Of a DNA stretch of 64,000 nt, positions 1-64,000 are shown piece by piece. Source of the stretch: Mesoflavibacter sp. (lineage in GTDB: Bacteria > Pseudomonadota > Alphaproteobacteria > UBA8366 > Aestuariispiraceae). The notes under the pieces are model-generated. The model made no database searches. It was not told where the DNA came from and was given only the letters and a program-made list of their open reading frames with translations. Position 1 is the stretch's first letter. Every line of letters begins with the position of its first letter. The DNA is taken from contig CP051228.1 in NCBI GenBank assembly GCA_017792345.1, positions 3,688,148 through 3,752,147 on the forward strand, read 5' to 3'. The position numbers were made by a program, and so were the translations under genes.

Positions 1-33
1 CGCCGGGTGGCGAAGAAGCACGGGGCAATCTGA
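1..33 (+). CDS. possible 3' end of a truncated gene
   Basis: Frame 1 reads ten codons (ending ...KKHGAI) to a TGA at 31-33. A strong hairpin terminator follows 33 bases later, which is what one would expect after a gene end. Ten residues are too few to identify a family, and this could be chance reading. Confidence 0.2.
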   Translation, partial: RRVAKKHGAI

Positions 34-65
34 TTTAACCGGGGTGTCTCGGGGGCCGCATAAGG

Positions 66-95
66 AAAGGGCGCGGAGATCGCTCCGCGCCCTTT
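66..95. terminator. bidirectional hairpin terminator downstream of rplI
   Basis: A perfect 13-bp inverted repeat (arms 66-78 and 83-95, loop ATCG) begins AAA and ends TTT, so it has an A/T flank on both strands. It lies between the rplI stop on the minus strand and a possible plus-strand gene end, and would serve both. Confidence 0.75.
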
Positions 96-130
96 CGTAA
101 CGCTTGGTGCCGTAAGGCGAGAGCGAGGCT

Positions 131-778
131 TTACGCCTTGTCTTCCTCGGTATCGGCAGCGTCTTCGAGAATACGCTCGGCGGTTTGCTCGTCGACCAGT
201 TCGGCCGCCGCCGCAGCGACTTCCGCCGCCTGGCGTTCGGCTTCTTCGGCCATGTCCTGCGCCGCGCGTTCGGCTTCGGTCACGACGACGGATTCGCCGC
301 GGGCGTGGCGTTCGGCCTGGGCCTCGGCTTCTTCCTGCGACTGGGCGACGTTGATGTGAACCGTGACGATCACTTCCGGGTGCAGTTGGACGCGGAAGTC
401 GAAAATGCCGATCGTCTTGACCGGACGCTCCATCATCACCTGACCGCGGCCGATTTTCACGCCCTTGGCGGAAACCGCGTCGGAAATGTCGCGGGCGTTG
501 ACCGAACCGTAAAGCTGGCCCGTGTCGGACGCGGCGCGGATCAGGACGACCGACAGGCCTTCCAGATCCTGGGCGACGCGTTCGGCTTCGGACTTGCGCT
601 CCAGGTTGCGGGCTTCCAGTTCCGCACGCTGCGCTTCGAACCGGCGGCGGTTGGCCTCGGTGGCGCGGACCGCCTTGTTCTGCGGCAGCAGGAAGTTACG
701 GGCATAACCCGGCTTGACGGAGACTTCGTCGCCCATCTGGCCCAGTTTTTCGACCCGTTCGAGAAGAATGATTTGCAT
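131..778 (-). CDS. rplI: 50S ribosomal protein L9
   Basis: Large-subunit protein that binds 23S rRNA. The N-terminal domain starts [19 protein letters not shown] and continues through the [10 protein letters not shown] signature near residues 24-33, both diagnostic of L9. At 215 aa it is longer than the usual ~150 aa: the last ~60 residues form an Ala/Glu-rich acidic tail, a common alphaproteobacterial extension. It is the last gene of rpsF-rpsR-rplI, 15 bases after rpsR, and is followed by a strong hairpin terminator. Identity is secure. Confidence 0.97.
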
Positions 779-793
779 GATCAGAGCCCTCCC

Positions 794-1033
794 TTAGCGG
801 ATCACGTAGGGGATGAGACCCAGGAAACGGGCGCGTTTGATGGCCCGGGCCAGGGCGCGCTGTTTCTTGGCGCTCACCGCGGTGATGCGCGACGGGACGA
901 TCTTGCCGCGTTCGGAAACGAAGCGCTGCAGGGTCTTGATGTCCTTGTAGTCGATCTCGGGCGCATTCGGACCGGAGAACGGGCAGGTTTTCTTGCGGCG
1001 GAAGAAGGGCCGCCGGGCAGGTCGCATAGCCAT
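794..1033 (-). CDS. rpsR: 30S ribosomal protein S18
   Basis: Small-subunit protein of 79 aa that pairs with S6 on 16S rRNA. It has the S18 core, including [17 protein letters not shown] and the basic [21 protein letters not shown] stretch, with a basic N-terminus. It lies between rpsF (3 bases upstream) and rplI in the conserved operon order. Length is normal for the family. Confidence 0.97.
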
Positions 1034-1036
1034 GGA

Positions 1037-1495
1037 TTAGTCCTCCGAACTGTCGTTGTCGCGGTACGGGCGATCGCCACGCGGGCCACGGTCGCCACGC
1101 GGACCGCGATCTTCGCGCGGACCCCGGTCGTCCCGGTCCCGGCCGCGGCCACCCCGATCCCGGTCACGCTCGTCACGGCGTGCCAGAACCACGGACGGTT
1201 CTTCCGGCAGGTCCTCGGTGCGGACCGTCATGTAGCGCAGCACGTCGTCGTGCAGGCGCATGCGGCGTTCCATTTCATGGACCGCTTCCGCCTTGGCTTC
1301 GTAGTTCAGCAGAACGTAATGGCCTTTGCGGTTCTTCTTGATCCGGAAGGCCAGGCCACGCAGGCCCCAGTATTCCCGGCGGGCAATGCGGCCGCCGTCT
1401 TCGGTCAGGATTTCCTGAGCCATGTCGGTGATGCTCTCGACCTGCGTCGCAGAGACATCCTGCCGTGCGATCAGCACGGTTTCGTAGTTCGCCAT
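1037..1495 (-). CDS. rpsF: 30S ribosomal protein S6
   Basis: S6 (152 aa) binds 16S rRNA with S18. The protein begins MANYETVLIARQDVS and contains the family motif YWGLRGLAFRIKKNRKGHY. The ATG at 1495 is chosen because GGGAG lies 9 bases upstream; a longer reading from 1522 has no such site. The C-terminal ~35 residues are an Arg/Asp/Gly-rich repeat tail (RDRGG, GPRGDR units), a disordered extension seen in alphaproteobacterial S6. First gene of the operon. Confidence 0.96.
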   Translation of the reverse strand: MANYETVLIARQDVSATQVESITDMAQEILTEDGGRIARREYWGLRGLAFRIKKNRKGHYVLLNYEAKAEAVHEMERRMRLHDDVLRYMTVRTEDLPEEPSVVLARRDERDRDRGGRGRDRDDRGPREDRGPRGDRGPRGDRPYRDNDSSED

Positions 1496-1934
1496 CGATG
1501 TCACTCCCTCTGGCTGTTTCACGGTCCGGCGCAGTGGCTTTCTCCTGGAAAATCCAGGATCGGCTCTGCCGCCCGGCCCTAGCCGATCTCTTGTTCCGAC
1601 GCCTTTTGAGCGGTGGAGATATCGGCAAGGAGTATCGCCCCTAGCCAGGCAACCCGGCTCGAGACGGGCGGCTTATAGGGGATGCCCGATTGCGATGCAA
1701 GCCGAATACAGCGCTTTTCCGCGGAAAATCGTTCTTTTGGCTGATGCGTGGAGAATCAGCGATTCGCAGAGGGTTGATGTAAAATTCTCGGAGTGCGCAT
1801 ATAAATCAACAATTGGCCGATGTGTATTTATCGAAGGAAAAAACAAAATAGATAAAACTGAGTCTATAGTTCATTTTTTATTTGAACCGATTCGCGAATC
1901 GCCCGATTCTCATACTTAACAAGGAGATGACGCG
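1496..1934. promoter_or_regulatory. AT-rich divergent intergenic region with a 14-bp palindrome
   Basis: This stretch separates rpsF (minus) from the next plus-strand gene and has to hold both promoters. From about 1700 to 1920 it is clearly richer in A/T than the flanking genes. A perfect 14-bp palindrome (CGATTCGCGAATCG, 1888-1901) lies just before the ribosome binding site AAGGAGA of the gene at 1935. An open frame at 1695-1919 has no recognisable features and is not called. Confidence 0.4.
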
Positions 1935-2375
1935 ATGAACGATCCGAACGAAATGAAGGCGGTGATGGCCGACCTGATCGCCCGGGAGCTGAAACGGCTC
2001 TCGAAATTGGCGGATCTCGTGGTCTACACGCTCTACGACCCGGATCAGCCCGACGATCCGGTGGACTATGTTCTGAACGACCGCGCCGAGATCGGCGGCG
2101 ACATTGATCTGGATGTGTCCTTCCAATTCGAAGGCGTCGCGCTCTGGTACATTTGCCGCCGCGATGGCGACGCCTTCAGCGCGAAGAAGGTTCTGATCCA
2201 GGTTCGCGACGGACGGTTCGTCCATGGTCAGGTCGGCGATTTCGACGGCTTCTGGGACGAGTTCCCGCAATATGTCGCCGAGGATCGCTGGGTCCAATCG
2301 GCCGTCCTGAAAGGCGGCGTAAACGACGACGCCCGGCCTTATCGGGACCGTCCCGCGGCGGCTGCGGCAGAGTAG
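1935..2375 (+). CDS. hypothetical protein, acidic, 146 aa
   Basis: I do not recognise the family. The protein is soluble and acidic, with no signal peptide or membrane segment. The N-terminal ~30 residues look helical (KAVMADLIARELKRLSKLAD); the middle is rich in Asp (YDPDQPDDPVDYV), and two aromatic stretches follow (ALWYICRRDGD, FDGFWDEFPQYV). The start is supported by AAGGAGA about 8 bases upstream. It stands alone between the ribosomal operon and a histidine kinase. Codon use matches the surrounding genes, so it is probably a real resident gene. Confidence 0.7.
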   Translation: MNDPNEMKAVMADLIARELKRLSKLADLVVYTLYDPDQPDDPVDYVLNDRAEIGGDIDLDVSFQFEGVALWYICRRDGDAFSAKKVLIQVRDGRFVHGQVGDFDGFWDEFPQYVAEDRWVQSAVLKGGVNDDARPYRDRPAAAAAE

Positions 2376-2500
2376 CCTCCGCTCCAAACAGTTTCACCCT
2401 GGCGAGGGATTGGCGCCCCGGATCGAGAAATCGGCCGGGGCGTCGGTTTTCGTGCAGTGGCAAACGTTTTCGAAATTCGTAGAATGCGCGCAGGCCTGTT

Positions 2501-2539
2501 GAAATTTCTTTCGTCCGTTAACGGGACGGAAGGAATTTC
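2501..2539. repeat. 39-bp inverted repeat upstream of histidine kinase gene
   Basis: Near-perfect dyad centred on GTTAAC. The arms 2501-2516 and 2524-2539 pair over 16 bases, with only two G-T wobbles. There is no T-run on either side, so a simple intrinsic terminator is doubtful. It lies 46 bases before the kinase start at 2585 and could be an operator or an mRNA hairpin. Confidence 0.55.
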
Positions 2540-2584
2540 TAGCCTATTCGGGCGGGCCTTGGCGCATGACGGAAACGGAGACTA

Positions 2585-4405
2585 ATGCGGGTTTTAGAAA
2601 ATTGGGACGCGGCGGGACGAACGCAAAAGTCGCTGATCATCAAGCTGATTGCGGTCTTTCTGTCCATTCAGATCGTTCTACTGGCCGTGTTCGGAGTAAC
2701 ATTAATCGTGATCGATGGAACCCGCGCCTATACGGCGGGCAGCGAATACTATGTCATCGGTCAGAAAACGGCCGCCTATTCTCTGATGCGCTATTCAAAG
2801 ACGGAAGATCCGGCCGATTTTGCACGCTTCAAAGAGTTCCTGGACATTCCGCAAGGCGATGGCGCCGCGCATACCATGATGCGCATGGACGATTTGGATT
2901 GGGATGCCGCGCGTGACGGATTGCGACGCGGCCGCAATCTCGATTCCGACATTCCTTTCATGATCCTGATGTATCGGTTGGCGGGTGATACCGCCCTGAT
3001 GCGCCCGGCAACGGAAGTCTGGCGAGAAGCCGATACGTTGATCGCCGAATTGGCGGTGACCGGCGAACAGCTTCGCACCGCGATCGAAGCCGGTCGAAGC
3101 GGTGCTGAGGTCGATGATATTCTGAACAGAATCCACATTTTGGACGCGGGCCTGACCGAGCTGGAATTTGATTTCGCGGCGGCCATCGGAACGATCGCCG
3201 TTCAGATCAAGACCTTGTCTTTCGTCATTATTGCCGCGCTCTCGACGGTTCTCTGGGGGGTAGCAATTGCTGCCGGACTTAGAATTGCCGCCCATGCCGA
3301 CCGAAATGAAACTGCGCTGATCCGCAGTCAGGCGCGGTTTCAGGACATTGCCGACACCGCGGCGGACTGGATTTGGGAGACCGATTCGGAAGGCCGCTTC
3401 ACCTATCTATCCCGCAACGCCGAACGGCTGTTGAATGTCGATCGGGATGCCCTTCTGCAAGGGACGGGCGTAGCCGACGGACTTGCCGCGTTGCAGGACG
3501 CGTTCACCAAACGGGAAGCGTTCCGCGATTTGAAGCTGGTGCGGGATCGGTCGGAAGGCGGGCAGCGGCATTTTGCGCTACGCGGTAAGCCGGTCTTCGA
3601 TGAGGGGGGGCAATTCCGTGGGTTCCGCGGTACCGGCACCGATGTCACGCAACAGGTAGAGGCGGAGCACGCGATCCTGCGCGCCGCCGTTGCGGCCAAT
3701 GACGCCAATCAGGCCAAGACGATGTTCCTTGCGAATATGAGCCATGAGCTGAGGACGCCGCTAAACGCCGTGATCGGCTTCTCTGAGGCGATGGAACGCC
3801 AAATGTTCGGCGTGATGAACGCGACTTATGTTGAATACGCCGGAATTGTCCGCCGCAGTGGAGAACATCTGCTGAGCATGTTGAGCGATCTTCTGGACAT
3901 CTCGCGGATTTCCCAGGGCGCGATCAACCTTGAAACCGAGACAGTCGATGTCGCGGCGGTCATCGCCGATTCCGTCCGGGACGCGTTGTCCGCCCATTCG
4001 GATCAGGACCGCAAGATCGAGATCCAGATGCCGACCGACGTCCCCCCTCTGGATGCGGACAAGATGCGGCTGCGCCAGATCGTCACCAATCTGCTCACCA
4101 ATGCACTGAAGTTCTCGGAACCCCCCAGCGCGGTCCAGGTGGCGGTGGCCCGGCAGGACCGAGGGCTTGTCATCAAGGTCACCGATAACGGGATCGGCAT
4201 CAATCCGCACGACATCGCCCGGGTGATGGAACCTTTCGTACAGGCGGAATCCGGATTCGAACGCAAACGTCAGGGGGCCGGTCTGGGCCTCCCCCTCGTC
4301 AAACAATTGGTTGAATTGCATGGCGGGACGTTTGATCTGACCTCGTCCCCGGGCAAGGGCACTGTGGCGACGGTTTATCTGCCGGAATCCCGCATCCGGG
4401 CGTGA
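2585..4405 (+). CDS. membrane-bound PAS-containing sensor histidine kinase
   Basis: A 606-aa inner-membrane sensor kinase. Transmembrane helices at about 17-43 and 209-232 enclose a ~165-residue periplasmic sensor region with no family I recognise. A PAS domain follows (about 245-360; DTAADWIWETDSEGRFTYLS). The HisKA dimerisation domain has the phospho-acceptor His387 in MSHELRTPLNAV, and the HATPase domain has an N box (NLLTNALKFS), DNGIGI and GAGLGLPL. No receiver domain or response regulator gene is adjacent, so its partner is elsewhere. GGAG precedes the ATG by 5 bases. It converges on the next gene with 6 bases between stops. Confidence 0.9.
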   Translation: MRVLENWDAAGRTQKSLIIKLIAVFLSIQIVLLAVFGVTLIVIDGTRAYTAGSEYYVIGQKTAAYSLMRYSKTEDPADFARFKEFLDIPQGDGAAHTMMRMDDLDWDAARDGLRRGRNLDSDIPFMILMYRLAGDTALMRPATEVWREADTLIAELAVTGEQLRTAIEAGRSGAEVDDILNRIHILDAGLTELEFDFAAAIGTIAVQIKTLSFVIIAALSTVLWGVAIAAGLRIAAHADRNETALIRSQARFQDIADTAADWIWETDSEGRFTYLSRNAERLLNVDRDALLQGTGVADGLAALQDAFTKREAFRDLKLVRDRSEGGQRHFALRGKPVFDEGGQFRGFRGTGTDVTQQVEAEHAILRAAVAANDANQAKTMFLANMSHELRTPLNAVIGFSEAMERQMFGVMNATYVEYAGIVRRSGEHLLSMLSDLLDISRISQGAINLETETVDVAAVIADSVRDALSAHSDQDRKIEIQMPTDVPPLDADKMRLRQIVTNLLTNALKFSEPPSAVQVAVARQDRGLVIKVTDNGIGINPHDIARVMEPFVQAESGFERKRQGAGLGLPLVKQLVELHGGTFDLTSSPGKGTVATVYLPESRIRA

Positions 4406-4411
4406 TGGCCG

Positions 4412-5590
4412 TTACATCCGTGCGGCCAATTCGTTGTCAATCTTGCCGGTCCGCCAGTCTTCCAGGGCCTCGACCAGCTTGCGCTGACGCGAACTGAAGG
4501 CACGCCAGTTGGTCAGTTCATTCTCCAGATCCTCCACGACTTCGCGCGGGACCAGAGGCGTATTCTTCAAGGCGGTGTCGATGGCCTTGAACAGTTCCTC
4601 ATTGGACTTTGCCGCCAAAGCGGCCTCGAACAGCGAACAGATCGGCTGCCAGCCATCGAGAGCCAGGGACGCGTTCAGCTTGGCTTCCTCACATTCCGCC
4701 AGAGCCTTATCAAGGCGCTTCAGGCTGGATTGAAGGTTGTTCGCGCGCCGTTCGACACGGGCCAATTCCTTCGCGGCGATGCCGAGAAACTGTTGAAACG
4801 GAAAGATCAGATCGCCCAGTACCGTCTTGAACAATTCCGGCAACTCGTCCTGGCGGTCCTCAAGGTCGCTCAAGACATTGCCAAGGCGGTTGCGCTGACG
4901 GATCAGCCAGCCTTGAAGGCTGTCATCGGCGGAATCGACCTGGACGGCCGGAGCTATGGCGACGGCGAATCTCTCCAACCGGTTCATGGCCTCCTCGACG
5001 TCGCATTCCAGAACCGACGCCAGATGTTCGAACATCACCTTGTTGAACTTGTTCTGGATCGCCGCCGTTTCCGGATCGCTTTTTGAGGCGTTCATCAACA
5101 GCCTGTAGGTGTTGACCGACATCTTCTTGAGCTGCGCCTGCCCATAGGCCTCACCGGTCAGACGCATCAATTGCACGACGAGGCGCAGATATGTCTGCGC
5201 CTCCACCGTCTTGTCGATTTCGGCCTCGATCGGGTGATCGTCCCGGCGCCTCTGGGCCAGCGACTGCCCGAAGCGAGGAATGCGTTTGAGTAGGCTGGTG
5301 CGGATTTCTGCCGGGCTGATCAGCGGTTTCAGGTCACAGACCGGTGCCTGCACGATATCGTCGACGAATTCGATATCGTCGTCTGCCAGGTTGCCGAAGG
5401 CGCTCTTGACCTGGGTCAGCGGCAGGACCATGGAGGCTTCCTTCTTGCCGGAAAACCCGGGAATCAGCAGCATCCAGTCCTTCGGATCCGAAGATCCGTT
5501 GTCGAGCCGAAGCCGCCCGAAATTCATGTTCGCCGTCTTAAATCCCGCCCAGACGCCGCGCTGTTCGTAGGTTGTAGGTAGGTCAGCCAC
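4412..5590 (-). CDS. hypothetical protein, largely alpha-helical, ~392 aa
   Basis: Family not recognised. No signal peptide or membrane helix is evident. The N-terminal ~100 residues look mixed alpha/beta (DWMLLIPGFSGKKEASMVLPL). The remainder is predicted helical, with a charged, coiled-coil-like stretch around LARVERRANNLQSSLKRLDKALAECEEAK (about 285-315). The GTG at 5590 is the likeliest start: an in-frame extension to 5707 has a Pro/Ser-rich, non-protein-like sequence and would run into the fabD promoter region. ATG at about 5527 is an alternative. The gene is divergent from fabD and convergent with the kinase gene. Function unknown. Confidence 0.65.
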   Translation of the reverse strand: MADLPTTYEQRGVWAGFKTANMNFGRLRLDNGSSDPKDWMLLIPGFSGKKEASMVLPLTQVKSAFGNLADDDIEFVDDIVQAPVCDLKPLISPAEIRTSLLKRIPRFGQSLAQRRRDDHPIEAEIDKTVEAQTYLRLVVQLMRLTGEAYGQAQLKKMSVNTYRLLMNASKSDPETAAIQNKFNKVMFEHLASVLECDVEEAMNRLERFAVAIAPAVQVDSADDSLQGWLIRQRNRLGNVLSDLEDRQDELPELFKTVLGDLIFPFQQFLGIAAKELARVERRANNLQSSLKRLDKALAECEEAKLNASLALDGWQPICSLFEAALAAKSNEELFKAIDTALKNTPLVPREVVEDLENELTNWRAFSSRQRKLVEALEDWRTGKIDNELAARM

Positions 5591-5782
5591 CGTTTCGTCC
5601 CGACAAGTGTTGATGGTGCCATACTGGGACAAATGATCTGAAGGTTTGGTTAACGGCGCGCTATGGGGTGACGGCGTGAGATGGCCCGCCGCTTGACACC
5701 GGTTCAATGCCGACTATGACTTCGCCGAGACACAAGCGGACCCGAATGGGCCAGTCGCGAAATTCGGGGAAGGGAGACGCCA

Positions 5783-6724
5783 ATGAGCCGAGCATTTGTT
5801 TTTCCGGGGCAGGGCAGCCAGGCGATAGGCATGGGCGGCGAACTTGCCGACGCCTTCGTTGTCGCGCGGGAAGTCTTCGAGGAAGTCGACGACGCGCTGG
5901 GGCAGCATCTTTTCAAACTGATGCAGGAAGGGCCCGATAGCGATCTGACGCTGACGGAGAATGCCCAACCCGCGCTGATGGCCGTGAGCCTGGCCGTGAT
6001 CCGCGTACTGGAAAGCGAAGGCGGCAAACCGATCAGCGATATGGCGGATTGCGTCGCCGGTCACAGCCTGGGCGAATATTCCGCGCTGGCGGCGTCCCGC
6101 GCGCTGGAACTGGCCGATACCGCGCGGCTGTTGAAACTGCGCGGTCAGGCGATGCAGGCCGCGGTTCCGGTGGGCGAGGGCGCCATGGCGGCGCTGCTGG
6201 GTCTTGATCTGGAACAGGCCGAAGCGGTCGCGGCCGAGGCCGCCCAGGGGGAGATCTGCGCCGCCGCGAACGACAACGCGCCGGGCCAGGTCGTGATCTC
6301 CGGTGCGGCCAGCGCCGTCGAGCGCGCGCTCGTGATCGCGAAAGAGAAAGGCGCCAAGCGCGCCGTGCTGCTGCCGGTATCGGCACCGTTCCATTGCGAA
6401 CTGATGGCCCCCGCGGCGGACAAGATGGGGCGCGCTCTGGCCGAAACCGTCATTCAGCCGCCCGCCGTGCCGCTGATCGCCAATGTCACCGCCGCCCGCA
6501 CGGTCGATCCGGATATGATCCGCCGTCAGCTGGTGGAGCAGGTCTGCGGCCGGGTGCGCTGGCGCGAGAGCGTGCTGGTGATGAAGGATCTGGGCATCGA
6601 CACCCTGGTCGAAGTCGGCGCCGGCAAGGTTCTTTCCGGCCTGGCGAAGCGCATCGACCGCGATCTCAGCGGGGTCGCCATCAACGGTCCCGCCGACGTC
6701 GAGACCTTCCTGGCATCCTTGTGA
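5783..6724 (+). CDS. fabD: malonyl-CoA:ACP transacylase
   Basis: Moves the malonyl group from CoA to acyl carrier protein, supplying extender units for fatty-acid synthesis. The protein has 313 aa, the usual length. It starts MSRAFVFPGQGSQ, and the nucleophile Ser95 lies in GHSLGEYSA. The histidine partner is in the VSAPFHCELM segment, and the substrate-gating region reads AANDNAPGQVVISG. GGGAG sits 7 bases before the ATG. It heads fabD-fabG-acpP-fabF-mltG. Confidence 0.97.
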   Translation: MSRAFVFPGQGSQAIGMGGELADAFVVAREVFEEVDDALGQHLFKLMQEGPDSDLTLTENAQPALMAVSLAVIRVLESEGGKPISDMADCVAGHSLGEYSALAASRALELADTARLLKLRGQAMQAAVPVGEGAMAALLGLDLEQAEAVAAEAAQGEICAAANDNAPGQVVISGAASAVERALVIAKEKGAKRAVLLPVSAPFHCELMAPAADKMGRALAETVIQPPAVPLIANVTAARTVDPDMIRRQLVEQVCGRVRWRESVLVMKDLGIDTLVEVGAGKVLSGLAKRIDRDLSGVAINGPADVETFLASL

Positions 6725-6773
6725 CGGCGCGATGCTAAGCCGCTCAGTGACTTTTAGGGAGAGAGAGAGAAAC

Positions 6774-7511
6774 ATGTTCGATTTGACGGGAAAATGCGCC
6801 CTGGTCACCGGGGCGACCGGCGGGATCGGCGGTGAAATTGCCAAGGCGCTGCACGCCGCCGGCGCGACGGTCGGCCTCAGCGGGACACGCGCGGAACGTC
6901 TCGAGGCGGTTGCGTCCGAACTGGGCGACCGGGCCCATGTGCTGCCGGCCAATCTGTCCGACCCGGACGGTCCGGATGCTTTGGCCAAGGCTGCGGAAGA
7001 GGCTATGGGCGCCGTCGACATCGTGGTCAACAATGCCGGCCTGACGCGTGACAATCTGGCCATGCGTATGAAGGACGACGAGTGGGATCAGGTCATTGCG
7101 GTTAACCTGACCGCCTCCTTCCGCCTGTCGCGCGCCTGCCTGCGTGGGATGATGAAGAAGCGCTGGGGCCGAATCATCGGCATCACGTCGATCGTCGGCG
7201 TCACCGGCAACCCGGGTCAGGCGAATTATGCGGCGTCGAAGGCGGGCATGATCGGCATGTCGAAATCCCTAGCGCAGGAAGTTGCCAGCCGCGGCATTAC
7301 CGTCAACTGCGTGGCGCCCGGTTTCATCGAAACCGCGATGACCGACGCATTGGCCGACAAGCAGAAGGATGCGCTTCTGTCGGCGATTCCCGCGGGTCGG
7401 ATGGGCACCCCGGAAGAGATCGCGGCTGCGACCCTCTTCTTGGCAGCGCCTGAATCGGCTTATATCACTGGCCAAACGCTGCACGTGAACGGCGGTATGG
7501 CAATGATCTGA
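6774..7511 (+). CDS. fabG: 3-oxoacyl-ACP reductase
   Basis: NADPH-dependent reduction of beta-ketoacyl-ACP. The 245-aa SDR begins MFDLTGKCALVTGATGGIGG (cofactor-binding TGxxxGIG), has NNAG, and has the catalytic Ser and YAASK in the segments SIVGVTGNPGQANYAASK. The in-frame upstream reading from 6732 is rejected because the purine-rich AGGGAGAGAG ribosome site sits directly before the ATG at 6774. It lies between fabD and acpP, the canonical order. Confidence 0.96.
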   Translation: MFDLTGKCALVTGATGGIGGEIAKALHAAGATVGLSGTRAERLEAVASELGDRAHVLPANLSDPDGPDALAKAAEEAMGAVDIVVNNAGLTRDNLAMRMKDDEWDQVIAVNLTASFRLSRACLRGMMKKRWGRIIGITSIVGVTGNPGQANYAASKAGMIGMSKSLAQEVASRGITVNCVAPGFIETAMTDALADKQKDALLSAIPAGRMGTPEEIAAATLFLAAPESAYITGQTLHVNGGMAMI

Positions 7512-7695
7512 TTTGGTCGCCCAGCCCGGAATTCCGGGACAAAACGGGCGGTCATTTAAGTGAAACGATAGGCTGGTCTCTCCAGATGAAGTGTGATAGG
7601 CAGGCGCCGTCGCGCTGGAGACCGGCGCATAATTCGGGTTTGAAACTGAGGTCGGCCGGGTTCTCCTGGCCGCGGCAGACAAGGGAAAGACAGAT

Positions 7696-7929
7696 ATGAG
7701 CGACGTTGCGGAGCGTGTGAAAAGCATTGTGGTCGAGCACCTGGGCGTTGATGCCGAAAAGGTTACCGACAATGCCAGCTTCATCGACGATCTGGGCGCG
7801 GACAGCCTCGACACGGTCGAGCTCGTGATGGCGTTCGAAGAAGAATTCAACTGCGAAATCCCGGACGACGCGGCCGAAAAGATCGCGACCGTCAAGGATG
7901 CGATCGATTTCATCGCCGCGAACAAGTAA
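7696..7929 (+). CDS. acpP: acyl carrier protein
   Basis: 77-aa acidic carrier of growing acyl chains. The phosphopantetheine attachment Ser37 is in [20 protein letters not shown], the invariant ACP signature. It has its own 184-base leader after fabG and a 201-base spacer before fabF, consistent with independent, strong expression of acpP inside the fab cluster. Confidence 0.98.
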
Positions 7930-8022
7930 TTCTGTGCGCGGATCGGGCGGCCCGGTAAGGGCCGCTCGACGCGTATCTGCCGCGCCGCGTGTCGGCGCAA
8001 TGCCCGCTGCGGCACGGCCCCC

Positions 8023-8055
8023 AGGCGGTCGCCTTCTTCTGAAGGCGGCCTGACC
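8023..8055 (+). terminator. weak hairpin between acpP and fabF
   Basis: An imperfect stem (arms around 8023-8036 and 8041-8055, loop TTCT, core GCCTTC/GAAGGC) follows acpP. A T-run occurs only ~30 bases further on, so this is at best an attenuator or a 3' mRNA-stabilising structure. Confidence 0.35.
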
Positions 8056-8130
8056 GGGGTCGCGACGTCTTGCGGGCATTTTTGTGTCCGTTTATCGGTG
8101 TTGGACCGACAGTGTGAGGATGGGACGATC

Positions 8131-9396
8131 ATGAGACGCGTAGTCGTAACGGGTCTGGGCGCTGTGACGCCGTTGGGTGTCGGGGTCGACACGGTTTGGG
8201 ACCGGCTGATCGCCGGTGAATCCGGCATTCGCGCCATCGAGAGCTTCGACGTGTCCGACCTGCCGGCCAAGATTGCCGGTGAGATCCCGAAGGGCAGCAA
8301 GGCGGACGGCGCTTTCGACGCCGAGGAATGGGTCGAGAAAAAAGACCTGAAAAAGATGGATACCTTCATCGCCTATGCGCTGGCCGCGTCCCAGCAGGCG
8401 GTGGACGATGCCGGCCTGACCTCCAAGGATCAGAACGAACTGGATCGCACGGGCGTCATGATCGGGTCCGGTATCGGTGGCCTGGGCGGTATCGCCGACG
8501 GCAGCAAGATCCTGGACGATCGCGGCCCGCGCCGTTTGAGCCCCTTCTTCATCCCCGCGAACCTGATCAACCTGGCCAGCGGCTATGTGTCGATCATCCA
8601 CGGCTTCCGCGGCCCGAACCATGCCGTTGTCACGGCTTGTGCGACCGGCACCCACGCCATTGGCGATGCCGCGCGCCTGATCATGTTCGGCGATGCCGAC
8701 GTGATGGTCGCCGGCGGTACCGAATCGGCGGTTTGCCGCATCGGGGTTGCGGGCTTTGCCGCGTCGCGCGCGCTGTCCACCAATTTCAACGAGACGCCGG
8801 AACGCGCGTCCCGCCCGTGGGACAAGGACCGCGACGGCTTCGTCATGGGCGAAGGCGCGGGCATCGTCGTTCTGGAAGAACTGGAACATGCCAAGGCCCG
8901 TGGCGCGAAAATCTATGCTGAGGTCCTTGGTTATGGCCTGTCCGGCGACGCCTATCACATGACGGCGCCGTCCGAGGACGGTTCCGGCGGGTATCGCGCC
9001 ATGGAAAACGCCTTCCGCAATGCCGGGATCGCCCGGGAACAGATCGATTACGTCAACGCGCACGGCACCTCGACGCCGCTGGGTGACGAGATCGAACTGG
9101 GCGCGGTGAAGCGCCTGTTCGGCGACCACGCTTACAAACTCGCCATGTCGTCGACCAAATCGGCGATCGGCCACCTGCTCGGCGCGGCCGGTGCGGTGGA
9201 AGCGATCTTCTCGGTCAAGACGATCCAGACGGGCAATATTCCGCCGACACTGAACCTCGACAACCCGTCCGAAGGGTGCGATCTGAACCTGGTGGCGCAC
9301 AAGACCCAGGCGCGCGAAGTCAATTATGCGCTGTCGAACAGCTTCGGCTTCGGCGGTACAAATGCTAGTGTGATTTTCGGCCCGTCCCCGTCGTGA
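8131..9396 (+). CDS. fabF: beta-ketoacyl-ACP synthase II
   Basis: Condenses malonyl-ACP with acyl-ACP during chain elongation; important for unsaturated and temperature-adapted lipids. 421 aa. The catalytic triad is complete: Cys in VVTACATGTH, His in NAHGTSTPLGD and His in KSAIGHLLGAAG. The C-terminal NSFGFGGTNAS loop is present. ATG 8131 (MRRVVVTGLG) matches the family N-terminus; an upstream GTG at 8098 would add unrelated residues. It is followed 49 bases later by mltG. Confidence 0.97.
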   Translation: MRRVVVTGLGAVTPLGVGVDTVWDRLIAGESGIRAIESFDVSDLPAKIAGEIPKGSKADGAFDAEEWVEKKDLKKMDTFIAYALAASQQAVDDAGLTSKDQNELDRTGVMIGSGIGGLGGIADGSKILDDRGPRRLSPFFIPANLINLASGYVSIIHGFRGPNHAVVTACATGTHAIGDAARLIMFGDADVMVAGGTESAVCRIGVAGFAASRALSTNFNETPERASRPWDKDRDGFVMGEGAGIVVLEELEHAKARGAKIYAEVLGYGLSGDAYHMTAPSEDGSGGYRAMENAFRNAGIAREQIDYVNAHGTSTPLGDEIELGAVKRLFGDHAYKLAMSSTKSAIGHLLGAAGAVEAIFSVKTIQTGNIPPTLNLDNPSEGCDLNLVAHKTQAREVNYALSNSFGFGGTNASVIFGPSPS

Positions 9397-9445
9397 CCCG
9401 GCGGGGCGCCTGCCTTGCGAAAACCCTAGGCGGACGCACGAGACC

Positions 9446-10519
9446 GTGACCGAGCGTAATTCCGATCAGACCGAAGACACCGCGGCAGGCGGGGAGACAG
9501 AGGCCCCGCCGCCGCGTAAACGCCCTGCGGCGCGAATCCTGCGCCGTGCCCTGATTTCATTTCTATTCTTGATCCTGCTGACCGGGGGCGGCGCGGCGTG
9601 GCTGTTCCATTGGGCCCAAACCGTCCATCGCCAGGCCGGTCCGCTGACAGTGGACACGACCGTTGTGATCGAGCCCGGTTCCGGACTGCAGCGTATTGCC
9701 CGGAATCTAGCGGAATCTGGGGTGATCGATCATCCGGAAGTCTTCATTGCTATGTTGCGCTATTCCGGTGACCACACGCGACTTAAGGCGGGCGAGTACC
9801 GTTTCGAGGCCGGTCTCTCCCAGGCCGAAGTGGCGGGCAAACTGATTGAACACGACGTTCTGGTGCATTTCCTCACGGTCCCTGAAGGACTGACGGTTGC
9901 GGAAGTGCTGGAGATCGTCGCGACCGCCGATGGGCTGACCGGCGAGATGCCGGCACCGCCGGAAGAGGGCAGCCTGCTGCCGGAGACCTATCAGTATCGG
10001 CGCGGCGACACGCGGGCCGATGTCTTGGGCCGTATGCAGGCGTCCATGGATGCGGCACTCATGGACCTCTGGGAAGGCCGGGCGGAGAATCTGCCGGTTT
10101 CGACGCCGCGTGAAGCGCTTATCCTGGCTTCCATCGTCGAGAAGGAAACCGGGGTCGCCGCCGAACGCGCCCGGGTCGCTGCGGTCTTCGTGAACCGGCT
10201 GCGGCGCGGCATGCGGCTGCAATCCGATCCGACCGTCGTTTATGCCCTGACCGGCGGACAGGCGCCCCTGGGGCGCGCCCTGACCCGCCAGGATTGGAAG
10301 GTCGACAATCCCTACAATACCTATCGGATCGACGGGCTTCCGCCGGGGCCGATCGCGAATCCCGGCCGGCTTACCTTGCAGGCGACCCTGAACCCGGCGG
10401 CGACCAAGGAACTTTACTTCGTGGCCGACGGCACCGGCGGCCACGCCTTTGCGGAAACCCTGGCGCAGCACAATCGCAACGTCGCCAAATGGCGCAAGAT
10501 CCGCAGCCAGACCGACTAG
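9446..10519 (+). CDS. mltG: endolytic murein transglycosylase MltG
   Basis: Inner-membrane lytic transglycosylase (YceG family) that cuts nascent glycan strands and is thought to terminate peptidoglycan polymerisation. 357 aa. A cytoplasmic Pro/Arg-rich N-terminus is followed by one membrane helix (about 35-55), a LysM-like region, and the catalytic domain with Glu232 in ASIVEKETG, then PLGRALTRQDWK and PYNTY motifs. It starts at GTG. Its TAG stop forms the first three bases of a 264-bp palindromic element. Confidence 0.93.
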   Translation: MTERNSDQTEDTAAGGETEAPPPRKRPAARILRRALISFLFLILLTGGGAAWLFHWAQTVHRQAGPLTVDTTVVIEPGSGLQRIARNLAESGVIDHPEVFIAMLRYSGDHTRLKAGEYRFEAGLSQAEVAGKLIEHDVLVHFLTVPEGLTVAEVLEIVATADGLTGEMPAPPEEGSLLPETYQYRRGDTRADVLGRMQASMDAALMDLWEGRAENLPVSTPREALILASIVEKETGVAAERARVAAVFVNRLRRGMRLQSDPTVVYALTGGQAPLGRALTRQDWKVDNPYNTYRIDGLPPGPIANPGRLTLQATLNPAATKELYFVADGTGGHAFAETLAQHNRNVAKWRKIRSQTD

Positions 10520-10780
10520 AGGGGTATGCTTTCAGGTGGAATCACCTGAGATCGGTTTGGCGGGTTGTGGGTTAGGAGCGTCGGCGCAGGCGATGCGGGG
10601 CATCGTCCAGCCGACGCGACGACACCGACGGCCCGCCATACCGACCTTCGGCGCCGTTTTCTGCTCCCTGGACCGCGTCGCGGCACGCTTCCGATGCCCC
10701 GCATCGCCACGCGCGCCGCTCCTAACCAGGACGCCGAAGACAGCGTCTCAGGCGCTTCCATCTGAACGCATACCCCTCTA
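10517..10780. repeat. 264-bp imperfect palindromic repeat element
   Basis: Two 89-base arms (10517-10605 and 10692-10780) are inverted copies of each other. The outer 34 bases match with 4 differences (both arms begin TAGAGGGGTATGC), and inner blocks GGTTAGGAGCG and GCGATGCGGGGCATCG match perfectly. The 86-base centre is also partly self-complementary. The two strands therefore encode similar peptides (RGVCFQVESPE and RGVCVQMEAPE), explaining spurious ORFs on both. No transposase is present. It resembles a non-autonomous palindromic repeat (MITE-like) and may double as the mltG terminator. Confidence 0.8.
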
Positions 10781-10938
10781 TTCCTTATCGTCAAAAGGTA
10801 TCGACGTCGAAGGGCGGGCATAACCCCTTGCCATAATTTCAGCTACTTGCTTGAATTGCCTCGTGTAAACAGGGTGCAATTCTGCGCTGCACTTCTTGTT
10901 CGCGGCGCGGGTGCGGTCTTCGGAAGGAGAACAGCGGC

Positions 10939-12129
10939 GTGCTGCTACATCTTCTGTTGAAATACCTGGTACGCTCGGGATCTCTGGAATTGGAGTGTCC
11001 CGACGGTGCGGTACACCGATACGGCGACGGTACCGGGGCGCCGGTTCGTATCAAATTCCACGACGCGATGGCGATGAACCGGGCGGCGTTTTTCCCCAGG
11101 CTGCGCATTGGGGAGGCCTATGTCGACGGCACGATGACCATTGAGAAGGGGACATTGAAGGATTTCCTCTATGTCGTCGGTCACAACCTGGTTGTTCAGC
11201 AGGATGGCGTGCTGCAGCGGATCGGCCGACGGTTTCAGAATGTGGTCAATCTCGCCGCAACCTATAATCCGGTCGGCAAGGCGCAGAAGAACGTCGCCCA
11301 CCATTACGACCTGAACGGCGAGTTCTTCGAACTGTTCCTGGATTCCGACAGGCAGTATTCCTGCGCCTATTTCGAGACGCCGGACACGGATCTGGAAACC
11401 GCTCAGGTCGCCAAGAAGGCGCATGTGGCGAAGAAGCTGAGGATCGAACCGGGAATGAAGGTCCTGGATATCGGATCGGGCTGGGGCGGTCTCGGGCTCT
11501 ATCTCGCCCAGAATTACGATTGCGACGTGACCGGGGTCACCTTGTCCGTCGAACAGCACAAAGTGTCGAACCAGCGGGCGAGGGAAGCGGGCATCGACGA
11601 TCGTGTGCGTTTCGAACTGAAGGATTACCGACATCTCGACCAGCGCTTCGACCGGATCGTGTCCGTCGGCATGTTCGAACATGTCGGCCCGCGCCACTAC
11701 GACGAGTTCTTCGCCAAGGTGAAAGACCTTCTGAAGGATGACGGCATCGCGATGATCCACACGATCGGCCGGATGGGAACGCCGGAGCCGATCAGCCCGT
11801 GGATGCGAAAGTACATTTTCCCCGGCGCCTACCTGCCGACCCTGACCGAAATCACCCGGCCGATCGAGAAGCAGTGGCTCTGGCTCACCGATTTTGAGGT
11901 CTGGCGCGAACATTACGCCGACACGTTGTTGCGCTGGCACGAAAGGTTCATGGCGAACCGCGGCAAGGTCCGGGCGCTCTATGACGAGAAGTTCTGCCGG
12001 ATGTGGGAAATGTATCTTCTGGGGTGCGAGATGGGGTTCCGTATCCAGGAGCTTTGCGTCTTTCAGATCCAACTGGCCCGCAAGATCGATACTGTTCCGC
12101 GCAGCCGGGCCTATCTCTACCGGAACTGA
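10939..12129 (+). CDS. cfa: cyclopropane-fatty-acyl-phospholipid synthase family methyltransferase
   Basis: Uses S-adenosylmethionine to methylenate double bonds of membrane phospholipid acyl chains. 396 aa. An N-terminal lipid-binding region (1-150) includes EAYVDGTMTIEKG; the SAM-binding motif VLDIGSGWGGLG is at about 174-185, and the C-terminus has EHVGPRHYDEFF and an aromatic LPTLTEI region typical of Cfa. The GTG start is supported by GAAGGAGA 9 bases upstream. It stands alone after the palindromic element; no regulator is visible. Other members of the family methylate different lipids, so the exact product is not certain. Confidence 0.9.
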   Translation: MLLHLLLKYLVRSGSLELECPDGAVHRYGDGTGAPVRIKFHDAMAMNRAAFFPRLRIGEAYVDGTMTIEKGTLKDFLYVVGHNLVVQQDGVLQRIGRRFQNVVNLAATYNPVGKAQKNVAHHYDLNGEFFELFLDSDRQYSCAYFETPDTDLETAQVAKKAHVAKKLRIEPGMKVLDIGSGWGGLGLYLAQNYDCDVTGVTLSVEQHKVSNQRAREAGIDDRVRFELKDYRHLDQRFDRIVSVGMFEHVGPRHYDEFFAKVKDLLKDDGIAMIHTIGRMGTPEPISPWMRKYIFPGAYLPTLTEITRPIEKQWLWLTDFEVWREHYADTLLRWHERFMANRGKVRALYDEKFCRMWEMYLLGCEMGFRIQELCVFQIQLARKIDTVPRSRAYLYRN

Positions 12130-12214
12130 ACAGTCGCCCCGCCACCCACATCGCAGTGTAACGTTCGGCCAATACCATTAAGGCGACACTGTCCCAAGCG
12201 AAGGAAGCGCCCCG

Positions 12215-13171
12215 GTGAAACATGGTCTGTTCTTGACGGCGTTGCTGTTCGCCGCCGCCCCCGCCGCCGCCGGGGAGTTCATCGTCGTCGGCGACTTGCC
12301 CTATAACTCCGCACAGGAGGTGACCTTCCGGGAAGCGATAGCGCCCGTGATCGTCGCGGCGGATGTGCCCTTCGTCATCCATGCCGGCGACATCAAGGGC
12401 AGCAAGGAAGTCTGCTCCGATGCCTTGCTGATAGAGCGACGGGACGCGATTTACGCGCTGAAGCCGGGACGGGTGTTCTATACGCCGGGGGATAACGAAT
12501 GGACCGATTGCGACCGGGACTCGTCCGGTCTGGCGATGCGCGAATACGACCGGTTGGACCGGTTGCGGACCCTGTTTTTTGACCCGGCGCCGGAACCGCC
12601 GGAAGCCCTTTCGGTCGTGCGGCAGGAGGGGTATCCGGAGAATGCCCGTTGGTGGGACGGCGAGTCGCTGTTTCTGACCCTGCATATCGTCGGCACCAAT
12701 AACGGCCGCCGGCAGATCCTGATGGACGATGTCGACGATGCGCTCGCCTGGGTCGATGCCCGCGATGCGGCGAATGCGCAATGGCTGGACGCGGCGGTCG
12801 CCGAGGCGATGGCACGGAATGCGCGGGCCGTGATCGTTGCGGCCCAGGCTGACCTGACCGAACCATGGGGCAGTGGTCCCTGTACCGCCTCGAAGCGCCA
12901 GGAATGCGACGCCTTTGCCGATATCCGGGACAGGTTGGTTCAAGCGGCGACAACTTTCGGAAAGCCCGTCTTGTACATCCATGGCGATACCGACCCCTAT
13001 TGCCTGGACAGGACGTTTGGCGGCGAGGCCGCGCCAAATCTCTGGCGTCTGAACGGTGCTGGGGATTATGCTGTCATTGACGCGGTACGGGTAACTGTCT
13101 CGCCGGGGGAGGAAACGCCATTCAAGGCGGCAACATTGCTGGACGGAGTGGCGCCGACAGACGAGTGCTGA
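12215..13171 (+). CDS. exported metallophosphoesterase-like protein
   Basis: 318 aa with a cleavable signal peptide (about 1-19, ending AAAPAAAG). After it come spaced metal-site-like motifs of the calcineurin-type phosphoesterase fold: VVGDLPYN (about 26), IHAGDIKGS (about 55), YTPGDNEWTD (about 90) and a late YIHGDTDPY (about 252). This supports a periplasmic or secreted phosphatase-like enzyme, although the spacing is looser than in well-known members and the substrate is unknown. It starts at GTG preceded by a purine-rich GAAGGAAG. Four cysteines in the C-terminal half suggest disulfides. Confidence 0.7.
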   Translation: MKHGLFLTALLFAAAPAAAGEFIVVGDLPYNSAQEVTFREAIAPVIVAADVPFVIHAGDIKGSKEVCSDALLIERRDAIYALKPGRVFYTPGDNEWTDCDRDSSGLAMREYDRLDRLRTLFFDPAPEPPEALSVVRQEGYPENARWWDGESLFLTLHIVGTNNGRRQILMDDVDDALAWVDARDAANAQWLDAAVAEAMARNARAVIVAAQADLTEPWGSGPCTASKRQECDAFADIRDRLVQAATTFGKPVLYIHGDTDPYCLDRTFGGEAAPNLWRLNGAGDYAVIDAVRVTVSPGEETPFKAATLLDGVAPTDEC

Positions 13172-13273
13172 CCCGCCCGTTAGCGGGATATTTAACCGTC
13201 GACGGGTAATCAGGAATCGGATCGTCTATCCAGGCGAGAATATTTCGTCCGGCCGAGGGTTAGGGGTTAGACT

Positions 13274-15382
13274 TTGGGGACGCCGTCCGTGTCGTCAGCC
13301 GACATGCTGTGGGTTATCACCGCCGCCTGTCTGGTTTTTCTCATGCAATTGGGATTCTGTGCGCTGGAAGCTGGCCTGGTCCGCTCCCGTAACAGCATCA
13401 ATGTCGTCGCAAAGAATTTCGTGGACCTGTGCATCGCCGGATTCGCCTTCTGGCTGATCGGCGCGCATCTGATGTTCGCGGATGGGGCCATCGCGGTCCG
13501 TGGTGCGGCGGGTGACGCTAACCTGACCGTGGCCCAGGGCTGGGGCGTCACGGTCCTGATTTTCCAGATCATGTTCTGCGGCACGGCGACGACGATCATT
13601 TCCGGCGCTGTGGCCGAACGGATGCGGTTCAGCAGCTATGCCCTGGTCGTCACCCTGGTCGCGGCCTTCGTTTATCCGGTCTTCGGCGGATGGGCCTGGC
13701 AGGGAATAGACGGCGGCGCACCCGGCTGGCTGGAGGCGCGCGGTTTCCACGATTTCGCCGGATCGACCGTGGTGCATTCCATCGGCGGATGGGTCGCGCT
13801 TGCGTTGTTGTTCATCATCGGCCCGCGCCTGGGCCGGTTCGGGCCGGACGGCCGTAAACCGCAACCCAGCAACATGCCCTTGGCCGGGCTGGGCGTCTTG
13901 CTGATGTGGCTGGGATGGATGGGCTTCAATGGCGGCTCGACCCTGGCATTCGAGGCACGGGTTGCCCCGATCCTGCTGAACACGCTGATCGCCGGTTTCT
14001 CCGGCGGTCTTTGCGCGCTAGTGGTTGCCATTGTCGGCCGCCGTCCGACACGCATCGACATGTTGTTGTTCGGGGCGCTGGGCGGGTTGGTCGCGGTTAC
14101 CGCCGGCGCCGACGTCTATGGTGAGCACGCCGCCGCGATTGTCGGCGTGATCGGTGCTGCAGCGGTCTATCTGGGCAATGCGGTATTGGAGAAGATGCGC
14201 ATCGACGATGCCGTCGGCGCCGTGCCGGTGCATCTCTTCGCCGGCATTGCCGGGACGCTCGCCGTCCCCTTCTTCGCAGAGGCTGGGACCATGTCGCATC
14301 CGCTGATGCAGCAGATTGCGGTACAGGTGCTGGGAATCGGATCCATCGGCGCGGCGACCTTCATCGTCTCCTACGCCGTGTTGTTCATCGTCAACCGGGT
14401 GGTGCCGTTCCGAGTGTCGGCCGAGGCGGAACATCTGGGTCTGAACGTGGTCGAACACAGCGAGACGACACCGATCGCGGATTTGGTCGAGGATATGCAG
14501 GCCCATCAGGCGACGGGCGACATCACGCAGGATGTCCGTGTCGAATTGGGGTCCGAGGTCGAGCCGATCGCCGCCCAATACAATCGCGTCGTGGCGCGGC
14601 TTCGGGATGACAGCGAACGTCTTCAGCGCGCCTTTGCCCAATTGAACGAGGCCAAGGCCGGTGCGGAAAGCGCGAACCGGTCGAAATCGGCCTTCCTGGC
14701 GAATATGAGCCACGAGCTGCGAACGCCGCTGAACGCGATCATCGGATTTTCTGAGATCATGTGCGCCGAAACCTTCGGTCCGTTGGGTTCGGACAACCGA
14801 TACAAGGATTATGCCGTCACCATCCGCGAGGCCGGATCGCACCTTCTATCCCTGGTTAACGATTTGTTGGAGCATTCGCGGATTGAGGCCGGGAAGCAGG
14901 AATTGCGCGAAAGCAAGATCGATGTCAGCACGCTCTTGAACTCGGTCATCCGGTTCACGCATGACACGGCCGCGACCAAACAAGTCCGCCTTCATCTGGA
15001 AGAGATCGAGGGATTGCCCTATCTGATCGCGGACGAGCGTCTGTTGCGGCAAATCCTGCTGAATCTGATTTCGAACGCGATCAAATTCACCGGGCCGGAC
15101 GGATCGGTGACGGTCTCCGCGCGGGTCGACGACACAATGCGCGTCGAGATTTCCGTGACAGACAACGGAATTGGCATGTCGGAGGACGAGATCGAGCTGG
15201 CGCTGCAGCCCTTCACCCAGATCGACAATGCCTATTCCAAAAGCCATGCCGGGACCGGTCTGGGCCTTCCACTGGCGAAATCCATGATGCGTATTCACGG
15301 CGGCCATTTGGCCATACGGTCCGCCAAGGGAGTCGGCACCACGGTGTCGATCCGTTTCCCCGAAAGCCGGTCTTCCCGGTAA
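13274..15382 (+). CDS. ammonium transporter-histidine kinase fusion (Amt sensor kinase)
   Basis: One 702-aa protein joins an ammonium transporter to a histidine kinase. Residues ~10-390 form an 11-helix Amt channel. It keeps the pore twin histidines (His168 in STVVHSIGG, His320 in VPVHLFAG), the Asp in HDFAGS and Amt signatures such as GFCALEAGLVRSRNS. A ~75-residue linker leads to HisKA with phospho-acceptor His480 (MSHELRTPLNAI), then an HATPase domain (NLISNAIKFT, DNGIGMS, GTGLGLPL). The conserved pore suggests it still binds or conducts ammonium and signals directly. The start is uncertain among TTG 13274, GTG 13289 and ATG 13304. No glnK or response regulator is adjacent. Confidence 0.88.
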   Translation: MGTPSVSSADMLWVITAACLVFLMQLGFCALEAGLVRSRNSINVVAKNFVDLCIAGFAFWLIGAHLMFADGAIAVRGAAGDANLTVAQGWGVTVLIFQIMFCGTATTIISGAVAERMRFSSYALVVTLVAAFVYPVFGGWAWQGIDGGAPGWLEARGFHDFAGSTVVHSIGGWVALALLFIIGPRLGRFGPDGRKPQPSNMPLAGLGVLLMWLGWMGFNGGSTLAFEARVAPILLNTLIAGFSGGLCALVVAIVGRRPTRIDMLLFGALGGLVAVTAGADVYGEHAAAIVGVIGAAAVYLGNAVLEKMRIDDAVGAVPVHLFAGIAGTLAVPFFAEAGTMSHPLMQQIAVQVLGIGSIGAATFIVSYAVLFIVNRVVPFRVSAEAEHLGLNVVEHSETTPIADLVEDMQAHQATGDITQDVRVELGSEVEPIAAQYNRVVARLRDDSERLQRAFAQLNEAKAGAESANRSKSAFLANMSHELRTPLNAIIGFSEIMCAETFGPLGSDNRYKDYAVTIREAGSHLLSLVNDLLEHSRIEAGKQELRESKIDVSTLLNSVIRFTHDTAATKQVRLHLEEIEGLPYLIADERLLRQILLNLISNAIKFTGPDGSVTVSARVDDTMRVEISVTDNGIGMSEDEIELALQPFTQIDNAYSKSHAGTGLGLPLAKSMMRIHGGHLAIRSAKGVGTTVSIRFPESRSSR

Positions 15383-15399
15383 GGCGGCCCGCCGATCGG

Positions 15400-16644
15400 C
15401 TACAGCCAGTCGGTCTCGAACGGATAGGAGGACATGCGCTCAACACCGGTTTCGGTGATGATCACCTGTTCCTCCAGCTTGACGCCCTCGCGGCCGCCTT
15501 CGACCCCGATGAAGCTTTCGACGCAGACGACCATGCCGGGTTCGAACACCCCGTCATAGCCTTTCGCGTCGAAATCGGCGCGGTGCTTGATCGACGGATA
15601 TTCATCGGCCAGCCCGACACCATGCATGCAACTGGCATAGCGGTTGGACAGGAACTCTTCCGGAATGGACCATGCGTCCATGGTGACCTCCCGGAAGCTG
15701 CGGCCCGGGCCGAGGATGCCGATATTGTGTTCGATCTGCTCAAAGGCTTTGGCATAGAGCCGCCGCTGTTCGTCCGTCGGCTTTGCGCCGCAGATCCAGG
15801 CCCGCGAGATGTCCGAGCAATAGCCGTAGGGACCGACCAGATCGGTGTCGAAGCTGACCATGTCGCCGGCTTCGATCGGGCGCATGGAGCATTCCCGGAA
15901 CCAAGGATTGGTGCGCGGGCCGGAGGACAAAAGCCGGGTTTCGATCCATTCGCCCCCCATCCGGATATTGACCTCGTGCAGCTTCGCCCACAGCGCATTC
16001 TCGGTGATGCCCGGTTCCAGGATGTCGTGCATCTCCCGGATGCCCTGTTCGCAGGCGTCCATCGATTTGCGCATCAGGACCAGCTCTTCCGGCGATTTCA
16101 CGCAGCGCGCCAGTTCCGCCAGGCCTTCTCCCTCATGCAGGCTCAACTGTTTGTCGCGCAGTGCCTCGGTCGGCATCATGGACAGATGGTCGATCGCGAT
16201 GCGGCGGTTGCCGCCACCGTGCTTCTGAACCAGGTCGGCGATCTGGTCGGCGAAGATTCGGGCGCGGTCCGGGCCGCGATGGGCGACGGTGAAGAAATAG
16301 AAGGATGGGATCGTCCGGTATTCGTCGACGCCGGGCAGGTCTTCCGCCAGATGCGGGTGGTTGGCATAGTCGAACAGGACGACCGGACCGTCGGTGCAGA
16401 CAAAGACGCAGCGGGTTTCGTAATGCGCACACCAGACCTGCATGTTGGTCGCGTCGGTCGCATAGCGCGTGTTCAATTGGTTGAAGAACAGGCCGCCTGC
16501 GAAGTCGCCTTCCCGCAGCTTCTCCCGCAATCGCTCCAGGCGATAGGCACGGACGATGTCCAGGTCGACCGGCGCCTCCGAAAACTCCATCGCGCCGTGT
16601 TGACGGGCCTGACTTCCCGCGCCGAACCGTGAATTCAACCCCAT
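15400..16644 (-). CDS. dddP: M24-family metalloenzyme, probable DMSP lyase DddP
   Basis: 414 aa with a pita-bread (M24) fold. DddP cleaves dimethylsulfoniopropionate to dimethyl sulfide and acrylate. Putative metal ligands are Asp266 and Asp268 (SFDTD), Asp278 (CSDIS), His341 (MHGVGL), Glu376 (CVES) and Glu391. Their spacing of 2, 10, 63, 35 and 15 is, from memory, almost that of characterised roseobacter DddP. Tyr336 and Asp347, five before and six after the histidine, match its catalytic Tyr/Asp positions. RYATDATNMQVW and GGEWIETRLLSSGPRTNPWF are strongly DddP-like. A relative acting on another substrate, or a plain Xaa-Pro-type peptidase, remains possible. Neighbours give no DMSP context. 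Confidence 0.72.
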   Translation of the reverse strand: MGLNSRFGAGSQARQHGAMEFSEAPVDLDIVRAYRLERLREKLREGDFAGGLFFNQLNTRYATDATNMQVWCAHYETRCVFVCTDGPVVLFDYANHPHLAEDLPGVDEYRTIPSFYFFTVAHRGPDRARIFADQIADLVQKHGGGNRRIAIDHLSMMPTEALRDKQLSLHEGEGLAELARCVKSPEELVLMRKSMDACEQGIREMHDILEPGITENALWAKLHEVNIRMGGEWIETRLLSSGPRTNPWFRECSMRPIEAGDMVSFDTDLVGPYGYCSDISRAWICGAKPTDEQRRLYAKAFEQIEHNIGILGPGRSFREVTMDAWSIPEEFLSNRYASCMHGVGLADEYPSIKHRADFDAKGYDGVFEPGMVVCVESFIGVEGGREGVKLEEQVIITETGVERMSSYPFETDWL

Positions 16645-16778
16645 CGCGTGTCCTCCCCAGATGCGTCATGCCGGATGACTGTTCCATCCAGATTTCGGCA
16701 TTCATGGGCGGCGCGGTCTCCCGTTAGCGACGTAAATGCGCTGAAAAGGACTTGCGGGACACGGTCATCGGGAAACCC

Positions 16779-17465
16779 TCAGGACGCGCGGCTGCGCTTA
16801 CGGGCGTACATGGCCTCGTCCGCGCGGCTGAACAGGGTTTCCGCCTGATCCTTTGGACCGTAGGGGACGGTGCCGAAGGACGCGCGGATTGGAATCTGGA
16901 CGCCATGCCAGGGCACGGTGGCATAGTTCAGCAACTGGTCCAGGCATCGGACCCGTTTGCGCGCGCCGTCCAGGGTCGCCTCGGTCAGGATGATCGCGAA
17001 TTCGTCGCCGCCGATCCGGGCGACCGCATCCGTATCGCGGGTATGGCGGGACAGGATGGTACCGACGGCGGACAGCACCAGGTCGCCAGCTGCGTGGCCA
17101 TGGGTGTCGTTGACGGCCTTGAAGCCGTCCAGATCGACAATGACCAGGACACCTTTCTCACCGAAACGGCGGGTCCGGGCCAGGGCACCTTCCATCGCCG
17201 CCTCGAAGCCGCGCCGGTTCAGAAGGCCGGTCACCTCATCCGTGCGCGCCTGATGTTCCAGAACCGCGACACGGCGCTGGGCATCGGCCAGTTCCGCGCG
17301 TGCCTCCATCGCCATGCTCAGCGCGTCTTCCAGAAGGCGGCGATAGCTGCGTGCCTCGGCCAGATCGTCCGGCAGATCGCTGGTCAGTTCCTCTGCCAGG
17401 ACCGCGGCCGGCACAATACCGCCGCTCGCAGCCACGAGGTCACCCTTGTTCAGAATCTCGGTCAT
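16779..17465 (-). CDS. diguanylate cyclase (GGDEF domain)
   Basis: Makes cyclic di-GMP from two GTP. About 228 aa and soluble. The ~60-residue N-terminus is followed by a short helical, coiled-coil-like connector (SYRRLLEDALSMAMEARAELA), then the GGDEF domain. This has the metal Asp in VDLDGFKAVND, the active-site RIGGDEF and an upstream RDTD inhibitory site, so it should be active and product-inhibited. ATG 17465 is preferred over GTG 17486 because GGGAGAGG precedes it. A tandem CtrA-type box lies ~100 bases upstream, suggesting cell-cycle control. Confidence 0.9.
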   Translation of the reverse strand: MTEILNKGDLVAASGGIVPAAVLAEELTSDLPDDLAEARSYRRLLEDALSMAMEARAELADAQRRVAVLEHQARTDEVTGLLNRRGFEAAMEGALARTRRFGEKGVLVIVDLDGFKAVNDTHGHAAGDLVLSAVGTILSRHTRDTDAVARIGGDEFAIILTEATLDGARKRVRCLDQLLNYATVPWHGVQIPIRASFGTVPYGPKDQAETLFSRADEAMYARKRSRAS

Positions 17466-17562
17466 ATCCAAACCCTCTCCCGTCACGCGGTGTCGTTTCG
17501 ACGGTCAAAGGTTCAAACCCCATGCCAAACCGGGAATCCCGGAGTCTTGCGGATTCTTTCAG

Positions 17563-17588
17563 TTAACGGGTCGTTAACCGATTGTTAA
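17563..17588. promoter_or_regulatory. tandem CtrA-type binding box
   Basis: Three TTAA tetramers at 17563-17566, 17574-17577 and 17585-17588 are separated by exactly seven bases each (TTAA-N7-TTAA-N7-TTAA). This is two overlapping copies of the alphaproteobacterial CtrA recognition sequence. It lies ~98 bases upstream of the diguanylate cyclase start and ~46 bases beyond the stop of the divergently placed hydrolase gene, so the cyclase is the likely target. Confidence 0.65.
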
Positions 17589-17633
17589 CCAGGGATATTC
17601 TGCCGCGGAGTCGGAATCGGATTCCTAGTATCG

Positions 17634-18515
17634 TCATACGGATTGCAAGAAGGTTCGCAGCACCGGGATCAACGCATCCGGCGCCTCTTCCTGAACAAAA
17701 TGGCCGCAATCGATGGGGATCGTACGGATGTCGTCCGCGAAGACGCGCCAGTCGGGTTCCGGGTCCGTCGTCGTGTAACCGGTTCCATAGGGTACCAGCA
17801 GTGGGCAGGCCAGCTTCCGGCCCGCCGCGCGGTCCGCGCGGTCGGCTTCCAGGTCCAGCCCGGCGCCGGCGCGGTAGTCCGCAGCGGCGCCTGCCTGGAC
17901 AGAGGGCTTTCGATAGGCCTCCAGATAGCGGCGCGCCGCGTCCGCGGTCAGGGGCGTTCCGGCCCATCGCTCCAGAAGATGCCCGATCAGGTCGTCGGAT
18001 GCCTGGCGCAGGATCGCTTCGACCAGGGGCGCCGGTTGCGCCAGAAGCGGCCAGTGAAAGGCATGGTTGGCGGACCGGTAGGTCATCGCCTCCCAGACCG
18101 CCACCGTCGGCACCGTGTCGATGGAGACGAGGCCGGCGACCTTTTCGGGAAAGTCCAGGGCCAGACGGTAGGCTGCCCGCGCGCCCCTGTCGTGGCCCAC
18201 CAGCAGAAACCGCTCATGGCCGAGCGCGGTCATCATTGCCGCCAAACTATGCGCCACACTGCGTCGGTCGAAAGGGGCGCCGCTGTCGGCCGCCGCCGGC
18301 CCCGGAGAAGCGCCATAGCCGGGCAGGTCCGGCACGATGACGCGATACTGGTCGGTGAATGCCGGGGCGGTCAGGCGAAAGGTATGACCGGTCTGCGGAA
18401 AGCCGTGCAGCATGAGGAGGGGACGGCCGGTCCCGGCGCTGCGAACCAGGAGCGGTCCATGGTCCGTTTTGATCCTCTCCCGCTGAAAATCGTCCCAAGC
18501 AATCGTTCCGTTCAT
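17634..18515 (-). CDS. alpha/beta hydrolase, haloacetate dehalogenase-like
   Basis: About 293 aa. Oxyanion segment LLMLHGFPQTG, then VPDLPGYGASPG, and nucleophile Asp in VGHDRGARAAYRLALD. Asp in the elbow with the following Arg is the pattern of fluoroacetate dehalogenases and epoxide-hydrolase relatives rather than esterases. The C-terminal CGHFVQEEAPD supplies the catalytic His. A cap region (about 140-215) contains the aromatic FHWPLLAQP. ATG 18515 is chosen because GGAGA lies 6 bases upstream; GTG 18533 is the alternative. It is divergent from a CGNR-type regulator across a dyad, suggesting local control. The substrate is not certain. Confidence 0.83.
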   Translation of the reverse strand: MNGTIAWDDFQRERIKTDHGPLLVRSAGTGRPLLMLHGFPQTGHTFRLTAPAFTDQYRVIVPDLPGYGASPGPAAADSGAPFDRRSVAHSLAAMMTALGHERFLLVGHDRGARAAYRLALDFPEKVAGLVSIDTVPTVAVWEAMTYRSANHAFHWPLLAQPAPLVEAILRQASDDLIGHLLERWAGTPLTADAARRYLEAYRKPSVQAGAAADYRAGAGLDLEADRADRAAGRKLACPLLVPYGTGYTTTDPEPDWRVFADDIRTIPIDCGHFVQEEAPDALIPVLRTFLQSV

Positions 18516-18528
18516 GACATTCTCCAAT

Positions 18529-18585
18529 GGCACTAGTTTAAATGGTGCCGTAGACTATCAGGGTGGAACTGGTTATACTAGTGCC
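18529..18585. promoter_or_regulatory. 9-bp inverted repeat in divergent promoter region
   Basis: GGCACTAGT (18529-18537) and its exact complement ACTAGTGCC (18577-18585) flank the 39 bases between the hydrolase and regulator genes. Widely spaced dyads in divergent promoters are typical operator pairs, and the neighbouring CGNR-type protein could bind here. This is inference from layout only. Confidence 0.45.
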
Positions 18586-18607
18586 AAAATGACGTGAAGG
18601 TTCTGCC

Positions 18608-19177
18608 ATGATTTCCGAAATGGATTTCCATACCGATACCGGCCGCTCTTGCCTGGATTTGGCGGCGACATTGGGGGACCGATTTGGATCGCCCTTGGAA
18701 CGGCTTCCCGATCCGGCGGCGTTGGAGGACTGGTTTGCATCGGTGGCGGAAAAGCCGCTAGGGCGATCCGTTACCCAGCCGGAGCTGGATGAGGCGCGCG
18801 CCCTACGGGACAGTATCGGGCGGATCGCGGACTGCCTGTATGACGGCGAGATGCCCGATGCGGAGGATGTCGATCGGATCAATCGTTATGCGGCGATCTT
18901 TCCGCCGCCACCGCGCCTGACGCCGGACGGACGGGGCGTCTCGCAGTCCGATGATTGGTCCTTGGACGCGATACTGGGCGAGGTGGCGCGGGATGCGATA
19001 GACCTGTTGAGCGGACCGGATTTCGCCCGGGTGAAACGCTGCGAGGCCGAAGACTGTTCCGTTCTGTTCGTCGACTATTCCCGGCCGGGCAAGCGGCGCT
19101 GGTGCAGCATGACCCGGTGCGGGAACAGGGCAAAAAAGCGGACCTACAACGCGCGCAATCGGACGGCGGGGAGCTGA
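18608..19177 (+). CDS. ABATE/CGNR zinc-finger domain protein, putative transcription regulator
   Basis: 189 aa. The N-terminal ABATE-type domain starts with the characteristic LDLAATLGDR stretch. The C-terminus is a CGNR zinc finger: Cys pairs in CEAEDC and CSMTRCGNRAKKR, the latter giving the family its name, followed by a basic RTYNARNR tail suited to DNA binding. Such proteins are regarded as stress- or substrate-responsive regulators. It is divergent from the dehalogenase-like hydrolase, with a shared dyad between them. Confidence 0.85.
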   Translation: MISEMDFHTDTGRSCLDLAATLGDRFGSPLERLPDPAALEDWFASVAEKPLGRSVTQPELDEARALRDSIGRIADCLYDGEMPDAEDVDRINRYAAIFPPPPRLTPDGRGVSQSDDWSLDAILGEVARDAIDLLSGPDFARVKRCEAEDCSVLFVDYSRPGKRRWCSMTRCGNRAKKRTYNARNRTAGS

Positions 19178-19186
19178 CGCGGAAGG

Positions 19187-19867
19187 TTAGAAATTCTCGA
19201 CCCAGGGCCGCAACTCGACTTCCCAGGTCCAGGCGCTGCGATGCTGCCGGTGCAGATCCAAATAGGACCGGGCAATGGCGTCCGGCGACAGGAACCGGTC
19301 GTCGTCGGAGACCCGGCTGTCGCTGGCGATCCCGCCGTCGATGACGAAATGCCCGACATGGATGCCTTTCGGCTGCAGCTCGCGCGCCATGGACTGGCAC
19401 AGCCCGCGCAAGCCGAACTTGCCCATCGCGAAGGTCGACGAGTTGGCATAGCCCTTCACGCTGGCCGACGCGCCGGTGAACAGGATCGACCCGCTGCCGC
19501 GCGGCAGCATGCGTCGCGCCGCTTCCCGGCCGACCACGAAACCGCCGAAACAGGTGATCTCAATGGCTTCCTTGACGGCGACTGGGTCCAGCTCATGGAC
19601 ACCGCCGCGCACCCGTTTGGACGGGTTGAATACGACCAGATCTGGAACCTGGGGCAGGGCGTTGAACAGGGCTTCGACCGCCGCCGGATCGGATGCGTCG
19701 CAGGAATGGGCCTGCGCCCCGGTCTCTTGGCATAGCGCCGTCAATTTGTCGGGATTGCGCGCAGCCAGATGCACATCCATGCCCTCCGCCGCGCAAAGCC
19801 GCGCCAGGGAGGCGCTGAGCCCCGCACCGGCGCCGATGATCAGGGCGGTTTCCTTGGCTTCGGTCAT
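19187..19867 (-). CDS. SDR-family protein lacking the catalytic tyrosine
   Basis: 226-aa Rossmann-fold protein. The nucleotide motif is a variant, IGAGAGLSASLA, followed by a DAS segment and FNPS in place of the usual NNAG. The active-site Ser is present (FTGASAS), but the YxxxK motif reads FAMGK: Phe replaces Tyr while Lys is kept. The cofactor may still bind, but normal SDR proton relay should be impaired. The end HFVIDGGI matches a distinct SDR subgroup. It is convergent with the CGNR gene, with 9 bases between their ends. Confidence 0.8.
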   Translation of the reverse strand: MTEAKETALIIGAGAGLSASLARLCAAEGMDVHLAARNPDKLTALCQETGAQAHSCDASDPAAVEALFNALPQVPDLVVFNPSKRVRGGVHELDPVAVKEAIEITCFGGFVVGREAARRMLPRGSGSILFTGASASVKGYANSSTFAMGKFGLRGLCQSMARELQPKGIHVGHFVIDGGIASDSRVSDDDRFLSPDAIARSYLDLHRQHRSAWTWEVELRPWVENF

Positions 19868-19938
19868 GTCGGGCTTCCTTTCGCGCCGGGGATGGGTCCT
19901 TCCTTAGCTGGTGTGATTGGGCCCGGACGCAAGGGTCC

Positions 19939-20715
19939 TCAATGCGGTTGGGTCCCGGTCTCGGTGCTGAAGCGGTCCGCCAGATCGGCCATCGCCCGGA
20001 TATAGGGGGCGGGACCGAAACTGACCCGCCCAACGCCAAGTGCCGACAAAGCGGGTATGTCCGGTGCGTCGCCCATTTTCATCACATTGACCGGCAGGGG
20101 ACTGGCCGCGCAGATTTCGCTGATACCTTCCGCATCGGTCAAGCCAGGAACGAAGAAACCGCTGGCCCCGGCCGCCGCATAGGCTTGCGCACGCTCCAAA
20201 GCTTCCGGGATGAAGGCAGCGTGACGGGTTTTGTCCTTTTCGCGCAGGAACAGGTCGGTGCGTGCGTTCAGGAAGGCGGGAACCCCCTTGGCATCCGCCG
20301 CGCGGCGCAGGGCCGCGATGCGGTCGGCCTGTGCCGCAATAGGGTGCAGCCCGTCGCCGCCGACCACGCGATCCTCAAAATTCACACCGACGATTCCGGT
20401 ATCCAGCAGCGCGGCAAAATTCGCTGCGACATCGGCCGGATCGACCGCATATCCGCCTTCGAAGTCGATCGTGACCGGCACATCGACCGCGCCCGCGATC
20501 CGGCGTGCAATATCCGTCAGGACGTCGCGGGGCAGGGCTTCCCCGTCCGGGTATCCCTGTGCCGCCGCGACGGACCAGCTACCGGTCGCGACCGCCGGTG
20601 CTCCCGCCTCTGCCAAGGCCTTGGCGCTGCCGGCGTCCCAGATGTTATAGAGAACGACGGGATTTCCCTTCACGTGAAGCGTGTTGAAATGCTGCGCCTT
20701 ATCCGCTTGCGGCAT
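19939..20715 (-). CDS. isocitrate lyase/PEP mutase superfamily protein
   Basis: 258-aa TIM barrel of the ICL/PEPM superfamily, whose members make or break C-C or C-P bonds in 2-oxoacids. Seen: LYNIWDAGSAKALAEAG, GSWSVAAAQGYPDG, VTIDFEGGYA and VNFEDRVVGG. The ED loop lacks the EDKxxxxxNS form of true PEP mutase, and the isocitrate lyase KKCGH motif is missing, so neither of those activities is expected; an oxaloacetate-hydrolase or methylisocitrate-lyase-like role is possible. ATG 20715 has AGGAAGGA upstream and overlaps the end of ada by 17 bases, indicating coupling. Confidence 0.82.
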   Translation of the reverse strand: MPQADKAQHFNTLHVKGNPVVLYNIWDAGSAKALAEAGAPAVATGSWSVAAAQGYPDGEALPRDVLTDIARRIAGAVDVPVTIDFEGGYAVDPADVAANFAALLDTGIVGVNFEDRVVGGDGLHPIAAQADRIAALRRAADAKGVPAFLNARTDLFLREKDKTRHAAFIPEALERAQAYAAAGASGFFVPGLTDAEGISEICAASPLPVNVMKMGDAPDIPALSALGVGRVSFGPAPYIRAMADLADRFSTETGTQPH

Positions 20716-21793
20716 GGCGTGTGTCCTTCCTGGCTTGGCTTTGGCGGGCATATTGCCCTTCAAGATCGATCAGGCGCTGTTTGCGCCATAGCCCGCCGCC
20801 ATACCCCGTCAGCGACCCGTCCGCGCCCAGGACGCGGTGGCAGGGGACGACGATGGCGATCTGATTCGCGCCATTGGCGCGGGCCACGGCGCGAACGGCG
20901 TCCGGCCGGCCGATCTGGCGGGCGATGTCGCTGTAACTGCGCGTTGCGCCCGGCGGAATGCGGCGCAGGGCATGCCAGACGGACTTCGTAAATGGGGAGC
21001 CGTGATAGGCCAGCGGCGTCTCGAATTCCGGCCGCTGTCCCCTGAAATACTCCTCCAACTCCTTTGAGATGCGATCCGTCGCATCATAGCGTCCGACACC
21101 GATCCCGCCCTTGGCGATCGCCTGAAGCCGCTTCAATTCTGTCGGAAGGGCTTTGCGGTCGGCGAACTCCAGCAAATGCAGGTTGGTTCTGTCGCAGACG
21201 GCGATCATCGGCCCGATCGGGGTGTCGATCCAATCCGCGCGCAGGATCTCTTCGCCCGTGAACCGGGATGGGGATTGGCCAAGCAGTTTCGCGAAGGCTG
21301 TGCGGAAGCCACTGCCGGAATCGAATCCGGCTTCCAGCTGGGCGTCGATAACGCGCCCGCCTCGCGAGAGTGTCTGGAAGCCGCTTCGCAGACGCGCGGT
21401 GCGGGCCATGTCCAGAAAGGTGATCCCGAAATAGCGTTTGAAGATTCTGCGGACGGTCGAGGGGTCGAATCCCATCGCGGCGATGTCGCGCTCCAGCCAG
21501 CGGCGGGCCGGGTCCGCCTCCAATGCGGCGGTCAAGGCGGCGACGGTCGGATCGTGATCTGATGCCGTCGCCAGCGGGCGGCAGCGCTTGCACGGCCGGT
21601 AACCGGCTTCGACACAGGCGGCGACCGTGTCATGGAAAGTGCAGTTCTCACTCTTGGGTTTGCGCGCCGGACAGGACAGCCGGCAGAAGATCCCCGTTGT
21701 CCGCACAGCGACGAAGACCCGGCCGTCATAGCGCGAATCCTGATCGATCAGGGCCTGATACAGAAGGTCGTGGTTGGGCAGGTCGAAAAGCAT
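20699..21793 (-). CDS. ada: Ada: methylphosphotriester/O6-methylguanine-DNA methyltransferase and regulator
   Basis: 364 aa. The N-terminal zinc domain repairs methylphosphotriesters (RYDGRVFVAVRTTGIFC, then CPARKPKSENC and CKRC as zinc-binding Cys). The middle is an AraC-type DNA-binding region (WLERDIAAMGFDPSTVRRIFKRYFG). The C-terminus is O6-methylguanine methyltransferase with acceptor Cys in VVPCHRVLG. All three Ada parts are present, so it should both repair alkylated DNA and activate an alkylation response. The adjacent downstream ICL/PEPM-family gene overlaps it. Confidence 0.94.
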   Translation of the reverse strand: MLFDLPNHDLLYQALIDQDSRYDGRVFVAVRTTGIFCRLSCPARKPKSENCTFHDTVAACVEAGYRPCKRCRPLATASDHDPTVAALTAALEADPARRWLERDIAAMGFDPSTVRRIFKRYFGITFLDMARTARLRSGFQTLSRGGRVIDAQLEAGFDSGSGFRTAFAKLLGQSPSRFTGEEILRADWIDTPIGPMIAVCDRTNLHLLEFADRKALPTELKRLQAIAKGGIGVGRYDATDRISKELEEYFRGQRPEFETPLAYHGSPFTKSVWHALRRIPPGATRSYSDIARQIGRPDAVRAVARANGANQIAIVVPCHRVLGADGSLTGYGGGLWRKQRLIDLEGQYARQSQARKDTRHAASG

Positions 21794-21867
21794 GTCCGCA
21801 TCCTAATCGCGCTGCGCGGACCGTCCGACGAAATTCGGGCACCACTGTCGATTTTTGCGCCCCCGCC

Positions 21868-22833
21868 TCAGACGACCCGGCTGGGCAAGGGGCGGCCAGA
21901 GAAATGGGCGGCCAGATTGTCCAGGCAGCGAAACCCCATATCGTTGCGCGTCTCCACTGTCGCCGAGCCGATATGCGGCAACAGGAAGACGTTCGGCAGG
22001 TCCAGATAGCGCGGGTCCAGCTTCGGTTCGCCGGTAAAGACATCCAGGCCGGCGGCAAAAACCTTGCCGGATTTCAAGGCGTCGATCAGGGCATCGTCGA
22101 CCAGGACTGGGCCGCGCGCCGTATTGGCGACGACTGCCCCGTCCGGCAGCAGCGCGATCCGCTCAGCGTTCAGCCAATGGTGCGTCTCCGGCGTCAACGG
22201 GCAGGTCAGCGCCAGGAAATCGCAATGCGGCAGCATAGCCGCCGCATCGGCATAGAAGGTCGCCCCCTGATCGTCGGGGGCGTTCAGCGGCCGGCGATTG
22301 TGATAGAGAACCGTCATGCCGAAACCCTGGGCGCGTCGGGCGACGGCCTGGCCGATCCGGCCCATGCCGACAATGCCCAGGCGCTTACCGGACATGTGCA
22401 CGCCCAGGATGTCGCGTGGCGCCCAGCGGCCCCACTTTCCCTCGCGCAGAATGCGTTCGGAATCCTGGGCCATGCGTGCCGCACCTAACAGGCAGAGGAT
22501 CGTCGTATCCGCCGTCGCGTCCGTCAGGACGTCTGGTGTGTTGGTAACGATCAGCCCACGCGCCTTCGCCGCGTTCAGGTCGATGTGATCGCAGCCGACG
22601 GAGAAGGTCGCCAGGATCTCGACGCTTTCCGGCAGGCGGGCGATGGTGTCGGCGTCCATCTTCTCCGTCGGGCTACAGATGATGCCCCGGCATCCCGCTG
22701 CGCCGGCGACGACGGCATCGCTGTCCAGGGGGCGATCGTCCGGGTTGGAAATGGCGGCGAATTTGCTGTGGAAGCGGGTTTCGACGGCTTCCGGCATCAG
22801 ACGGGTGGCCAGCACTTTCGGACGGTCGGTCAT
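21868..22833 (-). CDS. D-2-hydroxyacid dehydrogenase
   Basis: NAD(P)-dependent reduction of glyoxylate, hydroxypyruvate or a related 2-oxoacid; 321 aa. The cofactor motif is GIVGMGRIGQAVARRA. Catalytic Arg is in ANTARGPVL, Glu in TGEPKLDP and His in LLPHIGSAT, a complete triad. Sequence style (NTPDVLTDATADT) fits the glycerate dehydrogenase/glyoxylate reductase subgroup. It stands alone between ada and the chromate genes. Substrate not decided from sequence. Confidence 0.9.
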   Translation of the reverse strand: MTDRPKVLATRLMPEAVETRFHSKFAAISNPDDRPLDSDAVVAGAAGCRGIICSPTEKMDADTIARLPESVEILATFSVGCDHIDLNAAKARGLIVTNTPDVLTDATADTTILCLLGAARMAQDSERILREGKWGRWAPRDILGVHMSGKRLGIVGMGRIGQAVARRAQGFGMTVLYHNRRPLNAPDDQGATFYADAAAMLPHCDFLALTCPLTPETHHWLNAERIALLPDGAVVANTARGPVLVDDALIDALKSGKVFAAGLDVFTGEPKLDPRYLDLPNVFLLPHIGSATVETRNDMGFRCLDNLAAHFSGRPLPSRVV

Positions 22834-22927
22834 CGGGCAACTCCCCCTTGCGATCTAACAATGGCGCGCAGAATAGGATGGCGCGCGGCCCCGGAACATG
22901 TACGGCAGCGACAGGAATGCCAACATA

Positions 22928-22956
22928 TTGACTGCGGTGAAGCGGCTTCGTATCTT
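22928..22956 (+). promoter_or_regulatory. putative sigma-70 type promoter for chromate genes
   Basis: TTGACT (22928-22933) and TATCTT (22951-22956) are separated by 17 bases, 87 bases before the rhodanese-ChrB start. This is the only clear -35/-10 pair in this intergenic region. Confidence 0.5.
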
Positions 22957-23042
22957 TTCCGCGCTGGGGCATGCGATCGCCCCGTGAGGCGTCAGCCCGA
23001 GAGTCGCGTCCTTTAAACCCTGAAATGAAGGGAGGACGTGTT

Positions 23043-23864
23043 ATGGCGTCTCCGACTGAAATCACCGTACAGCAATTGTCAAAACTGATCGGCCTGCCGA
23101 ACTGCCCGGCACTGATCGATATCCGCATCGATGAGGACTTTGATGCGGATCCGCGCTTCATTCCCGGTGCGCGGCGCAGGCGGCATGCCGAGTTGCAATC
23201 TTGGCTGTCCCACTATGCCGGGCAGAAGGCCGTGATCATCTGCCATAAGGGCAAGAAGTTAAGTCAGGGCGTCGCGGCCCTGATGCGCGCCGAGGGGATC
23301 GAGGCGGAAACGCTGGAGGGCGGATTCGTCGCTTGGGCGCAGGCCGGCCTGCCCACGGTGAACCCGGCGCGCCTGCCAGAACCGGACGGACAGGGCCGGA
23401 CTTTGTGGGTGACGCGGGCACGGCCCAAGGTGGACCGTGTCGCCTGTCCCTGGCTGATCCGGCGGTTTGTCGATCCCAATGCAGTGTTCCTGTTCGTTTC
23501 ACCGTCCGAAGTGATGGACGTTGCGGATCGCTTCGGCGCCGAACCATTCGATCTGGAAGGCGCCTTTTGGAGCCATCGTGGCGAGGAATGTACCTTCGAT
23601 ACCATGCTGCGGGAATTCGAATTGGACCAGCCGGCCCTGCGGCACTTATCCGTCATCGTGCGCGGCGCTGACACCGCCCGGCCCGAACTTGCGCCGGAAT
23701 GCGCGGGCCTGCTTGCCGCATCGCTCGGGCTGTCGCGCATGTATCGCGACGACCTTCATCAATTGGACGCGGCGATGGGGGTATACGACGCATTCTACCG
23801 CTGGTGCCGGGACGCCACGGAAGAAGCACATGACTGGCCGATGCAATCGGGAGGGGGCAAATGA
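23043..23864 (+). CDS. rhodanese-chromate resistance (ChrB C-terminal) fusion protein
   Basis: 273 aa. The N-terminal ~110 residues form a rhodanese domain (ALIDIRIDEDFD, catalytic-loop Cys in IICHKGKKLSQG, LEGGFVAWAQAGLPTV). The C-terminal part matches the ChrB chromate-resistance domain (RPKVDRVACPWLIRRFVDP, EECTFDTMLREF, LSRMYRDDLHQL). ChrB-type proteins regulate or support chromate resistance; here the usual ChrB N-terminus is replaced by rhodanese. ATG 23043 has GGAGG upstream. Its end overlaps the ATG of chrA (ATGA), so they are co-translated. Confidence 0.88.
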   Translation: MASPTEITVQQLSKLIGLPNCPALIDIRIDEDFDADPRFIPGARRRRHAELQSWLSHYAGQKAVIICHKGKKLSQGVAALMRAEGIEAETLEGGFVAWAQAGLPTVNPARLPEPDGQGRTLWVTRARPKVDRVACPWLIRRFVDPNAVFLFVSPSEVMDVADRFGAEPFDLEGAFWSHRGEECTFDTMLREFELDQPALRHLSVIVRGADTARPELAPECAGLLAASLGLSRMYRDDLHQLDAAMGVYDAFYRWCRDATEEAHDWPMQSGGGK

Positions 23865-25216
23865 CCGATACCGCAATGAATGGGCGCGATGGGGTCCAGA
23901 CTGCCGGTGAGCCGCGTTTCGCCGACGCCGTCCGGATGTGGTTCAAGATCGGGCTGTTGTCCTTCGGCGGGCCGGCCGGGCAGATAGCCCTGATGCACCG
24001 GGAAGTCGTGGAGACCAGGCATTGGGTCGATGAGCGCCGGTTTCTGCACGCTTTGAACTTCTGTTCCCTGTTGCCGGGGCCGGAAGCACAGCAATTGGCG
24101 ACCTATCTGGGATGGCTGATCCACGGCGCAAAAGGGGGCTGGGTCGCGGGTCTGGCCTTCATTCTGCCGGGCGCGGCTGTGATGCTGATCCTGTCGCTGA
24201 TCTTCGTGCGGTTCGGCGATGTCGGCGTGGTGTCGGCGCTGTTCTTCGGCCTGACCTGCGCCGTGGTGGCCGTGGTCGCCCATGCGGTTTTGCGCATCGC
24301 CAAGAAGGCGCTTGTCGGGCCAATCCCCTGGTTGACTGCGGCGGCCGCCTTCGTCGCCTTGTTCGTGTTCGGCGTGCCGTTTCCGGTTGTCGTCCTGGCG
24401 GCGGGCCTTCTGGGCCTGGCCGTCCCGGGCGTCTTCGCCGCGGGCAGTCACGGCAAGGCTTAGGATGAAAGCGAAAGCCTGCTGGACAAGCTGAGCCGGA
24501 TCGACCCCGGCCGCGCCGCGCGTCATGCGGCCTCGGCATGCAAATCCGGAATACTGGCTTTGGTTCTCTGGGCCGTGCCGGTCTTGTTGCTGCTGCCGGT
24601 CGGGGGGTTGTGCTCGGATGTGGCGGTGTTCTTCTCGAAGATGGCCGTCGTCACCTTCGGTGGCGCGTACGCGGTTCTTTCCTATGTCGCCCAGCAGGCG
24701 GTGGAGAACTATGCCTGGCTCACGGCCGACGCAATGCTGTCCGGCCTGGGGCTGGCGGAAACAACCCCTGGCCCGCTGATCCTCGTCCTTGAATTCGTCG
24801 GCTTCCTGGCTGGCTACGGGACGCATGGATTGGCAGGGGCGGTGCTGGCGGCCCTCCTGACCCTGTGGGTGACATTCGCGCCCTGTTTTGCCTTTGTGTT
24901 TCTGGGCGCACCGCATATCGAACGGATTCAAAAGAAGCCGCGCCTGGCCGGGGCGCTGGCCGGGATCACGGCGGCGGTGGTCGGCGTTGTCGCGAATATG
25001 GCGCTCTGGTTCGGCTTGCGGGTCTGTTTTGGGGAGTTGACCGTTCCCGCCTGGGCACCGCCGGCGTTGGAACTTCCGGTTCTCAGCAGCGTCGACCCCG
25101 CCGCGGCGGCGATCGTCGCGGTCGCCGTTGCGCTGCTCTACAGCGGCAAGGTGGGGGTGGTGACGCTTCTGGGATTGTGTTCCGTGCTGGGCATTCTGGC
25201 GCGCATCGCCTTTTGA
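23861..25216 (+). pseudogene. chrA: chromate transporter ChrA interrupted by an in-frame amber codon
   Basis: ChrA is a membrane chromate efflux protein of two homologous halves. Here codons run in one frame from ATG 23861 to 25216 (about 451 aa, normal length) except for TAG at 24461-24463. The first half (1-200: FKIGLLSFGGPAGQIALMHRE, NFCSLLPGPEAQQLATYLGW) and the second (KMAVVTFGGAYAVLSYVAQQ, LGLAETTPGPLILVLEFVGF) both look intact, and the sequence continues past the stop in the same frame (DESESLLDKLSRIDPG). No good ribosome site exists for a separate second half (best start TTG 24560). A recent nonsense mutation, readthrough, or a base error are the options. Confidence 0.82.
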
Positions 25217-25238
25217 CGGATTGCGGCGCGGCGGGCCA

Positions 25239-26516
25239 TCAGTGCCAGCCGCGCCCCTTTTTCAGGATGTCCTTGCCCAGCTTCGCACGGACGGCGTCGA
25301 TGGCGCGTTCGACCTTCGCCCGCTTGCCGGAATCCGGGTCGGCGAGGTCGAGCGGGTCTGCCTGGGCGGGATCGGTCAGTTCCGACGCGCCGATACCGAT
25401 CAGACGGAAAGCCCGGCCGTTGGCTTCCTTTTCCAACAGCGGTGCGGCGGTGCGGTAAAGCGTCTCCGCCAATTGGGTCGGATCGGGCAATGTGCGCGAC
25501 CGGGTGACGGTGCGGAAATCCTTGGTCTTGAGCTTCAGCGTGACCGTGCGGCCGGCGAATTCCTTGGCCTTCAGTCGACGGGATACCTTCTCGCAAAGCG
25601 GCCACAGTTCCGCTTTCAGCGTTTCGGGATCGTCGATATCCGTGTTGAACGTCGTTTCCGAGGAGATGGATTTCGTCTCGCCGTCCGGCGACACGGTCCG
25701 GTCGTCCTCGCCGCGCGCGAAATGATACAGGCGCTTTCCCATGGCACCATAGCGTGCCATCAGATCGATCTTCTCGAACTTATGAAGGTCGCCGATGGTC
25801 TGAACGCCATCCGCTTCCAGCTTGGCGCGCAGGGACTTGCCGACGCCCCAGATCAGGCCGACCGGCTGTTCGGTCAGGAACGATACCGCTTCCGCCCGGC
25901 CGATCACCGCGAAGCCGCGCGGCTTATCCAGGTCGGACGCAATCTTCGCCAAGGATTTGTTATAGCTGAGCCCGATCGATGCGGTTACCCCGACTTCCCG
26001 TTCGATCCGACCGACCAGCCAGGCCAGTGTCGCAGCCGGGGACCGGCCATGCAGCCGAGCCGTGCCCGTCAGATCCAGAAACGCCTCGTCGATGGACAGC
26101 GGTTCGACCATGGGTGTCGCTTCCAACATCAGCGCGCGGACCTCACGGCCGGCGGCGGCGTATTTGTCCATGTTCGGTTTGATGACCACGGCGTTGGGGC
26201 AGGCTTTCAACGCCTTGAACATCGGCATGGCGGATCGCACGCCATAGATCCGCGCGACGTAGCAGGCCGCCGAGACCACGCCCCGCGTGCCGCCGCCGAC
26301 TATGACCGGTTTGTCCGCAAGGCTAGGATCGTCGCGCTTTTCGACCGACGCATAGAAGGCGTCGCAATCGATATGTGCGATCGACAGGCTGTCCAGTTCG
26401 GGATGATCGATCAGCCGCGTCGACCGGCAAGACGGGCAGCGCGCGGGCAGGGGGCGGCCCTCCTCGATCACACTGGATTTCTGGCAGTCGCGGCAAAGCT
26501 GAACGCGGTCGGTCAT
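25239..26516 (-). CDS. dinB: DNA polymerase IV with N-terminal zinc-finger-like extension
   Basis: Y-family translesion polymerase, about 425 aa. Palm motifs: [14 protein letters not shown] (metal Asp), [13 protein letters not shown] (metal Asp/Glu), then [19 protein letters not shown] ~47-residue extension precedes the usual start and carries Cys8, Cys11, Cys27 and Cys30 in two CxxC pairs, likely a zinc ribbon. ATG 26516 overlaps the ROK gene stop by ATGA, implying translational coupling; a longer reading from 26546 would overlap more. There is no typical beta-clamp motif at the tail that I can assign with confidence. Confidence 0.92.
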
Positions 26517-27415
26517 TTTCCGGACGCGGCGGCCGGCCACAGCCACGCCGCCCCCCTGACGCCGCTGTCCGATCCGTGCCGGTTCTGCAGCAGCGGGGTC
26601 TCGACACTGTCGGAAAAGACATAGCGCCCCCAGCGGGCGGGAACGGACTGATAAAGCCCCTGGATCTGTGACAGGCCGCCACCCAGAACGATGGCGTCCG
26701 GGTCGAAAAGATTGATGACATGGGACAACGCGCGGGCCAGCCGGTCCGCATAACGTGCCAGGGACGCGGTGCGCCCTGGCAGGTCACCGGCCGCGATCAT
26801 TTCCGCGTCGATCTCTTCCCCCGCATCATGGGCATGATGCGCGCTGAGTGCCGGGCCGCTGAGGAAGGTTTCGATGCAGCCGGTCTTGCCGCAATAACAG
26901 GAAAATTTCGGATCCGTAACCGGATCGGTCCACGGCAGCGGATTGTGGCCCCATTCGCCGGCGATTCCGTTCGGCCCCGAAATCAACGTGCCGCCCACTG
27001 AAAGGCCGCCGCCGACGCCGGTTCCCAAGATCACGCCGAACACATTGTGGTAGCCTTGCCCGGCGCCGTCGGTCGCTTCCGACAAGGTGAAACAATCGGC
27101 GTCATTGGCGACTCGGACCTTTCGGCCGGTCAGGGATTCGATATCCCGGTCCAACGGCTTGCCGATCAGCCACGTGGAATTGGCGTTCTTTACCAGGCCG
27201 GTACGCTTGGAAACCGTCCCCGGGATGCCGATGCCCAGGGGTATATCAGGCCGGTCGGGTCCGGCCAGTTCGTTGGCCAGATCGCGAATCGCATTCAGCG
27301 TCGTTCCATAGTCGCCGCGCGGGCTGGGCCGTTTCAGATGATTTTGCACCGCGCCCGCATCGTCCAGCACAACGCCGGAAATCTTCGTCCCGCCCAGGTC
27401 GATACCGATGCGCAC
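26513..27415 (-). CDS. ROK-family sugar kinase
   Basis: 300-aa cytoplasmic sugar kinase, probably fructokinase or N-acetylhexosamine kinase. ATP-binding [17 protein letters not shown] lies at the N-terminus. The catalytic Asp region is [11 protein letters not shown], and the ROK zinc signature is [21 protein letters not shown] 27415 is chosen because GAGGAG lies 6 bases upstream and it begins right at the conserved motif; upstream readings to 27559 add unrelated sequence. It is upstream of dinB in a coupled pair, an unexpected partnership. Confidence 0.87.
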
Positions 27416-27597
27416 GCCGTTCTCCTCGCCATCTTGGGGCTCGAAAACCGTCGCCACCCCTGTCATTATGATATAGAACGAAGCGAGCGCCGCGTCTTTG
27501 CCGATTTGTCGTTTTCGGCGGGCCGGCGCATCGATCGGATTCGCGGTGCGACATGGCACCGTAACGCAAGTGAGTAGGTACCGGCATAGGGGGCCAA

Positions 27598-27963
27598 ATG
27601 GCGAAGACGGTTTTGATCGTTGAGGACAACGAACTCAACATGAAGCTGTTTCATGATTTGCTGGATTCGAAGGGCTACGAGATTCTGCAGACGCGGGATG
27701 GTATGGAAGCCCTGAAAATCGCGCGCAGCGACAAACCGGATCTGATTCTGATGGACATCCAGTTGCCGGAAGTTTCAGGGCTGGAAGTGACCAAGTGGAT
27801 CAAGGAAGACGACGACCTCCGGCATATTCCGGTGATCGCCGTGACGGCGTTTGCGATGAAGGGCGACGAGGAAAAAATCCTCGAAGGCGGCTGCGAGGCA
27901 TATATCGCGAAGCCGATTTCGGTGGCGAATTTCTTGTCCACGGTGGAAAAATTCCTGTCTTAG
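27598..27963 (+). CDS. divK: single-domain response regulator DivK
   Basis: 121-aa receiver-only protein. Acidic pocket in VEDNELN, phospho-acceptor Asp53 in [11 protein letters not shown], and Lys105 in YIAKPIS. In alphaproteobacteria DivK relays cell-cycle polarity signals that restrain CtrA activity. Adjacency to pleD (34 bases downstream) is the conserved divK-pleD arrangement and supports the name. Confidence 0.93.
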
Positions 27964-27997
27964 GACCATGCCGGATCTCTGGAAGGACTAGCAGCGT

Positions 27998-29437
27998 ATG
28001 ACCGCTCGCGTACTCGTGGTCGACGATCTACGCCCCAACGTGAAATTGTTGGAGGCGAAGCTGACCAGTGAGTATTTCGAGGTCATCACCGCGCGCGAAG
28101 GCCAGACCGCCCTGGAAATGGCGAAACACGACCAGCCGGATATCATCCTGCTGGATGTGATGATGCCCGGCATGGACGGGTTCGAGGTGTGCGAACGCCT
28201 GAAACAGGACCCGACCACCATGCATATCCCGGTGGTCATGGTGACGGCCCTTTCCGATTCCGCCGACCGCGTGCGCGGGTTGGAGGCGGGCGCCGACGAT
28301 TTCCTGACCAAGCCCGTCAATGACGGCGCGCTGTTCGCGCGGGTACGCTCGCTCGTCCGTCTGAAGATGCTGATGGACGAATGGCGGATGCGCGAACAGA
28401 CATCCGGCCAGCTGGGCGTCATGCGCGACGAAAAGCCGATCCATAAGGTGGATGCGACCAACGCCCGTGTCCTGGTGGTCGAAGACAATCGGATCGACGC
28501 GCAGAAGGTTGTGGACGCCTTGGCGCGAGACAATGCGTCGACCGACATCGCCGCGACGGTGGAAGAAGCCAATGAGCGCCTGCGGATGGGCAGCTACGAA
28601 CTGGTCGTCGTCAGTCTGCGCCTGAAATCCGGCGACGCGCTGCGCTATTGCAGCCATGTCCGTGCCAGCGATGCCAACCGTCATACGCCGCTGTTGCTGA
28701 CGGTGGAAGAGGACGACACCGAACGTCTCGCCAAGGCGCTGGATATCGGCATCAACGATTATCTGATCAAGCCGATCGAGAAGCAGGAATTGCTGGCCCG
28801 CGTCCGTACGCAGATCCGCCGTCGGCGCTACCAGGAACGCCTGCGCGACAATTACGAGCGCAGCCTGGCCATGGCCCTGACCGACAGCCTGACCGGTCTT
28901 TATAACCGTCGGTATTTGACGGCGCATTTGGGCGGGCTGGTCGACCGGGTGCGGGCGAGCGGCAAGCCGCTGGCGATCATGATGTTCGACATCGACTATT
29001 TCAAACAGGTCAACGACACCTACGGCCATGCCGCCGGGGACGAGGTCCTGATCGAACTCAGCCGCCGTATCGGCCAGAACGTCCGCTCCATCGACACGAT
29101 CGCCCGGTTCGGCGGCGAGGAATTCGTCGTTGTCATGCCGGATGCGGATTATCAGGTCGCGAGCGTGGTCGCCGAACGTCTGCGCAAGAGCGTCTGCGTA
29201 AGCCCGGTCCAGACACGCGACGGGCCGGAAGCAGGCCTGGGCGTATCCATTTCCGTCGGCGTCGCCATGTTCGATTTCGACGCCGATACGGTGGACAGCG
29301 TCGTGCACAAGGCCGACCAGGCCCTTTACGAGGCCAAACGCAGCGGCCGCAATTGCTGCATCGGCAATCTGGGCGACCGGTTCGAGCGGATCGGCGGCGG
29401 GCCATTGCCGGCCGCGTCTTCGGACGCCGCCGAGTAG
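27998..29437 (+). CDS. pleD: response regulator/diguanylate cyclase PleD
   Basis: 479 aa. Receiver 1 (1-120, Asp in ILLDVMMPGMDGFEV), receiver-like domain 2 (about 155-275; VVEDNRIDAQK, but VVVSLRLKSGD at the acceptor site, so probably a non-phosphorylated adaptor), then GGDEF (about 310-460) with GGEEF at 372-376. The RSID inhibitory site lies five residues before GGEEF. Phosphorylation-driven dimerisation makes cyclic di-GMP, controlling motile-to-sessile development. It is paired with divK. Confidence 0.95.
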   Translation: MTARVLVVDDLRPNVKLLEAKLTSEYFEVITAREGQTALEMAKHDQPDIILLDVMMPGMDGFEVCERLKQDPTTMHIPVVMVTALSDSADRVRGLEAGADDFLTKPVNDGALFARVRSLVRLKMLMDEWRMREQTSGQLGVMRDEKPIHKVDATNARVLVVEDNRIDAQKVVDALARDNASTDIAATVEEANERLRMGSYELVVVSLRLKSGDALRYCSHVRASDANRHTPLLLTVEEDDTERLAKALDIGINDYLIKPIEKQELLARVRTQIRRRRYQERLRDNYERSLAMALTDSLTGLYNRRYLTAHLGGLVDRVRASGKPLAIMMFDIDYFKQVNDTYGHAAGDEVLIELSRRIGQNVRSIDTIARFGGEEFVVVMPDADYQVASVVAERLRKSVCVSPVQTRDGPEAGLGVSISVGVAMFDFDADTVDSVVHKADQALYEAKRSGRNCCIGNLGDRFERIGGGPLPAASSDAAE

Positions 29438-29449
29438 CGCCCTTACTAC

Positions 29450-30037
29450 CTAAGACACCAGCTTTGTTAGATCCGGCAGATGGCTAAGGCCGTCATCGGA
29501 CACGCTCATCTCCCAGAGTTTTCCGGCGAGCAGGAGATGGGTATAGCCGTGTACCGCTGACCAGATCGTAACCCTCAATCGATAGTCTTCCTCCGGCCCT
29601 GATTCCGGGGCCAGGAAGGGGGCGACGATTTCCCCCAATTGGGCGAAGGCGCTCTGACTGGCCTCGCGGTAGACTTCATTCTCGTAATCCAGGTCCGCGC
29701 CACCGAACATCAGTTTGAACAGACCCGGATGGCGCAGGGCGAAGGTGACATAGCCGGCCCCGGCCGCCTGTAGCCGGATCTTTGGGTCCGGTTCCGCGGC
29801 TTCCTGGAACTCCGACAGGGTTTCCCGGAACCGTGTGAAGCCTACGGCGGCCAGCGCGGTCTGCAGACCTTTCACATTGCCGAAATGATGCGCCGGCGCG
29901 GCATGAGAGACCCCTGCCCGGGAGGCGCAGGCCCTAAGGCTCAACGCATCCCAACCGACCTCGTCCAGGATCTCGATCCCGGCGTCGATCAGCGCTTCCT
30001 TCAAGTTTCCGTGATGATAGTCCCGTTTGCCTGTCAT
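29450..30037 (-). CDS. TetR/AcrR-family transcriptional regulator
   Basis: 195 aa. The N-terminal helix-turn-helix (LKEALIDAGIEILDEVGWDALSL, then VSHAAPAHHFGNVKGL) is typical TetR. The C-terminal ligand domain resembles the WHG subgroup (YVTFALRHPGLFKLMFGG). It is divergent from a two-gene membrane operon, with two near-identical 15-bp palindromes in between, so autoregulation and repression of that operon are likely. The effector is unknown. Confidence 0.9.
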   Translation of the reverse strand: MTGKRDYHHGNLKEALIDAGIEILDEVGWDALSLRACASRAGVSHAAPAHHFGNVKGLQTALAAVGFTRFRETLSEFQEAAEPDPKIRLQAAGAGYVTFALRHPGLFKLMFGGADLDYENEVYREASQSAFAQLGEIVAPFLAPESGPEEDYRLRVTIWSAVHGYTHLLLAGKLWEMSVSDDGLSHLPDLTKLVS

Positions 30038-30050
30038 GCCCGGATCCTAA

Positions 30051-30098
30051 CTTGACACCGTCAAGAAACAAGAGATATATGAACCTGACACTGTCAAG
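30051..30098. promoter_or_regulatory. tandem TetR operators overlapping divergent promoters
   Basis: Two 15-bp dyads, CTTGACACCGTCAAG (30051-30065) and CCTGACACTGTCAAG (30084-30098), share the form CYTGAC-N3-GTCAAG and sit 33 bases centre to centre. The first contains TTGACA (30052-30057), which with ATATAT about 17 bases on makes a forward promoter. The reverse complement of the second supplies TTGACA for tetR. Confidence 0.75.
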
Positions 30099-30135
30099 AT
30101 AGAATGGTTTCGACCTGCTGACAGAGGAGGACACG

Positions 30136-30618
30136 ATGACCGAGGGCACCATGATTGCGGATGGATTGTTCGGATTGGATTGGGAAGGTTGGTTCTCGAT
30201 CGGCGGCAGTCTGGCGGCTTTGGGCTGGTTTATCCTCATTCTGGCGCCGCGCCGCTGGGCGGTCCTGAACGTCGTCCCTGCCTATATTCTTCCGGCGATC
30301 TTGAGCATCGGATACAGCACCTTGATCCTGCTCTATTTTGGCCAAGGCGAGGGCGGCTTCGGAACGCTGGCGGCGGTCGCGGCCCTATTCGAAACGATGC
30401 CGCTGCTGCTGGCAGGATGGATCCACTATCTAGCTTTCGATCTGTTCGTCGGCGCCTGGATCGCGCGGCGGGCGGATGCCGTCGGGCTGCACAGGATTCT
30501 GCAAGCCCCGATCCTGTTCGCGACCTTCATGTTGGGGCCGCTCGGCCTGCTGGTCTATCTGGCAACCGAACAATGCATGACGCGCCTGCGTGGCACCACG
30601 ACCTACGCGAAGGCCTGA
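30136..30618 (+). CDS. ABA4-like (DUF4281) integral membrane protein
   Basis: 160 aa with four to five membrane helices. NVVPAYILPAILSIGYSTL, then GWIHYLAFDLFVGAWIARRADAVG and GPLGLLVYLATEQ match the ABA4-like family, named after a plant xanthophyll-related protein. The bacterial role is not established. It is the first gene of a two-gene operon (4 bases to the next) controlled by the divergent TetR gene. Confidence 0.8.
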   Translation: MTEGTMIADGLFGLDWEGWFSIGGSLAALGWFILILAPRRWAVLNVVPAYILPAILSIGYSTLILLYFGQGEGGFGTLAAVAALFETMPLLLAGWIHYLAFDLFVGAWIARRADAVGLHRILQAPILFATFMLGPLGLLVYLATEQCMTRLRGTTTYAKA

Positions 30619-30621
30619 GCC

Positions 30622-31437
30622 ATGACCGACATGACAATCCATGCAGGCTCTGCCGTCCGGAATCGACTGACCACGCAACAGATCTTTTGGCAGGCGGCGA
30701 TTGGGATGCTTGTGCTGGTGCCGATAACCCTTGTTGCGATGATCGGCGAGGACCGGCTTCTCAACGGCATCAACCTTTGGGTCAAGCCATTGAAATTCCA
30801 GATATCGGTCGTTCTACACATTGCGACATTGGCGGTTCTGTTGCGTCTCATCGCTCCGGCGGCCCTGGAACGCTGGTGGCTGCGCTCGGTCGTCTGGGCC
30901 TGTGCCATTTCGGCGGTGTTCGAGGTCGTCTACATCACGCTGCAGGCGGGGCGCGGCCGCCATTCCCATTTCAACGACCAGACGGCGGTGGAACAGGCGC
31001 TCTATGGTGCCATGGGGATCGGGGCGGTCATCTTGATCGGTGCAGCCGCGGTAATTGGTCTTCTAGTCTTGCTGCGGCCCCGTCCTGGGCTGGGGCAGGG
31101 GCTGCGTTGGGGGGCCGGTCTTGGCCTGATCCTCGGTTTCGCGGCGACCCTGATCGTTGCCGGCTATATGAGCGGTATCGGCGGGCATTGGGTCGGGGGC
31201 AGCCCAACCGACACCGGGGGCTTGCCCATTGTCGGATGGGCACGGGACGGTGGCGACCTGAGAGTCCCGCATTTCTTCGCAACGCATCTGATGCAGGTTC
31301 TGCCGGTTGTCGGCTGGGCGGCCGATCGCTGGACACGTCGCCCGGTCACGGCGGTCTCTGGGACCGCCGTGCTGGGCATGGTGTTGGTGATCGCGACATT
31401 CCTGCAGGCGCTCGCCGGGCAGCCTTTCCTTGGTTAG
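30622..31437 (+). CDS. polytopic membrane protein, unknown function
   Basis: 271 aa with about seven hydrophobic segments. Conserved-looking polar features inside the membrane part are INLWVKPLKFQISVVLH and GRGRHSHFN between helices, and RVPHFFATHLMQVLPVVGW, whose histidines could bind metal or heme. I do not recognise a named family. It follows the ABA4-like gene by 3 bases and shares its TetR-controlled promoter, so a joint membrane or lipid-related role is likely. Confidence 0.72.
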   Translation: MTDMTIHAGSAVRNRLTTQQIFWQAAIGMLVLVPITLVAMIGEDRLLNGINLWVKPLKFQISVVLHIATLAVLLRLIAPAALERWWLRSVVWACAISAVFEVVYITLQAGRGRHSHFNDQTAVEQALYGAMGIGAVILIGAAAVIGLLVLLRPRPGLGQGLRWGAGLGLILGFAATLIVAGYMSGIGGHWVGGSPTDTGGLPIVGWARDGGDLRVPHFFATHLMQVLPVVGWAADRWTRRPVTAVSGTAVLGMVLVIATFLQALAGQPFLG

Positions 31438-31456
31438 GGGCCGGCCAGCCGCCGGG

Positions 31457-31744
31457 TCAGGCCTCGGCCGCCCCGGCGTCGAGAACGTATCCCGTCTGTT
31501 TGGGCGGAATGCGTTCCATCGCCTCGCGCTTATCGTCGGTCCATTGTGCGACCAGGATCAATTCCACCGGATCGGCCCCTTCCGCCTCGACGGCTTCCGG
31601 AACCAGCAGCCCCACCTCGCTGACATAGAAGGTGTGGTCGCCAAAGGCCTCGGACAATTGGCCGTAGGCGTCGCTGCCGTCCTCAATGGGATCGGCGCCG
31701 GTCTGCCTCTTCACGGCAGCCAGCTGGGTGGCATTCAGCTTCAT
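31457..31744 (-). CDS. hypothetical protein, 95 aa
   Basis: Small acidic soluble protein, family not recognised. N-terminus MKLNATQLAAVKRQTGADPI; the centre has a beta-rich HTFYVSEVGLLVPE and ELILVAQWTDDKR, resembling small cytosolic domains. The last ten residues are Ala/Gly-rich. It is convergent with the membrane operon (19 bases) and divergent from the kinase-like gene at 31930. Codon use is normal for the region. Confidence 0.65.
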   Translation of the reverse strand: MKLNATQLAAVKRQTGADPIEDGSDAYGQLSEAFGDHTFYVSEVGLLVPEAVEAEGADPVELILVAQWTDDKREAMERIPPKQTGYVLDAGAAEA

Positions 31745-31929
31745 GGAAATTTCGACCTTTCGGGTCTTCGGTTCGGACCGGGTGCCGCGCCTTTTCGTGT
31801 GCTTCGCTTCGGTCCTTGGTTCGGGCGATACGCCGACACCGCATTTAAACTATTGCAGATCGCACCCGCCGCATCAATTTATCCCCTCGGGGGCAGTGTT
31901 CGTTTTTTCCGTTCTCAGGGAGAGGCCCG

Positions 31930-32937
31930 ATGCTGAACGACGGCACTCAAAGTGCGCCCGCCTTGTCGCTGCACCCCCATATGGCCTGGTTGGCCGACAA
32001 TCTCATAGACGCCGGCTTGATGCAGAGCCCGACGGATCTGCTCAGTGCCGCCGGGCCCGATACGAAGACGTTTTTCCTTAAGGTGCCCGACACCGTTGCC
32101 AAGGCGGTGTCATCGGGTGGGTTGGTCGTTCGGTTCATGTCTGGCACCAACGCGGTCGCGAAGGAATGGCCGGGCGAGGCGGCATTCTTCGAAACCTTAC
32201 CCAATCGTGATTTTCCGGCTCCCGCAGTTCGGGCGGTGTTTCGCGATCGCCACGCGGGGCGTGCCTGCGTTGTGCTGGCCGATCTCCGCGCCAGCCATCG
32301 GCGGGCCTGGGACATGGCCGCCGACACGGCGGCCGATTGGCGCGAACTGGCGCGGACCTTGGGCGGGGTTCATGCAGCATGGTGGCCGGCCCAGGGGTTG
32401 CGGGGCGCCGGCCGCTCGCCTTTCGGGATGGAAGCGCTGGTTCAGCGGGACAGGGCGGTCGTAACCCGCGCCGCTGATCTGCTGTCCCGGATGGGCCATC
32501 TGAATCGGGACATGGTCGACTGGGTGGAAATGCAATTGGACGGGGCCGTCGCGGCAAAGCAATCGCGTTGGATGGCCGGCGCACCGGTGACACGGGTCCA
32601 CGGCACGCCGTCGCTCGGGATATTATGGCATCCAAAGGATCCGGCCGCAGATCGGACACGATTGACGGACTGGGACGACTGGCGGGTCGATCTATGGGCG
32701 GGAGACATTGTCCGCCTGCTGATGGACAACACGTCCGGCGGATTGTCGTTGCAGGACGTGCTGCCCGCCTACCGGGACGGGCTTGCGGCCGCCGGCATAG
32801 ACGACTACCCGCCGGAGGAGATGGCGCGCGATGTCCGGGCTTGTCTGCCCTTCGAAGTCGCAGTTGGCATATTGCAAGGCCGCGCCACGGCGGCGCGCAC
32901 AGCCCATTGGCGGGCTTTGGCCGACGCGGCGGTCTGA
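31930..32937 (+). CDS. phosphotransferase-fold (CHK/APH-like) protein with altered catalytic loop
   Basis: 335 aa, aminoglycoside/ecdysteroid-kinase-like fold. N-lobe: LVVRFMSGTNAVAKEWPGEAAFF (strand and helix positions of the ATP lobe), hinge ACVVLADLRA. The expected HGDxxxxN catalytic loop reads HGTPSLGIL: Asp and Asn are both missing, although the later metal motif LTDWDDWRVDLWAGD is kept. It may be a pseudokinase or bind rather than phosphorylate a small molecule. It stands alone upstream of the convergent phn genes. Confidence 0.68.
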   Translation: MLNDGTQSAPALSLHPHMAWLADNLIDAGLMQSPTDLLSAAGPDTKTFFLKVPDTVAKAVSSGGLVVRFMSGTNAVAKEWPGEAAFFETLPNRDFPAPAVRAVFRDRHAGRACVVLADLRASHRRAWDMAADTAADWRELARTLGGVHAAWWPAQGLRGAGRSPFGMEALVQRDRAVVTRAADLLSRMGHLNRDMVDWVEMQLDGAVAAKQSRWMAGAPVTRVHGTPSLGILWHPKDPAADRTRLTDWDDWRVDLWAGDIVRLLMDNTSGGLSLQDVLPAYRDGLAAAGIDDYPPEEMARDVRACLPFEVAVGILQGRATAARTAHWRALADAAV

Positions 32938-32958
32938 GCGACCGCCAACGCACGGGGG

Positions 32959-34410
32959 TCAGGCCTTGGCGGCCTCGGCCCCAGTCAGTTTGCGGCGCAG
33001 CCACCCGGACCCCATGTCCATCGCGATGACCACGATCAGGGTCATGATGATCAGATACATCACGTTCTCCCAATCCTTGTGCGTCTGCATCGCCTGAACC
33101 AGTTTCAGGCCGATCCCGCCGGCACCCAGGGCACCGATCACCGTTGCGGACCGAATGTTGGATTCCAGATAGTACAAGGTCTGCGAAACGAAGACCGGCA
33201 GGATCTGAGGAATGACACCGAAGCGATAGCGCTGGATGGCGCCGGCCCCGGTCGAGCGAACGCCCTCGACCTGTTTGTTGTCGATATTCTCGATCGCTTC
33301 CGAGAACAGTTTCCCCAATGTGCCGGTATCGGTGAAGGCGATGGCCATGGAACCGGTCAACGGACCCAGACCGAATGCGCGAATGAAGATCAGCGACCAG
33401 ATGATTTGATCGATACCGCGCAGGAAATCGAACAGCCGCCGCAGCGCCATCCGTCCGGCGAAGAAGGGGTTGAAGTTGGCTGCCGCCAGGAAGCCCAAGG
33501 GCAGCCCCACGCCCGCCGCGACGAAAGTCCCCAGCAGCGCCATCAGCAGGGTTTCCAGCAGCGCGATGAACATCTCGTTATGCTGCCAGTCCGGGTTCCG
33601 CCAGAATTGCAGGAACACGTATTCATAGTTTGCCAGTTCGGGGTCGATGCGTTGGTCGGAGGTTGCGACCTCCCAGACTTCCCCCAGCCCCATGCCTGCA
33701 AGCGGCGATTTCGGGCCGAACCAGAAGAATTCCCAACCGAAGAAATATCGCTCAACCAGGACCTGGGACCGCGTGACGCGCAGGCGCTTATAGAAATCCG
33801 GGGCGTATTCGAACTTGGTCGTCGCGAAGGACGCGCCTTGGGGAATGATGCCCAGTTCCGCAAGCTCTTCCAGGTTCAGGAGGCCTGCGGCGGGGTCGGC
33901 CCCGATCGGCAGGAACCGGTAGTAGCGATCATCCACCAGGATTGACCGGTACCCATTTACGGTGACGCCCTCTTCGGTCGTTCTTACCTGGTACACCGAT
34001 CCGTCCGGGGCGGTGTAGTCCATGAAGCCATTGCCGAAATGCGCGACATGGCCGTCGCCCAGATCGACGCGGGTCTCGTTGTTCTGGCGTGTGACCCAGG
34101 CGGGGACGTTCTCTGTCCCGGCAATCTCGGTCTCGCGATTGCCCTCAACGGTAATCGAGAAGTCGTTCCGGCGCTGAGAGTGTTCCAACTGATATTTGTA
34201 GTGGAAGCTGTCGCGCGACAGGATCACGCTGCGCTCCGCATCCGCAGCCCCGAACACCTTGCCCATGTCGAAGGCGAACCAAGTATAGACCAGATAGAGT
34301 AGGGCGACCGCCAGCATGCCGAGCGGCAGAAGGGAGGCGCGTCGCGACGCCTTCAGGACGTCACCGAATGTGGCGGACAGGCGGTCGGTATCGGCAGTGC
34401 TGATCGACAT
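32959..34410 (-). CDS. phnE: phosphonate ABC transporter permease PhnE (second, extended)
   Basis: Inner-membrane permease of the phosphonate/phosphate-ester importer; 483 aa versus roughly 260-290 for a plain PhnE. One N-terminal helix (about 31-50) is followed by a ~200-residue extracytoplasmic insertion, then five to six helices with the permease loop EAIENIDNKQVEGVRSTGA that docks on PhnC. The terminal LKLVQAMQTHKDWENVMYLI matches PhnE. It is the last gene of phnC-phnD-phnE1-phnE2, 13 bases after phnE1. Confidence 0.92.
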   Translation of the reverse strand: MSISTADTDRLSATFGDVLKASRRASLLPLGMLAVALLYLVYTWFAFDMGKVFGAADAERSVILSRDSFHYKYQLEHSQRRNDFSITVEGNRETEIAGTENVPAWVTRQNNETRVDLGDGHVAHFGNGFMDYTAPDGSVYQVRTTEEGVTVNGYRSILVDDRYYRFLPIGADPAAGLLNLEELAELGIIPQGASFATTKFEYAPDFYKRLRVTRSQVLVERYFFGWEFFWFGPKSPLAGMGLGEVWEVATSDQRIDPELANYEYVFLQFWRNPDWQHNEMFIALLETLLMALLGTFVAAGVGLPLGFLAAANFNPFFAGRMALRRLFDFLRGIDQIIWSLIFIRAFGLGPLTGSMAIAFTDTGTLGKLFSEAIENIDNKQVEGVRSTGAGAIQRYRFGVIPQILPVFVSQTLYYLESNIRSATVIGALGAGGIGLKLVQAMQTHKDWENVMYLIIMTLIVVIAMDMGSGWLRRKLTGAEAAKA

Positions 34411-34423
34411 GAGACGTGCCCTC

Positions 34424-35281
34424 TTAGGCCATTTGGAACGTGCCGCCGACGAGGTTCCGTCGAATGCGGCTGGAGATCTGGTCGATCACAACGATGGTGA
34501 TGAAAAGCAGTGTGAACAGCGCCGAAATATCCGCGCCCGCGCCCCAGGAGATCGCGGTTTTAAACTCTTGCCCGATACCGCCCGCGCCGACGAAACCCAG
34601 AATGGCCGATGCGCGAATGTTGATTTCGAAGCGCAGCAGCGCATAGCTGCAATAGTTCGGCAGGACCTGCGGCAAGACCCCGAAGCGCATGCGTTGCAGC
34701 CAGGTCGCGCCGGTTGCCTGCAGCCCCTCCAGCGGCTTGGAATCGATATTCTCATTCACTTCCGAGAAGAGTTTCCCCAGCGCGCCGGCCGTGTGGAACG
34801 TGACGGCGATCATCGCGGGGATGGGAGACGCGCCCAAAAGGAAGATCAGAAACAGGGCCAGGATCAGTTCGGGAAAGGCGCGGGTGATATCCATCGCCCG
34901 GCGCGCGATGGGTACCAACGGGGCGAAGATTCCCAAATTGCGCGACGAACAGAATGCCAGGATCATAGCCAACAGCGCGCCGACCAGGGTCGCTACCCCG
35001 GCCATATTGACGGTTTCGATCAGTGCCGGGAAGTAATCGACCAGCAAACCGGCCCAGCGATCCGCCTCGATGGATTCGACGACGATTTCGTAGGGGTAAT
35101 CGAAAAACTTGGCCAGGCCTTGCCAGAACCCGCCGGAATTGAGGTCGTCGGCGATATAGAAGCCGCCGAAGAAGACGACAAGAGAGGCGCCGAGAAATAG
35201 CGCCGTGTAGAGGCGCCGCTTGTGCTCCATCTCCGAGAAGTGGGTCTGAAGCTCACCGATGCTGAGGGCCTGATCGCTCAT
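34424..35281 (-). CDS. phnE: phosphonate ABC transporter permease PhnE (first)
   Basis: 285-aa permease with about six helices. The ATPase-docking loop is SEVNENIDSKPLEGLQATGA, followed by WLQRMRFGVLPQVLPNYCSYALLRFEIN, both standard for PhnE. It pairs with the longer PhnE2 to form the heterodimeric channel. It follows phnD after an intercistronic hairpin. Confidence 0.93.
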   Translation of the reverse strand: MSDQALSIGELQTHFSEMEHKRRLYTALFLGASLVVFFGGFYIADDLNSGGFWQGLAKFFDYPYEIVVESIEADRWAGLLVDYFPALIETVNMAGVATLVGALLAMILAFCSSRNLGIFAPLVPIARRAMDITRAFPELILALFLIFLLGASPIPAMIAVTFHTAGALGKLFSEVNENIDSKPLEGLQATGATWLQRMRFGVLPQVLPNYCSYALLRFEINIRASAILGFVGAGGIGQEFKTAISWGAGADISALFTLLFITIVVIDQISSRIRRNLVGGTFQMA

Positions 35282-35322
35282 CGCCGCATATCCGTCAAAG
35301 AAAACCGACTAACTAAAGAGCG

Positions 35323-35353
35323 GCGGCGCCGCCGGGTGGTCCGGCGACGCCGC
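35323..35353 (-). terminator. intercistronic hairpin between phnD and phnE
   Basis: 13-base arms 35323-35335 and 35341-35353 form a GC-rich stem with a single G-T wobble on the transcribed strand and a 5-base loop, followed by CTCTTTAG. Hairpins directly after a substrate-binding protein gene commonly raise its mRNA level over the permease genes by attenuation or 3' protection. Confidence 0.6.
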
Positions 35354-35370
35354 GCGCATTCTGCAAATGC

Positions 35371-36285
35371 TTAGTTGTCGATCTTCGCTTTGCGGGCTTC
35401 GATAACCGAAACGTAGGCTTTGTGCGTGATCGGGGCGAGGCCCTTCGCGTCGCCGGCCAGAACGCCATAGGCGCAATCCGGATCCATCGACGGCAGGCTG
35501 GCCAGCAGGCCGGTCAGTTTCACCTTCACGTCTTCCGGCAGATCCTTGCGGACGACGAACGGGCCTTCCGGAATGACGTCTGAGCGCCAGATTTCGCGGA
35601 TTTCGGTCATGTCGACCAGGCCGGCATCGGTCGCCTTGCGCAGCGCGCCGGAGTTGAAGCCTTCTTCCCAGGCGCCCAGGCCGTCGGCCCAGGTCACACC
35701 GGCATCGAAGTCACCGTTGAACACGCCAACGATGGTCTGTTCGTGACCGCCGGCGAATTTGACATCGCCGAAGTACTCGCCCGGCTTCATCGAATAGCCT
35801 TTGGTCGGGATTTCGATGGACGGGATCAAGTAGCCGGACGTCGAGTTCGGATCGCCGAACGCAAAGACCTTGCCCTTCATGTCGTCCAGGTTGGAGATGC
35901 CGCTGTCGATACGCGCGAAGCCGATCGAAAAATAGCCGTAGGACCCATCGGTGTTGACCTTGACCAGGATCGGCTCAACCGCGTCCGGGTTCGACAGATA
36001 GACGGCGGCGTAGCCCGAGGCGCCCAGCCAGGCTAGGTCCAGGTTGCCGCCCAGCAGGCCTTCGATGACGCCCGAATAGTCGGCCGGGGCGAAGACGGAG
36101 GCTTCGACGCCCAGCAGGTCTTCGACTTTTTCTTCCAGGCAGGAATAGGCTTTCAGGCGGTCATTGGCGTTCTCGCCGCCCAGGATCCCGATGCGGAGTT
36201 CGGAGATTTCCTGGGCACCGGCCCCGCCGGCCAGGGTCATGACGGCGGCAGTCGTGACTACGGCCGCGATCGTGTTGAGTTTCAT
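35371..36285 (-). CDS. phnD: phosphonate ABC transporter substrate-binding protein
   Basis: 304-aa periplasmic binding protein with a signal peptide (MKLNTIAAVVTTAAVMTLAG, cleavage near GAQ-EIS). Ligand-domain motifs: LRIGILGGENANDRLKAYSC, YSGVIEGLLGGNLDLAWLGA, FGDPNSTSGYLIP and DAGVTWADGL, all typical of PhnD. It captures phosphonates (2-aminoethylphosphonate and relatives) for PhnC-PhnE1-PhnE2. It lies 92 bases after phnC. Confidence 0.94.
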   Translation of the reverse strand: MKLNTIAAVVTTAAVMTLAGGAGAQEISELRIGILGGENANDRLKAYSCLEEKVEDLLGVEASVFAPADYSGVIEGLLGGNLDLAWLGASGYAAVYLSNPDAVEPILVKVNTDGSYGYFSIGFARIDSGISNLDDMKGKVFAFGDPNSTSGYLIPSIEIPTKGYSMKPGEYFGDVKFAGGHEQTIVGVFNGDFDAGVTWADGLGAWEEGFNSGALRKATDAGLVDMTEIREIWRSDVIPEGPFVVRKDLPEDVKVKLTGLLASLPSMDPDCAYGVLAGDAKGLAPITHKAYVSVIEARKAKIDN

Positions 36286-36377
36286 GGTCTACCCTTCCAA
36301 TTCTGACATGTGATCGAATGGGCGGAGGACCCCCCGCCGCCCCGCTTACACGAGCCCGTCATCTCTCCGGCTGATGC

Positions 36378-37223
36378 TCAGAGATTGACGACATTCCCCG
36401 CCGCCGCCGGCTCGTCGTCATCGGCAGCAGGTGACTTTTTGTCCGCCTCGGACCGGATTGAGGTGGAGGTGGCGGCCTCATTGAACTCTTCGCCGGCACC
36501 GTAGATTTCGCGCGCTTGATCGGTGGTCAGGTCGTCCGGGCCACCGTCGAAAACGATCTTTCCCTGGCTCATCCCGACGATGCGCTCGCAATAGGTCCGC
36601 GCGGTGTCGAGCGTGTGCAGGTTGCAGACGACGGTGATGCCGTCCTCTTCGTTGATCCGCTTCAGCGCATCCATGACCAGTTTCGCGTTCAATGGATCCA
36701 GCGACGCGATGGGCTCGTCCGCTAGGATCAGTTTCGGCTTCTGGACCAGGGCGCGGGCAATGGCGACGCGCTGCTGCTGGCCGCCGGACAGCGTCCCGGC
36801 CTGTTGCAGAGCGGTCTGCTCTATGCCCAGGCGCTCGAGTGCCAGCAGCGCTTCCAGGCGCTCTCTGTCGCTGAACAGTTTGAAGACGCTGCGCAGGGTC
36901 CCGACATGGTTCAGGCGGCCCAACATGACGTTGGTCAAAACGTCCAGCCGTGGCACCAGATTGAACTGCTGGAAAATCATGGCGCAATTGGCCTGCCAGT
37001 CGCGCAGGGGCTTGCCGGACAGGTTGCTGACTTCCTTGCCGTTGAACAGGATTTTGCCCTGGCTGGGCGTCGCGAGACGGTTGATCAGGCGCAGCACCGT
37101 GGATTTCCCGGCGCCGGATCGCCCGATAATGCCGACCATCGCGCCTTCTTCGATCTGCAGATTGACCGAATTGACTGCTTTGACCGTGCCGAACTGTTTT
37201 GTAAGTGATTGAATTTCGAGCAT
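36378..37223 (-). CDS. phnC: phosphonate ABC transporter ATP-binding protein
   Basis: 281 aa. Walker [10 protein letters not shown], signature [15 protein letters not shown], Walker B LILADEP and H-loop NLHTLDTA. The last ~35 residues (rich in Ala, Glu and Ser) extend beyond the family's usual end. First gene of the minus-strand phn transport operon; a Pho-box-like sequence lies ~150 bases upstream. Confidence 0.95.
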
Positions 37224-37373
37224 TATATCCTCGTGACCGGATATGCGAAAATCAGCCGATCCGGTACGGTCGACCTTGCTTGGCTTTGCGGAGGTTCCCC
37301 CATCACGGCGGCCAACTACCCGTCGTGTGGTTACTGATTACCCGCCTCGCATTGCAGCAGCGTGCAAAACCGG

Positions 37374-37390
37374 TTTCAGATTTGTGAAAG
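37374..37390 (-). promoter_or_regulatory. Pho-box-like sequence upstream of phnC
   Basis: Read on the minus strand, CTTTCACAAATCTGAAA matches the PhoB consensus CTGTCATAAATCTGTCA at 13 of 17 positions, including the AAATCTG core. It is ~150 bases before the phnC start. The second half-site is degenerate, so PhoB control is plausible but unproven. The rest of 37224-37542 shows no gene. Confidence 0.45.
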
Positions 37391-37542
37391 GGTTCGTTGA
37401 AGGTCTAATGCGCGGTCAAACCAACTGCTTCAGAATTAAACCCGCCAGCCTGTCACAGTTAAGTAGCACAACCACCAAAATCACATTTTTTTGTTGCAGT
37501 GGATCAATTCAATAGACATTATTGTAAGAGGGAGGGTATGCA

Positions 37543-38223
37543 ATGAACGACAGAGAAGTTGATCATAGAAATTTAAATATTTCGGCAGCAAATGTTATAT
37601 ATGCCGTTTTCTTTGGTATCATTTTTGCCTACCTTATACAAAATCGAAAAGAGGTTGGGGTGATGGATTTGTTTTCCCCCATGAATGGATCAGATATCAT
37701 TGCCTTAATGTCGATATTGTTATTTTGTGTTGTAATGTGGTTGGTAGATATCGTTGGTATTAGTAATTCAAAAATGAAGGTTGATGTGTTTGTGTTAATG
37801 TTATTTGTGAGATTTATTCCAATGACGTTAAGCATAATAATGATATGTGAGAGTATTTCATTTTGGATGATTACGTTTTCGTCTGTAGTTATTGTTGATA
37901 TATTTTTAACTCTATTTTATATAGATTCTAATGATGAGCAAAAAAGAATTAATTTCAAAAAATCATCAATGAATGATGAAGATATTTTATTGAGTTATGA
38001 TGTTTTGGTATCTCAATTGAATTTGGGGTTTGCTCTTCTTAAGTGTATGTTGGGGTTGAGTGCGATGATGCTTTTTGTGATGTTTTTTGTTCATACATAC
38101 CTGATGGTTGATCGGTATGCGATCCTAACTTCTATATGCTCTTTTCTGTGTCTCGTTTTTCATCTATGTTGGTGGATTGTCATGCGATACAATTTTATGA
38201 TTGGAGCTCGAAACGATGATTGA
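37543..38223 (+). CDS. small polytopic membrane protein, unknown
   Basis: 226 aa with six apparent membrane helices (for example IYAVFFGIIFAYLI, IIALMSILLFCVVMWLVDIV, FWMITFSSVVIVDIFLTLFY). A cytosolic loop (about 125-155) holds acidic and basic residues (DSNDEQKRINFKKSSMNDED). No family recognised. GAGGGAGG precedes the ATG. Its TGA lies 8 bases inside the next gene, so it is translationally coupled to the transporter and may be an accessory subunit. Confidence 0.78.
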   Translation: MNDREVDHRNLNISAANVIYAVFFGIIFAYLIQNRKEVGVMDLFSPMNGSDIIALMSILLFCVVMWLVDIVGISNSKMKVDVFVLMLFVRFIPMTLSIIMICESISFWMITFSSVVIVDIFLTLFYIDSNDEQKRINFKKSSMNDEDILLSYDVLVSQLNLGFALLKCMLGLSAMMLFVMFFVHTYLMVDRYAILTSICSFLCLVFHLCWWIVMRYNFMIGARNDD

Positions 38224-39652
38224 CTCTCGTGATTCGGTAATGTTTGTTTTTTTGTTGTTGTTTATTTTTTGTGTTCCTCTGTTTTTGCGGAAGGTTAGTT
38301 TTGTAGAGAAAATAAATAACAATAAGAATACTAGTGTTGTTCTGATGACTAGTTCGTTGTTGGCGACGTATGTTGGAGGCGGACTTCTGGCGGGCATAAT
38401 TTTCTTTGGCTATCAGGGTGGGGCGGTTGGAGTTTGGATTGGCCTTTCTTATTCATTTTTCTTTTTTGCTTTAGGGTTTCTTGCTCCGGGTATTCGGGGC
38501 GCGCTTCGGAATAGGGGGGTGGGGAGTTTTGTTAAATTTGTCGAAGACGCCTATGGAAGGCGAATCTCTCAGATGGTTGGGGGTGTATATTTGATAATTT
38601 TTATTTTATTTCTTTGTGCTCAGTTTATCGCTTTACGTTTGGTTTCTGATGTTTTTTTTGATTTTTCCGGAGTTTACTTAATATTATTATGCTCAATGAT
38701 AATTTTAGTTTATACCTGTTTATCCGGTTTTCGTGGTGTGTTGTTGACGGATCTCGTTCAGTTGATTGTTTTGGTGTCTGTTATTGTTTTCCTACTTGTT
38801 CCTGCTCTTTTTGAGGAAGATTTTATACGTTTCTCAAATCTCCCAGAATCCTATTTGTTAGGTACAGAGATGGGAGTTGTCTTTGCTGTTGGATCGTTGT
38901 TGTTTGCTGGCATGTCATTACTGGTTCGGATTGACGCTTGGGATAGAATTCATTCTTCTAAAGATGCTAAGACAGCTAGAATTTCTTTGTGTTTAACTGG
39001 ATTTCTAATTCTACCATTTTTTGTTGTTTATTCTTTGTTGGGGATGGATGCGAAGTTGTTGGGTATCGGAGTAGCAGATGAGGCAACTTTGCTTGAAGGT
39101 CTCCTGAATAGATATTTTACATCTCAATTATTAGTATTATGCGTTGCCGGTAGTTTTTTGGCGGCAATCATTTCGTCCGCGGATTCTCTCGTTCATTCTT
39201 TGGTGCTAAATTATATTCATAACAAAGAGTCTTTGCGAGTTCATTGGGATATTATCGATGGAGAATTGGATTGTGCTGAAACTTCCTCTAAAGTTAAAGT
39301 GAGTCAGACAGTTATCAACAGAGAGTATTGCTTGTCGGCATTTGCAATTGTTTTTGTGGCTTCCTCTGTTTCAGTTCTTTTTCCAGATATCGTTAGTATT
39401 ATCGTTGTAGCAACATCACTGCTTGTCATTTTTGTACCGATGACAGTCGGTGCTTTGATCTTGCCGAAAGCAAATGGGCGAGCTGCGATTGCTAGCTTAG
39501 CTGGCGGTATAGGGGCGTTTGTTGTAGCGTATCCGTTCATGAACAATAGTTCGTTCGTCCCCGCGTTTGCGGTTTCGCTAACTGCCTATGGATTAGTGCA
39601 TGTTAGGGCGCGCGGGCGTAAGATCGGTGATGCGTCAAAGCTGAAGGATTAA
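38216..39652 (+). CDS. sodium:solute symporter-family-like transporter
   Basis: About 478 aa with 12-13 membrane helices. SSS-type features: an early TSSLLATYVGGGLLAGIIFFGY (helix 1 substrate/Na region), LIVYTCLSGFRGVLLTDLVQ, and SSADSLVHSLVLNYI. Sodium-driven uptake of a small organic solute is likely; substrate unknown. ATG 38216 is used (GGAG 9 bases upstream) rather than TTG 38201. It overlaps the upstream membrane gene by 8 bases and is followed 4 bases later by a GNAT gene. Strongly AT-biased codons. Confidence 0.82.
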   Translation: MIDSRDSVMFVFLLLFIFCVPLFLRKVSFVEKINNNKNTSVVLMTSSLLATYVGGGLLAGIIFFGYQGGAVGVWIGLSYSFFFFALGFLAPGIRGALRNRGVGSFVKFVEDAYGRRISQMVGGVYLIIFILFLCAQFIALRLVSDVFFDFSGVYLILLCSMIILVYTCLSGFRGVLLTDLVQLIVLVSVIVFLLVPALFEEDFIRFSNLPESYLLGTEMGVVFAVGSLLFAGMSLLVRIDAWDRIHSSKDAKTARISLCLTGFLILPFFVVYSLLGMDAKLLGIGVADEATLLEGLLNRYFTSQLLVLCVAGSFLAAIISSADSLVHSLVLNYIHNKESLRVHWDIIDGELDCAETSSKVKVSQTVINREYCLSAFAIVFVASSVSVLFPDIVSIIVVATSLLVIFVPMTVGALILPKANGRAAIASLAGGIGAFVVAYPFMNNSSFVPAFAVSLTAYGLVHVRARGRKIGDASKLKD

Positions 39653-39656
39653 ATTG

Positions 39657-40169
39657 ATGGTAAAAGAAGTTATCCATGTTCCAGTTGATAGGCATGATCT
39701 GTTAATTAGACACATGGAACGCTTTGACGACAGGTACTTTCCAAGTCTGTCGTACCGATTTGGTAGTGTTGATGTGTTTTTGCGAAATTGGGTAAGTCAC
39801 GATGGGAGATGCGTCGCCTTATCTGAGTATGGTCGTATTACTGCTTCAATTGGTTTCTGGTTAGATGAAGACGGTAAATGGTATGTTGATTGGCTAAACT
39901 CGGAGAAGGAGGGGCTTTCAGGCGGCGGATTTGCGTTGATGATTTATGAGGCTGTAAAAGTGATTTCGGAGGAAAGTTCTCGAAATGTTACCTTTCGAAC
40001 TTGGCAAGGAAACAAGTCTTTGATTTCGTTGAGTCAGAAGCTTGGATTTAGAGTTTACGACGTGCTTCTGAGTGATATCGTTCCGGAACGAATTTCATTT
40101 TATTTTACCGCGGATCGAAACGTTATATTGCGACAAGTTCTTAAGTATGTTCGTCTCGAAGACGTTTAG
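39657..40169 (+). CDS. GNAT-family N-acetyltransferase-like protein
   Basis: About 170 aa. The GNAT fold is suggested by a central strand (KWYVDWLNSE), a glycine turn GLSGGGFALMIYEAV where acetyl-CoA pyrophosphate would bind, and the late FRTWQGNKSLISLSQKLGFRVYD (helix-strand typical of the C-terminal GNAT half). It is the third gene of the AT-rich island, so it may modify the compound taken up by the adjacent transporter. ATG 39657 has GAAGGA upstream. Confidence 0.72.
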   Translation: MVKEVIHVPVDRHDLLIRHMERFDDRYFPSLSYRFGSVDVFLRNWVSHDGRCVALSEYGRITASIGFWLDEDGKWYVDWLNSEKEGLSGGGFALMIYEAVKVISEESSRNVTFRTWQGNKSLISLSQKLGFRVYDVLLSDIVPERISFYFTADRNVILRQVLKYVRLEDV

Positions 40170-40201
40170 AGCTAAATTTTGTGGCGCCTATAGGCTTTTC
40201 G

Positions 40202-40540
40202 ATGTTATCCAATCCCTTGAAGCTCAACAAATTGCAGGCCCGAACCTTGGTTCTTGCTCAGGTCATCGCGCGCCAACCGAATGGCGGCATTGCCGATCCG
40301 GCGACTGGGGACATCCGGCTGGCCCGGATACCGCATGCCCATGGCGATCATGTCCATGTCGGCCCCTTTGTGGTGTCCGCGCGGGACGCCAGCGGGTTCT
40401 CAAATCCTGCGGTATGGGTTGCGCTGGCACGTAAAGGGTTGGTCCGCAGTCCGGACATGCGCGACATCGCCCTAACGCCGGAAGGTCAGGCCTACGACAC
40501 GGGCCTCGGCAAGCAATTCCTGGAAGAGAGCGACCACTAA
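40202..40540 (+). CDS. conserved-looking hypothetical protein, 112 aa
   Basis: Family not recognised. N-terminus MLSNPLKLNKLQARTLVLAQVIA is helical. A His-rich segment HAHGDHVHVGPFVVSARDASGF could bind metal, and the C-terminal half (AVWVALARKGLVRS, DIALTPEGQAYD) resembles a small winged-helix. An upstream GTG at 40181 is the alternative start. Codon use is back to the high-GC style, so it is outside the AT-rich island. Confidence 0.62.
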   Translation: MLSNPLKLNKLQARTLVLAQVIARQPNGGIADPATGDIRLARIPHAHGDHVHVGPFVVSARDASGFSNPAVWVALARKGLVRSPDMRDIALTPEGQAYDTGLGKQFLEESDH

Positions 40541-40625
40541 TCCCTTGCGCCACATTTGGCGTTTGCGACGGGCGCGCTTACTCTCTCCTTACCGACAATG
40601 AAATTCGTGAGGGGCGGGGCGTACG

Positions 40626-41249
40626 ATGACAATCGAACTCTATACCTGGGGCACGCCGAACGGCCGCAAGGTCTCGATCATGCTCGAGGAAGTGGGGCTA
40701 GATTACTCGGTTCATCCGGTGAATATCGGCAAGGACGAACAGTTCGCACCGGATTTCCTGAAGATCAGTCCGAACAACAAGATCCCGGCCATCGTCGATC
40801 CGGATGGGCCGGGCGGTGAGCCGATCTCGGTGTTTGAGACCGGGGCGATTCTCACCTATCTGGCGGAAAAGACCGGCAGTGGACTCTGGCCGACCGATTT
40901 CCGTCAGCGCACCAAGGTCAATGAATGGCTGATGTTCCAGATGGGGGGCGTCGGACCGATGTTCGGGCAGGCCAATCATTTCCTGCATTTCAATCCGGGC
41001 AAGTCCGACTATGCCGAACAGCGCTATCGCAACGAGGCGCATCGGCTTTACGGTGTCCTGGATAAGCGTCTGGGCGAAGTCCCGTTTATCGCGGGCGATG
41101 CCTATAGCGTCGCCGATATCGCAATCTATCCGTGGGTGGCGCGCTGGGAATGGCATCAGATTGATCTGAAATCCCTGCCCAATGTCTGGCGCTGGTTCTC
41201 GGAACTGGGGCAGCGCGCTGCGGTGGCGAAGGGAATGTCAGTACCCTGA
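40626..41249 (+). CDS. glutathione S-transferase-like protein (YfcG/GstB type)
   Basis: 207 aa. Thioredoxin-fold N-domain: YTWGTPNGRKVSIMLEEVGLDY with the TPNG motif used by YfcG-type disulfide-bond reductases, then the glutathione-binding NNKIPAIVD and FETGAILTYLAE. The helical C-domain has AYSVADIAIYPW. Probable glutathione-dependent disulfide reductase or conjugation enzyme. A GC hairpin follows it. Confidence 0.88.
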   Translation: MTIELYTWGTPNGRKVSIMLEEVGLDYSVHPVNIGKDEQFAPDFLKISPNNKIPAIVDPDGPGGEPISVFETGAILTYLAEKTGSGLWPTDFRQRTKVNEWLMFQMGGVGPMFGQANHFLHFNPGKSDYAEQRYRNEAHRLYGVLDKRLGEVPFIAGDAYSVADIAIYPWVARWEWHQIDLKSLPNVWRWFSELGQRAAVAKGMSVP

Positions 41250-41262
41250 CAGGGGACTACCG

Positions 41263-41280
41263 GGGGCCGCTTGCGGCCCC
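41263..41280 (+). terminator. GC-rich hairpin after the GST gene
   Basis: Arms GGGGCCGC (41263-41270) and GCGGCCCC (41273-41280) are exact complements with a 2-base gap, 14 bases after the GST stop. No T-run follows, so termination efficiency is uncertain. It separates the GST from the ureohydrolase. Confidence 0.45.
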
Positions 41281-41334
41281 TCGACTCCTGCGCCAAGCTT
41301 CCGAACCAAGCCCGGTTTGCCAGGAGTGTCCCGA

Positions 41335-42309
41335 ATGTCCGACGAGATCGATTTCAAACCCGTATCCGGAACCGTTCTGCCGCGCTTTGCCGGTATACCG
41401 ACCTTCATGCGGCTGCCCCATCTGGCGCCCGAGAAAGCGGATGCGGTAGATATCGGCATCACGGGCGTGCCCTGGGACGGCGGAACGACGAATCGGGCGG
41501 GCGCCCGGCATGGGCCGCGTCAGATGCGCGACATGTCGACCATGATGCGCAATTGCCATCACGTCACCGGCATCATGCCTTTCGACCTGGCGAACTGCGC
41601 CGATCTGGGGGACAGCCCGGTCAATCCGATCCAATTGGAAGACACGCTGGAACGGGTCGAAGGGCATTTCCGAAAGATTCACGCGAAAGGCATTCTGCCG
41701 CTGACGGCGGGCGGAGACCATCTGATCTCGCTGCCGATCATGCGCGCCATCGCGGACACATCGAACCCGTTGGGCATGGTCCATTTCGATGCCCATACGG
41801 ATACCTGGGACCGCTATTTCGGCGGGGCGATGTACACGCACGGCACTCCCTTCCGCCGCGCCATCGAGGAAGGGCTGCTGGACCCGAAACGGACGATTCA
41901 GATCGGTATCCGCGGTGGTCTGTATCACCCCAAGGACAAGGAATGGGGATTGGCGCAGGGTATTCGCGTCGTCGAGATCGAGGAATATTTCGACCTGGGA
42001 CCCGACAAGGTCGCGGAACTGGCGCGGGAAATCGTCGGCGGCGGTCCTGCCTATATCTCTTTCGATGTCGACGGAATGGACCCGGTTTACGCGCCCGGCA
42101 CGGGCACGCCGGAGATCGGCGGCTATTCCACACATGACGCGCAGCGCATGGTGCGGGGACTGCGCGGCCTGGATATCGTCGGGGCGGATGTCGTCGAGGT
42201 CGCACCGCCCTTCGATCCGTCCGGCGCGACCGCGCTGGCAGGGGTCACCATCATGTGGGAGATCCTGTGCCTGATGGCCGAAAAGGTCGCCCATCGCAAA
42301 GCCGGCTGA
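41335..42309 (+). CDS. ureohydrolase, agmatinase/guanidino-acid hydrolase type
   Basis: 324 aa. Mn-binding motifs of the arginase/agmatinase family: GGDHLISLPIMRA, HFDAHTDTWD and SFDVDGMDPVYAPGTGTPE. It hydrolyses a guanidino group to urea plus an amine. Agmatine is the obvious substrate given the decarboxylase downstream, but guanidinobutyrate, guanidinopropionate or guanidine are possible. ATG 41335 has AGGAG 9 bases upstream. It opens the same-strand run 41335-49772, with 21 bases to the next gene. Confidence 0.9.
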   Translation: MSDEIDFKPVSGTVLPRFAGIPTFMRLPHLAPEKADAVDIGITGVPWDGGTTNRAGARHGPRQMRDMSTMMRNCHHVTGIMPFDLANCADLGDSPVNPIQLEDTLERVEGHFRKIHAKGILPLTAGGDHLISLPIMRAIADTSNPLGMVHFDAHTDTWDRYFGGAMYTHGTPFRRAIEEGLLDPKRTIQIGIRGGLYHPKDKEWGLAQGIRVVEIEEYFDLGPDKVAELAREIVGGGPAYISFDVDGMDPVYAPGTGTPEIGGYSTHDAQRMVRGLRGLDIVGADVVEVAPPFDPSGATALAGVTIMWEILCLMAEKVAHRKAG

Positions 42310-42330
42310 GCGGCCGCACAGGCAAGGATC

Positions 42331-43086
42331 GTGGACCTTCTGTTGACCTTTGACTGGTGGGTCGTCGCCATCCTGGCCGCCATCGCCGGTGTTGCGCGCG
42401 GCCTGTCCGGGTTCGGCATCGGGTTGATCATGATGCCGATCGGCGGCGCGTTGCTGACGCCGGCTTTCATGGTGCCGGTGCTTTCAATCCTGGACAGCCC
42501 TGCGTCGGTCTTCCTGCTGGCCGAGGCCTGGAAGCGAATCGACAAGCGAGATGTCCTGATACTGGCATCTGCGGCCGCTGTCTGCATGCCTGCGGGGATC
42601 TGGATCCTGACCTATGTCGAGGCAGGCACGGTAGCGGTCTGCGCCAACGCGGTCGCCCTGGCGACGGCCGTCGCGCTGCTGGCCGGACTGCGCCTGCGCG
42701 GCGCGCCCTCCTTGGCGAGAAGCCTGGCAACCGGAGGCCTTTCGGGCGTCCTGCAGGGGGCGGCGGCGCTGCCGGGGCCGCCGATCATTCTGGGATGGGT
42801 CGCGGCACAGATTCCCGGCCCGGCCCTGCGTGCCAATATCATCGCCTATTTCGCGCTGATTGACGCGCTTGTCGTCCCGATGCTCTGGATATCCGGGCTG
42901 TTCACGGTGGAGGTGCTGTGGTTCGGGGCCAGTCTGCTGCCCCTCTATCTCGGCGGCGTCCTGATCGGTCGGAAGGCGTTCGGGGTGATATCGGAAGGTC
43001 TGTTCCGCCGGGTCGTGCTGGGACTGGTCATCCTGGGGGCGCTCAGCGGCATCGTCGTCGTGTCATTGGGCGGCGGCGCGGGATGA
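42331..43086 (+). CDS. TauE/SafE-family membrane permease/exporter
   Basis: 251 aa with about eight hydrophobic helices. Start region WWVVAILAAIAGVARGLSGFG and the internal repeat LAGLRLRGAPSL / GGLSGVLQGAAALPGPPIILG carry the G-rich repeats of TauE/SafE (DUF81) proteins, which export sulfite or organic acids. GTG start. Position between ureohydrolase and nitrilase genes suggests it moves a substrate or product of that pathway. Confidence 0.87.
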   Translation: MDLLLTFDWWVVAILAAIAGVARGLSGFGIGLIMMPIGGALLTPAFMVPVLSILDSPASVFLLAEAWKRIDKRDVLILASAAAVCMPAGIWILTYVEAGTVAVCANAVALATAVALLAGLRLRGAPSLARSLATGGLSGVLQGAAALPGPPIILGWVAAQIPGPALRANIIAYFALIDALVVPMLWISGLFTVEVLWFGASLLPLYLGGVLIGRKAFGVISEGLFRRVVLGLVILGALSGIVVVSLGGGAG

Positions 43087-43175
43087 CGCGGTGCGGGAAA
43101 TCGCTTTGTTTACAGATCACCCGCCCTGTGTTGTCCTTGTTATTCAAAGAAAACGAAGGATGGACCACACCCCGT

Positions 43176-44168
43176 ATGCAGCCCTTTGCAATCGCCGGCG
43201 TTCAAATGCATGTCGGCGCTTATACCGAGAACGTTTCCGCCATCCGCCAACGCCTCGATTTGACGGTCGCCCGTTTCCCCTGGGTCCAAATGGTCCTGTT
43301 CTCGGAGCTGGCGCCCTATGGGCCGCTGCCCCAGCACGCCCAGGATTTGCCCGGACCGACCGAAGAGGCATTTCAGGAAATGGCGCGCGCGCACGGGGTC
43401 TGGTTGATCCCCGGTTCCGTCTTCGAGCGGGTCGGCGACAAGATCTACAACACGGCTATCGTGATCAATCCGGACGGCGAAGTCGTCGGCCGTTACCGCA
43501 AGATGTTTCCCTTCCGGCCCTATGAGGATGGGGTCGAGGCGGGGACGGAATTCCTGATCTTCGATGTGCCGAACGTTGGTCGGTTCGGCCTGTCGATCTG
43601 TTACGATATCTGGTTCCCGGAAACGACGCGGACGCTGACCGCCCAGGGGGTGGAGGTTCTGCTGCATCCGGTTCTGACCGGAACCGTCGATCGGGACGTC
43701 GAGCTTTCCATCGCGCGCGCCTCCGCCGCGATGTTCCAGTGCTATATCTTCGACATCAACGGTTTGGGGGCAGGCGGCTGCGGGCGATCCTGCGTGGTCG
43801 ATCCGTCCGGGCTGATCCTGTATCAGGCAGCCGGGCAGGAGGAGATCATTCCGATCGAGGTCGATCTGGACCTGGTCCGGCGTCAGCGCGAGACCGGTCT
43901 GAAAGGCCTCGGGCAAACCCTGAAGAGCTTCCGCGACCGGGATGTCGAGTTCGGAATTTACGACCGGGCCAACCCGGCCAACGCCTATCTGAACAGTCTG
44001 GGGCCGCTTGAAATGCCGCAGCGCGGATCCCGCGCCGGTCTGGATGTCCGCCCCGGCACATTGGAGACGCCCGCCACGCAGGCCTATGGCGAAGCCACGG
44101 GGGCCGGCGGCCCTCGCCTGCATACGGTGGATCTGATTCATGGAGTAAACAGAACCGGGACAACATGA
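43176..44168 (+). CDS. nitrilase-superfamily carbon-nitrogen hydrolase
   Basis: 330 aa. The catalytic triad is visible: Glu44 (LFSELAPYG), Lys109 (RYRKMFPF) and Cys142 (SICYDIWFPET). Members hydrolyse amides, nitriles or carbamoyl amines or transfer acyl groups. The final ~50 residues are an extension beyond the core fold. ATG 43176 is chosen because the protein then starts at the conserved AIAGVQMHVG strand. It overlaps the decarboxylase start by ATGA, so the two are co-translated, strongly suggesting one pathway. Confidence 0.88.
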   Translation: MQPFAIAGVQMHVGAYTENVSAIRQRLDLTVARFPWVQMVLFSELAPYGPLPQHAQDLPGPTEEAFQEMARAHGVWLIPGSVFERVGDKIYNTAIVINPDGEVVGRYRKMFPFRPYEDGVEAGTEFLIFDVPNVGRFGLSICYDIWFPETTRTLTAQGVEVLLHPVLTGTVDRDVELSIARASAAMFQCYIFDINGLGAGGCGRSCVVDPSGLILYQAAGQEEIIPIEVDLDLVRRQRETGLKGLGQTLKSFRDRDVEFGIYDRANPANAYLNSLGPLEMPQRGSRAGLDVRPGTLETPATQAYGEATGAGGPRLHTVDLIHGVNRTGTT

Positions 44169-46966
44169 GCCAAAACAAGAAAAAGCCCGCTACGGGCGGC
44201 GAACAGGGAAAAGGCGGTCAAAAGGGCGATCTAACAGCTCACTACTCCGCCTCGCAGCTAAGAAACGATAGCTGGAGCAAATTGAAGAATGCATCCGCCC
44301 GACTGGCCGTGGCGGAGAGGCGGGCGCCCGGCGATCCGATGCACAGGGTCGTCGAAGATCTGCTGGCGCGTCTGGAGCCCATCGAAAGCTATTGGGCCTT
44401 TCCCGGGCGGATCACCTTCGAGCGGCTGAAAAGCATGTTCGACGAAGGGGAGTTCACCTCCCTGGCCCATACGGTCGCACGGACGACCCGGGCGCTGATG
44501 TCCGACAGCTACCGCAGCCGCCATGTTCATGTACTGCCGACCGATGAAGAGGAGGACGACGAGGACCGGTCCGACACCGCCGACGAACGGGCCCGAGCAC
44601 GGCCCTATTTCGAGGTCATGATCGTCGACGATCTCTCCCCGCATCAGGAATACACGCTGAAGCGCTCCCTGCGCGACAAGCGCCGGGCGGAGGATTCCTT
44701 CGTCTATGAAAGCGTTGTGGTGGGCAGTTTCGAGGACGCGCTGATCGGCGTCCTGTTCAACTACAACATCCAGGCGGTCGTGATCCGCTACGGCTTCCCC
44801 TACACATCGCGCCATGGCCTGCCGATGCTGACCCGGTACCTGAACCGGTTGGGGGACGAAAGCTTCGAGGATCTGCCCCCGGAGGAGTATGGCGTGTCCT
44901 TGGCCTATGCCATCGGCAAGCTGCGGCCGGAGCTGGATATCTACATGGTCACGGATCAGTCGGTGGAGGATATCGCCGGCCGGGTCTGCGACAATTGCCG
45001 TAGGGTCTTCTACAATCAGGAAGACTATATGGAACTGCACCTGAACATCCTCAGGGGCGTCAATTCGCGCTACAAGACGCCGTTCTTTACCGCACTCAAG
45101 GAATACTCGAAGCAGCCGACCGGCGTGTTCCACGCCATGCCGATCAGCCGCGGAAAGTCGATCGCCAAATCCCATTGGATCAAGGATATGGGCGACTTCT
45201 ACGGCATGAACATCTTCCTGGCGGAGACTTCGGCGACATCGGGCGGGCTCGATTCGCTGCTGGACCCGCATGGGCCGATCAAGCAGGCGCAAGAAGTGGC
45301 GGCCAGGGCCTTCGGCGCGCGGCACACCTTCTTCGCGACCAATGGCACGTCGACTTGCAACAAGATCGTCGTGCAGGCGCTGGTGAAGCCGGACGATATC
45401 GTGCTGGTCGACCGCGACTGCCACAAATCGCACCATTACGGCATGGTCCTTGCGGGCGCGCAGGTCGTCTATCTGGACAGCTATCCGCTGAACGAATTCT
45501 CGATGTATGGCGCTGTGCCGCTGCGCGAGATCAAGCATCAGCTCTTGAACCTCAAACGGGCCGGGAAACTGGACCGGGTCAAGATGCTGTTGCTGACCAA
45601 CTGCACCTTCGACGGCATCGTCTACAATGTCGAACGGGTGATGGAAGAATGCCTGGCGATCAAGCCGGACCTCGTCTTCCTGTGGGACGAGGCCTGGTTC
45701 GGCTTCGCGCGCTTCGGCCCGACCTATCGCCTGCGCACCGCCATGCACAATGCCGGCATGCTGCGTGAGCGGTACCAGACGGGCGAGTACCGCGCCGAAT
45801 ACGAGGCCTGGAAAGAAGAGTTCGACAAAGCGGATCCCGAAAAGGATTCGACGTGGCTCGACCGGCGCCTGATGCCGGATCCCGATAAGGCGCGGGTACG
45901 GGTCTATGCCTGCCAATCGACCCACAAGACGCTTACCAGTCTGCGTCAGGGGTCGATGATCCATATCCATGATCAGGACTATAAGGCGAAGGTGGAGGAA
46001 GCCTTCCACGAAGCCTACATGACCCATACCTCGACCTCGCCGAACTACCAAATCGTCGCGTCCCTGGATGTCGGCCGCCGACAGGTCGAACTGGAGGGCT
46101 TTGAGCTTGTCCAGAAACAGGTCGAGATGGCGATGGTCCTGCGCGAGAAGGTCGCGACCCATCCGCTGCTCAGCAAGTATTTCCGTGTGCTGACGCCGCA
46201 CGACATGATCCCGGATACCTATCGCGAAAGCGGGATCGAGGCCTATTACGAGGCCGGCAAGGGTTGGAACGATATCTGGGAGGCCTGGGCGAAGGACGAG
46301 TTCGCCCTGGACGCGACCCGGATCACCTTGCTGATCGGTAAGACCGGTTTGGACGGCGACACGTTCAAGAACAAGGAGTTGATGGACAAGTACGGGATTC
46401 AGATCAACAAGACGTCCCGCAACACGGTCCTGTTCATGACCAATATCGGCACGACCCGCTCGTCCGTCGCCTATCTGATCGAGGTGCTGGTCAAGATTGC
46501 GACCGATCTGGACGAGCGCATGGACGATTCCTCCCCGGTCGAGCGCAAGCTGCATGAAAAGCAGGTCACGTCGCTGTTGGAGGATCTCCCGCCGCAACCG
46601 GATTTCAGCCGCTTTCACGATGCCTTCCGCGCCAAGGGGACGCAGAAGGGGCAGGGGGGCGACACGCCGGAAGGCGACATCCGGACGGCCTATTTCCTCG
46701 CCTATGACGACGAGAATTGCGAGTATCTGGGGCTCGAAGACGGGTCCCTGGACGCGGAGATGGCGAAGGGGCGCGAGGTCGTGTCCTCCACCTTCATCAT
46801 TCCCTATCCGCCCGGCTTCCCGATTCTGGTGCCGGGTCAGGTCGTCAGCGCCGAAATCCTGAAATTCATGCGGGCGCTGGACGTCAAGGAGATCCACGGT
46901 TTTCGGCCGGAATTGGGGCTGCGTGTCTTTACCGAGAGGGCGTTGAAAACCGCCGCGAAGAAGTGA
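44165..46966 (+). CDS. Orn/Lys/Arg decarboxylase, long form (933 aa)
   Basis: PLP fold-I decarboxylase of basic amino acids. After a ~145-residue unusual N-terminus (Lys/Glu-rich, with an acidic patch EEEDDEDRSDTADE) comes the receiver-like wing (VMIVDDLSPHQEYTL). The core has HKSHH, DEAW and PLP-Lys588 in STHKTLTSLRQGS; the C-domain has IPYPPGFPILVPG. The protein is 933 aa against ~710-760 for inducible AdiA/CadA enzymes, which fits a biosynthetic or specialised enzyme. Substrate (Arg, Lys or Orn) is not decidable by eye. Overlaps the nitrilase gene; 29 bases to the ATP-grasp gene. Confidence 0.92.
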   Translation: MSQNKKKPATGGEQGKGGQKGDLTAHYSASQLRNDSWSKLKNASARLAVAERRAPGDPMHRVVEDLLARLEPIESYWAFPGRITFERLKSMFDEGEFTSLAHTVARTTRALMSDSYRSRHVHVLPTDEEEDDEDRSDTADERARARPYFEVMIVDDLSPHQEYTLKRSLRDKRRAEDSFVYESVVVGSFEDALIGVLFNYNIQAVVIRYGFPYTSRHGLPMLTRYLNRLGDESFEDLPPEEYGVSLAYAIGKLRPELDIYMVTDQSVEDIAGRVCDNCRRVFYNQEDYMELHLNILRGVNSRYKTPFFTALKEYSKQPTGVFHAMPISRGKSIAKSHWIKDMGDFYGMNIFLAETSATSGGLDSLLDPHGPIKQAQEVAARAFGARHTFFATNGTSTCNKIVVQALVKPDDIVLVDRDCHKSHHYGMVLAGAQVVYLDSYPLNEFSMYGAVPLREIKHQLLNLKRAGKLDRVKMLLLTNCTFDGIVYNVERVMEECLAIKPDLVFLWDEAWFGFARFGPTYRLRTAMHNAGMLRERYQTGEYRAEYEAWKEEFDKADPEKDSTWLDRRLMPDPDKARVRVYACQSTHKTLTSLRQGSMIHIHDQDYKAKVEEAFHEAYMTHTSTSPNYQIVASLDVGRRQVELEGFELVQKQVEMAMVLREKVATHPLLSKYFRVLTPHDMIPDTYRESGIEAYYEAGKGWNDIWEAWAKDEFALDATRITLLIGKTGLDGDTFKNKELMDKYGIQINKTSRNTVLFMTNIGTTRSSVAYLIEVLVKIATDLDERMDDSSPVERKLHEKQVTSLLEDLPPQPDFSRFHDAFRAKGTQKGQGGDTPEGDIRTAYFLAYDDENCEYLGLEDGSLDAEMAKGREVVSSTFIIPYPPGFPILVPGQVVSAEILKFMRALDVKEIHGFRPELGLRVFTERALKTAAKK

Positions 46967-46995
46967 ACAGGACCGACGAACAGGGGGTAAAAATC

Positions 46996-48672
46996 ATGGC
47001 AAAGAAAGCCGCATCGCGTAAGGCCACAAAGAAGGCCGCCAAGGAACCCAAGAAGGCGGCCGCGAAGGCGGCGAGTGCCAAGAAGGCCGTCACGAAAACC
47101 GCCGCCAAGAAGGCCGCCGCCAAGAAAGCCACGGCCAAACCGGTGAAGGCCAAGGTCGCTGCGAAGAAAGCCGCACCCAAGAAAGTTGCTGCGAAGAAGG
47201 CGCCGTCGAGAAAAGTCGCCGCGAAAAAGGCCGGTAAGCAGAAGGTGCTGCGCGGCATGTCCGACATCCGGCGCTTCTTCCATCGCAACGAAATGCCCAT
47301 CGTTTTCATCAGCGCCACCAACTTCAACCTGTTGGGTATGGATGAATGGGTCCGGAACTTCAAATATATCAATTACATCGACTGTTTCGACGGACGTCAC
47401 CCCAATGTCTTCGTCCCGTCCGAAGCGCCGCATGCGGAATTCCAGTCGATCGAGGACATCAACAATTACCTGCTGCAGCACAAGGAAGTGCTGGATACCG
47501 TCAAGGCGATGGGGAAGAACCCGAAATCGGTCTTCCTGATGTTCGATGACGAGACGGAGAAACTGGCCAAAAAGGCCAATATGGAAGTCTGGTTCCCGAA
47601 GGCCAGCCTGCGTACCCGGGTCGACAACAAGATCGAAACCGTGCGGATCGGCGACAAGGCGGGCGTGCCCTCGGTTCCGAACGTCCTGTCGGAGATCACC
47701 GGCTACGATCAGTTGCGCGAGGTCGCGAAGGGCCTGGGCACCGATCTGGTGCTGCAATCGGCCTTCGGCGATTCCGGACATACGACATTCTTCATTTCGA
47801 ACGAGAAGGATTTCAAGAAGCACGAGGCTGAGATCGTCGGCCAGGGCGAGATCAAGGTGATGAAGCGGATCAACTGCCGCGGCTCCGCGATCGAAGCCTG
47901 TACGACCAAGCAGGGCACCATCGTCGGCCCGTTGATGACCGAACTGGTCGGCTTCAAGGAATTGACGCCCTACAAGGGCGGCTGGTGCGGCAACGAGATC
48001 TTCGACGAAAGCTTCACGCCGGAGATTCGCCAGAAAGCCCGCGACTATACGTTCAAATTCGGCGAGCAACTGCGCAAGGAAGGGTATCGCGGCTATTTCG
48101 AGCTGGATTTCCTGATCGATATGGACTCGAACGAGATGTATCTGGGCGAGCTGAATCCGCGCATCACCGGGGCGTCGTCCATGACCAATCACGCGGCCTT
48201 CGCCCATGCCGACGCGCCGCTGTTCCTGTTCCATTTGCTCGAGTTTTCCGGGGTTCCGTTCGAGCTGGACATCCAGGCGTTGAACGACCGCTGGGCTGAT
48301 CCCGACAATATCGACAGTTGGTCCCAATATGTCATGAAACACACCGAGGATTCGGTGGACATCATTACCGAAGCCCCCGAAAGTGGCATCTACCACATGA
48401 ACCCGGACGGCAGTATCGAATACAGCCGCTTCGACTATCACCGACGTGCGGTGGCCAGCGAGAACGAGGCCTTCTTCCTGCGGATTTCCGGTCAGGGAGA
48501 TTACCGGTATGAGGGCGCGGATCTTGGCATCCTGGTGACGCGCGGTCGGTTGATGACGGACAATTTCAAGCTCAATAAACGGGCCAAGAAATGGATCGAT
48601 GGGATGCGCGCGAAGTTTATCGGCCGGAGCCTTCAGCCGGTTCCGCAGGCTGGGGCGTACAAGATCCTGTAG
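46996..48672 (+). CDS. ATP-grasp ligase with histone-H1-like Lys/Ala-rich N-terminus
   Basis: 558 aa. Residues 1-78 are almost only Lys, Ala, Pro, Thr and Val in KKAAAKKA-type repeats, like bacterial H1-like proteins. An ATP-grasp enzyme follows: VLQSAFGDSGHTTFF (ATP lobe), VMKRINCRGSAIEA, and the metal/ATP motif YFELDFLIDMDSNEMYLGEL-NPR. ATP-grasp enzymes join a carboxylate to an amine, thiol or CO2-like acceptor. Next to a decarboxylase it could amidate an amine. AGGGGGT precedes ATG 46996; an upstream in-frame reading overlaps the decarboxylase and is rejected. Confidence 0.88.
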   Translation: MAKKAASRKATKKAAKEPKKAAAKAASAKKAVTKTAAKKAAAKKATAKPVKAKVAAKKAAPKKVAAKKAPSRKVAAKKAGKQKVLRGMSDIRRFFHRNEMPIVFISATNFNLLGMDEWVRNFKYINYIDCFDGRHPNVFVPSEAPHAEFQSIEDINNYLLQHKEVLDTVKAMGKNPKSVFLMFDDETEKLAKKANMEVWFPKASLRTRVDNKIETVRIGDKAGVPSVPNVLSEITGYDQLREVAKGLGTDLVLQSAFGDSGHTTFFISNEKDFKKHEAEIVGQGEIKVMKRINCRGSAIEACTTKQGTIVGPLMTELVGFKELTPYKGGWCGNEIFDESFTPEIRQKARDYTFKFGEQLRKEGYRGYFELDFLIDMDSNEMYLGELNPRITGASSMTNHAAFAHADAPLFLFHLLEFSGVPFELDIQALNDRWADPDNIDSWSQYVMKHTEDSVDIITEAPESGIYHMNPDGSIEYSRFDYHRRAVASENEAFFLRISGQGDYRYEGADLGILVTRGRLMTDNFKLNKRAKKWIDGMRAKFIGRSLQPVPQAGAYKIL

Positions 48673-48761
48673 GCCGCGATCTCGGTGCCGTCTTCCTGCC
48701 CTTGCCGCAGGAGGACGGCCCCTATCGCGCGACGGCCGATGGGGCGTTGGACGGGACGCAG

Positions 48762-49772
48762 ATGGACCTGACATTCCAATCCTTTTCGGAAGCGGCGCCG
48801 GGCCCGAAATGGCAGGCGCTGTTCCAGAAGTATTGGCCGGCCTATCGTGCCTGGTACCTGTCCGACGGTCTGGAACAGCGGGCGACGTGGCTGGCCTGCA
48901 AAGAGGCGCTGGAAACCTACATGCCGCGCTTGATGCCGACTTACGATGCGCTTTGCGATCTTGCGGGCGGCAAGGACCTGCCGTCGCGCTTCCTGTCCTT
49001 GTGGAAGCCGCCGGCCTATATCTCCGGCTGCAGCCAGGTCGTCTGGCTGGGCGATGGGCCGAAACTGATCCGCAATTATGACTACAGCCCGGCGCTGATG
49101 GACGGCGTCATCATGGAAAGCGCGTGGAACGGCACCCGCGTCATCGCGATGACGGATTGCCTCTGGGGCGTTCTGGACGGCGTCAACGAGAAAGGGCTGG
49201 CCGTCAGTCTGACCTTCGGCGGCCGGCGCACGGTGGGCGAGGGATTCGGAATTCCGGTCATTCTGCGCAACATTCTGGAATTCTGTGAAACGGCGGAGGA
49301 GGCCGGCGAGATGCTGGCCGAGATTCCGACGCATATGGCCTATAACGTCACCGCCGTAGATCGGTCCGGGCGTTTCCGCACCGCCTATCTGTCGCCGGGC
49401 AGTCGCCCGATCATCAAATCCGTGCCCTATGCGACGAACCATCAGGGCCGGATCGAATGGCACGACCATGCCCGGGCGACCGCGACCCTGGAGCGTGAAC
49501 AGTTTCTGCGCTTCCGTCTGGAAGACGACAGCCTGACCTTCCCCAAACTGGTCGAGGCCTTCCGCCGCCAGCCGCTTTATACCAATGCCTATTCCAGCGG
49601 GTTCGGGACGATCTATACCGCCGTCTACGATCCGATCGCTGGGACGGCGCATTACCTTTTTCCGGACGGCACCGTGAAGCGGTTCGGCTTCGGCGACGTC
49701 GGCGAGACCGCCTGGCATGTGCCCATCGACGGCAGCGGAGCCCCCGAAATCCGGGGCATGGACTGGGTCTGA
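48762..49772 (+). CDS. C45-family (acyl-CoA:6-APA acyltransferase type) Ntn-hydrolase
   Basis: About 336 aa. Ntn fold with a Gly-Cys self-cleavage site: Cys90 in ISGCSQVVW is the expected new N-terminal nucleophile, preceded by an ~89-residue helical propeptide. NYDYSPALMDGV and GLAVSLTFGGRRTVGEGFG are typical of C45. Members transfer or remove acyl groups on amino acids and peptides. ATG 48762 is the first plausible methionine; no strong ribosome site is seen, so the start is uncertain. Last gene of the decarboxylase cluster. Confidence 0.85.
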   Translation: MDLTFQSFSEAAPGPKWQALFQKYWPAYRAWYLSDGLEQRATWLACKEALETYMPRLMPTYDALCDLAGGKDLPSRFLSLWKPPAYISGCSQVVWLGDGPKLIRNYDYSPALMDGVIMESAWNGTRVIAMTDCLWGVLDGVNEKGLAVSLTFGGRRTVGEGFGIPVILRNILEFCETAEEAGEMLAEIPTHMAYNVTAVDRSGRFRTAYLSPGSRPIIKSVPYATNHQGRIEWHDHARATATLEREQFLRFRLEDDSLTFPKLVEAFRRQPLYTNAYSSGFGTIYTAVYDPIAGTAHYLFPDGTVKRFGFGDVGETAWHVPIDGSGAPEIRGMDWV

Positions 49773-49806
49773 ACTAGACATCGGGCTCTGTGCAGTTCTC
49801 GTCACT

Positions 49807-49888
49807 GTGCTCCAGCGGAAGCAGGAACCTTCGCAAAGCGGCCCTTGGGAATACGGTATCTCGAAGGTTCCTGCTTTCGCAGGAACAC
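49807..49888. repeat. REP-like palindromic repeat
   Basis: Inverted arms 49807-49833 and 49862-49888 match in 23 of 27 bases, with a 19-base core differing once (core AGCAGGAACCTTCG). The right arm also contains a perfect hairpin GTTCCTGC/GCAGGAAC (49867-49886). False frames on both strands read KQEPS, a signature of dispersed repeats of this type. It lies just after the C45 gene and may terminate transcription. Confidence 0.7.
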
Positions 49889-49968
49889 GGTATGAGTTGT
49901 GGCCTGGACGGCGGTCTGCTCGGCATTTCCGGCTGGGACCGAATGGGCATCCGATAGAGAGACTACAT

Positions 49969-50712
49969 TTAGTCCGGTCGCTTCTCCGGCAGTCCCGACA
50001 TCAACCATGTGCCCAGGCCGCTGGGCAGGGCGCGGCTGATCCAGCCGACCAAGCGCATCGGCCAGGGGAAGGAAATCTTCGCCTGTTTTGCCGACAGTCC
50101 GCGCCGGATGATCCGCGCGGCGCGGTCCGCCTCCATGAAGAAGGGCATTCTGAAGTCGTTCTTGTCGGTGATGCGGCTGCGCACGAATCCGGGGCATATC
50201 ACGCAGATTGTGACACCGCTGCCGCGCAATCGGCCGCGCAGCGCTTCCCCATAGGCCAGCACCGCCGCCTTGGACGCGGAATAGGCCGGTGCGCTGGGGA
50301 AGCCACGATTGCCGGCGATCGAACTGACCAGGGCCAGCGTGCCGGATTTTCGCACGGTCATGCGATCCAGAAGCGGGTGGACCGTGTTCAGAACGCCCCC
50401 CAGATTGATATCGAAAATGCGCCGATCCGCCTCTTCACCGCCTCCGCCGGAAATCCCGGCATTGGCAATGGCGATATCGATTGCGCCTCTTTCGTCCGCG
50501 GCCTCGATCCAGGCGCGCATGGCCGAGGTGTCGGTGACGTCCAGGACGGCGGTTTCGACGTCTGCGCCCGCTTTGCGGCAAGCAACCGCAACCGCATTCA
50601 GACGGCCTTCGTCCCGGCCGCTCAGAACCAGCCGGACATCCGGCGCGGCATATTCCCAGGCGAGGGCGGCGCCGATGCCGCTGGACGCGCCGGTGATCAA
50701 GATCGTTCTCAT
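49969..50712 (-). CDS. SDR-family oxidoreductase
   Basis: 247-aa NAD(P)-dependent reductase. ITGASSGIGAALAWEYA (cofactor), NAGIS, SSIAGNRGFPSAPAYSASKAA (complete Ser-Tyr-Lys), followed by ICPGFVRS and a hydrophobic C-terminus (MRLVGWISRALPSGLGTWLM). ATG 50712 begins at the conserved strand; the longer reading to 51285 lies antisense to yicC. It is divergent from yicC and convergent with the C45 gene across the REP-like repeat. Substrate unknown. Confidence 0.9.
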   Translation of the reverse strand: MRTILITGASSGIGAALAWEYAAPDVRLVLSGRDEGRLNAVAVACRKAGADVETAVLDVTDTSAMRAWIEAADERGAIDIAIANAGISGGGGEEADRRIFDINLGGVLNTVHPLLDRMTVRKSGTLALVSSIAGNRGFPSAPAYSASKAAVLAYGEALRGRLRGSGVTICVICPGFVRSRITDKNDFRMPFFMEADRAARIIRRGLSAKQAKISFPWPMRLVGWISRALPSGLGTWLMSGLPEKRPD

Positions 50713-50805
50713 CGCCGCAGAATGCGGGGCTGCGTCGCAGGCGGCAAGACTTCCCAATTCGCGTCCGTCATGCGAAATAGGGCGCAACGAATTGGGGGAT
50801 TTGAC

Positions 50806-51681
50806 ATGACCGCCTGCAGCATGACCGGCTTTGCCCGGGGCGAGGGGAGCGACGACCGCATCCGATGGACCTGGGAGGCGCGCAGCGTCAACGGCAAGTC
50901 CCTGGACGCGCGGTTGCGTATCCCGTCGGGATGGGAACGCCTGGACCCCATTGTCCGGAAGTCCCTGCAGGAAGGCTTCAAGCGCGGCAATTTCACGATC
51001 AATCTCGATATCCGTCCGATCGGCGGTAAGGGGGCGGTTCGGATCAACGAAGGCCTGCTGGACGACCTTGTCGCCCGCTGTGAGGCCTTTGGCGATCGCC
51101 CGCGCCTGGATACGCTGCTGACCGTGCGCGGCGTGGTTGAGGCTGCCGAGGAAGACGACGGCGACCTGTCCGGTGACGATGAGCGGATCGCGGCAATCGA
51201 AGCCACTCTGACCGAGACGCTGGCCCGACTGGCCGAGGCGCGGTCGGAGGAAGGCGGACGCATCGCGAGCGTGCTGCGCGACCATCTGGGCGAGATCGAG
51301 ACCCTGGTAGAGGAAGCTGAAACCTGCGCCGACGCGATGCCGGAGGCGATCCGGAACCGCATCATGGCACAGTTGGACGAGCTGCTGCCGAAGGACGGTG
51401 CTTTGGCATCGGAGCGCCTGGCGCAGGAAGCCGCCGTCCTGGCGGTCAAGGCGGATGTCCGCGAGGAGCTGGACCGGCTAAAGGCTCATATCGAGGGCGC
51501 GCGCGATCTGCTGCGCGAGGGAACGGGCATCGGTCGGCGCTTCGACTTTCTGTGTCAGGAGTTCAATCGCGAAGCCAACACCCTCGCGTCGAAATCCGCA
51601 GCGCTGGACCTGACCCGAATCGGACTAAACCTCAAAGCCTGTATCGACCGCCTGCGTGAGCAGGTCCAGAATCTCGAGTGA
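50806..51681 (+). CDS. yicC: YicC-family endoribonuclease
   Basis: 291 aa. Starts CSMTGFARGEG and has WEARSVNGKSLDARLRIP and RGNFTINL, all classic YicC. The C-terminal DUF1732 part includes EVKADVREEL-like KADVREELDRLKAHIEG and FDFLCQEFNREANTL. YicC is a broadly conserved RNase implicated in mRNA/sRNA turnover. Located 4 bases before gmk; in many alphaproteobacteria this pair directly follows mltG. Confidence 0.95.
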   Translation: MTACSMTGFARGEGSDDRIRWTWEARSVNGKSLDARLRIPSGWERLDPIVRKSLQEGFKRGNFTINLDIRPIGGKGAVRINEGLLDDLVARCEAFGDRPRLDTLLTVRGVVEAAEEDDGDLSGDDERIAAIEATLTETLARLAEARSEEGGRIASVLRDHLGEIETLVEEAETCADAMPEAIRNRIMAQLDELLPKDGALASERLAQEAAVLAVKADVREELDRLKAHIEGARDLLREGTGIGRRFDFLCQEFNREANTLASKSAALDLTRIGLNLKACIDRLREQVQNLE

Positions 51682-51685
51682 AAAC

Positions 51686-52342
51686 ATGGCATTAGGCGGA
51701 TCTTCCGACGACATCTATCCCATTCGGCGGCGCGGCCTCATGCTGGTCCTGTCCTCTCCCTCCGGGGCGGGCAAGTCGACGATCTCGCGCGCCATCCTGG
51801 AGAGCGACCCGGATATCGCCATGTCGGTCTCCGTCACGACGCGGCCCAAACGGCCGGGCGAAATCGAAGGCAAGCACTATCATTTCATCGACAAGACCGA
51901 GTTCGACCTGATGGTCAATCGCGGCCAGTTGCTGGAACATGCCAAGGTCTTCGACAATTACTATGGCACGCCGCGCGGCCCGGTGATGGCAGCCCTGCAA
52001 GAAGGCCGCGACGTTCTGTTCGACATCGATTGGCAGGGCACCCAGCAATTGGAGGAAAGCGCGCTGGAGGATCTGGTGCGGGTCTTCATCCTGCCGCCCT
52101 CATCCCATGAACTGGAACGCCGCCTGACCAAGCGGGCCCAGGATTCGGCGGAGGTGATCGCCAGCCGCATGGCGAAGGCCGCCGACGAGATGAGCCATTA
52201 CACCGAATACGACTGGGTCATCGTCAATCGCGATATCGACGAGAGCGTCGAGAACGTCCGGTCGATCCTGACGTCGGAACGGCTGAAACGGAAACGCCAG
52301 GTCGGCCTTGGTGAATTCGTCAAAGGGCTCCGCGCGGGTTGA
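51686..52342 (+). CDS. gmk: guanylate kinase
   Basis: 218 aa. Phosphorylates GMP to GDP with ATP. P-loop SPSGAGKSTISRAI, GMP-binding SVSVTTRPKRPGEIEGKHYHF and VLFDIDWQGTQQL. ATG 51686 is used as it lies just after the yicC stop; the reading from 51656 overlaps yicC. Its stop is 2 bases from that of the convergent Rieske gene, leaving no room for a separate terminator. Confidence 0.97.
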   Translation: MALGGSSDDIYPIRRRGLMLVLSSPSGAGKSTISRAILESDPDIAMSVSVTTRPKRPGEIEGKHYHFIDKTEFDLMVNRGQLLEHAKVFDNYYGTPRGPVMAALQEGRDVLFDIDWQGTQQLEESALEDLVRVFILPPSSHELERRLTKRAQDSAEVIASRMAKAADEMSHYTEYDWVIVNRDIDESVENVRSILTSERLKRKRQVGLGEFVKGLRAG

Positions 52343-52344
52343 GA

Positions 52345-53541
52345 TCAGTCCGCCAGTGCCTCGCGCACCCAGTCGTGAAAGCCCTTCACCCAGTGTTCCT
52401 CCGGCATCAGGACGCCATGTTCGTATTTGCGTGACCGCAAGCCCTGTTGGTTCAGGGCGGAGGCGTCGCCATCCTGTTGCATCACCAGAATGCCGAAATC
52501 GGTCACGCGTTTCAGGTCTTCGGGCGTCATCGCGTCCAAAGTCGCCTGCGGGAACAGCCATTCGGCGACGATTTCCGTCTGCTCGGGACCCAAGGGCAGC
52601 ACCCGGACGGTACGCATGTAATCGCGATGCGCCGCGATGAAGACCGACGGCATGCTGACGAAATAGCTCTGGCCGCGTTGCAGTTCCGCTTCGGTCAGTC
52701 GGTCGAATTTGGCACCAACGGGCCGGCCGTCCATCGTCCAACTCTCCCCGCCCTCGCGAAGACCGCCGGCATAGCGCGGATGCATATCGTCCCTGTGGTC
52801 CTGCCAATCCGCGGCGTCACGGACGGACGAGATGCGCCTGCCGTAAATCGGCACCAGATCGCACAATTCCGGATGGATGTTGGGGCAGTGCAGGCACTCG
52901 TTGAAATTCTCCCAGAAGACCTTCCAGTTGCAGTCCATGACCTTGCGCCAGACATGTCCGATCTTCAGGTCTTCCAATGGCCAATGTTCGATCCGGTCGC
53001 TGCCGCGTTCGAACCCTTCTTCCAGATCCGGCGCATCGTCGGACAGGCAGGCGAAGACGCAGCCGCGCCATTCGCGCACGGCGACTGCATAGAGGGGATA
53101 ATCCGCCTTGTCGAAATCCGGTGCCACGGCATGGGACGTGGTCGCCACCAGCCGCCCGTCCAAACCGTAGGCCCATTGGTGATAGGGGCAGCGGATGGCA
53201 CGGCCGGTCAGGCGCCCCTGTTCCTCCACGCAAAGGGTGGAGCCGCGATGCCGGCAGGTATTGTGGAAGCCGCGCAATGTGCCGTCTTCATCCCGGACCA
53301 GGAAGATTCCCTGATTGCCGATGGTGAACCTTCGGAAGGCGCGGGTCTCGGCCAGGGAATCGCTGTGGCACAGGAAAATCCAATGCCGGTAGAAGATCCG
53401 TTCCAACTCCATCTTGTAGATTTCCGGGTCCCAATAGGAAGGACCGGACAGGGTCGGGTGAGCTTCGCGCAGCCCATCGAAATCTTCCGTACCGGACAGG
53501 ACCCGGCGGTTGGGCGGGGTCGGTTTCTGCTGCAGGCTCAT
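52345..53541 (-). CDS. Rieske non-heme iron oxygenase, alpha subunit
   Basis: 398 aa. Rieske 2Fe-2S ligands are in CRHRG and CPYHQW; the mononuclear-iron region has NWKVFWENFNECLHCPNIHPEL, with the bridging and 2-His ligand positions visible. The NECxHCPxxHP layout resembles glycine-betaine and carnitine-type monooxygenases (GbcA-like) more than aromatic dioxygenases. It would need a reductase, not seen nearby. Substrate unassigned. Confidence 0.9.
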   Translation of the reverse strand: MSLQQKPTPPNRRVLSGTEDFDGLREAHPTLSGPSYWDPEIYKMELERIFYRHWIFLCHSDSLAETRAFRRFTIGNQGIFLVRDEDGTLRGFHNTCRHRGSTLCVEEQGRLTGRAIRCPYHQWAYGLDGRLVATTSHAVAPDFDKADYPLYAVAVREWRGCVFACLSDDAPDLEEGFERGSDRIEHWPLEDLKIGHVWRKVMDCNWKVFWENFNECLHCPNIHPELCDLVPIYGRRISSVRDAADWQDHRDDMHPRYAGGLREGGESWTMDGRPVGAKFDRLTEAELQRGQSYFVSMPSVFIAAHRDYMRTVRVLPLGPEQTEIVAEWLFPQATLDAMTPEDLKRVTDFGILVMQQDGDASALNQQGLRSRKYEHGVLMPEEHWVKGFHDWVREALAD

Positions 53542-53666
53542 CGGCTATGCCTTCCACAGTTGGACGGTGGTTGGGATTGGCGGTTTCCTTAGGTTAGTCA
53601 TGGGAAGCGTCCGGGTGTGAGCGAATAAATTTCGCCAGTCCTGGAACCCAATTGACCGAACGCGGG

Positions 53667-55406
53667 TCAAGCCGTCGCGGATTTTTGCGTCGTCTGCGGT
53701 CGCTGCGGATCGTAGACGGCAAGACTGTTGCCGCCTTCCGCTTTCGCGGCATAGAGCGCGGCGTCAGCCAGTTCGAAAAGGTCATGCGGTTCCGTCGCAT
53801 GTTCGGGGCACAGCGCGATGCCGATACTGCAGCCGACATTCACCATCGTCCCGCGATGATCGAGCGGCTCGCCCAATCCTGTCAGGACGCGCTGCATCAG
53901 GCCCACCGGCTCCCGTCCGCCCGCCCGGCGCGCAATCAATACCGCGAACTCGTCACCGCCGATCCGCGCCACGATGTCGGTCGCCCGGCAGGATGAGGTC
54001 AATCGGTCCGCGACCGCGCGCAACACGGTATCGCCGACGGCGTGACCGAGCGTATCATTCACCGACTTGAACGCATTCAGATCAACAAGAGCGAGGGCGG
54101 CCAGCACCGGCTCGCGGTGATCGGGGGACAGCATTTCCGCCAACCGGTCCCGGAACAGCGCCCGGTTGGCGATTCCGGTCAGGGGGTCGGTCATCGCCAG
54201 ACGCCGCGCTTCCGTCTCCGCCTTGATTCGTTCGGCAACCTCGCGCCGCAGACGCCCCGTCAGACGGATGTACCAGAACAGGGCAAGGGCCAGCAGAAGG
54301 GCCGCCGCCAGCGACAGGGCAATCGCCCGGTAATAGGGGCGCAGATCGGCCTGAACATTCGGATCGAACAGGAAACCGTTCAGATCGGCATCTCCGTCGA
54401 TCATCCCCAGTTCCTTAAAGGTCTGGGTGATGACGTCCCAGCGGCGGGGGTTCATATGACCGATGGCAACGATGTCGGGGTTGATCAGCTTGTACATCGT
54501 CTCGGCTTCGTACAGCAGCGCATCCCGCCCTTTCTCGGGCTGGTACTTCGCCAGGATCAGATCGACGATTTCCGCCTGATGGAGCAACGCATAGTCCCAG
54601 CCGCGAATGCTGGCCTCGCGAAACGCCCGAACGGTGTCGGGATTTTCATCGGCAAAGGCTTCAGACGTGAAAAGGATGTCGCTGTAGAAGTCGACGCCGT
54701 ATGTGCGTGGGCTGATTGTGCGCACGGCATGACCCTGCTGTGCGGCAACGAAGGGCTCGTTGGTGATATAGGCGTCATAGGCATCGACCGCGCCGCTGAA
54801 CAGATCGTCCGGATCGTAGGTCGTCTGACGCAGATCCACCGCATCCGCGGAGATTCCCTCCAGATGCAGCATGGCCAGCAGTTCCGCACTTTCCGGCGCC
54901 GGCATCAGCATAGCGGATCGGCCTACCAGATCGTGGGGGCGCTCAATGCCGGACCCGTCCCGCACCATCCAGACAATCGGCGAAGATTGAAAGATCGCCG
55001 CGACGGCCAATAGCGGGCGTCCCTTAAGGCGTTCGATCGCAAGGCCCGGTCCGGACACGCCGAAATCGACCTGACGGTTCAGGACCGCCGAAATCGGGGA
55101 GTTGTTTGCCGGGCCGCCCTCAATGATTTCCACCGACAGGCCGGCCTCGTCATAGAACCCCTTTTCCAAAGCCGTATAATAGCCGGCGAACTGAAACTGG
55201 TGCTTCCAGCGCAGCTGGATCGTAACGGCTTCCTGCGCCGCCGTGCTGTGCGCATGGGACAGCACAGCGGCAAGGGCCAGAATAGCCCATAGGCCGCGCG
55301 CACAATGACGCGATGTCCGCAAGTCTATCCGCACTGTCTTCCCTCGCGCACGTCGTCGACGTGCCTCTCCCTCGGGAAGACTAGCCAAGCCTTTTGATGC
55401 TGTCAC
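53667..55406 (-). CDS. periplasmic NMT1/THI5-like sensor fused to GGDEF diguanylate cyclase
   Basis: 579 aa. Signal/first helix (about 35-57), then a ~300-residue periplasmic NMT1/THI5-type binding domain (IQLRWKHQFQFAGYYTALEKG is the diagnostic start, then EIIEGGPANN, VDFGVSGPGLAIERLKG). One membrane helix (about 360-380) leads to a GGDEF domain with RIGGDEFAVL and an RATD inhibitory site. A transporter-type binding protein therefore appears to gate cyclic-di-GMP synthesis in response to a pyrimidine- or aromatic-like ligand. Confidence 0.88.
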   Translation of the reverse strand: MTASKGLASLPEGEARRRRARGKTVRIDLRTSRHCARGLWAILALAAVLSHAHSTAAQEAVTIQLRWKHQFQFAGYYTALEKGFYDEAGLSVEIIEGGPANNSPISAVLNRQVDFGVSGPGLAIERLKGRPLLAVAAIFQSSPIVWMVRDGSGIERPHDLVGRSAMLMPAPESAELLAMLHLEGISADAVDLRQTTYDPDDLFSGAVDAYDAYITNEPFVAAQQGHAVRTISPRTYGVDFYSDILFTSEAFADENPDTVRAFREASIRGWDYALLHQAEIVDLILAKYQPEKGRDALLYEAETMYKLINPDIVAIGHMNPRRWDVITQTFKELGMIDGDADLNGFLFDPNVQADLRPYYRAIALSLAAALLLALALFWYIRLTGRLRREVAERIKAETEARRLAMTDPLTGIANRALFRDRLAEMLSPDHREPVLAALALVDLNAFKSVNDTLGHAVGDTVLRAVADRLTSSCRATDIVARIGGDEFAVLIARRAGGREPVGLMQRVLTGLGEPLDHRGTMVNVGCSIGIALCPEHATEPHDLFELADAALYAAKAEGGNSLAVYDPQRPQTTQKSATA

Positions 55407-55440
55407 CGGCCCCGTTCTACAGGCACCTGGTGGATCGCAG

Positions 55441-56931
55441 CTATTTCGGCATTCCGCGGCCGAAGACGAAGGTCACATTGACCCGCCGGTTCTCATAGCC
55501 GGGGTGGAAGTCGATATCGTGCGTCTCGTGAAACAGGGTCGAATCGAAGATCGCGGCGCGATTGCCGCGATGGGGAATTCGGATTGCCTTGGCGTTGCTG
55601 TTCTTCAGATGCCGCCTGATTTTCTGGACATCGGTGTTGTAATCGGCGAATTGCCAGTCCTGGGGCGCCGGGGCGTCGAAAACGGTCAGACCGCCACCGT
55701 CCGGATCCTTGTTGGCTTCGCTGGGGGTGATCCAGAAATTGACATTCACCACGCCGATATCCGCATGGACGTTCACGCCCCTGCCGACATTATCATACTT
55801 GAAGCCCCAGGCCTGCCGCAGGCGGTGATCGCGAAAAATCTTGGGAAACCCGGTGCGCAGCGTTTCCGACAGGTGCAACACCAGTTCGCAGCCGAAGCCT
55901 TCGCCAAGCCCCGCGCCCAGATATCCGGCAACATAGGGTTTCTTCCATATCCGCGCGCCAAGGCAGAACTGCCTTAAGGCCGATAAGGCCGCCGGGGCGA
56001 GGACATCGTCCAGCGCGATGCAGGACCGTGCGCCGGCAAAATAATCCGCCTGTACCCGTTCGGGATCGATATCGGGATTCAGAAAATTGCCGTCCGGCAC
56101 CTTGCCGAACCCGCGGTGGTCGATGGCCACATATTGTTCAATGAAGGCGCTGTCGATCGCGGATTGACGGGACGGGTCCTCCAGAAGTGACCGTACCTTT
56201 TCGCGATAGGCGAGATCGTCGGGCCTGGCAATGCCGATACGCTCCAGGTAATCGATCTGGTCCGCCTCATGGCGCAGAACAGCGGGTGAGAGTTCGACAC
56301 CACCCGGCCGATTGGGATCGGACGCGGCGCGGGCGGCGCGGGCAAATGCGGTCTCGGCCTCCACAAGGCGGCCCAGGCGGATCAAACTCGATCCGCGCTG
56401 CGACAAGGCGGCGGCATTGTCCGGCGACTTGTCGGCCGCCCGCGCGAAACTTTGTGCCGCGCCCTCGTCGTCTCCAAGCCGGGTTTGGGCGATACCCAAT
56501 TCGTAATGCAGCGCGCCGTCATCGGGCCCATCGGCCAATGCCCGATTCAGCAAGGCGGCGGCCTCCTCAAAACGTCCGAGAACGGCCTGGGCTTTCGCCG
56601 CCGTGCGCAATGCCGCGACATTTTCAGGCATGAACGTCAGCATTGCCGAAACGTGATCCAACGCCGCATCCGCGTCACCATTTTTCAACAGCAACTCCGC
56701 AAGCCGCTGGCGCAGGTCGATGCGGTCCGGGGCAAGGTCGACGGCGCGCCTCATATGGCGTTCGGCCAGTTTCGCCTTGCCTTGATGGTAGGCGGAGAGG
56801 CCTATTAGAAAATGGGGTTCGGGCGTCTGCAGTGTGGATCGAGAGGTCCGGGATAAGGCCTTGTCGGCACGCTTGAACTGTCCTGCCCTGATATAGTCCA
56901 AGGCACGCCGAAACTCGTCTTGGGATGTCAT
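55441..56931 (-). CDS. TPR-repeat protein with C-terminal 2OG-Fe(II) oxygenase domain
   Basis: 496 aa. Residues 1-200 form about five TPR units (FLIGLSAYHQGKAKLAERHM, ALHYELGIAQTRLGDDEGAA, AALSQRGSSLIRLGRLVEAE). The rest is a double-stranded beta-helix oxygenase: iron ligands His and Asp in VNVHADIGVVNVNFW, distal His in LFHETHDI and the 2-oxoglutarate Arg in YENRRVNVTF. Probably a hydroxylase acting on a protein or peptide held by the TPR part. It stands alone between the GGDEF sensor and phnF. Confidence 0.85.
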   Translation of the reverse strand: MTSQDEFRRALDYIRAGQFKRADKALSRTSRSTLQTPEPHFLIGLSAYHQGKAKLAERHMRRAVDLAPDRIDLRQRLAELLLKNGDADAALDHVSAMLTFMPENVAALRTAAKAQAVLGRFEEAAALLNRALADGPDDGALHYELGIAQTRLGDDEGAAQSFARAADKSPDNAAALSQRGSSLIRLGRLVEAETAFARAARAASDPNRPGGVELSPAVLRHEADQIDYLERIGIARPDDLAYREKVRSLLEDPSRQSAIDSAFIEQYVAIDHRGFGKVPDGNFLNPDIDPERVQADYFAGARSCIALDDVLAPAALSALRQFCLGARIWKKPYVAGYLGAGLGEGFGCELVLHLSETLRTGFPKIFRDHRLRQAWGFKYDNVGRGVNVHADIGVVNVNFWITPSEANKDPDGGGLTVFDAPAPQDWQFADYNTDVQKIRRHLKNSNAKAIRIPHRGNRAAIFDSTLFHETHDIDFHPGYENRRVNVTFVFGRGMPK

Positions 56932-56987
56932 GTTTAGCCGCGCTTCGCAGGTATCCTAGTCGAAGCGGGTTGATAGAAACCAAATGG

Positions 56988-57770
56988 CTAAACCTCTACC
57001 GGAATATCTTGAATATTTGGTGGACGTTTGATGACAGCGTGGGAGTCCAGAGGCTCGCTCTCAACGATCAACTGCGTGCGGTCGCTGGCGAAATGCGAAA
57101 TGCCGTATTCGATGGCCCGACCGTCCATGTCGACATTGATGCTTTCCGTCTGAAGGACTGGCCGGGTCGGCGGTTGGTGAAGATGCGCGGCGAGTTGGCG
57201 GGTCGGCATGGTTGCGGTGATCCGGGTGGAGAACCGCTTATAGTCCAAAACGCCACAGGCCCTCAAAGACTCGGTGATGGACAGCGTCTTGCGAAAGACC
57301 GGAATGATGTCTGCAAAGCGCTTGGCTGGGAAGTAATGGATGGCGACGCTGATCGGGCGGCCGTCTGCCTCGCTGACCGCCTCGATCAGCACGACCGGTG
57401 CGCCTTTGCGCACACCCAGATTGCGCGCCACCGCGGCGTCGGCGCGAACCTGTTCGGCCCGCAGCAGCGTCTTGCTGGGAAGACGGTTCGATTCCGTGAC
57501 ATTCTGCGTGAACCGGGTGCGCTCCCCGATCGGATATTCGACCAGGTCGCTTTGAACGAACGTGCCGCGACCCTGTTCAATTCGAACTTTGCCCATTTCC
57601 TGTAAAAAGGACATGGAACGCCGAACGGTATGCCGATTGACCGCGAAACGCCGTGACAGTTCGTTTTCCGTCGGCAGCCGGTCGCCCGGTTCGTAGATGC
57701 CTTGGTCAATCTCGGATTCAAGCGTTCCGGCGATTTGACGCCATACTGGTTCGCCATCGGTCGAATACAC
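56988..57770 (-). CDS. phnF: GntR/HutC-family regulator PhnF
   Basis: About 260 aa. N-terminal winged helix: WRQIAGTLESEIDQGIYEPGD and LSRRFAVNRHTVRRSMSFLQEMG, then a UTRA ligand domain (FADIIPVFRKTLSITESLRACG, HFASDRTQLIVE). PhnF represses phosphonate genes. GTG 57770 is preferred since GGGAGG lies 7 bases upstream. It is divergent from phnGHIJKLMN. Confidence 0.9.
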   Translation of the reverse strand: MYSTDGEPVWRQIAGTLESEIDQGIYEPGDRLPTENELSRRFAVNRHTVRRSMSFLQEMGKVRIEQGRGTFVQSDLVEYPIGERTRFTQNVTESNRLPSKTLLRAEQVRADAAVARNLGVRKGAPVVLIEAVSEADGRPISVAIHYFPAKRFADIIPVFRKTLSITESLRACGVLDYKRFSTRITATMPTRQLAAHLHQPPTRPVLQTESINVDMDGRAIEYGISHFASDRTQLIVESEPLDSHAVIKRPPNIQDIPVEV

Positions 57771-57870
57771 GTTTGAACCTCCCGGTCGAAGCGGCGTCAC
57801 AATTAATTAACCGCACAGTTTGAACTACCGGCTTGCGCCGCGTCATCAAATTCTGCAATGTCTGTTCATC

Positions 57871-57906
57871 TAGACGTCTATATGAATTTATGGCGCGAGT
57901 CTAGAC
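57871..57906. promoter_or_regulatory. putative PhnF operators between phnF and phnG
   Basis: Two palindromes, TAGACGTCTA (57871-57880) and GTCTAGAC (57899-57906), are spaced 27 bases centre to centre. GTCTAGAC is the core recognised by several HutC-subfamily regulators. They lie in the phnF-phnG divergent region, upstream of the phnG ATG. Confidence 0.5.
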
Positions 57907-57965
57907 CTTTGGGAAGTTTGTCGATTGTTGCGGATCGGCGATTTTGGATGGGAGGCGAAAGGTCC

Positions 57966-58430
57966 ATGTCAAACAATCAGGGCGACCCGGCGATCGCCGC
58001 GCGGCAGCGCTGGATGGGCGCGCTGGCGACAGCGCCGGGTTCCAGGTTGAAGGCGATGTGGGACGCATTGGACGGCATTCCGCCCTATCAGATGCTTCGG
58101 GCTCCTGAAACCGGGCTGATCATGACACGCGGCAGGGTCGGCGGGGCCGGCGCGGCGTTCAATATCGGCGAAATGACCGTCACCCGGTGTTCGGTACGTT
58201 TACCGGATGGGACCGTGGGGCACGCCTATCTGGCGGGCCGGGACAAGGCGCAGGCGGAACGGGCGGCGGTTCTGGACGCCCTGTTGCAACGGTCCGAAAC
58301 AGCGGCGGCCATCCAGGAACAAATCATTCAGCCACTGCTGGACGAGCGCGCGGTACGTGACCGGTCGCGCGCTGCCAAGGTAGCGGCCACGAAGGTGGAT
58401 TTCTTCACCATGGTGCGCGGGGAGGATTGA
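57966..58430 (+). CDS. phnG: C-P lyase core subunit PhnG
   Basis: 154 aa. Part of the PhnGHIJ core that breaks the carbon-phosphorus bond. Contains PETGLIMTRGRVGGAGAAFNIGEMTVTRC and HAYLAGRDKAQAE, both standard PhnG. ATG 57966 has GGAGG upstream; the longer reading from 57858 would run through the operator region. phnH starts 4 bases after the stop. Confidence 0.93.
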   Translation: MSNNQGDPAIAARQRWMGALATAPGSRLKAMWDALDGIPPYQMLRAPETGLIMTRGRVGGAGAAFNIGEMTVTRCSVRLPDGTVGHAYLAGRDKAQAERAAVLDALLQRSETAAAIQEQIIQPLLDERAVRDRSRAAKVAATKVDFFTMVRGED

Positions 58431-58434
58431 GGAG

Positions 58435-59037
58435 ATGGCTGTCACCGAACTCACGCCGGGTTTCTCGGATCCCGTCCATGATTCGGCCAATGCGTTTCGC
58501 GCCATTCTGGACGCGATGGCACGGCCGGGGCGGATCGTCGATCTGCCTGCGCTTCCAGATCCGCCAAAGGGTTTCGATGCCGCCGCGGCGGTGCTGGCGC
58601 TCAGCCTGTTGGACGACGACACGCCGGTCTGGATCGACCCGGGACTGCGCAACGCGGCATTGGATGCCTTTCTGCGGTTTCATGCCGGCTGTCCAATCAT
58701 CGACCGGACCGATCTGTGCCGATTTGCTTTCGTGGGCGCTGACGCGTTCGCCGCGCTTGTCGAAGACTTGCCCATCGGCGAACCCGATTATCCTGATCGG
58801 TCTGCCACAGCCATCGTGCTGTGCGACGGGCTGACCGGTGGTCTTCGACGTGCTCTGCGCGGACCGGGTATTCAGGATGTCGCCCATCTGGCGCCGAAAG
58901 GTATGACCGAGGAGGGATGGGAGAGCCTGACCCGCAATCAGGTCCTGTTCCCCTTGGGAATCGATACGATTTTCGTCTCTCAGGGGCAGATCGCGGCGTT
59001 GCCGCGCAGCATCCGAATTTCGGCGGAGGAGAATTGA
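58435..59037 (+). CDS. phnH: C-P lyase core subunit PhnH
   Basis: 200 aa, core complex subunit. GFSDPVHDSANAFRAILDAMARPGRI at the N-terminus is the clearest PhnH signature, with LLDDDTPVWID and LRGPGIQD later. GGGGAGG lies ~9 bases before the ATG. It is separated from phnI by 3 bases. Confidence 0.94.
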   Translation: MAVTELTPGFSDPVHDSANAFRAILDAMARPGRIVDLPALPDPPKGFDAAAAVLALSLLDDDTPVWIDPGLRNAALDAFLRFHAGCPIIDRTDLCRFAFVGADAFAALVEDLPIGEPDYPDRSATAIVLCDGLTGGLRRALRGPGIQDVAHLAPKGMTEEGWESLTRNQVLFPLGIDTIFVSQGQIAALPRSIRISAEEN

Positions 59038-59040
59038 GCA

Positions 59041-60111
59041 ATGTATGTCGCCGTAAAAGGGGGCGAACGCGCTATCGATAACGCCCATGGCCTGATGGCC
59101 GAGGATCGCCGGGGCGACCCTGAGGTGGCGGAACTGACGATCCCCCAGATCCGGGAGCAGATGAAACTGGCGGTCGACCGGGTCATGACGGAGGGGTCGG
59201 TTTTTGACCGCGATCTGGCGGCGCTCGCCATCAAGCAGGCGCGAGGCGATCTGATCGAGGCGGCATTCCTGATCCGGGCCTACCGCACGACCTTGACCCG
59301 TTTCGGGGCCAGCCTGCCGGTGGATACGGGCAAAATGAAGATCGACCGTCGCATCTCGGCGGCGTTCAAGGACATTCCCGGCGGTCAGGTTCTGGGGCCG
59401 ACCTTCGACTACACCCACAGGCTGTTGGACTTCAAACTGGCGGCAGAGGGTGGGGAGGCGCCGATGGCGCTTCCGGTGGATGCGGACGGGGAAACGGCCC
59501 CCCATGTCCTGGACCTTCTGGCTGCCGAGGGGCTGGTAGAAACCCCTGGCATGGCCAATGACGATGCGGCGCCGGCCGACATCACACGAGAGGCCCCCGA
59601 ATATCCCATGGACCGGGAGGCGCGCCTGCAAAGCCTGGCGCGCGGGGACGAGGGCTATCTGCTGGCGCTCGCCTATTCCACACAGCGCGGCTATGGACGA
59701 ACCCATCCCTTTGCCGGCGAGATCCGGCTGGGCCGGGTTTCGGTCGAGTTCATGCCGGAGGAACTGGGATTCCCAGTCGAGATCGGCGAGATCGAACTGA
59801 CCGAATGCAACATGATCAACCAGTTCAAAGGGTCCAAGGCGATGCCGCCGCAATTCACACGGGGCTATGGCGTCGCCTTCGGACATGGCGAACGCAAGGC
59901 CATGGCTATGGCGCTGGTTGACCGCAGCTTGCGCTCCGAAGAATTGGGCGAGGAAATCACCGCCCCGGCCCAGGATCAGGAATTTGTGCTGTCGCATTGC
60001 GACAACGTCCAGGCGACGGGCTTCTTGGAACATTTGAAACTGCCGCACTATGTCGATTTCCAGTCCGAACTGGAGTTGGTGCGGCGCATGCGCGGGGAGG
60101 CGGCGGAATGA
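59041..60111 (+). CDS. phnI: C-P lyase core subunit PhnI
   Basis: 356 aa. Attaches alkylphosphonate to ATP-derived ribose with the other core subunits. MYVAVKGGERAIDNAH, FLIRAYRTTLTRFGASLP, AYSTQRGYGRTHPFAGEIR and LPHYVDFQSELELVRRMR are all PhnI-typical. GAGGAG precedes the ATG. Its TGA overlaps the phnJ start (ATGA). Confidence 0.96.
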   Translation: MYVAVKGGERAIDNAHGLMAEDRRGDPEVAELTIPQIREQMKLAVDRVMTEGSVFDRDLAALAIKQARGDLIEAAFLIRAYRTTLTRFGASLPVDTGKMKIDRRISAAFKDIPGGQVLGPTFDYTHRLLDFKLAAEGGEAPMALPVDADGETAPHVLDLLAAEGLVETPGMANDDAAPADITREAPEYPMDREARLQSLARGDEGYLLALAYSTQRGYGRTHPFAGEIRLGRVSVEFMPEELGFPVEIGEIELTECNMINQFKGSKAMPPQFTRGYGVAFGHGERKAMAMALVDRSLRSEELGEEITAPAQDQEFVLSHCDNVQATGFLEHLKLPHYVDFQSELELVRRMRGEAAE

Positions 60112-60989
60112 CGCCCGAATCCGAAACCGATCAGCAGTACAATTTCGCCTACCTGGACGAACAGACCAAAAGAATGATCCGCCGTGCCTTGCTGAAGGCG
60201 GTGGCGATCCCGGGATATCAGGTACCCTTCGCCGGGCGCGAAATGCCCATGCCCTATGGTTGGGGCACCGGCGGGATACAGGTCACCGCCGCGATCCTGC
60301 GCCGCGACGATACGTTGAAGGTGATCGATCAGGGCGCCGACGACACGACGAACGCCGTGTCGATCCGCAAATTCTTCAAACGCGTTGCCGGGATCGCAAC
60401 GACCGAGAAGACCCGCGAGGCGACGATCATTCAGACCCGGCACCGCATCCCGGAGACACCGCTGGAAGATGGGCAGATCATCGTCTTCCAGGTGCCGATT
60501 CCGGAGCCGTTGCGCTTTCTGGAACCGCGCGAGACGGAAACCCGCAAGATGCACGCGCTTGAGGAATACGGCCTGATGCATGTGAAGCTGTATGAGGATA
60601 TCGCACGGCATGGCCATATCGCCACGACCTATGCCTATCCGGTGAAGGTCGCCGGGCGCTATATCATGGATCCGTCGCCGACGCCGAAATTCGACAATCC
60701 GAAGATGAACCGGACGCCCGCCTTGCAGTTGTTCGGCGCCGGCCGTGAGAAGCGGATCTATGCCATCCCGCCCTACACGGAAGTGGTCAGCCTGGATTTC
60801 GAGGATCATCCGTTCGAGGTCCAGAAATGGGACCGACCCTGCGCCTTGTGCGGGGCGACGGAGAGCTTCCTGGACGAAGTCATCATGGACGATCAAGGGA
60901 CGCGCATGTTCGTGTGTTCCGATACCGATCATTGTGAGAAGCGGCGCGGCGAAGGACATGTCGGCCCGGCACAGGAGGCAGCGGAATGA
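60108..60989 (+). CDS. phnJ: C-P lyase PhnJ, radical SAM subunit
   Basis: 293 aa. Performs the radical cleavage of the C-P bond. The cysteine pattern is complete: Cys245, Cys248, Cys270 and Cys276 (C-x2-C-x21-C-x5-C), matching the Fe-S and catalytic Cys order of E. coli PhnJ. QQYNFAYLDEQTKRMIRRA starts the protein. ATG 60108 overlaps the phnI stop. It overlaps phnK the same way. Confidence 0.97.
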   Translation: MTPESETDQQYNFAYLDEQTKRMIRRALLKAVAIPGYQVPFAGREMPMPYGWGTGGIQVTAAILRRDDTLKVIDQGADDTTNAVSIRKFFKRVAGIATTEKTREATIIQTRHRIPETPLEDGQIIVFQVPIPEPLRFLEPRETETRKMHALEEYGLMHVKLYEDIARHGHIATTYAYPVKVAGRYIMDPSPTPKFDNPKMNRTPALQLFGAGREKRIYAIPPYTEVVSLDFEDHPFEVQKWDRPCALCGATESFLDEVIMDDQGTRMFVCSDTDHCEKRRGEGHVGPAQEAAE

Positions 60990-61765
60990 GCGCGACCCAG
61001 ACCCTGCTGTCGGTAACCGGCCTGACGAAACATTACGGCGCGCATCTGGGCTGTGCGGATGTGTCGTTCGACCTGTATCCCGGGGAAGTCGTCGGGATCG
61101 TCGGCGAATCCGGTTCCGGCAAGACGACGCTGTTGAATTGCCTGGCCGGCCGACTGGCGCCGGATGAGGGGCGGGTTCAATATACCGACCGCCTGGGCGA
61201 CTCGATGGACGTCCATGCCATGTCGGAATCCCGGCGGCGCTTCCTGATGCGCACCGATTGGGCCTTCGTGCATCAGAATCCACGCGACGGGCTGCGCATG
61301 GCGGTCAGCGCCGGCGGCAATGTCGGAGAACGCCTTATGGCCGTTGGTGCCCGCCACTATGGCGATATCCGGTCCCAGGCGATCGACTGGCTGGACAAGA
61401 CGGAGGTCGATGTCGGCCGCGTCGACGACCGTCCGGATACATTTTCCGGCGGCATGCAGCAGCGGCTTCAGATCGCCCGGAATCTGGTGACCGGGCCGCG
61501 CCTGGTCTTCATGGATGAACCGACGGGCGGCCTGGACGTCTCGGTCCAGGCACGATTGTTGGACCTGCTGCGGCGGTTGGTGGCCGAAATGGGGTTGAGC
61601 GCGATCATCGTGACCCACGACCTCGCGGTGGCGCGGCTGCTGTCGCACCGCCTGATGGTCATGCGGCGCGGCCATGTCGTGGAGCAGGGGCTCACCGATC
61701 AGGTGCTGGACGACCCGCAGCACGCTTACACCCAGTTGCTGGTGTCCTCTGTCCTGCAGCCATAG
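60986..61765 (+). CDS. phnK: C-P lyase accessory ATPase PhnK
   Basis: 259 aa. ABC-type ATPase that docks on the PhnGHIJ core rather than a membrane transporter. Walker A GESGSGKTTLLNCLAG, signature TFSGGMQQRLQIARNL and Walker B LVFMDEPTGGLD. The insertion DRLGDSMDVHAMSESRRR is typical of PhnK. ATGA overlap with phnJ. Confidence 0.95.
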   Translation: MSATQTLLSVTGLTKHYGAHLGCADVSFDLYPGEVVGIVGESGSGKTTLLNCLAGRLAPDEGRVQYTDRLGDSMDVHAMSESRRRFLMRTDWAFVHQNPRDGLRMAVSAGGNVGERLMAVGARHYGDIRSQAIDWLDKTEVDVGRVDDRPDTFSGGMQQRLQIARNLVTGPRLVFMDEPTGGLDVSVQARLLDLLRRLVAEMGLSAIIVTHDLAVARLLSHRLMVMRRGHVVEQGLTDQVLDDPQHAYTQLLVSSVLQP

Positions 61766-61777
61766 GAGCACTCGACA

Positions 61778-62479
61778 ATGTCGCAAGAAATGATCCGGCT
61801 GACCGATGTCGCCAAATCCTTCACCCTGCACAATCAGGACGGTGCGACGCTGCCTGTCTTCGCCGGCCTTTCCATGTCGGTGGCCGCCGGGGAATGCGTC
61901 GCCTTGGCCGGTCCGTCGGGCAAGGGCAAGTCGACCCTGATGCGGATGCTGTACGGCAATTATCTTTGCCCGGCCGGGTCCATCGAGATTCGGCACAAGG
62001 ACGGATGGACCGACGTGGCCGGTGCCGATCCGCGCAGTATCCTGAATCTTCGGCGATGGACGCTGGGCTACATCAGCCAGTTCCTGCGGGTGGTGCCGCG
62101 CGTTTCCGCCCTGGACGTCGTCGCCGAGCCATTGGTGTCAAGGGGCCTTCCGCCTGAAGAGGCACAGGAAAAGGCGGCCGCGATTTTGACCCGTCTGAAC
62201 CTGCCGGAATCGCTTTGGCATCTCGCGCCCGCCACCTTCTCCGGTGGAGAGCAGCAGCGCGTGAACATTGCGCGCGGCTTTGTCGCGCCGTTTCCCGTGA
62301 TGCTGCTGGACGAGCCCACCGCGTCTTTGGATAAGACGAACCGCGAGGCGGTTCTGGACCTGATCCGGGACGCCAAGGCAAGGGGCGTCGCACTGATCGG
62401 CATTTTTCACGATGCTGAAACACGAAATGCCGTATGTGACCGGGAATTCGAAATCGCTAGCTATGCCGTCGCCGCATAA
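61778..62479 (+). CDS. phnL: C-P lyase accessory ATPase PhnL
   Basis: 233 aa. Second ABC-like subunit. Walker A GPSGKGKSTLMRMLYGNY with the PhnL-style Lys, signature TFSGGEQQRVNIARGF and Walker B MLLDEPTASLD. AGGAG lies 9 bases before the ATG, 12 bases after phnK. Confidence 0.95.
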   Translation: MSQEMIRLTDVAKSFTLHNQDGATLPVFAGLSMSVAAGECVALAGPSGKGKSTLMRMLYGNYLCPAGSIEIRHKDGWTDVAGADPRSILNLRRWTLGYISQFLRVVPRVSALDVVAEPLVSRGLPPEEAQEKAAAILTRLNLPESLWHLAPATFSGGEQQRVNIARGFVAPFPVMLLDEPTASLDKTNREAVLDLIRDAKARGVALIGIFHDAETRNAVCDREFEIASYAVAA

Positions 62480-62496
62480 GGAGCCATCCCCCTATC

Positions 62497-63720
62497 ATGC
62501 CAATGGACGATGTATACGAGGTCAGTGAGCGAACCGAGGACGCCTGCCGGGAAGAGCATCCGACCGGCGCCGAGACAGTCTTCGCTAATGCCAGAGTGAT
62601 CCTGGCCGATCGGGTTCAGACGGGCTGTGTAACTGTCCATGATGGACAGATCGCCGAGATTGCAGAAGGGGATGCCGTCCCGCGCGTTGCCGGTGCGTCG
62701 GTCATAGATTGCGCCGGCGACTACCTGATGCCGGGCATGGTCGAACTTCATACCGACAATATCGAAAAGCACATGCTGCCACGACCCGGCGCGCTGTGGC
62801 CGGCCCTTCCGGCCGCGATCGCCCATGATATGCAGGTCGTCGCGGCGGGGATCACAACGGTCTATGACAGCGTCGCGGTCGGTGCGTTCGACGAGGCGGG
62901 GCTGCGCCTGCGCGCGCTTCAATCCATCTGCGAGGCGCTGGAGGAGGGCGAGCGCCATGCGCTGTTCAAGGCCCGCCACCTGCTGCATCTCCGGTGCGAA
63001 GTCGCTTTCGACGGGTTGGAGGAATTGCTGCCGCCGCTGATTGGCCGGCCGCTGGTTGGGCTGTTGTCGGTCATGGATCACACTCCGGGTCAGAGGCAGT
63101 TCGTCGACGAGGCCAAATACGTCCAGTACTATCAGGGCAAGCATGGCTTCACCGATGCGGAAATGGCCCAGTACATCGTCGACCGAAAGCGCGATCAGGT
63201 ACGGCATAGCGACCGCAACCGCCGCTTTGCCGTGAACCTGGCGCAGGAATACGGCCATGCCTTGGCGAGCCATGACGACGCGACGGCGGATCATGTCGCA
63301 GAGGCCGTTCGCGACGGCATGACCATCGCCGAATTCCCGACGACCGTTGCCGCGGCCAGTGCGTCGCATGACCAGGGATTGGCGGTGCTGATGGGCGCGC
63401 CGAACCTCGTGCGCGGCGGGTCCCACTCGGGCAATGTCGCGGCCGCCGAACTGGCGTCGCTTGGTCTGTTGGACGTGGTGTCCAGCGACTATGCGCCGGC
63501 GAGCCTGATCCACGCCGCCTTTCTGCTGGCGGATACGATCGACGGGATCGACCTGCCCGGCGCGGTCGCGACGGTAACGGCGAATCCCGCGAAGGCCGCC
63601 GGTCTGGACGACCGTGGCGTCATCGCGACAGGCAAGATCGCGGATCTGGTTCGGGTCTCCAAGACGGATCGTCATCCGATCCTGCGCGGCGTCTGGCGCG
63701 CCGGCCTACGGGTCGCGTGA
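62497..63720 (+). CDS. phnM: RPnTP hydrolase PhnM
   Basis: 407 aa, slightly longer than usual. Removes pyrophosphate from the ribose-triphosphate phosphonate. Amidohydrolase metal motifs: MPGMVELHTDNIEKH, SHDDATADHV, GAPNLVRGGSHSGN and SSDYAPASL. The extra N-terminal ~25 residues are poorly conserved, so a later start is possible. Follows phnL by 17 bases. Confidence 0.94.
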   Translation: MPMDDVYEVSERTEDACREEHPTGAETVFANARVILADRVQTGCVTVHDGQIAEIAEGDAVPRVAGASVIDCAGDYLMPGMVELHTDNIEKHMLPRPGALWPALPAAIAHDMQVVAAGITTVYDSVAVGAFDEAGLRLRALQSICEALEEGERHALFKARHLLHLRCEVAFDGLEELLPPLIGRPLVGLLSVMDHTPGQRQFVDEAKYVQYYQGKHGFTDAEMAQYIVDRKRDQVRHSDRNRRFAVNLAQEYGHALASHDDATADHVAEAVRDGMTIAEFPTTVAAASASHDQGLAVLMGAPNLVRGGSHSGNVAAAELASLGLLDVVSSDYAPASLIHAAFLLADTIDGIDLPGAVATVTANPAKAAGLDDRGVIATGKIADLVRVSKTDRHPILRGVWRAGLRVA

Positions 63721-63724
63721 TCCC

Positions 63725-64000
63725 GTGCCGGGCTGTTTCATCGGGGTCGTCGGCCCGTCCGGCGCGGGAAAGGACAGTCTGATCGACGCCGCGCGGGCCC
63801 ATTTCGGGCCTGACGGACCGATCCGTTTCGTCCGGCGCTGCATCACGCGGCCGGCAGAAGCGGGGGGCGAAGATCATCTGGCGGTGGACGACGAAACTTT
63901 CGCCCGACTTCAGGCGCAAGGCGCTTTCGCGCTTGACTGGGCCGCTCACGGATTGCGCTACGGCATTCCGGTCGATATCGGCGAGACCTTGTCTGAAGGG
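63725..64000 (+). CDS. phnN: ribose 1,5-bisphosphate phosphokinase PhnN (5' part)
   Basis: Partial, 92 codons, cut by the window end. P-loop GVVGPSGAGKDSLIDAAR, followed by RFVRRCITRPAEAGGEDHLAV, which is the PhnN/guanylate-kinase-like signature. It begins with GTG 4 bases after phnM, in a different frame. Makes PRPP from ribose 1,5-bisphosphate, closing the C-P lyase route. Confidence 0.88.
   Translation, partial: MPGCFIGVVGPSGAGKDSLIDAARAHFGPDGPIRFVRRCITRPAEAGGEDHLAVDDETFARLQAQGAFALDWAAHGLRYGIPVDIGETLSEG

What the first reader, a model, noticed from the sequence alone, without database searches (positions are those of the whole stretch)
41335..49772. Co-directional ureohydrolase, exporter, nitrilase, long decarboxylase, ATP-grasp, C45 cluster
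Six plus-strand genes with spacing of 21, 89, -4, 29 and 89 bases carry a guanidine hydrolase, a TauE/SafE exporter, a C-N hydrolase, a 933-aa basic amino-acid decarboxylase, an ATP-grasp ligase and an Ntn acyltransferase-type enzyme. The decarboxylase makes an amine, the ATP-grasp enzyme could join it to a carboxylate, and the nitrilase or C45 protein could trim or acylate the product. I know of no named pathway with this set. The ATGA overlap between nitrilase and decarboxylase argues for a shared role.
Basis: partly seen in the sequence, partly recalled or inferred. Interest (0 to 1): 0.82.

Follow-up and report, generated by a model that had tools for sequence, protein, structure and literature searches.

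The report
Widespread unstudied four-enzyme amino acid operon
Four enzyme genes in this run (an amidase, a decarboxylase, a ligase and a self-cutting hydrolase) travel together through many marine, soil and root-nodule bacteria, and their neighbours point to handling of glutamate-, GABA- and beta-alanine-like compounds by a route for which I found no description.

Summary
The six genes are exactly where stated. Four of them (nitrilase-type amidase, 933-aa PLP decarboxylase, ATP-grasp ligase, C45 Ntn enzyme) form a conserved module. Of the best 80 loci found by ligase sequence, all have the C45 gene and 68 have all four in the same order. In one draw of 398 Pseudomonadota genomes all 11 ligase carriers also carry the decarboxylase and C45, in several cases reshuffled but still together.

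The ureohydrolase (3 of 80 loci) and the TauE-family permease (0 of 80) are local additions. The ureohydrolase has the tyrosine of guanidinopropionase, so beta-alanine is its likely product. The decarboxylase is an Rv2531c-type orphan: where solved lysine and arginine decarboxylases have a glutamate it has Asn (100 of 100 distinct sequences). Recurrent neighbours are GABA transaminase, a TAXI-TRAP importer with a glutamate-type binding site and a PuuR-like regulator; some carriers have it among arginine-to-GABA or ectoine genes or beside nif genes.

Best reading: a catabolic module that turns an acidic amino acid or its amide into an omega-amino acid through an ATP-made amide. Substrates and product are inferred.

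The parts
41335..42309 (+). guanidino-acid ureohydrolase (GpuA-like, 324 aa); accessory, not core
   Evidence: PF00491 299 bits; best solved relative 3nip 3-guanidinopropionase 449.8 bits vs guanidinobutyrase 3nio 325.1; Tyr at the GpuA Y157 position in the window and L029-L032 (L035 and L036 are second copies of L030 and L032). Also passes the agmatinase model TIGR01230, 192.8 vs 174.3.
42331..43086 (+). TauE/SafE-family permease (251 aa, GTG start); accessory
   Evidence: PF01925 56.5 bits; a match in L029 only among L029-L034 and in 0 of 80 loci.
43176..44168 (+). nitrilase-superfamily amidase (330 aa), core gene 1
   Evidence: PF00795 121.7 bits; Glu45, Lys110, Glu118, Cys143 (numbered from base 43173, one codon ahead of the ATG) kept in 88 of 88 rows, with one gap at Glu45 (83 distinct); 70 of 80 loci at >=30% coverage.
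44165..46966 (+). Rv2531c-type fold-I PLP decarboxylase (933 aa), core gene 2; overlaps gene 1 by ATGA
   Evidence: 876 bits to PDB 9n0n, 198 or less to the Arg/Lys/Orn enzymes listed; Lys588, Asn748 and Arg594 each 104 of 104 rows, 100 of 100 distinct.
46996..48672 (+). ATP-grasp ligase (558 aa), core gene 3, with ~80-residue Lys/Ala-rich N-terminal tail
   Evidence: NF005096 777.1 vs 684; AlphaFold2 model pLDDT 81.7, VIA Z 23.8 to PurK-type, 23.7 to biotin carboxylase, 23.1 to PylC, which are tied.
48762..49772 (+). C45-family Ntn acyltransferase/hydrolase (336 aa), core gene 4
   Evidence: NF040521 172.3 vs 85; Cys90 in 103 of 103 rows, 99 distinct; model pLDDT 92.6, VIA Z 28.9 to isopenicillin N acyltransferase 2x1c.

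Best explanation
SHOWN: four genes (amidase, decarboxylase, ATP-grasp ligase, C45 Ntn enzyme) form a conserved module; the ligase-C45 pair is its tightest part. INFERRED: the module is patchily spread, partly on plasmids, and is catabolic; it works on acidic amino acids or their amides and on omega-amino acids. In many carriers a TAXI-TRAP importer brings in L-glutamate (or Gln/pyroglutamate). The decarboxylase removes the alpha-carboxylate of an acidic or amide-type substrate and gives a GABA- or beta-alanine-type unit. The ligase uses ATP to activate a carboxylate as acyl phosphate and couples it to an amine, making a temporary amide. The nitrilase and/or C45 enzyme then hydrolyses or transfers that amide. 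The omega-amino acid goes on to GABA transaminase or a related aminotransferase. In this window the GpuA-type ureohydrolase would feed in the same kind of product (beta-alanine from 3-guanidinopropionate), and on some plasmids a guanidinobutyrase route would feed GABA. The logic resembles the gamma-glutamyl putrescine (Puu) route, with non-homologous ligase and hydrolase. Which carboxylate and amine are joined, and in what order the steps run, is not known.
For: Co-conservation: best 80 loci, C45 80, DC 76, amidase 70 at >=30% coverage; 68 in canonical order. In 398 genomes, ligase 11, DC 17, all 11 shared (hypergeometric 1.4e-17, phylogeny not corrected); C45 with all 11, amidase with 9 of 11. 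Neighbours in 60 canonical loci with >=5 kb upstream: TAXI 24, TRAP permease 24, GabT 18, UspA 16, PuuR-like 14, GabT or TAXI 34. TAXI site, 27 distinct loci: VcGluP Y45, S75, Q93, E125 kept 27 of 27, Y200 22 of 27 (F 5), M201 position Thr 26 of 27; Y45 and Q93 are the key residues and TtGluBP has Thr at that position (PMC11574862 passages). DC has Asn where solved Arg/Lys enzymes have Glu. A DC form without the other module genes sits beside AspT-type antiporters, 9 of 9. Linked ureohydrolases look like guanidino-acid types by one key residue. In L128, L164 and L166 (three similar plasmids) ligase-C45 lies in an arginine-to-GABA operon without an adjacent decarboxylase; on the L128 plasmid a decarboxylase lies elsewhere. 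No canonical glutamate decarboxylase over cut-off in 11 carriers.
Against: No activity of any core enzyme is measured. The window's own genome has no GabT over the family cut-off (best 223 vs 507 bits) and no TAXI or GabT match was found beside its module, so GABA as product is doubtful here; 4 of 11 carriers lack GabT over cut-off. 26 of 60 canonical loci show neither GabT nor TAXI nearby. In L149 and L150 the module sits in an ectoine catabolism cluster, and on rhizobial plasmids with a dipeptide-type importer, once beside nif genes, which glutamate does not directly explain. L130 has decarboxylase and ligase but no C45 match, with transposase genes downstream. Arg594 could bind the PLP phosphate and say nothing on substrate. 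The ureohydrolase also passes the agmatinase model TIGR01230. No background rate was taken for the missing glutamate decarboxylase. A direct Glu-to-GABA step would need no ligase.
Confidence: 0.35

Rival explanations
1. One reading: a basic amino acid is decarboxylated to an amine, the ATP-grasp enzyme joins it to a carboxylate to build a specialised metabolite, and the nitrilase or C45 enzyme trims or acylates it.
For: Trio co-conserved; ATP-grasp fold near PylC, an amide ligase; C45 fold nearest an acyltransferase; a TauE-family permease in the window.
Against: Asn in place of the Glu of solved Arg/Lys enzymes, 100 of 100 distinct sequences; NCBIfam Lys/Arg/Orn decarboxylase models reach 103-212 bits against cut-offs of 794-1310; recurrent neighbours are importers and catabolic enzymes; permease not conserved.
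Confidence: 0.2
2. A Puu-like polyamine route: the ligase gamma-glutamylates putrescine or agmatine made by the decarboxylase, and C45 or the amidase releases GABA after oxidation.
For: PuuR-like regulator (128 bits, below its 211 cut-off) and GabT next to the module; SSADH-like dehydrogenases in some loci.
Against: No oxidase cluster was recognised among the recurrent neighbour clusters printed, those in at least 6 loci (judged by eye; no Puu models were run); linked ureohydrolases look guanidino-acid rather than agmatine types by key residue; doubtful basic substrate.
Confidence: 0.15
3. A make-and-store or exchange cycle: ligase and C45 build and break a pseudo-dipeptide (storage, osmotic or rhizopine-like nutrient), which neighbouring importers take up again.
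For: Ligase and C45 paired in 80 of 80 loci; dipeptide-type ABC importer near C45 in L126, L127 (25-47% identity), L169 and L170, with nifHDKEN upstream in L170; ectoine cluster context in L149 and L150.
Against: That importer's binding protein at >=40% identity is in 0 of 60 canonical loci (more distant importers such as that of L127 would be missed); L130 has the ligase without a C45 match; no product known.
Confidence: 0.2
4. The ligase is a true biotin carboxylase or carbamoylating enzyme and the cluster is a carboxylation pathway.
For: NCBIfam name 'biotin carboxylase' (NF005096); biotin carboxylases among top folds.
Against: The other biotin and pyruvate carboxylase models score 22-32 bits against cut-offs of 597-1114; no carrier-protein or carboxyltransferase cluster was recognised among the recurrent neighbours printed (by eye); PurK-type and PylC folds score equally.
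Confidence: 0.05

Closest known systems
Rv2531c-type amino acid decarboxylase (PDB 9n0n/9n0o/9n0p)
   Same: Full-length homologue, 876 bits over residues 25-928, same STHK lysine and same Asn in place of the Glu of the Arg/Lys enzymes.
   Different: The solved relative's activity is reported as not clarified (PMC12910592 passages); its gene neighbourhood was not examined here.
Biodegradative Orn/Lys/Arg decarboxylases (AdiA, LdcI, SpeF)
   Same: Same fold-I superfamily, PF01276, STHK lysine motif.
   Different: 198 bits or less to each solved one listed; Glu (seen in one Arg and two Lys enzymes; for ornithine enzymes recalled) replaced by Asn; about 160-175 more residues ahead of the PLP domain.
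Guanidinopropionase GpuA / guanidinobutyrase GbuA
   Same: Window ureohydrolase 450 bits to GpuA with the Y157-type residue; L128, L164, L166 and L062 enzymes carry the GbuA M161-type residue (positions counted by me on the printed alignment; residue roles from a PMC10833137 passage).
   Different: Here next to the four-enzyme module; activity untested.
Gamma-glutamyl putrescine (Puu) pathway
   Same: Works alike in outline: ATP ligase, amide intermediate, hydrolase, GABA, PuuR-like regulator, GabT.
   Different: The ligase is ATP-grasp, not glutamine-synthetase-like, and the hydrolase is Ntn C45 (Puu enzyme classes recalled); no Puu models were run.
Isopenicillin N acyltransferase (C45 fold)
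   Same: VIA Z 28.9, rmsd 3.2 A, 301 aligned; Cys90 invariant.
   Different: 14% identity; substrate unknown.
TAXI-TRAP glutamate importer VcGluP (8S4J) / TtGluBP
   Same: Module-linked TAXI protein 412 bits to 8s4j, with the key Tyr and Gln kept in 27 of 27 (positions counted by me on the printed alignment).
   Different: Thr instead of Met at position 201 in 26 of 27, as in TtGluBP; absent beside the window copy.

Membership tests
Orn/Lys/Arg decarboxylases (substrate class) | OKR_DC_1 domain with PLP lysine in an STHK motif | tested here: met
   PF01276 255.6 bits; Lys588 100 of 100 distinct.
Orn/Lys/Arg decarboxylases (substrate class) | Glu at LdcI E526 (position counted by me on the alignment; its role in binding the distal cationic group, and its presence in ornithine enzymes, are recalled) | tested here: not met
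   Asn748, 100 of 100 distinct; also Asn in 9n0n; Glu in 6q6i, 6y3x and 9e0m.
Orn/Lys/Arg decarboxylases (substrate class) | Score over an NCBIfam equivalog or subfamily cut-off | tested here: not met
   Best 212.4 vs 968 (LdcC), 182 vs 1167 (Arg).
Rv2531c-type decarboxylase family | Full-length homology and shared active-site residues | tested here: met
   876.6 bits, residues 25-928.
PRK06524 (NF005096) | Score over curated cut-off | tested here: met
   777.1 vs 684.
Biotin carboxylase (function) | Score over acetyl-CoA carboxylase BC models | tested here: not met
   25.2 vs 597 (PRK08591) and similar.
Biotin carboxylase (function) | Bicarbonate- and biotin-dependent activity | not testable with these tools
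   Needs enzyme assay.
ATP-grasp superfamily | Characteristic fold | tested here: met
   Z 23.8, rmsd 4.4 A, 359 aligned to 3k5h.
C45 proenzyme family | Score over cut-off and Cys nucleophile | tested here: met
   172.3 vs 85; Cys90 99 of 99 distinct.
Nitrilase superfamily | Glu-Lys-Cys catalytic residues | tested here: met
   E45 87 plus one gap, K110 88, C143 88 of 88 rows, 83 distinct; catalytic roles recalled.
N-carbamoylputrescine amidase AguB | Score over equivalog cut-off | tested here: not met
   76.5 vs 410.
Agmatinase | Score over the agmatinase models | tested here: inconclusive
   TIGR01230 192.8 vs 174.3 passes; PRK02190 290.4 vs 302 fails.
3-guanidinopropionase GpuA | Tyr157-type specificity residue and closest homology among solved structures | tested here: met
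   449.8 bits; DRYFG motif in the window and L029-L032.
3-guanidinopropionase GpuA | Hydrolysis of 3-guanidinopropionate | not testable with these tools
   Needs enzyme assay.
Puu gamma-glutamyl pathway | PuuA, PuuB, PuuC and PuuD homologues in the operon or genome | not tested
   No Puu models were run on genomes; the six window genes fall in other families.

The most novel reading that the evidence does not exclude
A carrier-amide route from glutamate to GABA (or aspartate to beta-alanine). The ATP-grasp enzyme caps the side-chain carboxylate of the amino acid with a recycled amine, which makes the neutral-side-chain substrate that the Asn-bearing decarboxylase prefers. The C45 and nitrilase enzymes then release the omega-amino acid and return the carrier. 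It would be a further way to make GABA or beta-alanine, and it would give the Rv2531c-type decarboxylases their substrate class.
Probability: 0.12. Interest if true: 0.82.

Novelty: new variant of a known kind. Interest (0 to 1): 0.6.

Why it matters
The module is widespread: in a collection with one genome per species, 447 stretches encode a relative of the ligase, of which the best 80 were read. I found no paper on it in the searches made, which cover open-licence papers only and of whose hits only part was listed. It suggests a testable substrate class for a decarboxylase family with a solved structure but no clarified activity. It also suggests that a ligase labelled 'biotin carboxylase' in annotation is something else. 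It links glutamate import, GABA or beta-alanine use, ectoine breakdown and, on one rhizobial plasmid, the nitrogen-fixation region to one unknown chemistry.

Tried and rejected
Arginine-to-putrescine reading (decarboxylase, agmatinase, N-carbamoylputrescine amidase): set aside because linked ureohydrolases carry guanidino-acid residues, the AguB model is not met and the Glu of the Arg/Lys enzymes is missing. It is not excluded: the agmatinase model TIGR01230 is passed.

Biotin-dependent carboxylation: set aside on scores and because no partner cluster was recognised among the recurrent neighbours printed.

Chance adjacency: rejected.

Literature: searches for the gene set (20 of 92 listed, 0 papers), for gargatine, a recalled name that may be irrelevant, for guanidinobutyramide terms (20 of 326 listed) and for roseobacter polyamine use (20 of 104 listed) gave no paper on this module by the titles and abstract starts shown. 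The Rv2531c structure paper is not held, so its findings come only from passages of the review PMC12910592.

VIA-align rows cannot exclude other ATP-grasp families that Foldseek ranked lower; carnosine-synthase-like or peptide-ligase types other than PylC were not seen among the 50 rows shown, which excludes nothing.

Decarboxylase tree: the nine AspT-linked sequences and the other 95 fall on two sides of one split (support 0.987), but the tree was rooted on the nine, so which group branched first is not known; some of the 95 (L153, L154) are less like the window than the nine are.

Double rows: L030/L035, L032/L036, L033/L037 and L053/L161 are the same contigs met twice; counts on distinct sequences are given.

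Not done: a fold of the decarboxylase with substrate, a tree-aware co-occurrence test, Puu-gene searches in carriers, GabT and GAD background rates in the 398-genome draw.
Full report
OBSERVATION. The six ORFs, their strand, gaps and the ATGA overlap are as stated. Families: arginase/ureohydrolase, TauE, CN_hydrolase, OKR decarboxylase, an ATP-grasp protein found by NCBIfam NF005096 (777 bits, cut-off 684) and a C45 proenzyme.

WHAT IS CONSERVED. Of 59 relatives searched, six genomes besides the window's have a strong ligase match; all six (L029-L034) also carry amidase, decarboxylase and C45. One same-genus genome, G001, has only a weak match to the ligase. A profile scan of genome contigs found 447 stretches encoding ligase relatives, of which the best 80 were kept and read. 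At >=30% coverage, C45 is present in 80, decarboxylase in 76, amidase in 70; 69 have all four and 68 of these have the order amidase-decarboxylase-ligase-C45 on one strand, L039 being the exception. Of the 11 loci lacking a part, eight have the ligase close to a contig edge; L048, L061 (no amidase match) and L089 (no decarboxylase match) do not. The ureohydrolase is in 3 of 80, one of them (L062) of the GbuA type. The TauE gene has a match in L029 only among L029-L034 and in 0 of 80.

UNBIASED DRAW. In one draw of 398 Pseudomonadota genomes the ligase (E<=1e-40) is in 11 and the decarboxylase (E<=1e-100) in 17; all 11 are shared (hypergeometric 1.4e-17, not corrected for phylogeny; the window's genome is one of the 11). 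C45 lies with the ligase in 11 of 11 and the amidase in 9 of 11 (absent in L153, L154). The order differs in L149-L151 (amidase-ligase-C45-decarboxylase) and L152. Staying together through reshuffling argues for a shared job. The six genomes with the decarboxylase alone carry a form 47-51% identical to the window's. Together with L129, L167 and L168 it lies beside AspT-type antiporters in 9 of 9, in L155-L160 by matches of 28-79% identity. Exceptions on plasmids: L130 has decarboxylase and ligase without a C45 match, and L131 a decarboxylase alone, both with transposase genes nearby.

ENZYMES. The decarboxylase is a full-length homologue of Rv2531c (9n0n, 876.6 bits), whose activity a 2026 review calls unclarified (PMC12910592, passages read). 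At the place of LdcI Glu526, counted by me on the printed alignment (the residue's role is recalled), it has Asn, 104 of 104 rows and 100 of 100 distinct sequences; Arg594 is likewise invariant where the three Arg/Lys enzymes shown have Ser. This speaks against a simple basic substrate but does not prove another. The ligase model (pLDDT 81.7; residues 1-79 below 50) matches PurK-type, biotin carboxylase and PylC folds with Z about 23-24, which are tied. The C45 model (pLDDT 92.6) is nearest isopenicillin N acyltransferase, Z 28.9. Catalytic residues of the amidase (88 rows, 83 distinct) and the C45 nucleophile (103 rows, 99 distinct) are kept.

UREOHYDROLASE. Its best solved relative is 3-guanidinopropionase (449.8 bits) before guanidinobutyrase (325.1). 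It has Tyr at the position whose Tyr157 (GpuA) and Met161 (GbuA) were reported as substrate-recognition residues (PMC10833137 passage; positions counted by me). Ureohydrolases near the module in L128, L164, L166 (similar plasmids) and L062 have Met there. So the linked enzymes look like guanidino-acid hydrolases giving beta-alanine or GABA. Against this, the window enzyme passes the agmatinase model TIGR01230.

NEIGHBOURS. Clustering of ORFs around the 80 loci gave a class III, GabT-like transaminase cluster (30 loci), TRAP permease (26), TAXI binding protein (25), XRE-cupin regulator (17) and UspA (16) (clusters made without family models). Stricter counts in 60 canonical loci with >=5 kb upstream: TAXI 24, TRAP permease 24, GabT 18 (>=50% identity), UspA 16, regulator 14, GabT or TAXI 34, so neither in 26. 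One GabT scanned passes TIGR00700 (547 vs 507) and one regulator scanned is PuuR-like below cut-off (128 vs 211). The TAXI protein scores 412 bits to VcGluP (8s4j). Of six ligand residues, four are kept in 27 of 27, Y200 in 22 of 27, and M201 is replaced, by Thr in 26. VcGluP binds L-glutamate, and its Y45 and Q93 matter most (PMC11574862, passages read; a second TAXI with the same pair binds glutamate, PMC12344293 passages). Other TAXI systems bind other acids, such as 2-oxoglutarate and orthophthalate. Other settings: an ectoine catabolism cluster with DoeA, DoeB and EutB over cut-off in L149 and 80-89% identical copies in L150; an arginine racemase/2-ketoarginine/guanidinobutyrate operon holding ligase and C45 in L128, L164, L166; decarboxylase-ligase-C45 plus a dipeptide-type ABC importer and amidase on rhizobial plasmids L126, L169 and L170, next to nifHDKEN in L170.

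INTERPRETATION. Glutamate import, GABA transaminase, guanidino-acid hydrolases and AspT partners of the solitary decarboxylases converge on acidic and omega-amino acids. In the arginine plasmids a GABA-forming route takes the place of the adjacent decarboxylase, as if both supplied the same unit to ligase and C45. A catabolic route through an ATP-made amide is therefore the best reading (0.35), with the order of steps and the amide unknown. Against it: the window genome has no GabT over cut-off, only 7 of 11 carriers have one, TAXI is absent here, and the ectoine and nif settings are not explained by glutamate alone. A canonical glutamate decarboxylase over cut-off is absent from all 11 carriers searched, but no background rate was measured.

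NOVELTY. No paper on the module appeared in the parts listed (open-licence PMC papers only). I rate it a new variant of a known kind: an amino-acid catabolic operon whose logic may resemble the Puu route but whose enzymes and gene set differ.

Noticed in passing
window 37543-40169: A three-ORF island of low G+C (46.5% in the 36-40 kb block against 60-64% elsewhere), none matching Pfam at E<=0.001, lies between the phosphonate-type ABC genes and the GST gene. In the close relative L029 that gap is about 650 bases, so the island looks inserted.
   Followed up: partly
window 46996-47247: The ligase carries an ~80-residue Lys/Ala-rich, histone-H1-like N-terminal tail predicted disordered. Similar tails of about 44-132 residues, counted to the furthest upstream start, occur in L029-L034, L050, L072 and L077; tails under 10 residues were not printed.
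   Followed up: partly
L149:3633-17361, L150: The four-gene module sits in the middle of an ectoine/hydroxyectoine catabolism cluster.
   Followed up: partly
L170:1-21347, L126, L169: Decarboxylase-ligase-C45 with a dipeptide-type ABC importer and amidase on rhizobial plasmids, beside nifHDKEN in L170.
   Followed up: partly
L129, L155-L160, L167, L168: A form of the decarboxylase without the other module genes is found beside AspT-type antiporters in 9 of 9; L168 also has aspartate 4-decarboxylase and an HdeA/HdeB chaperone, suggesting acid stress.
   Followed up: partly
L062:13072, L039:13359: A second, diverged C45 gene lies next to the module.
   Followed up: no
L057 (WNWL01000005.1): A contig titled Oceanobacillus sp. 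carries a proteobacterial-type copy of the module (75% ligase identity); mislabelling or contamination is my guess.
   Followed up: no
L030:13810-15189, L031:3498-4979: A 460-494 aa protein (the L030 copy has no Pfam match) sits between ureohydrolase and amidase where the window has the TauE gene.
   Followed up: partly
L130:8000-17000, L131: Rhizobial plasmids with partial copies: decarboxylase and ligase without C45 (L130), decarboxylase alone (L131), with transposase genes nearby.
   Followed up: no
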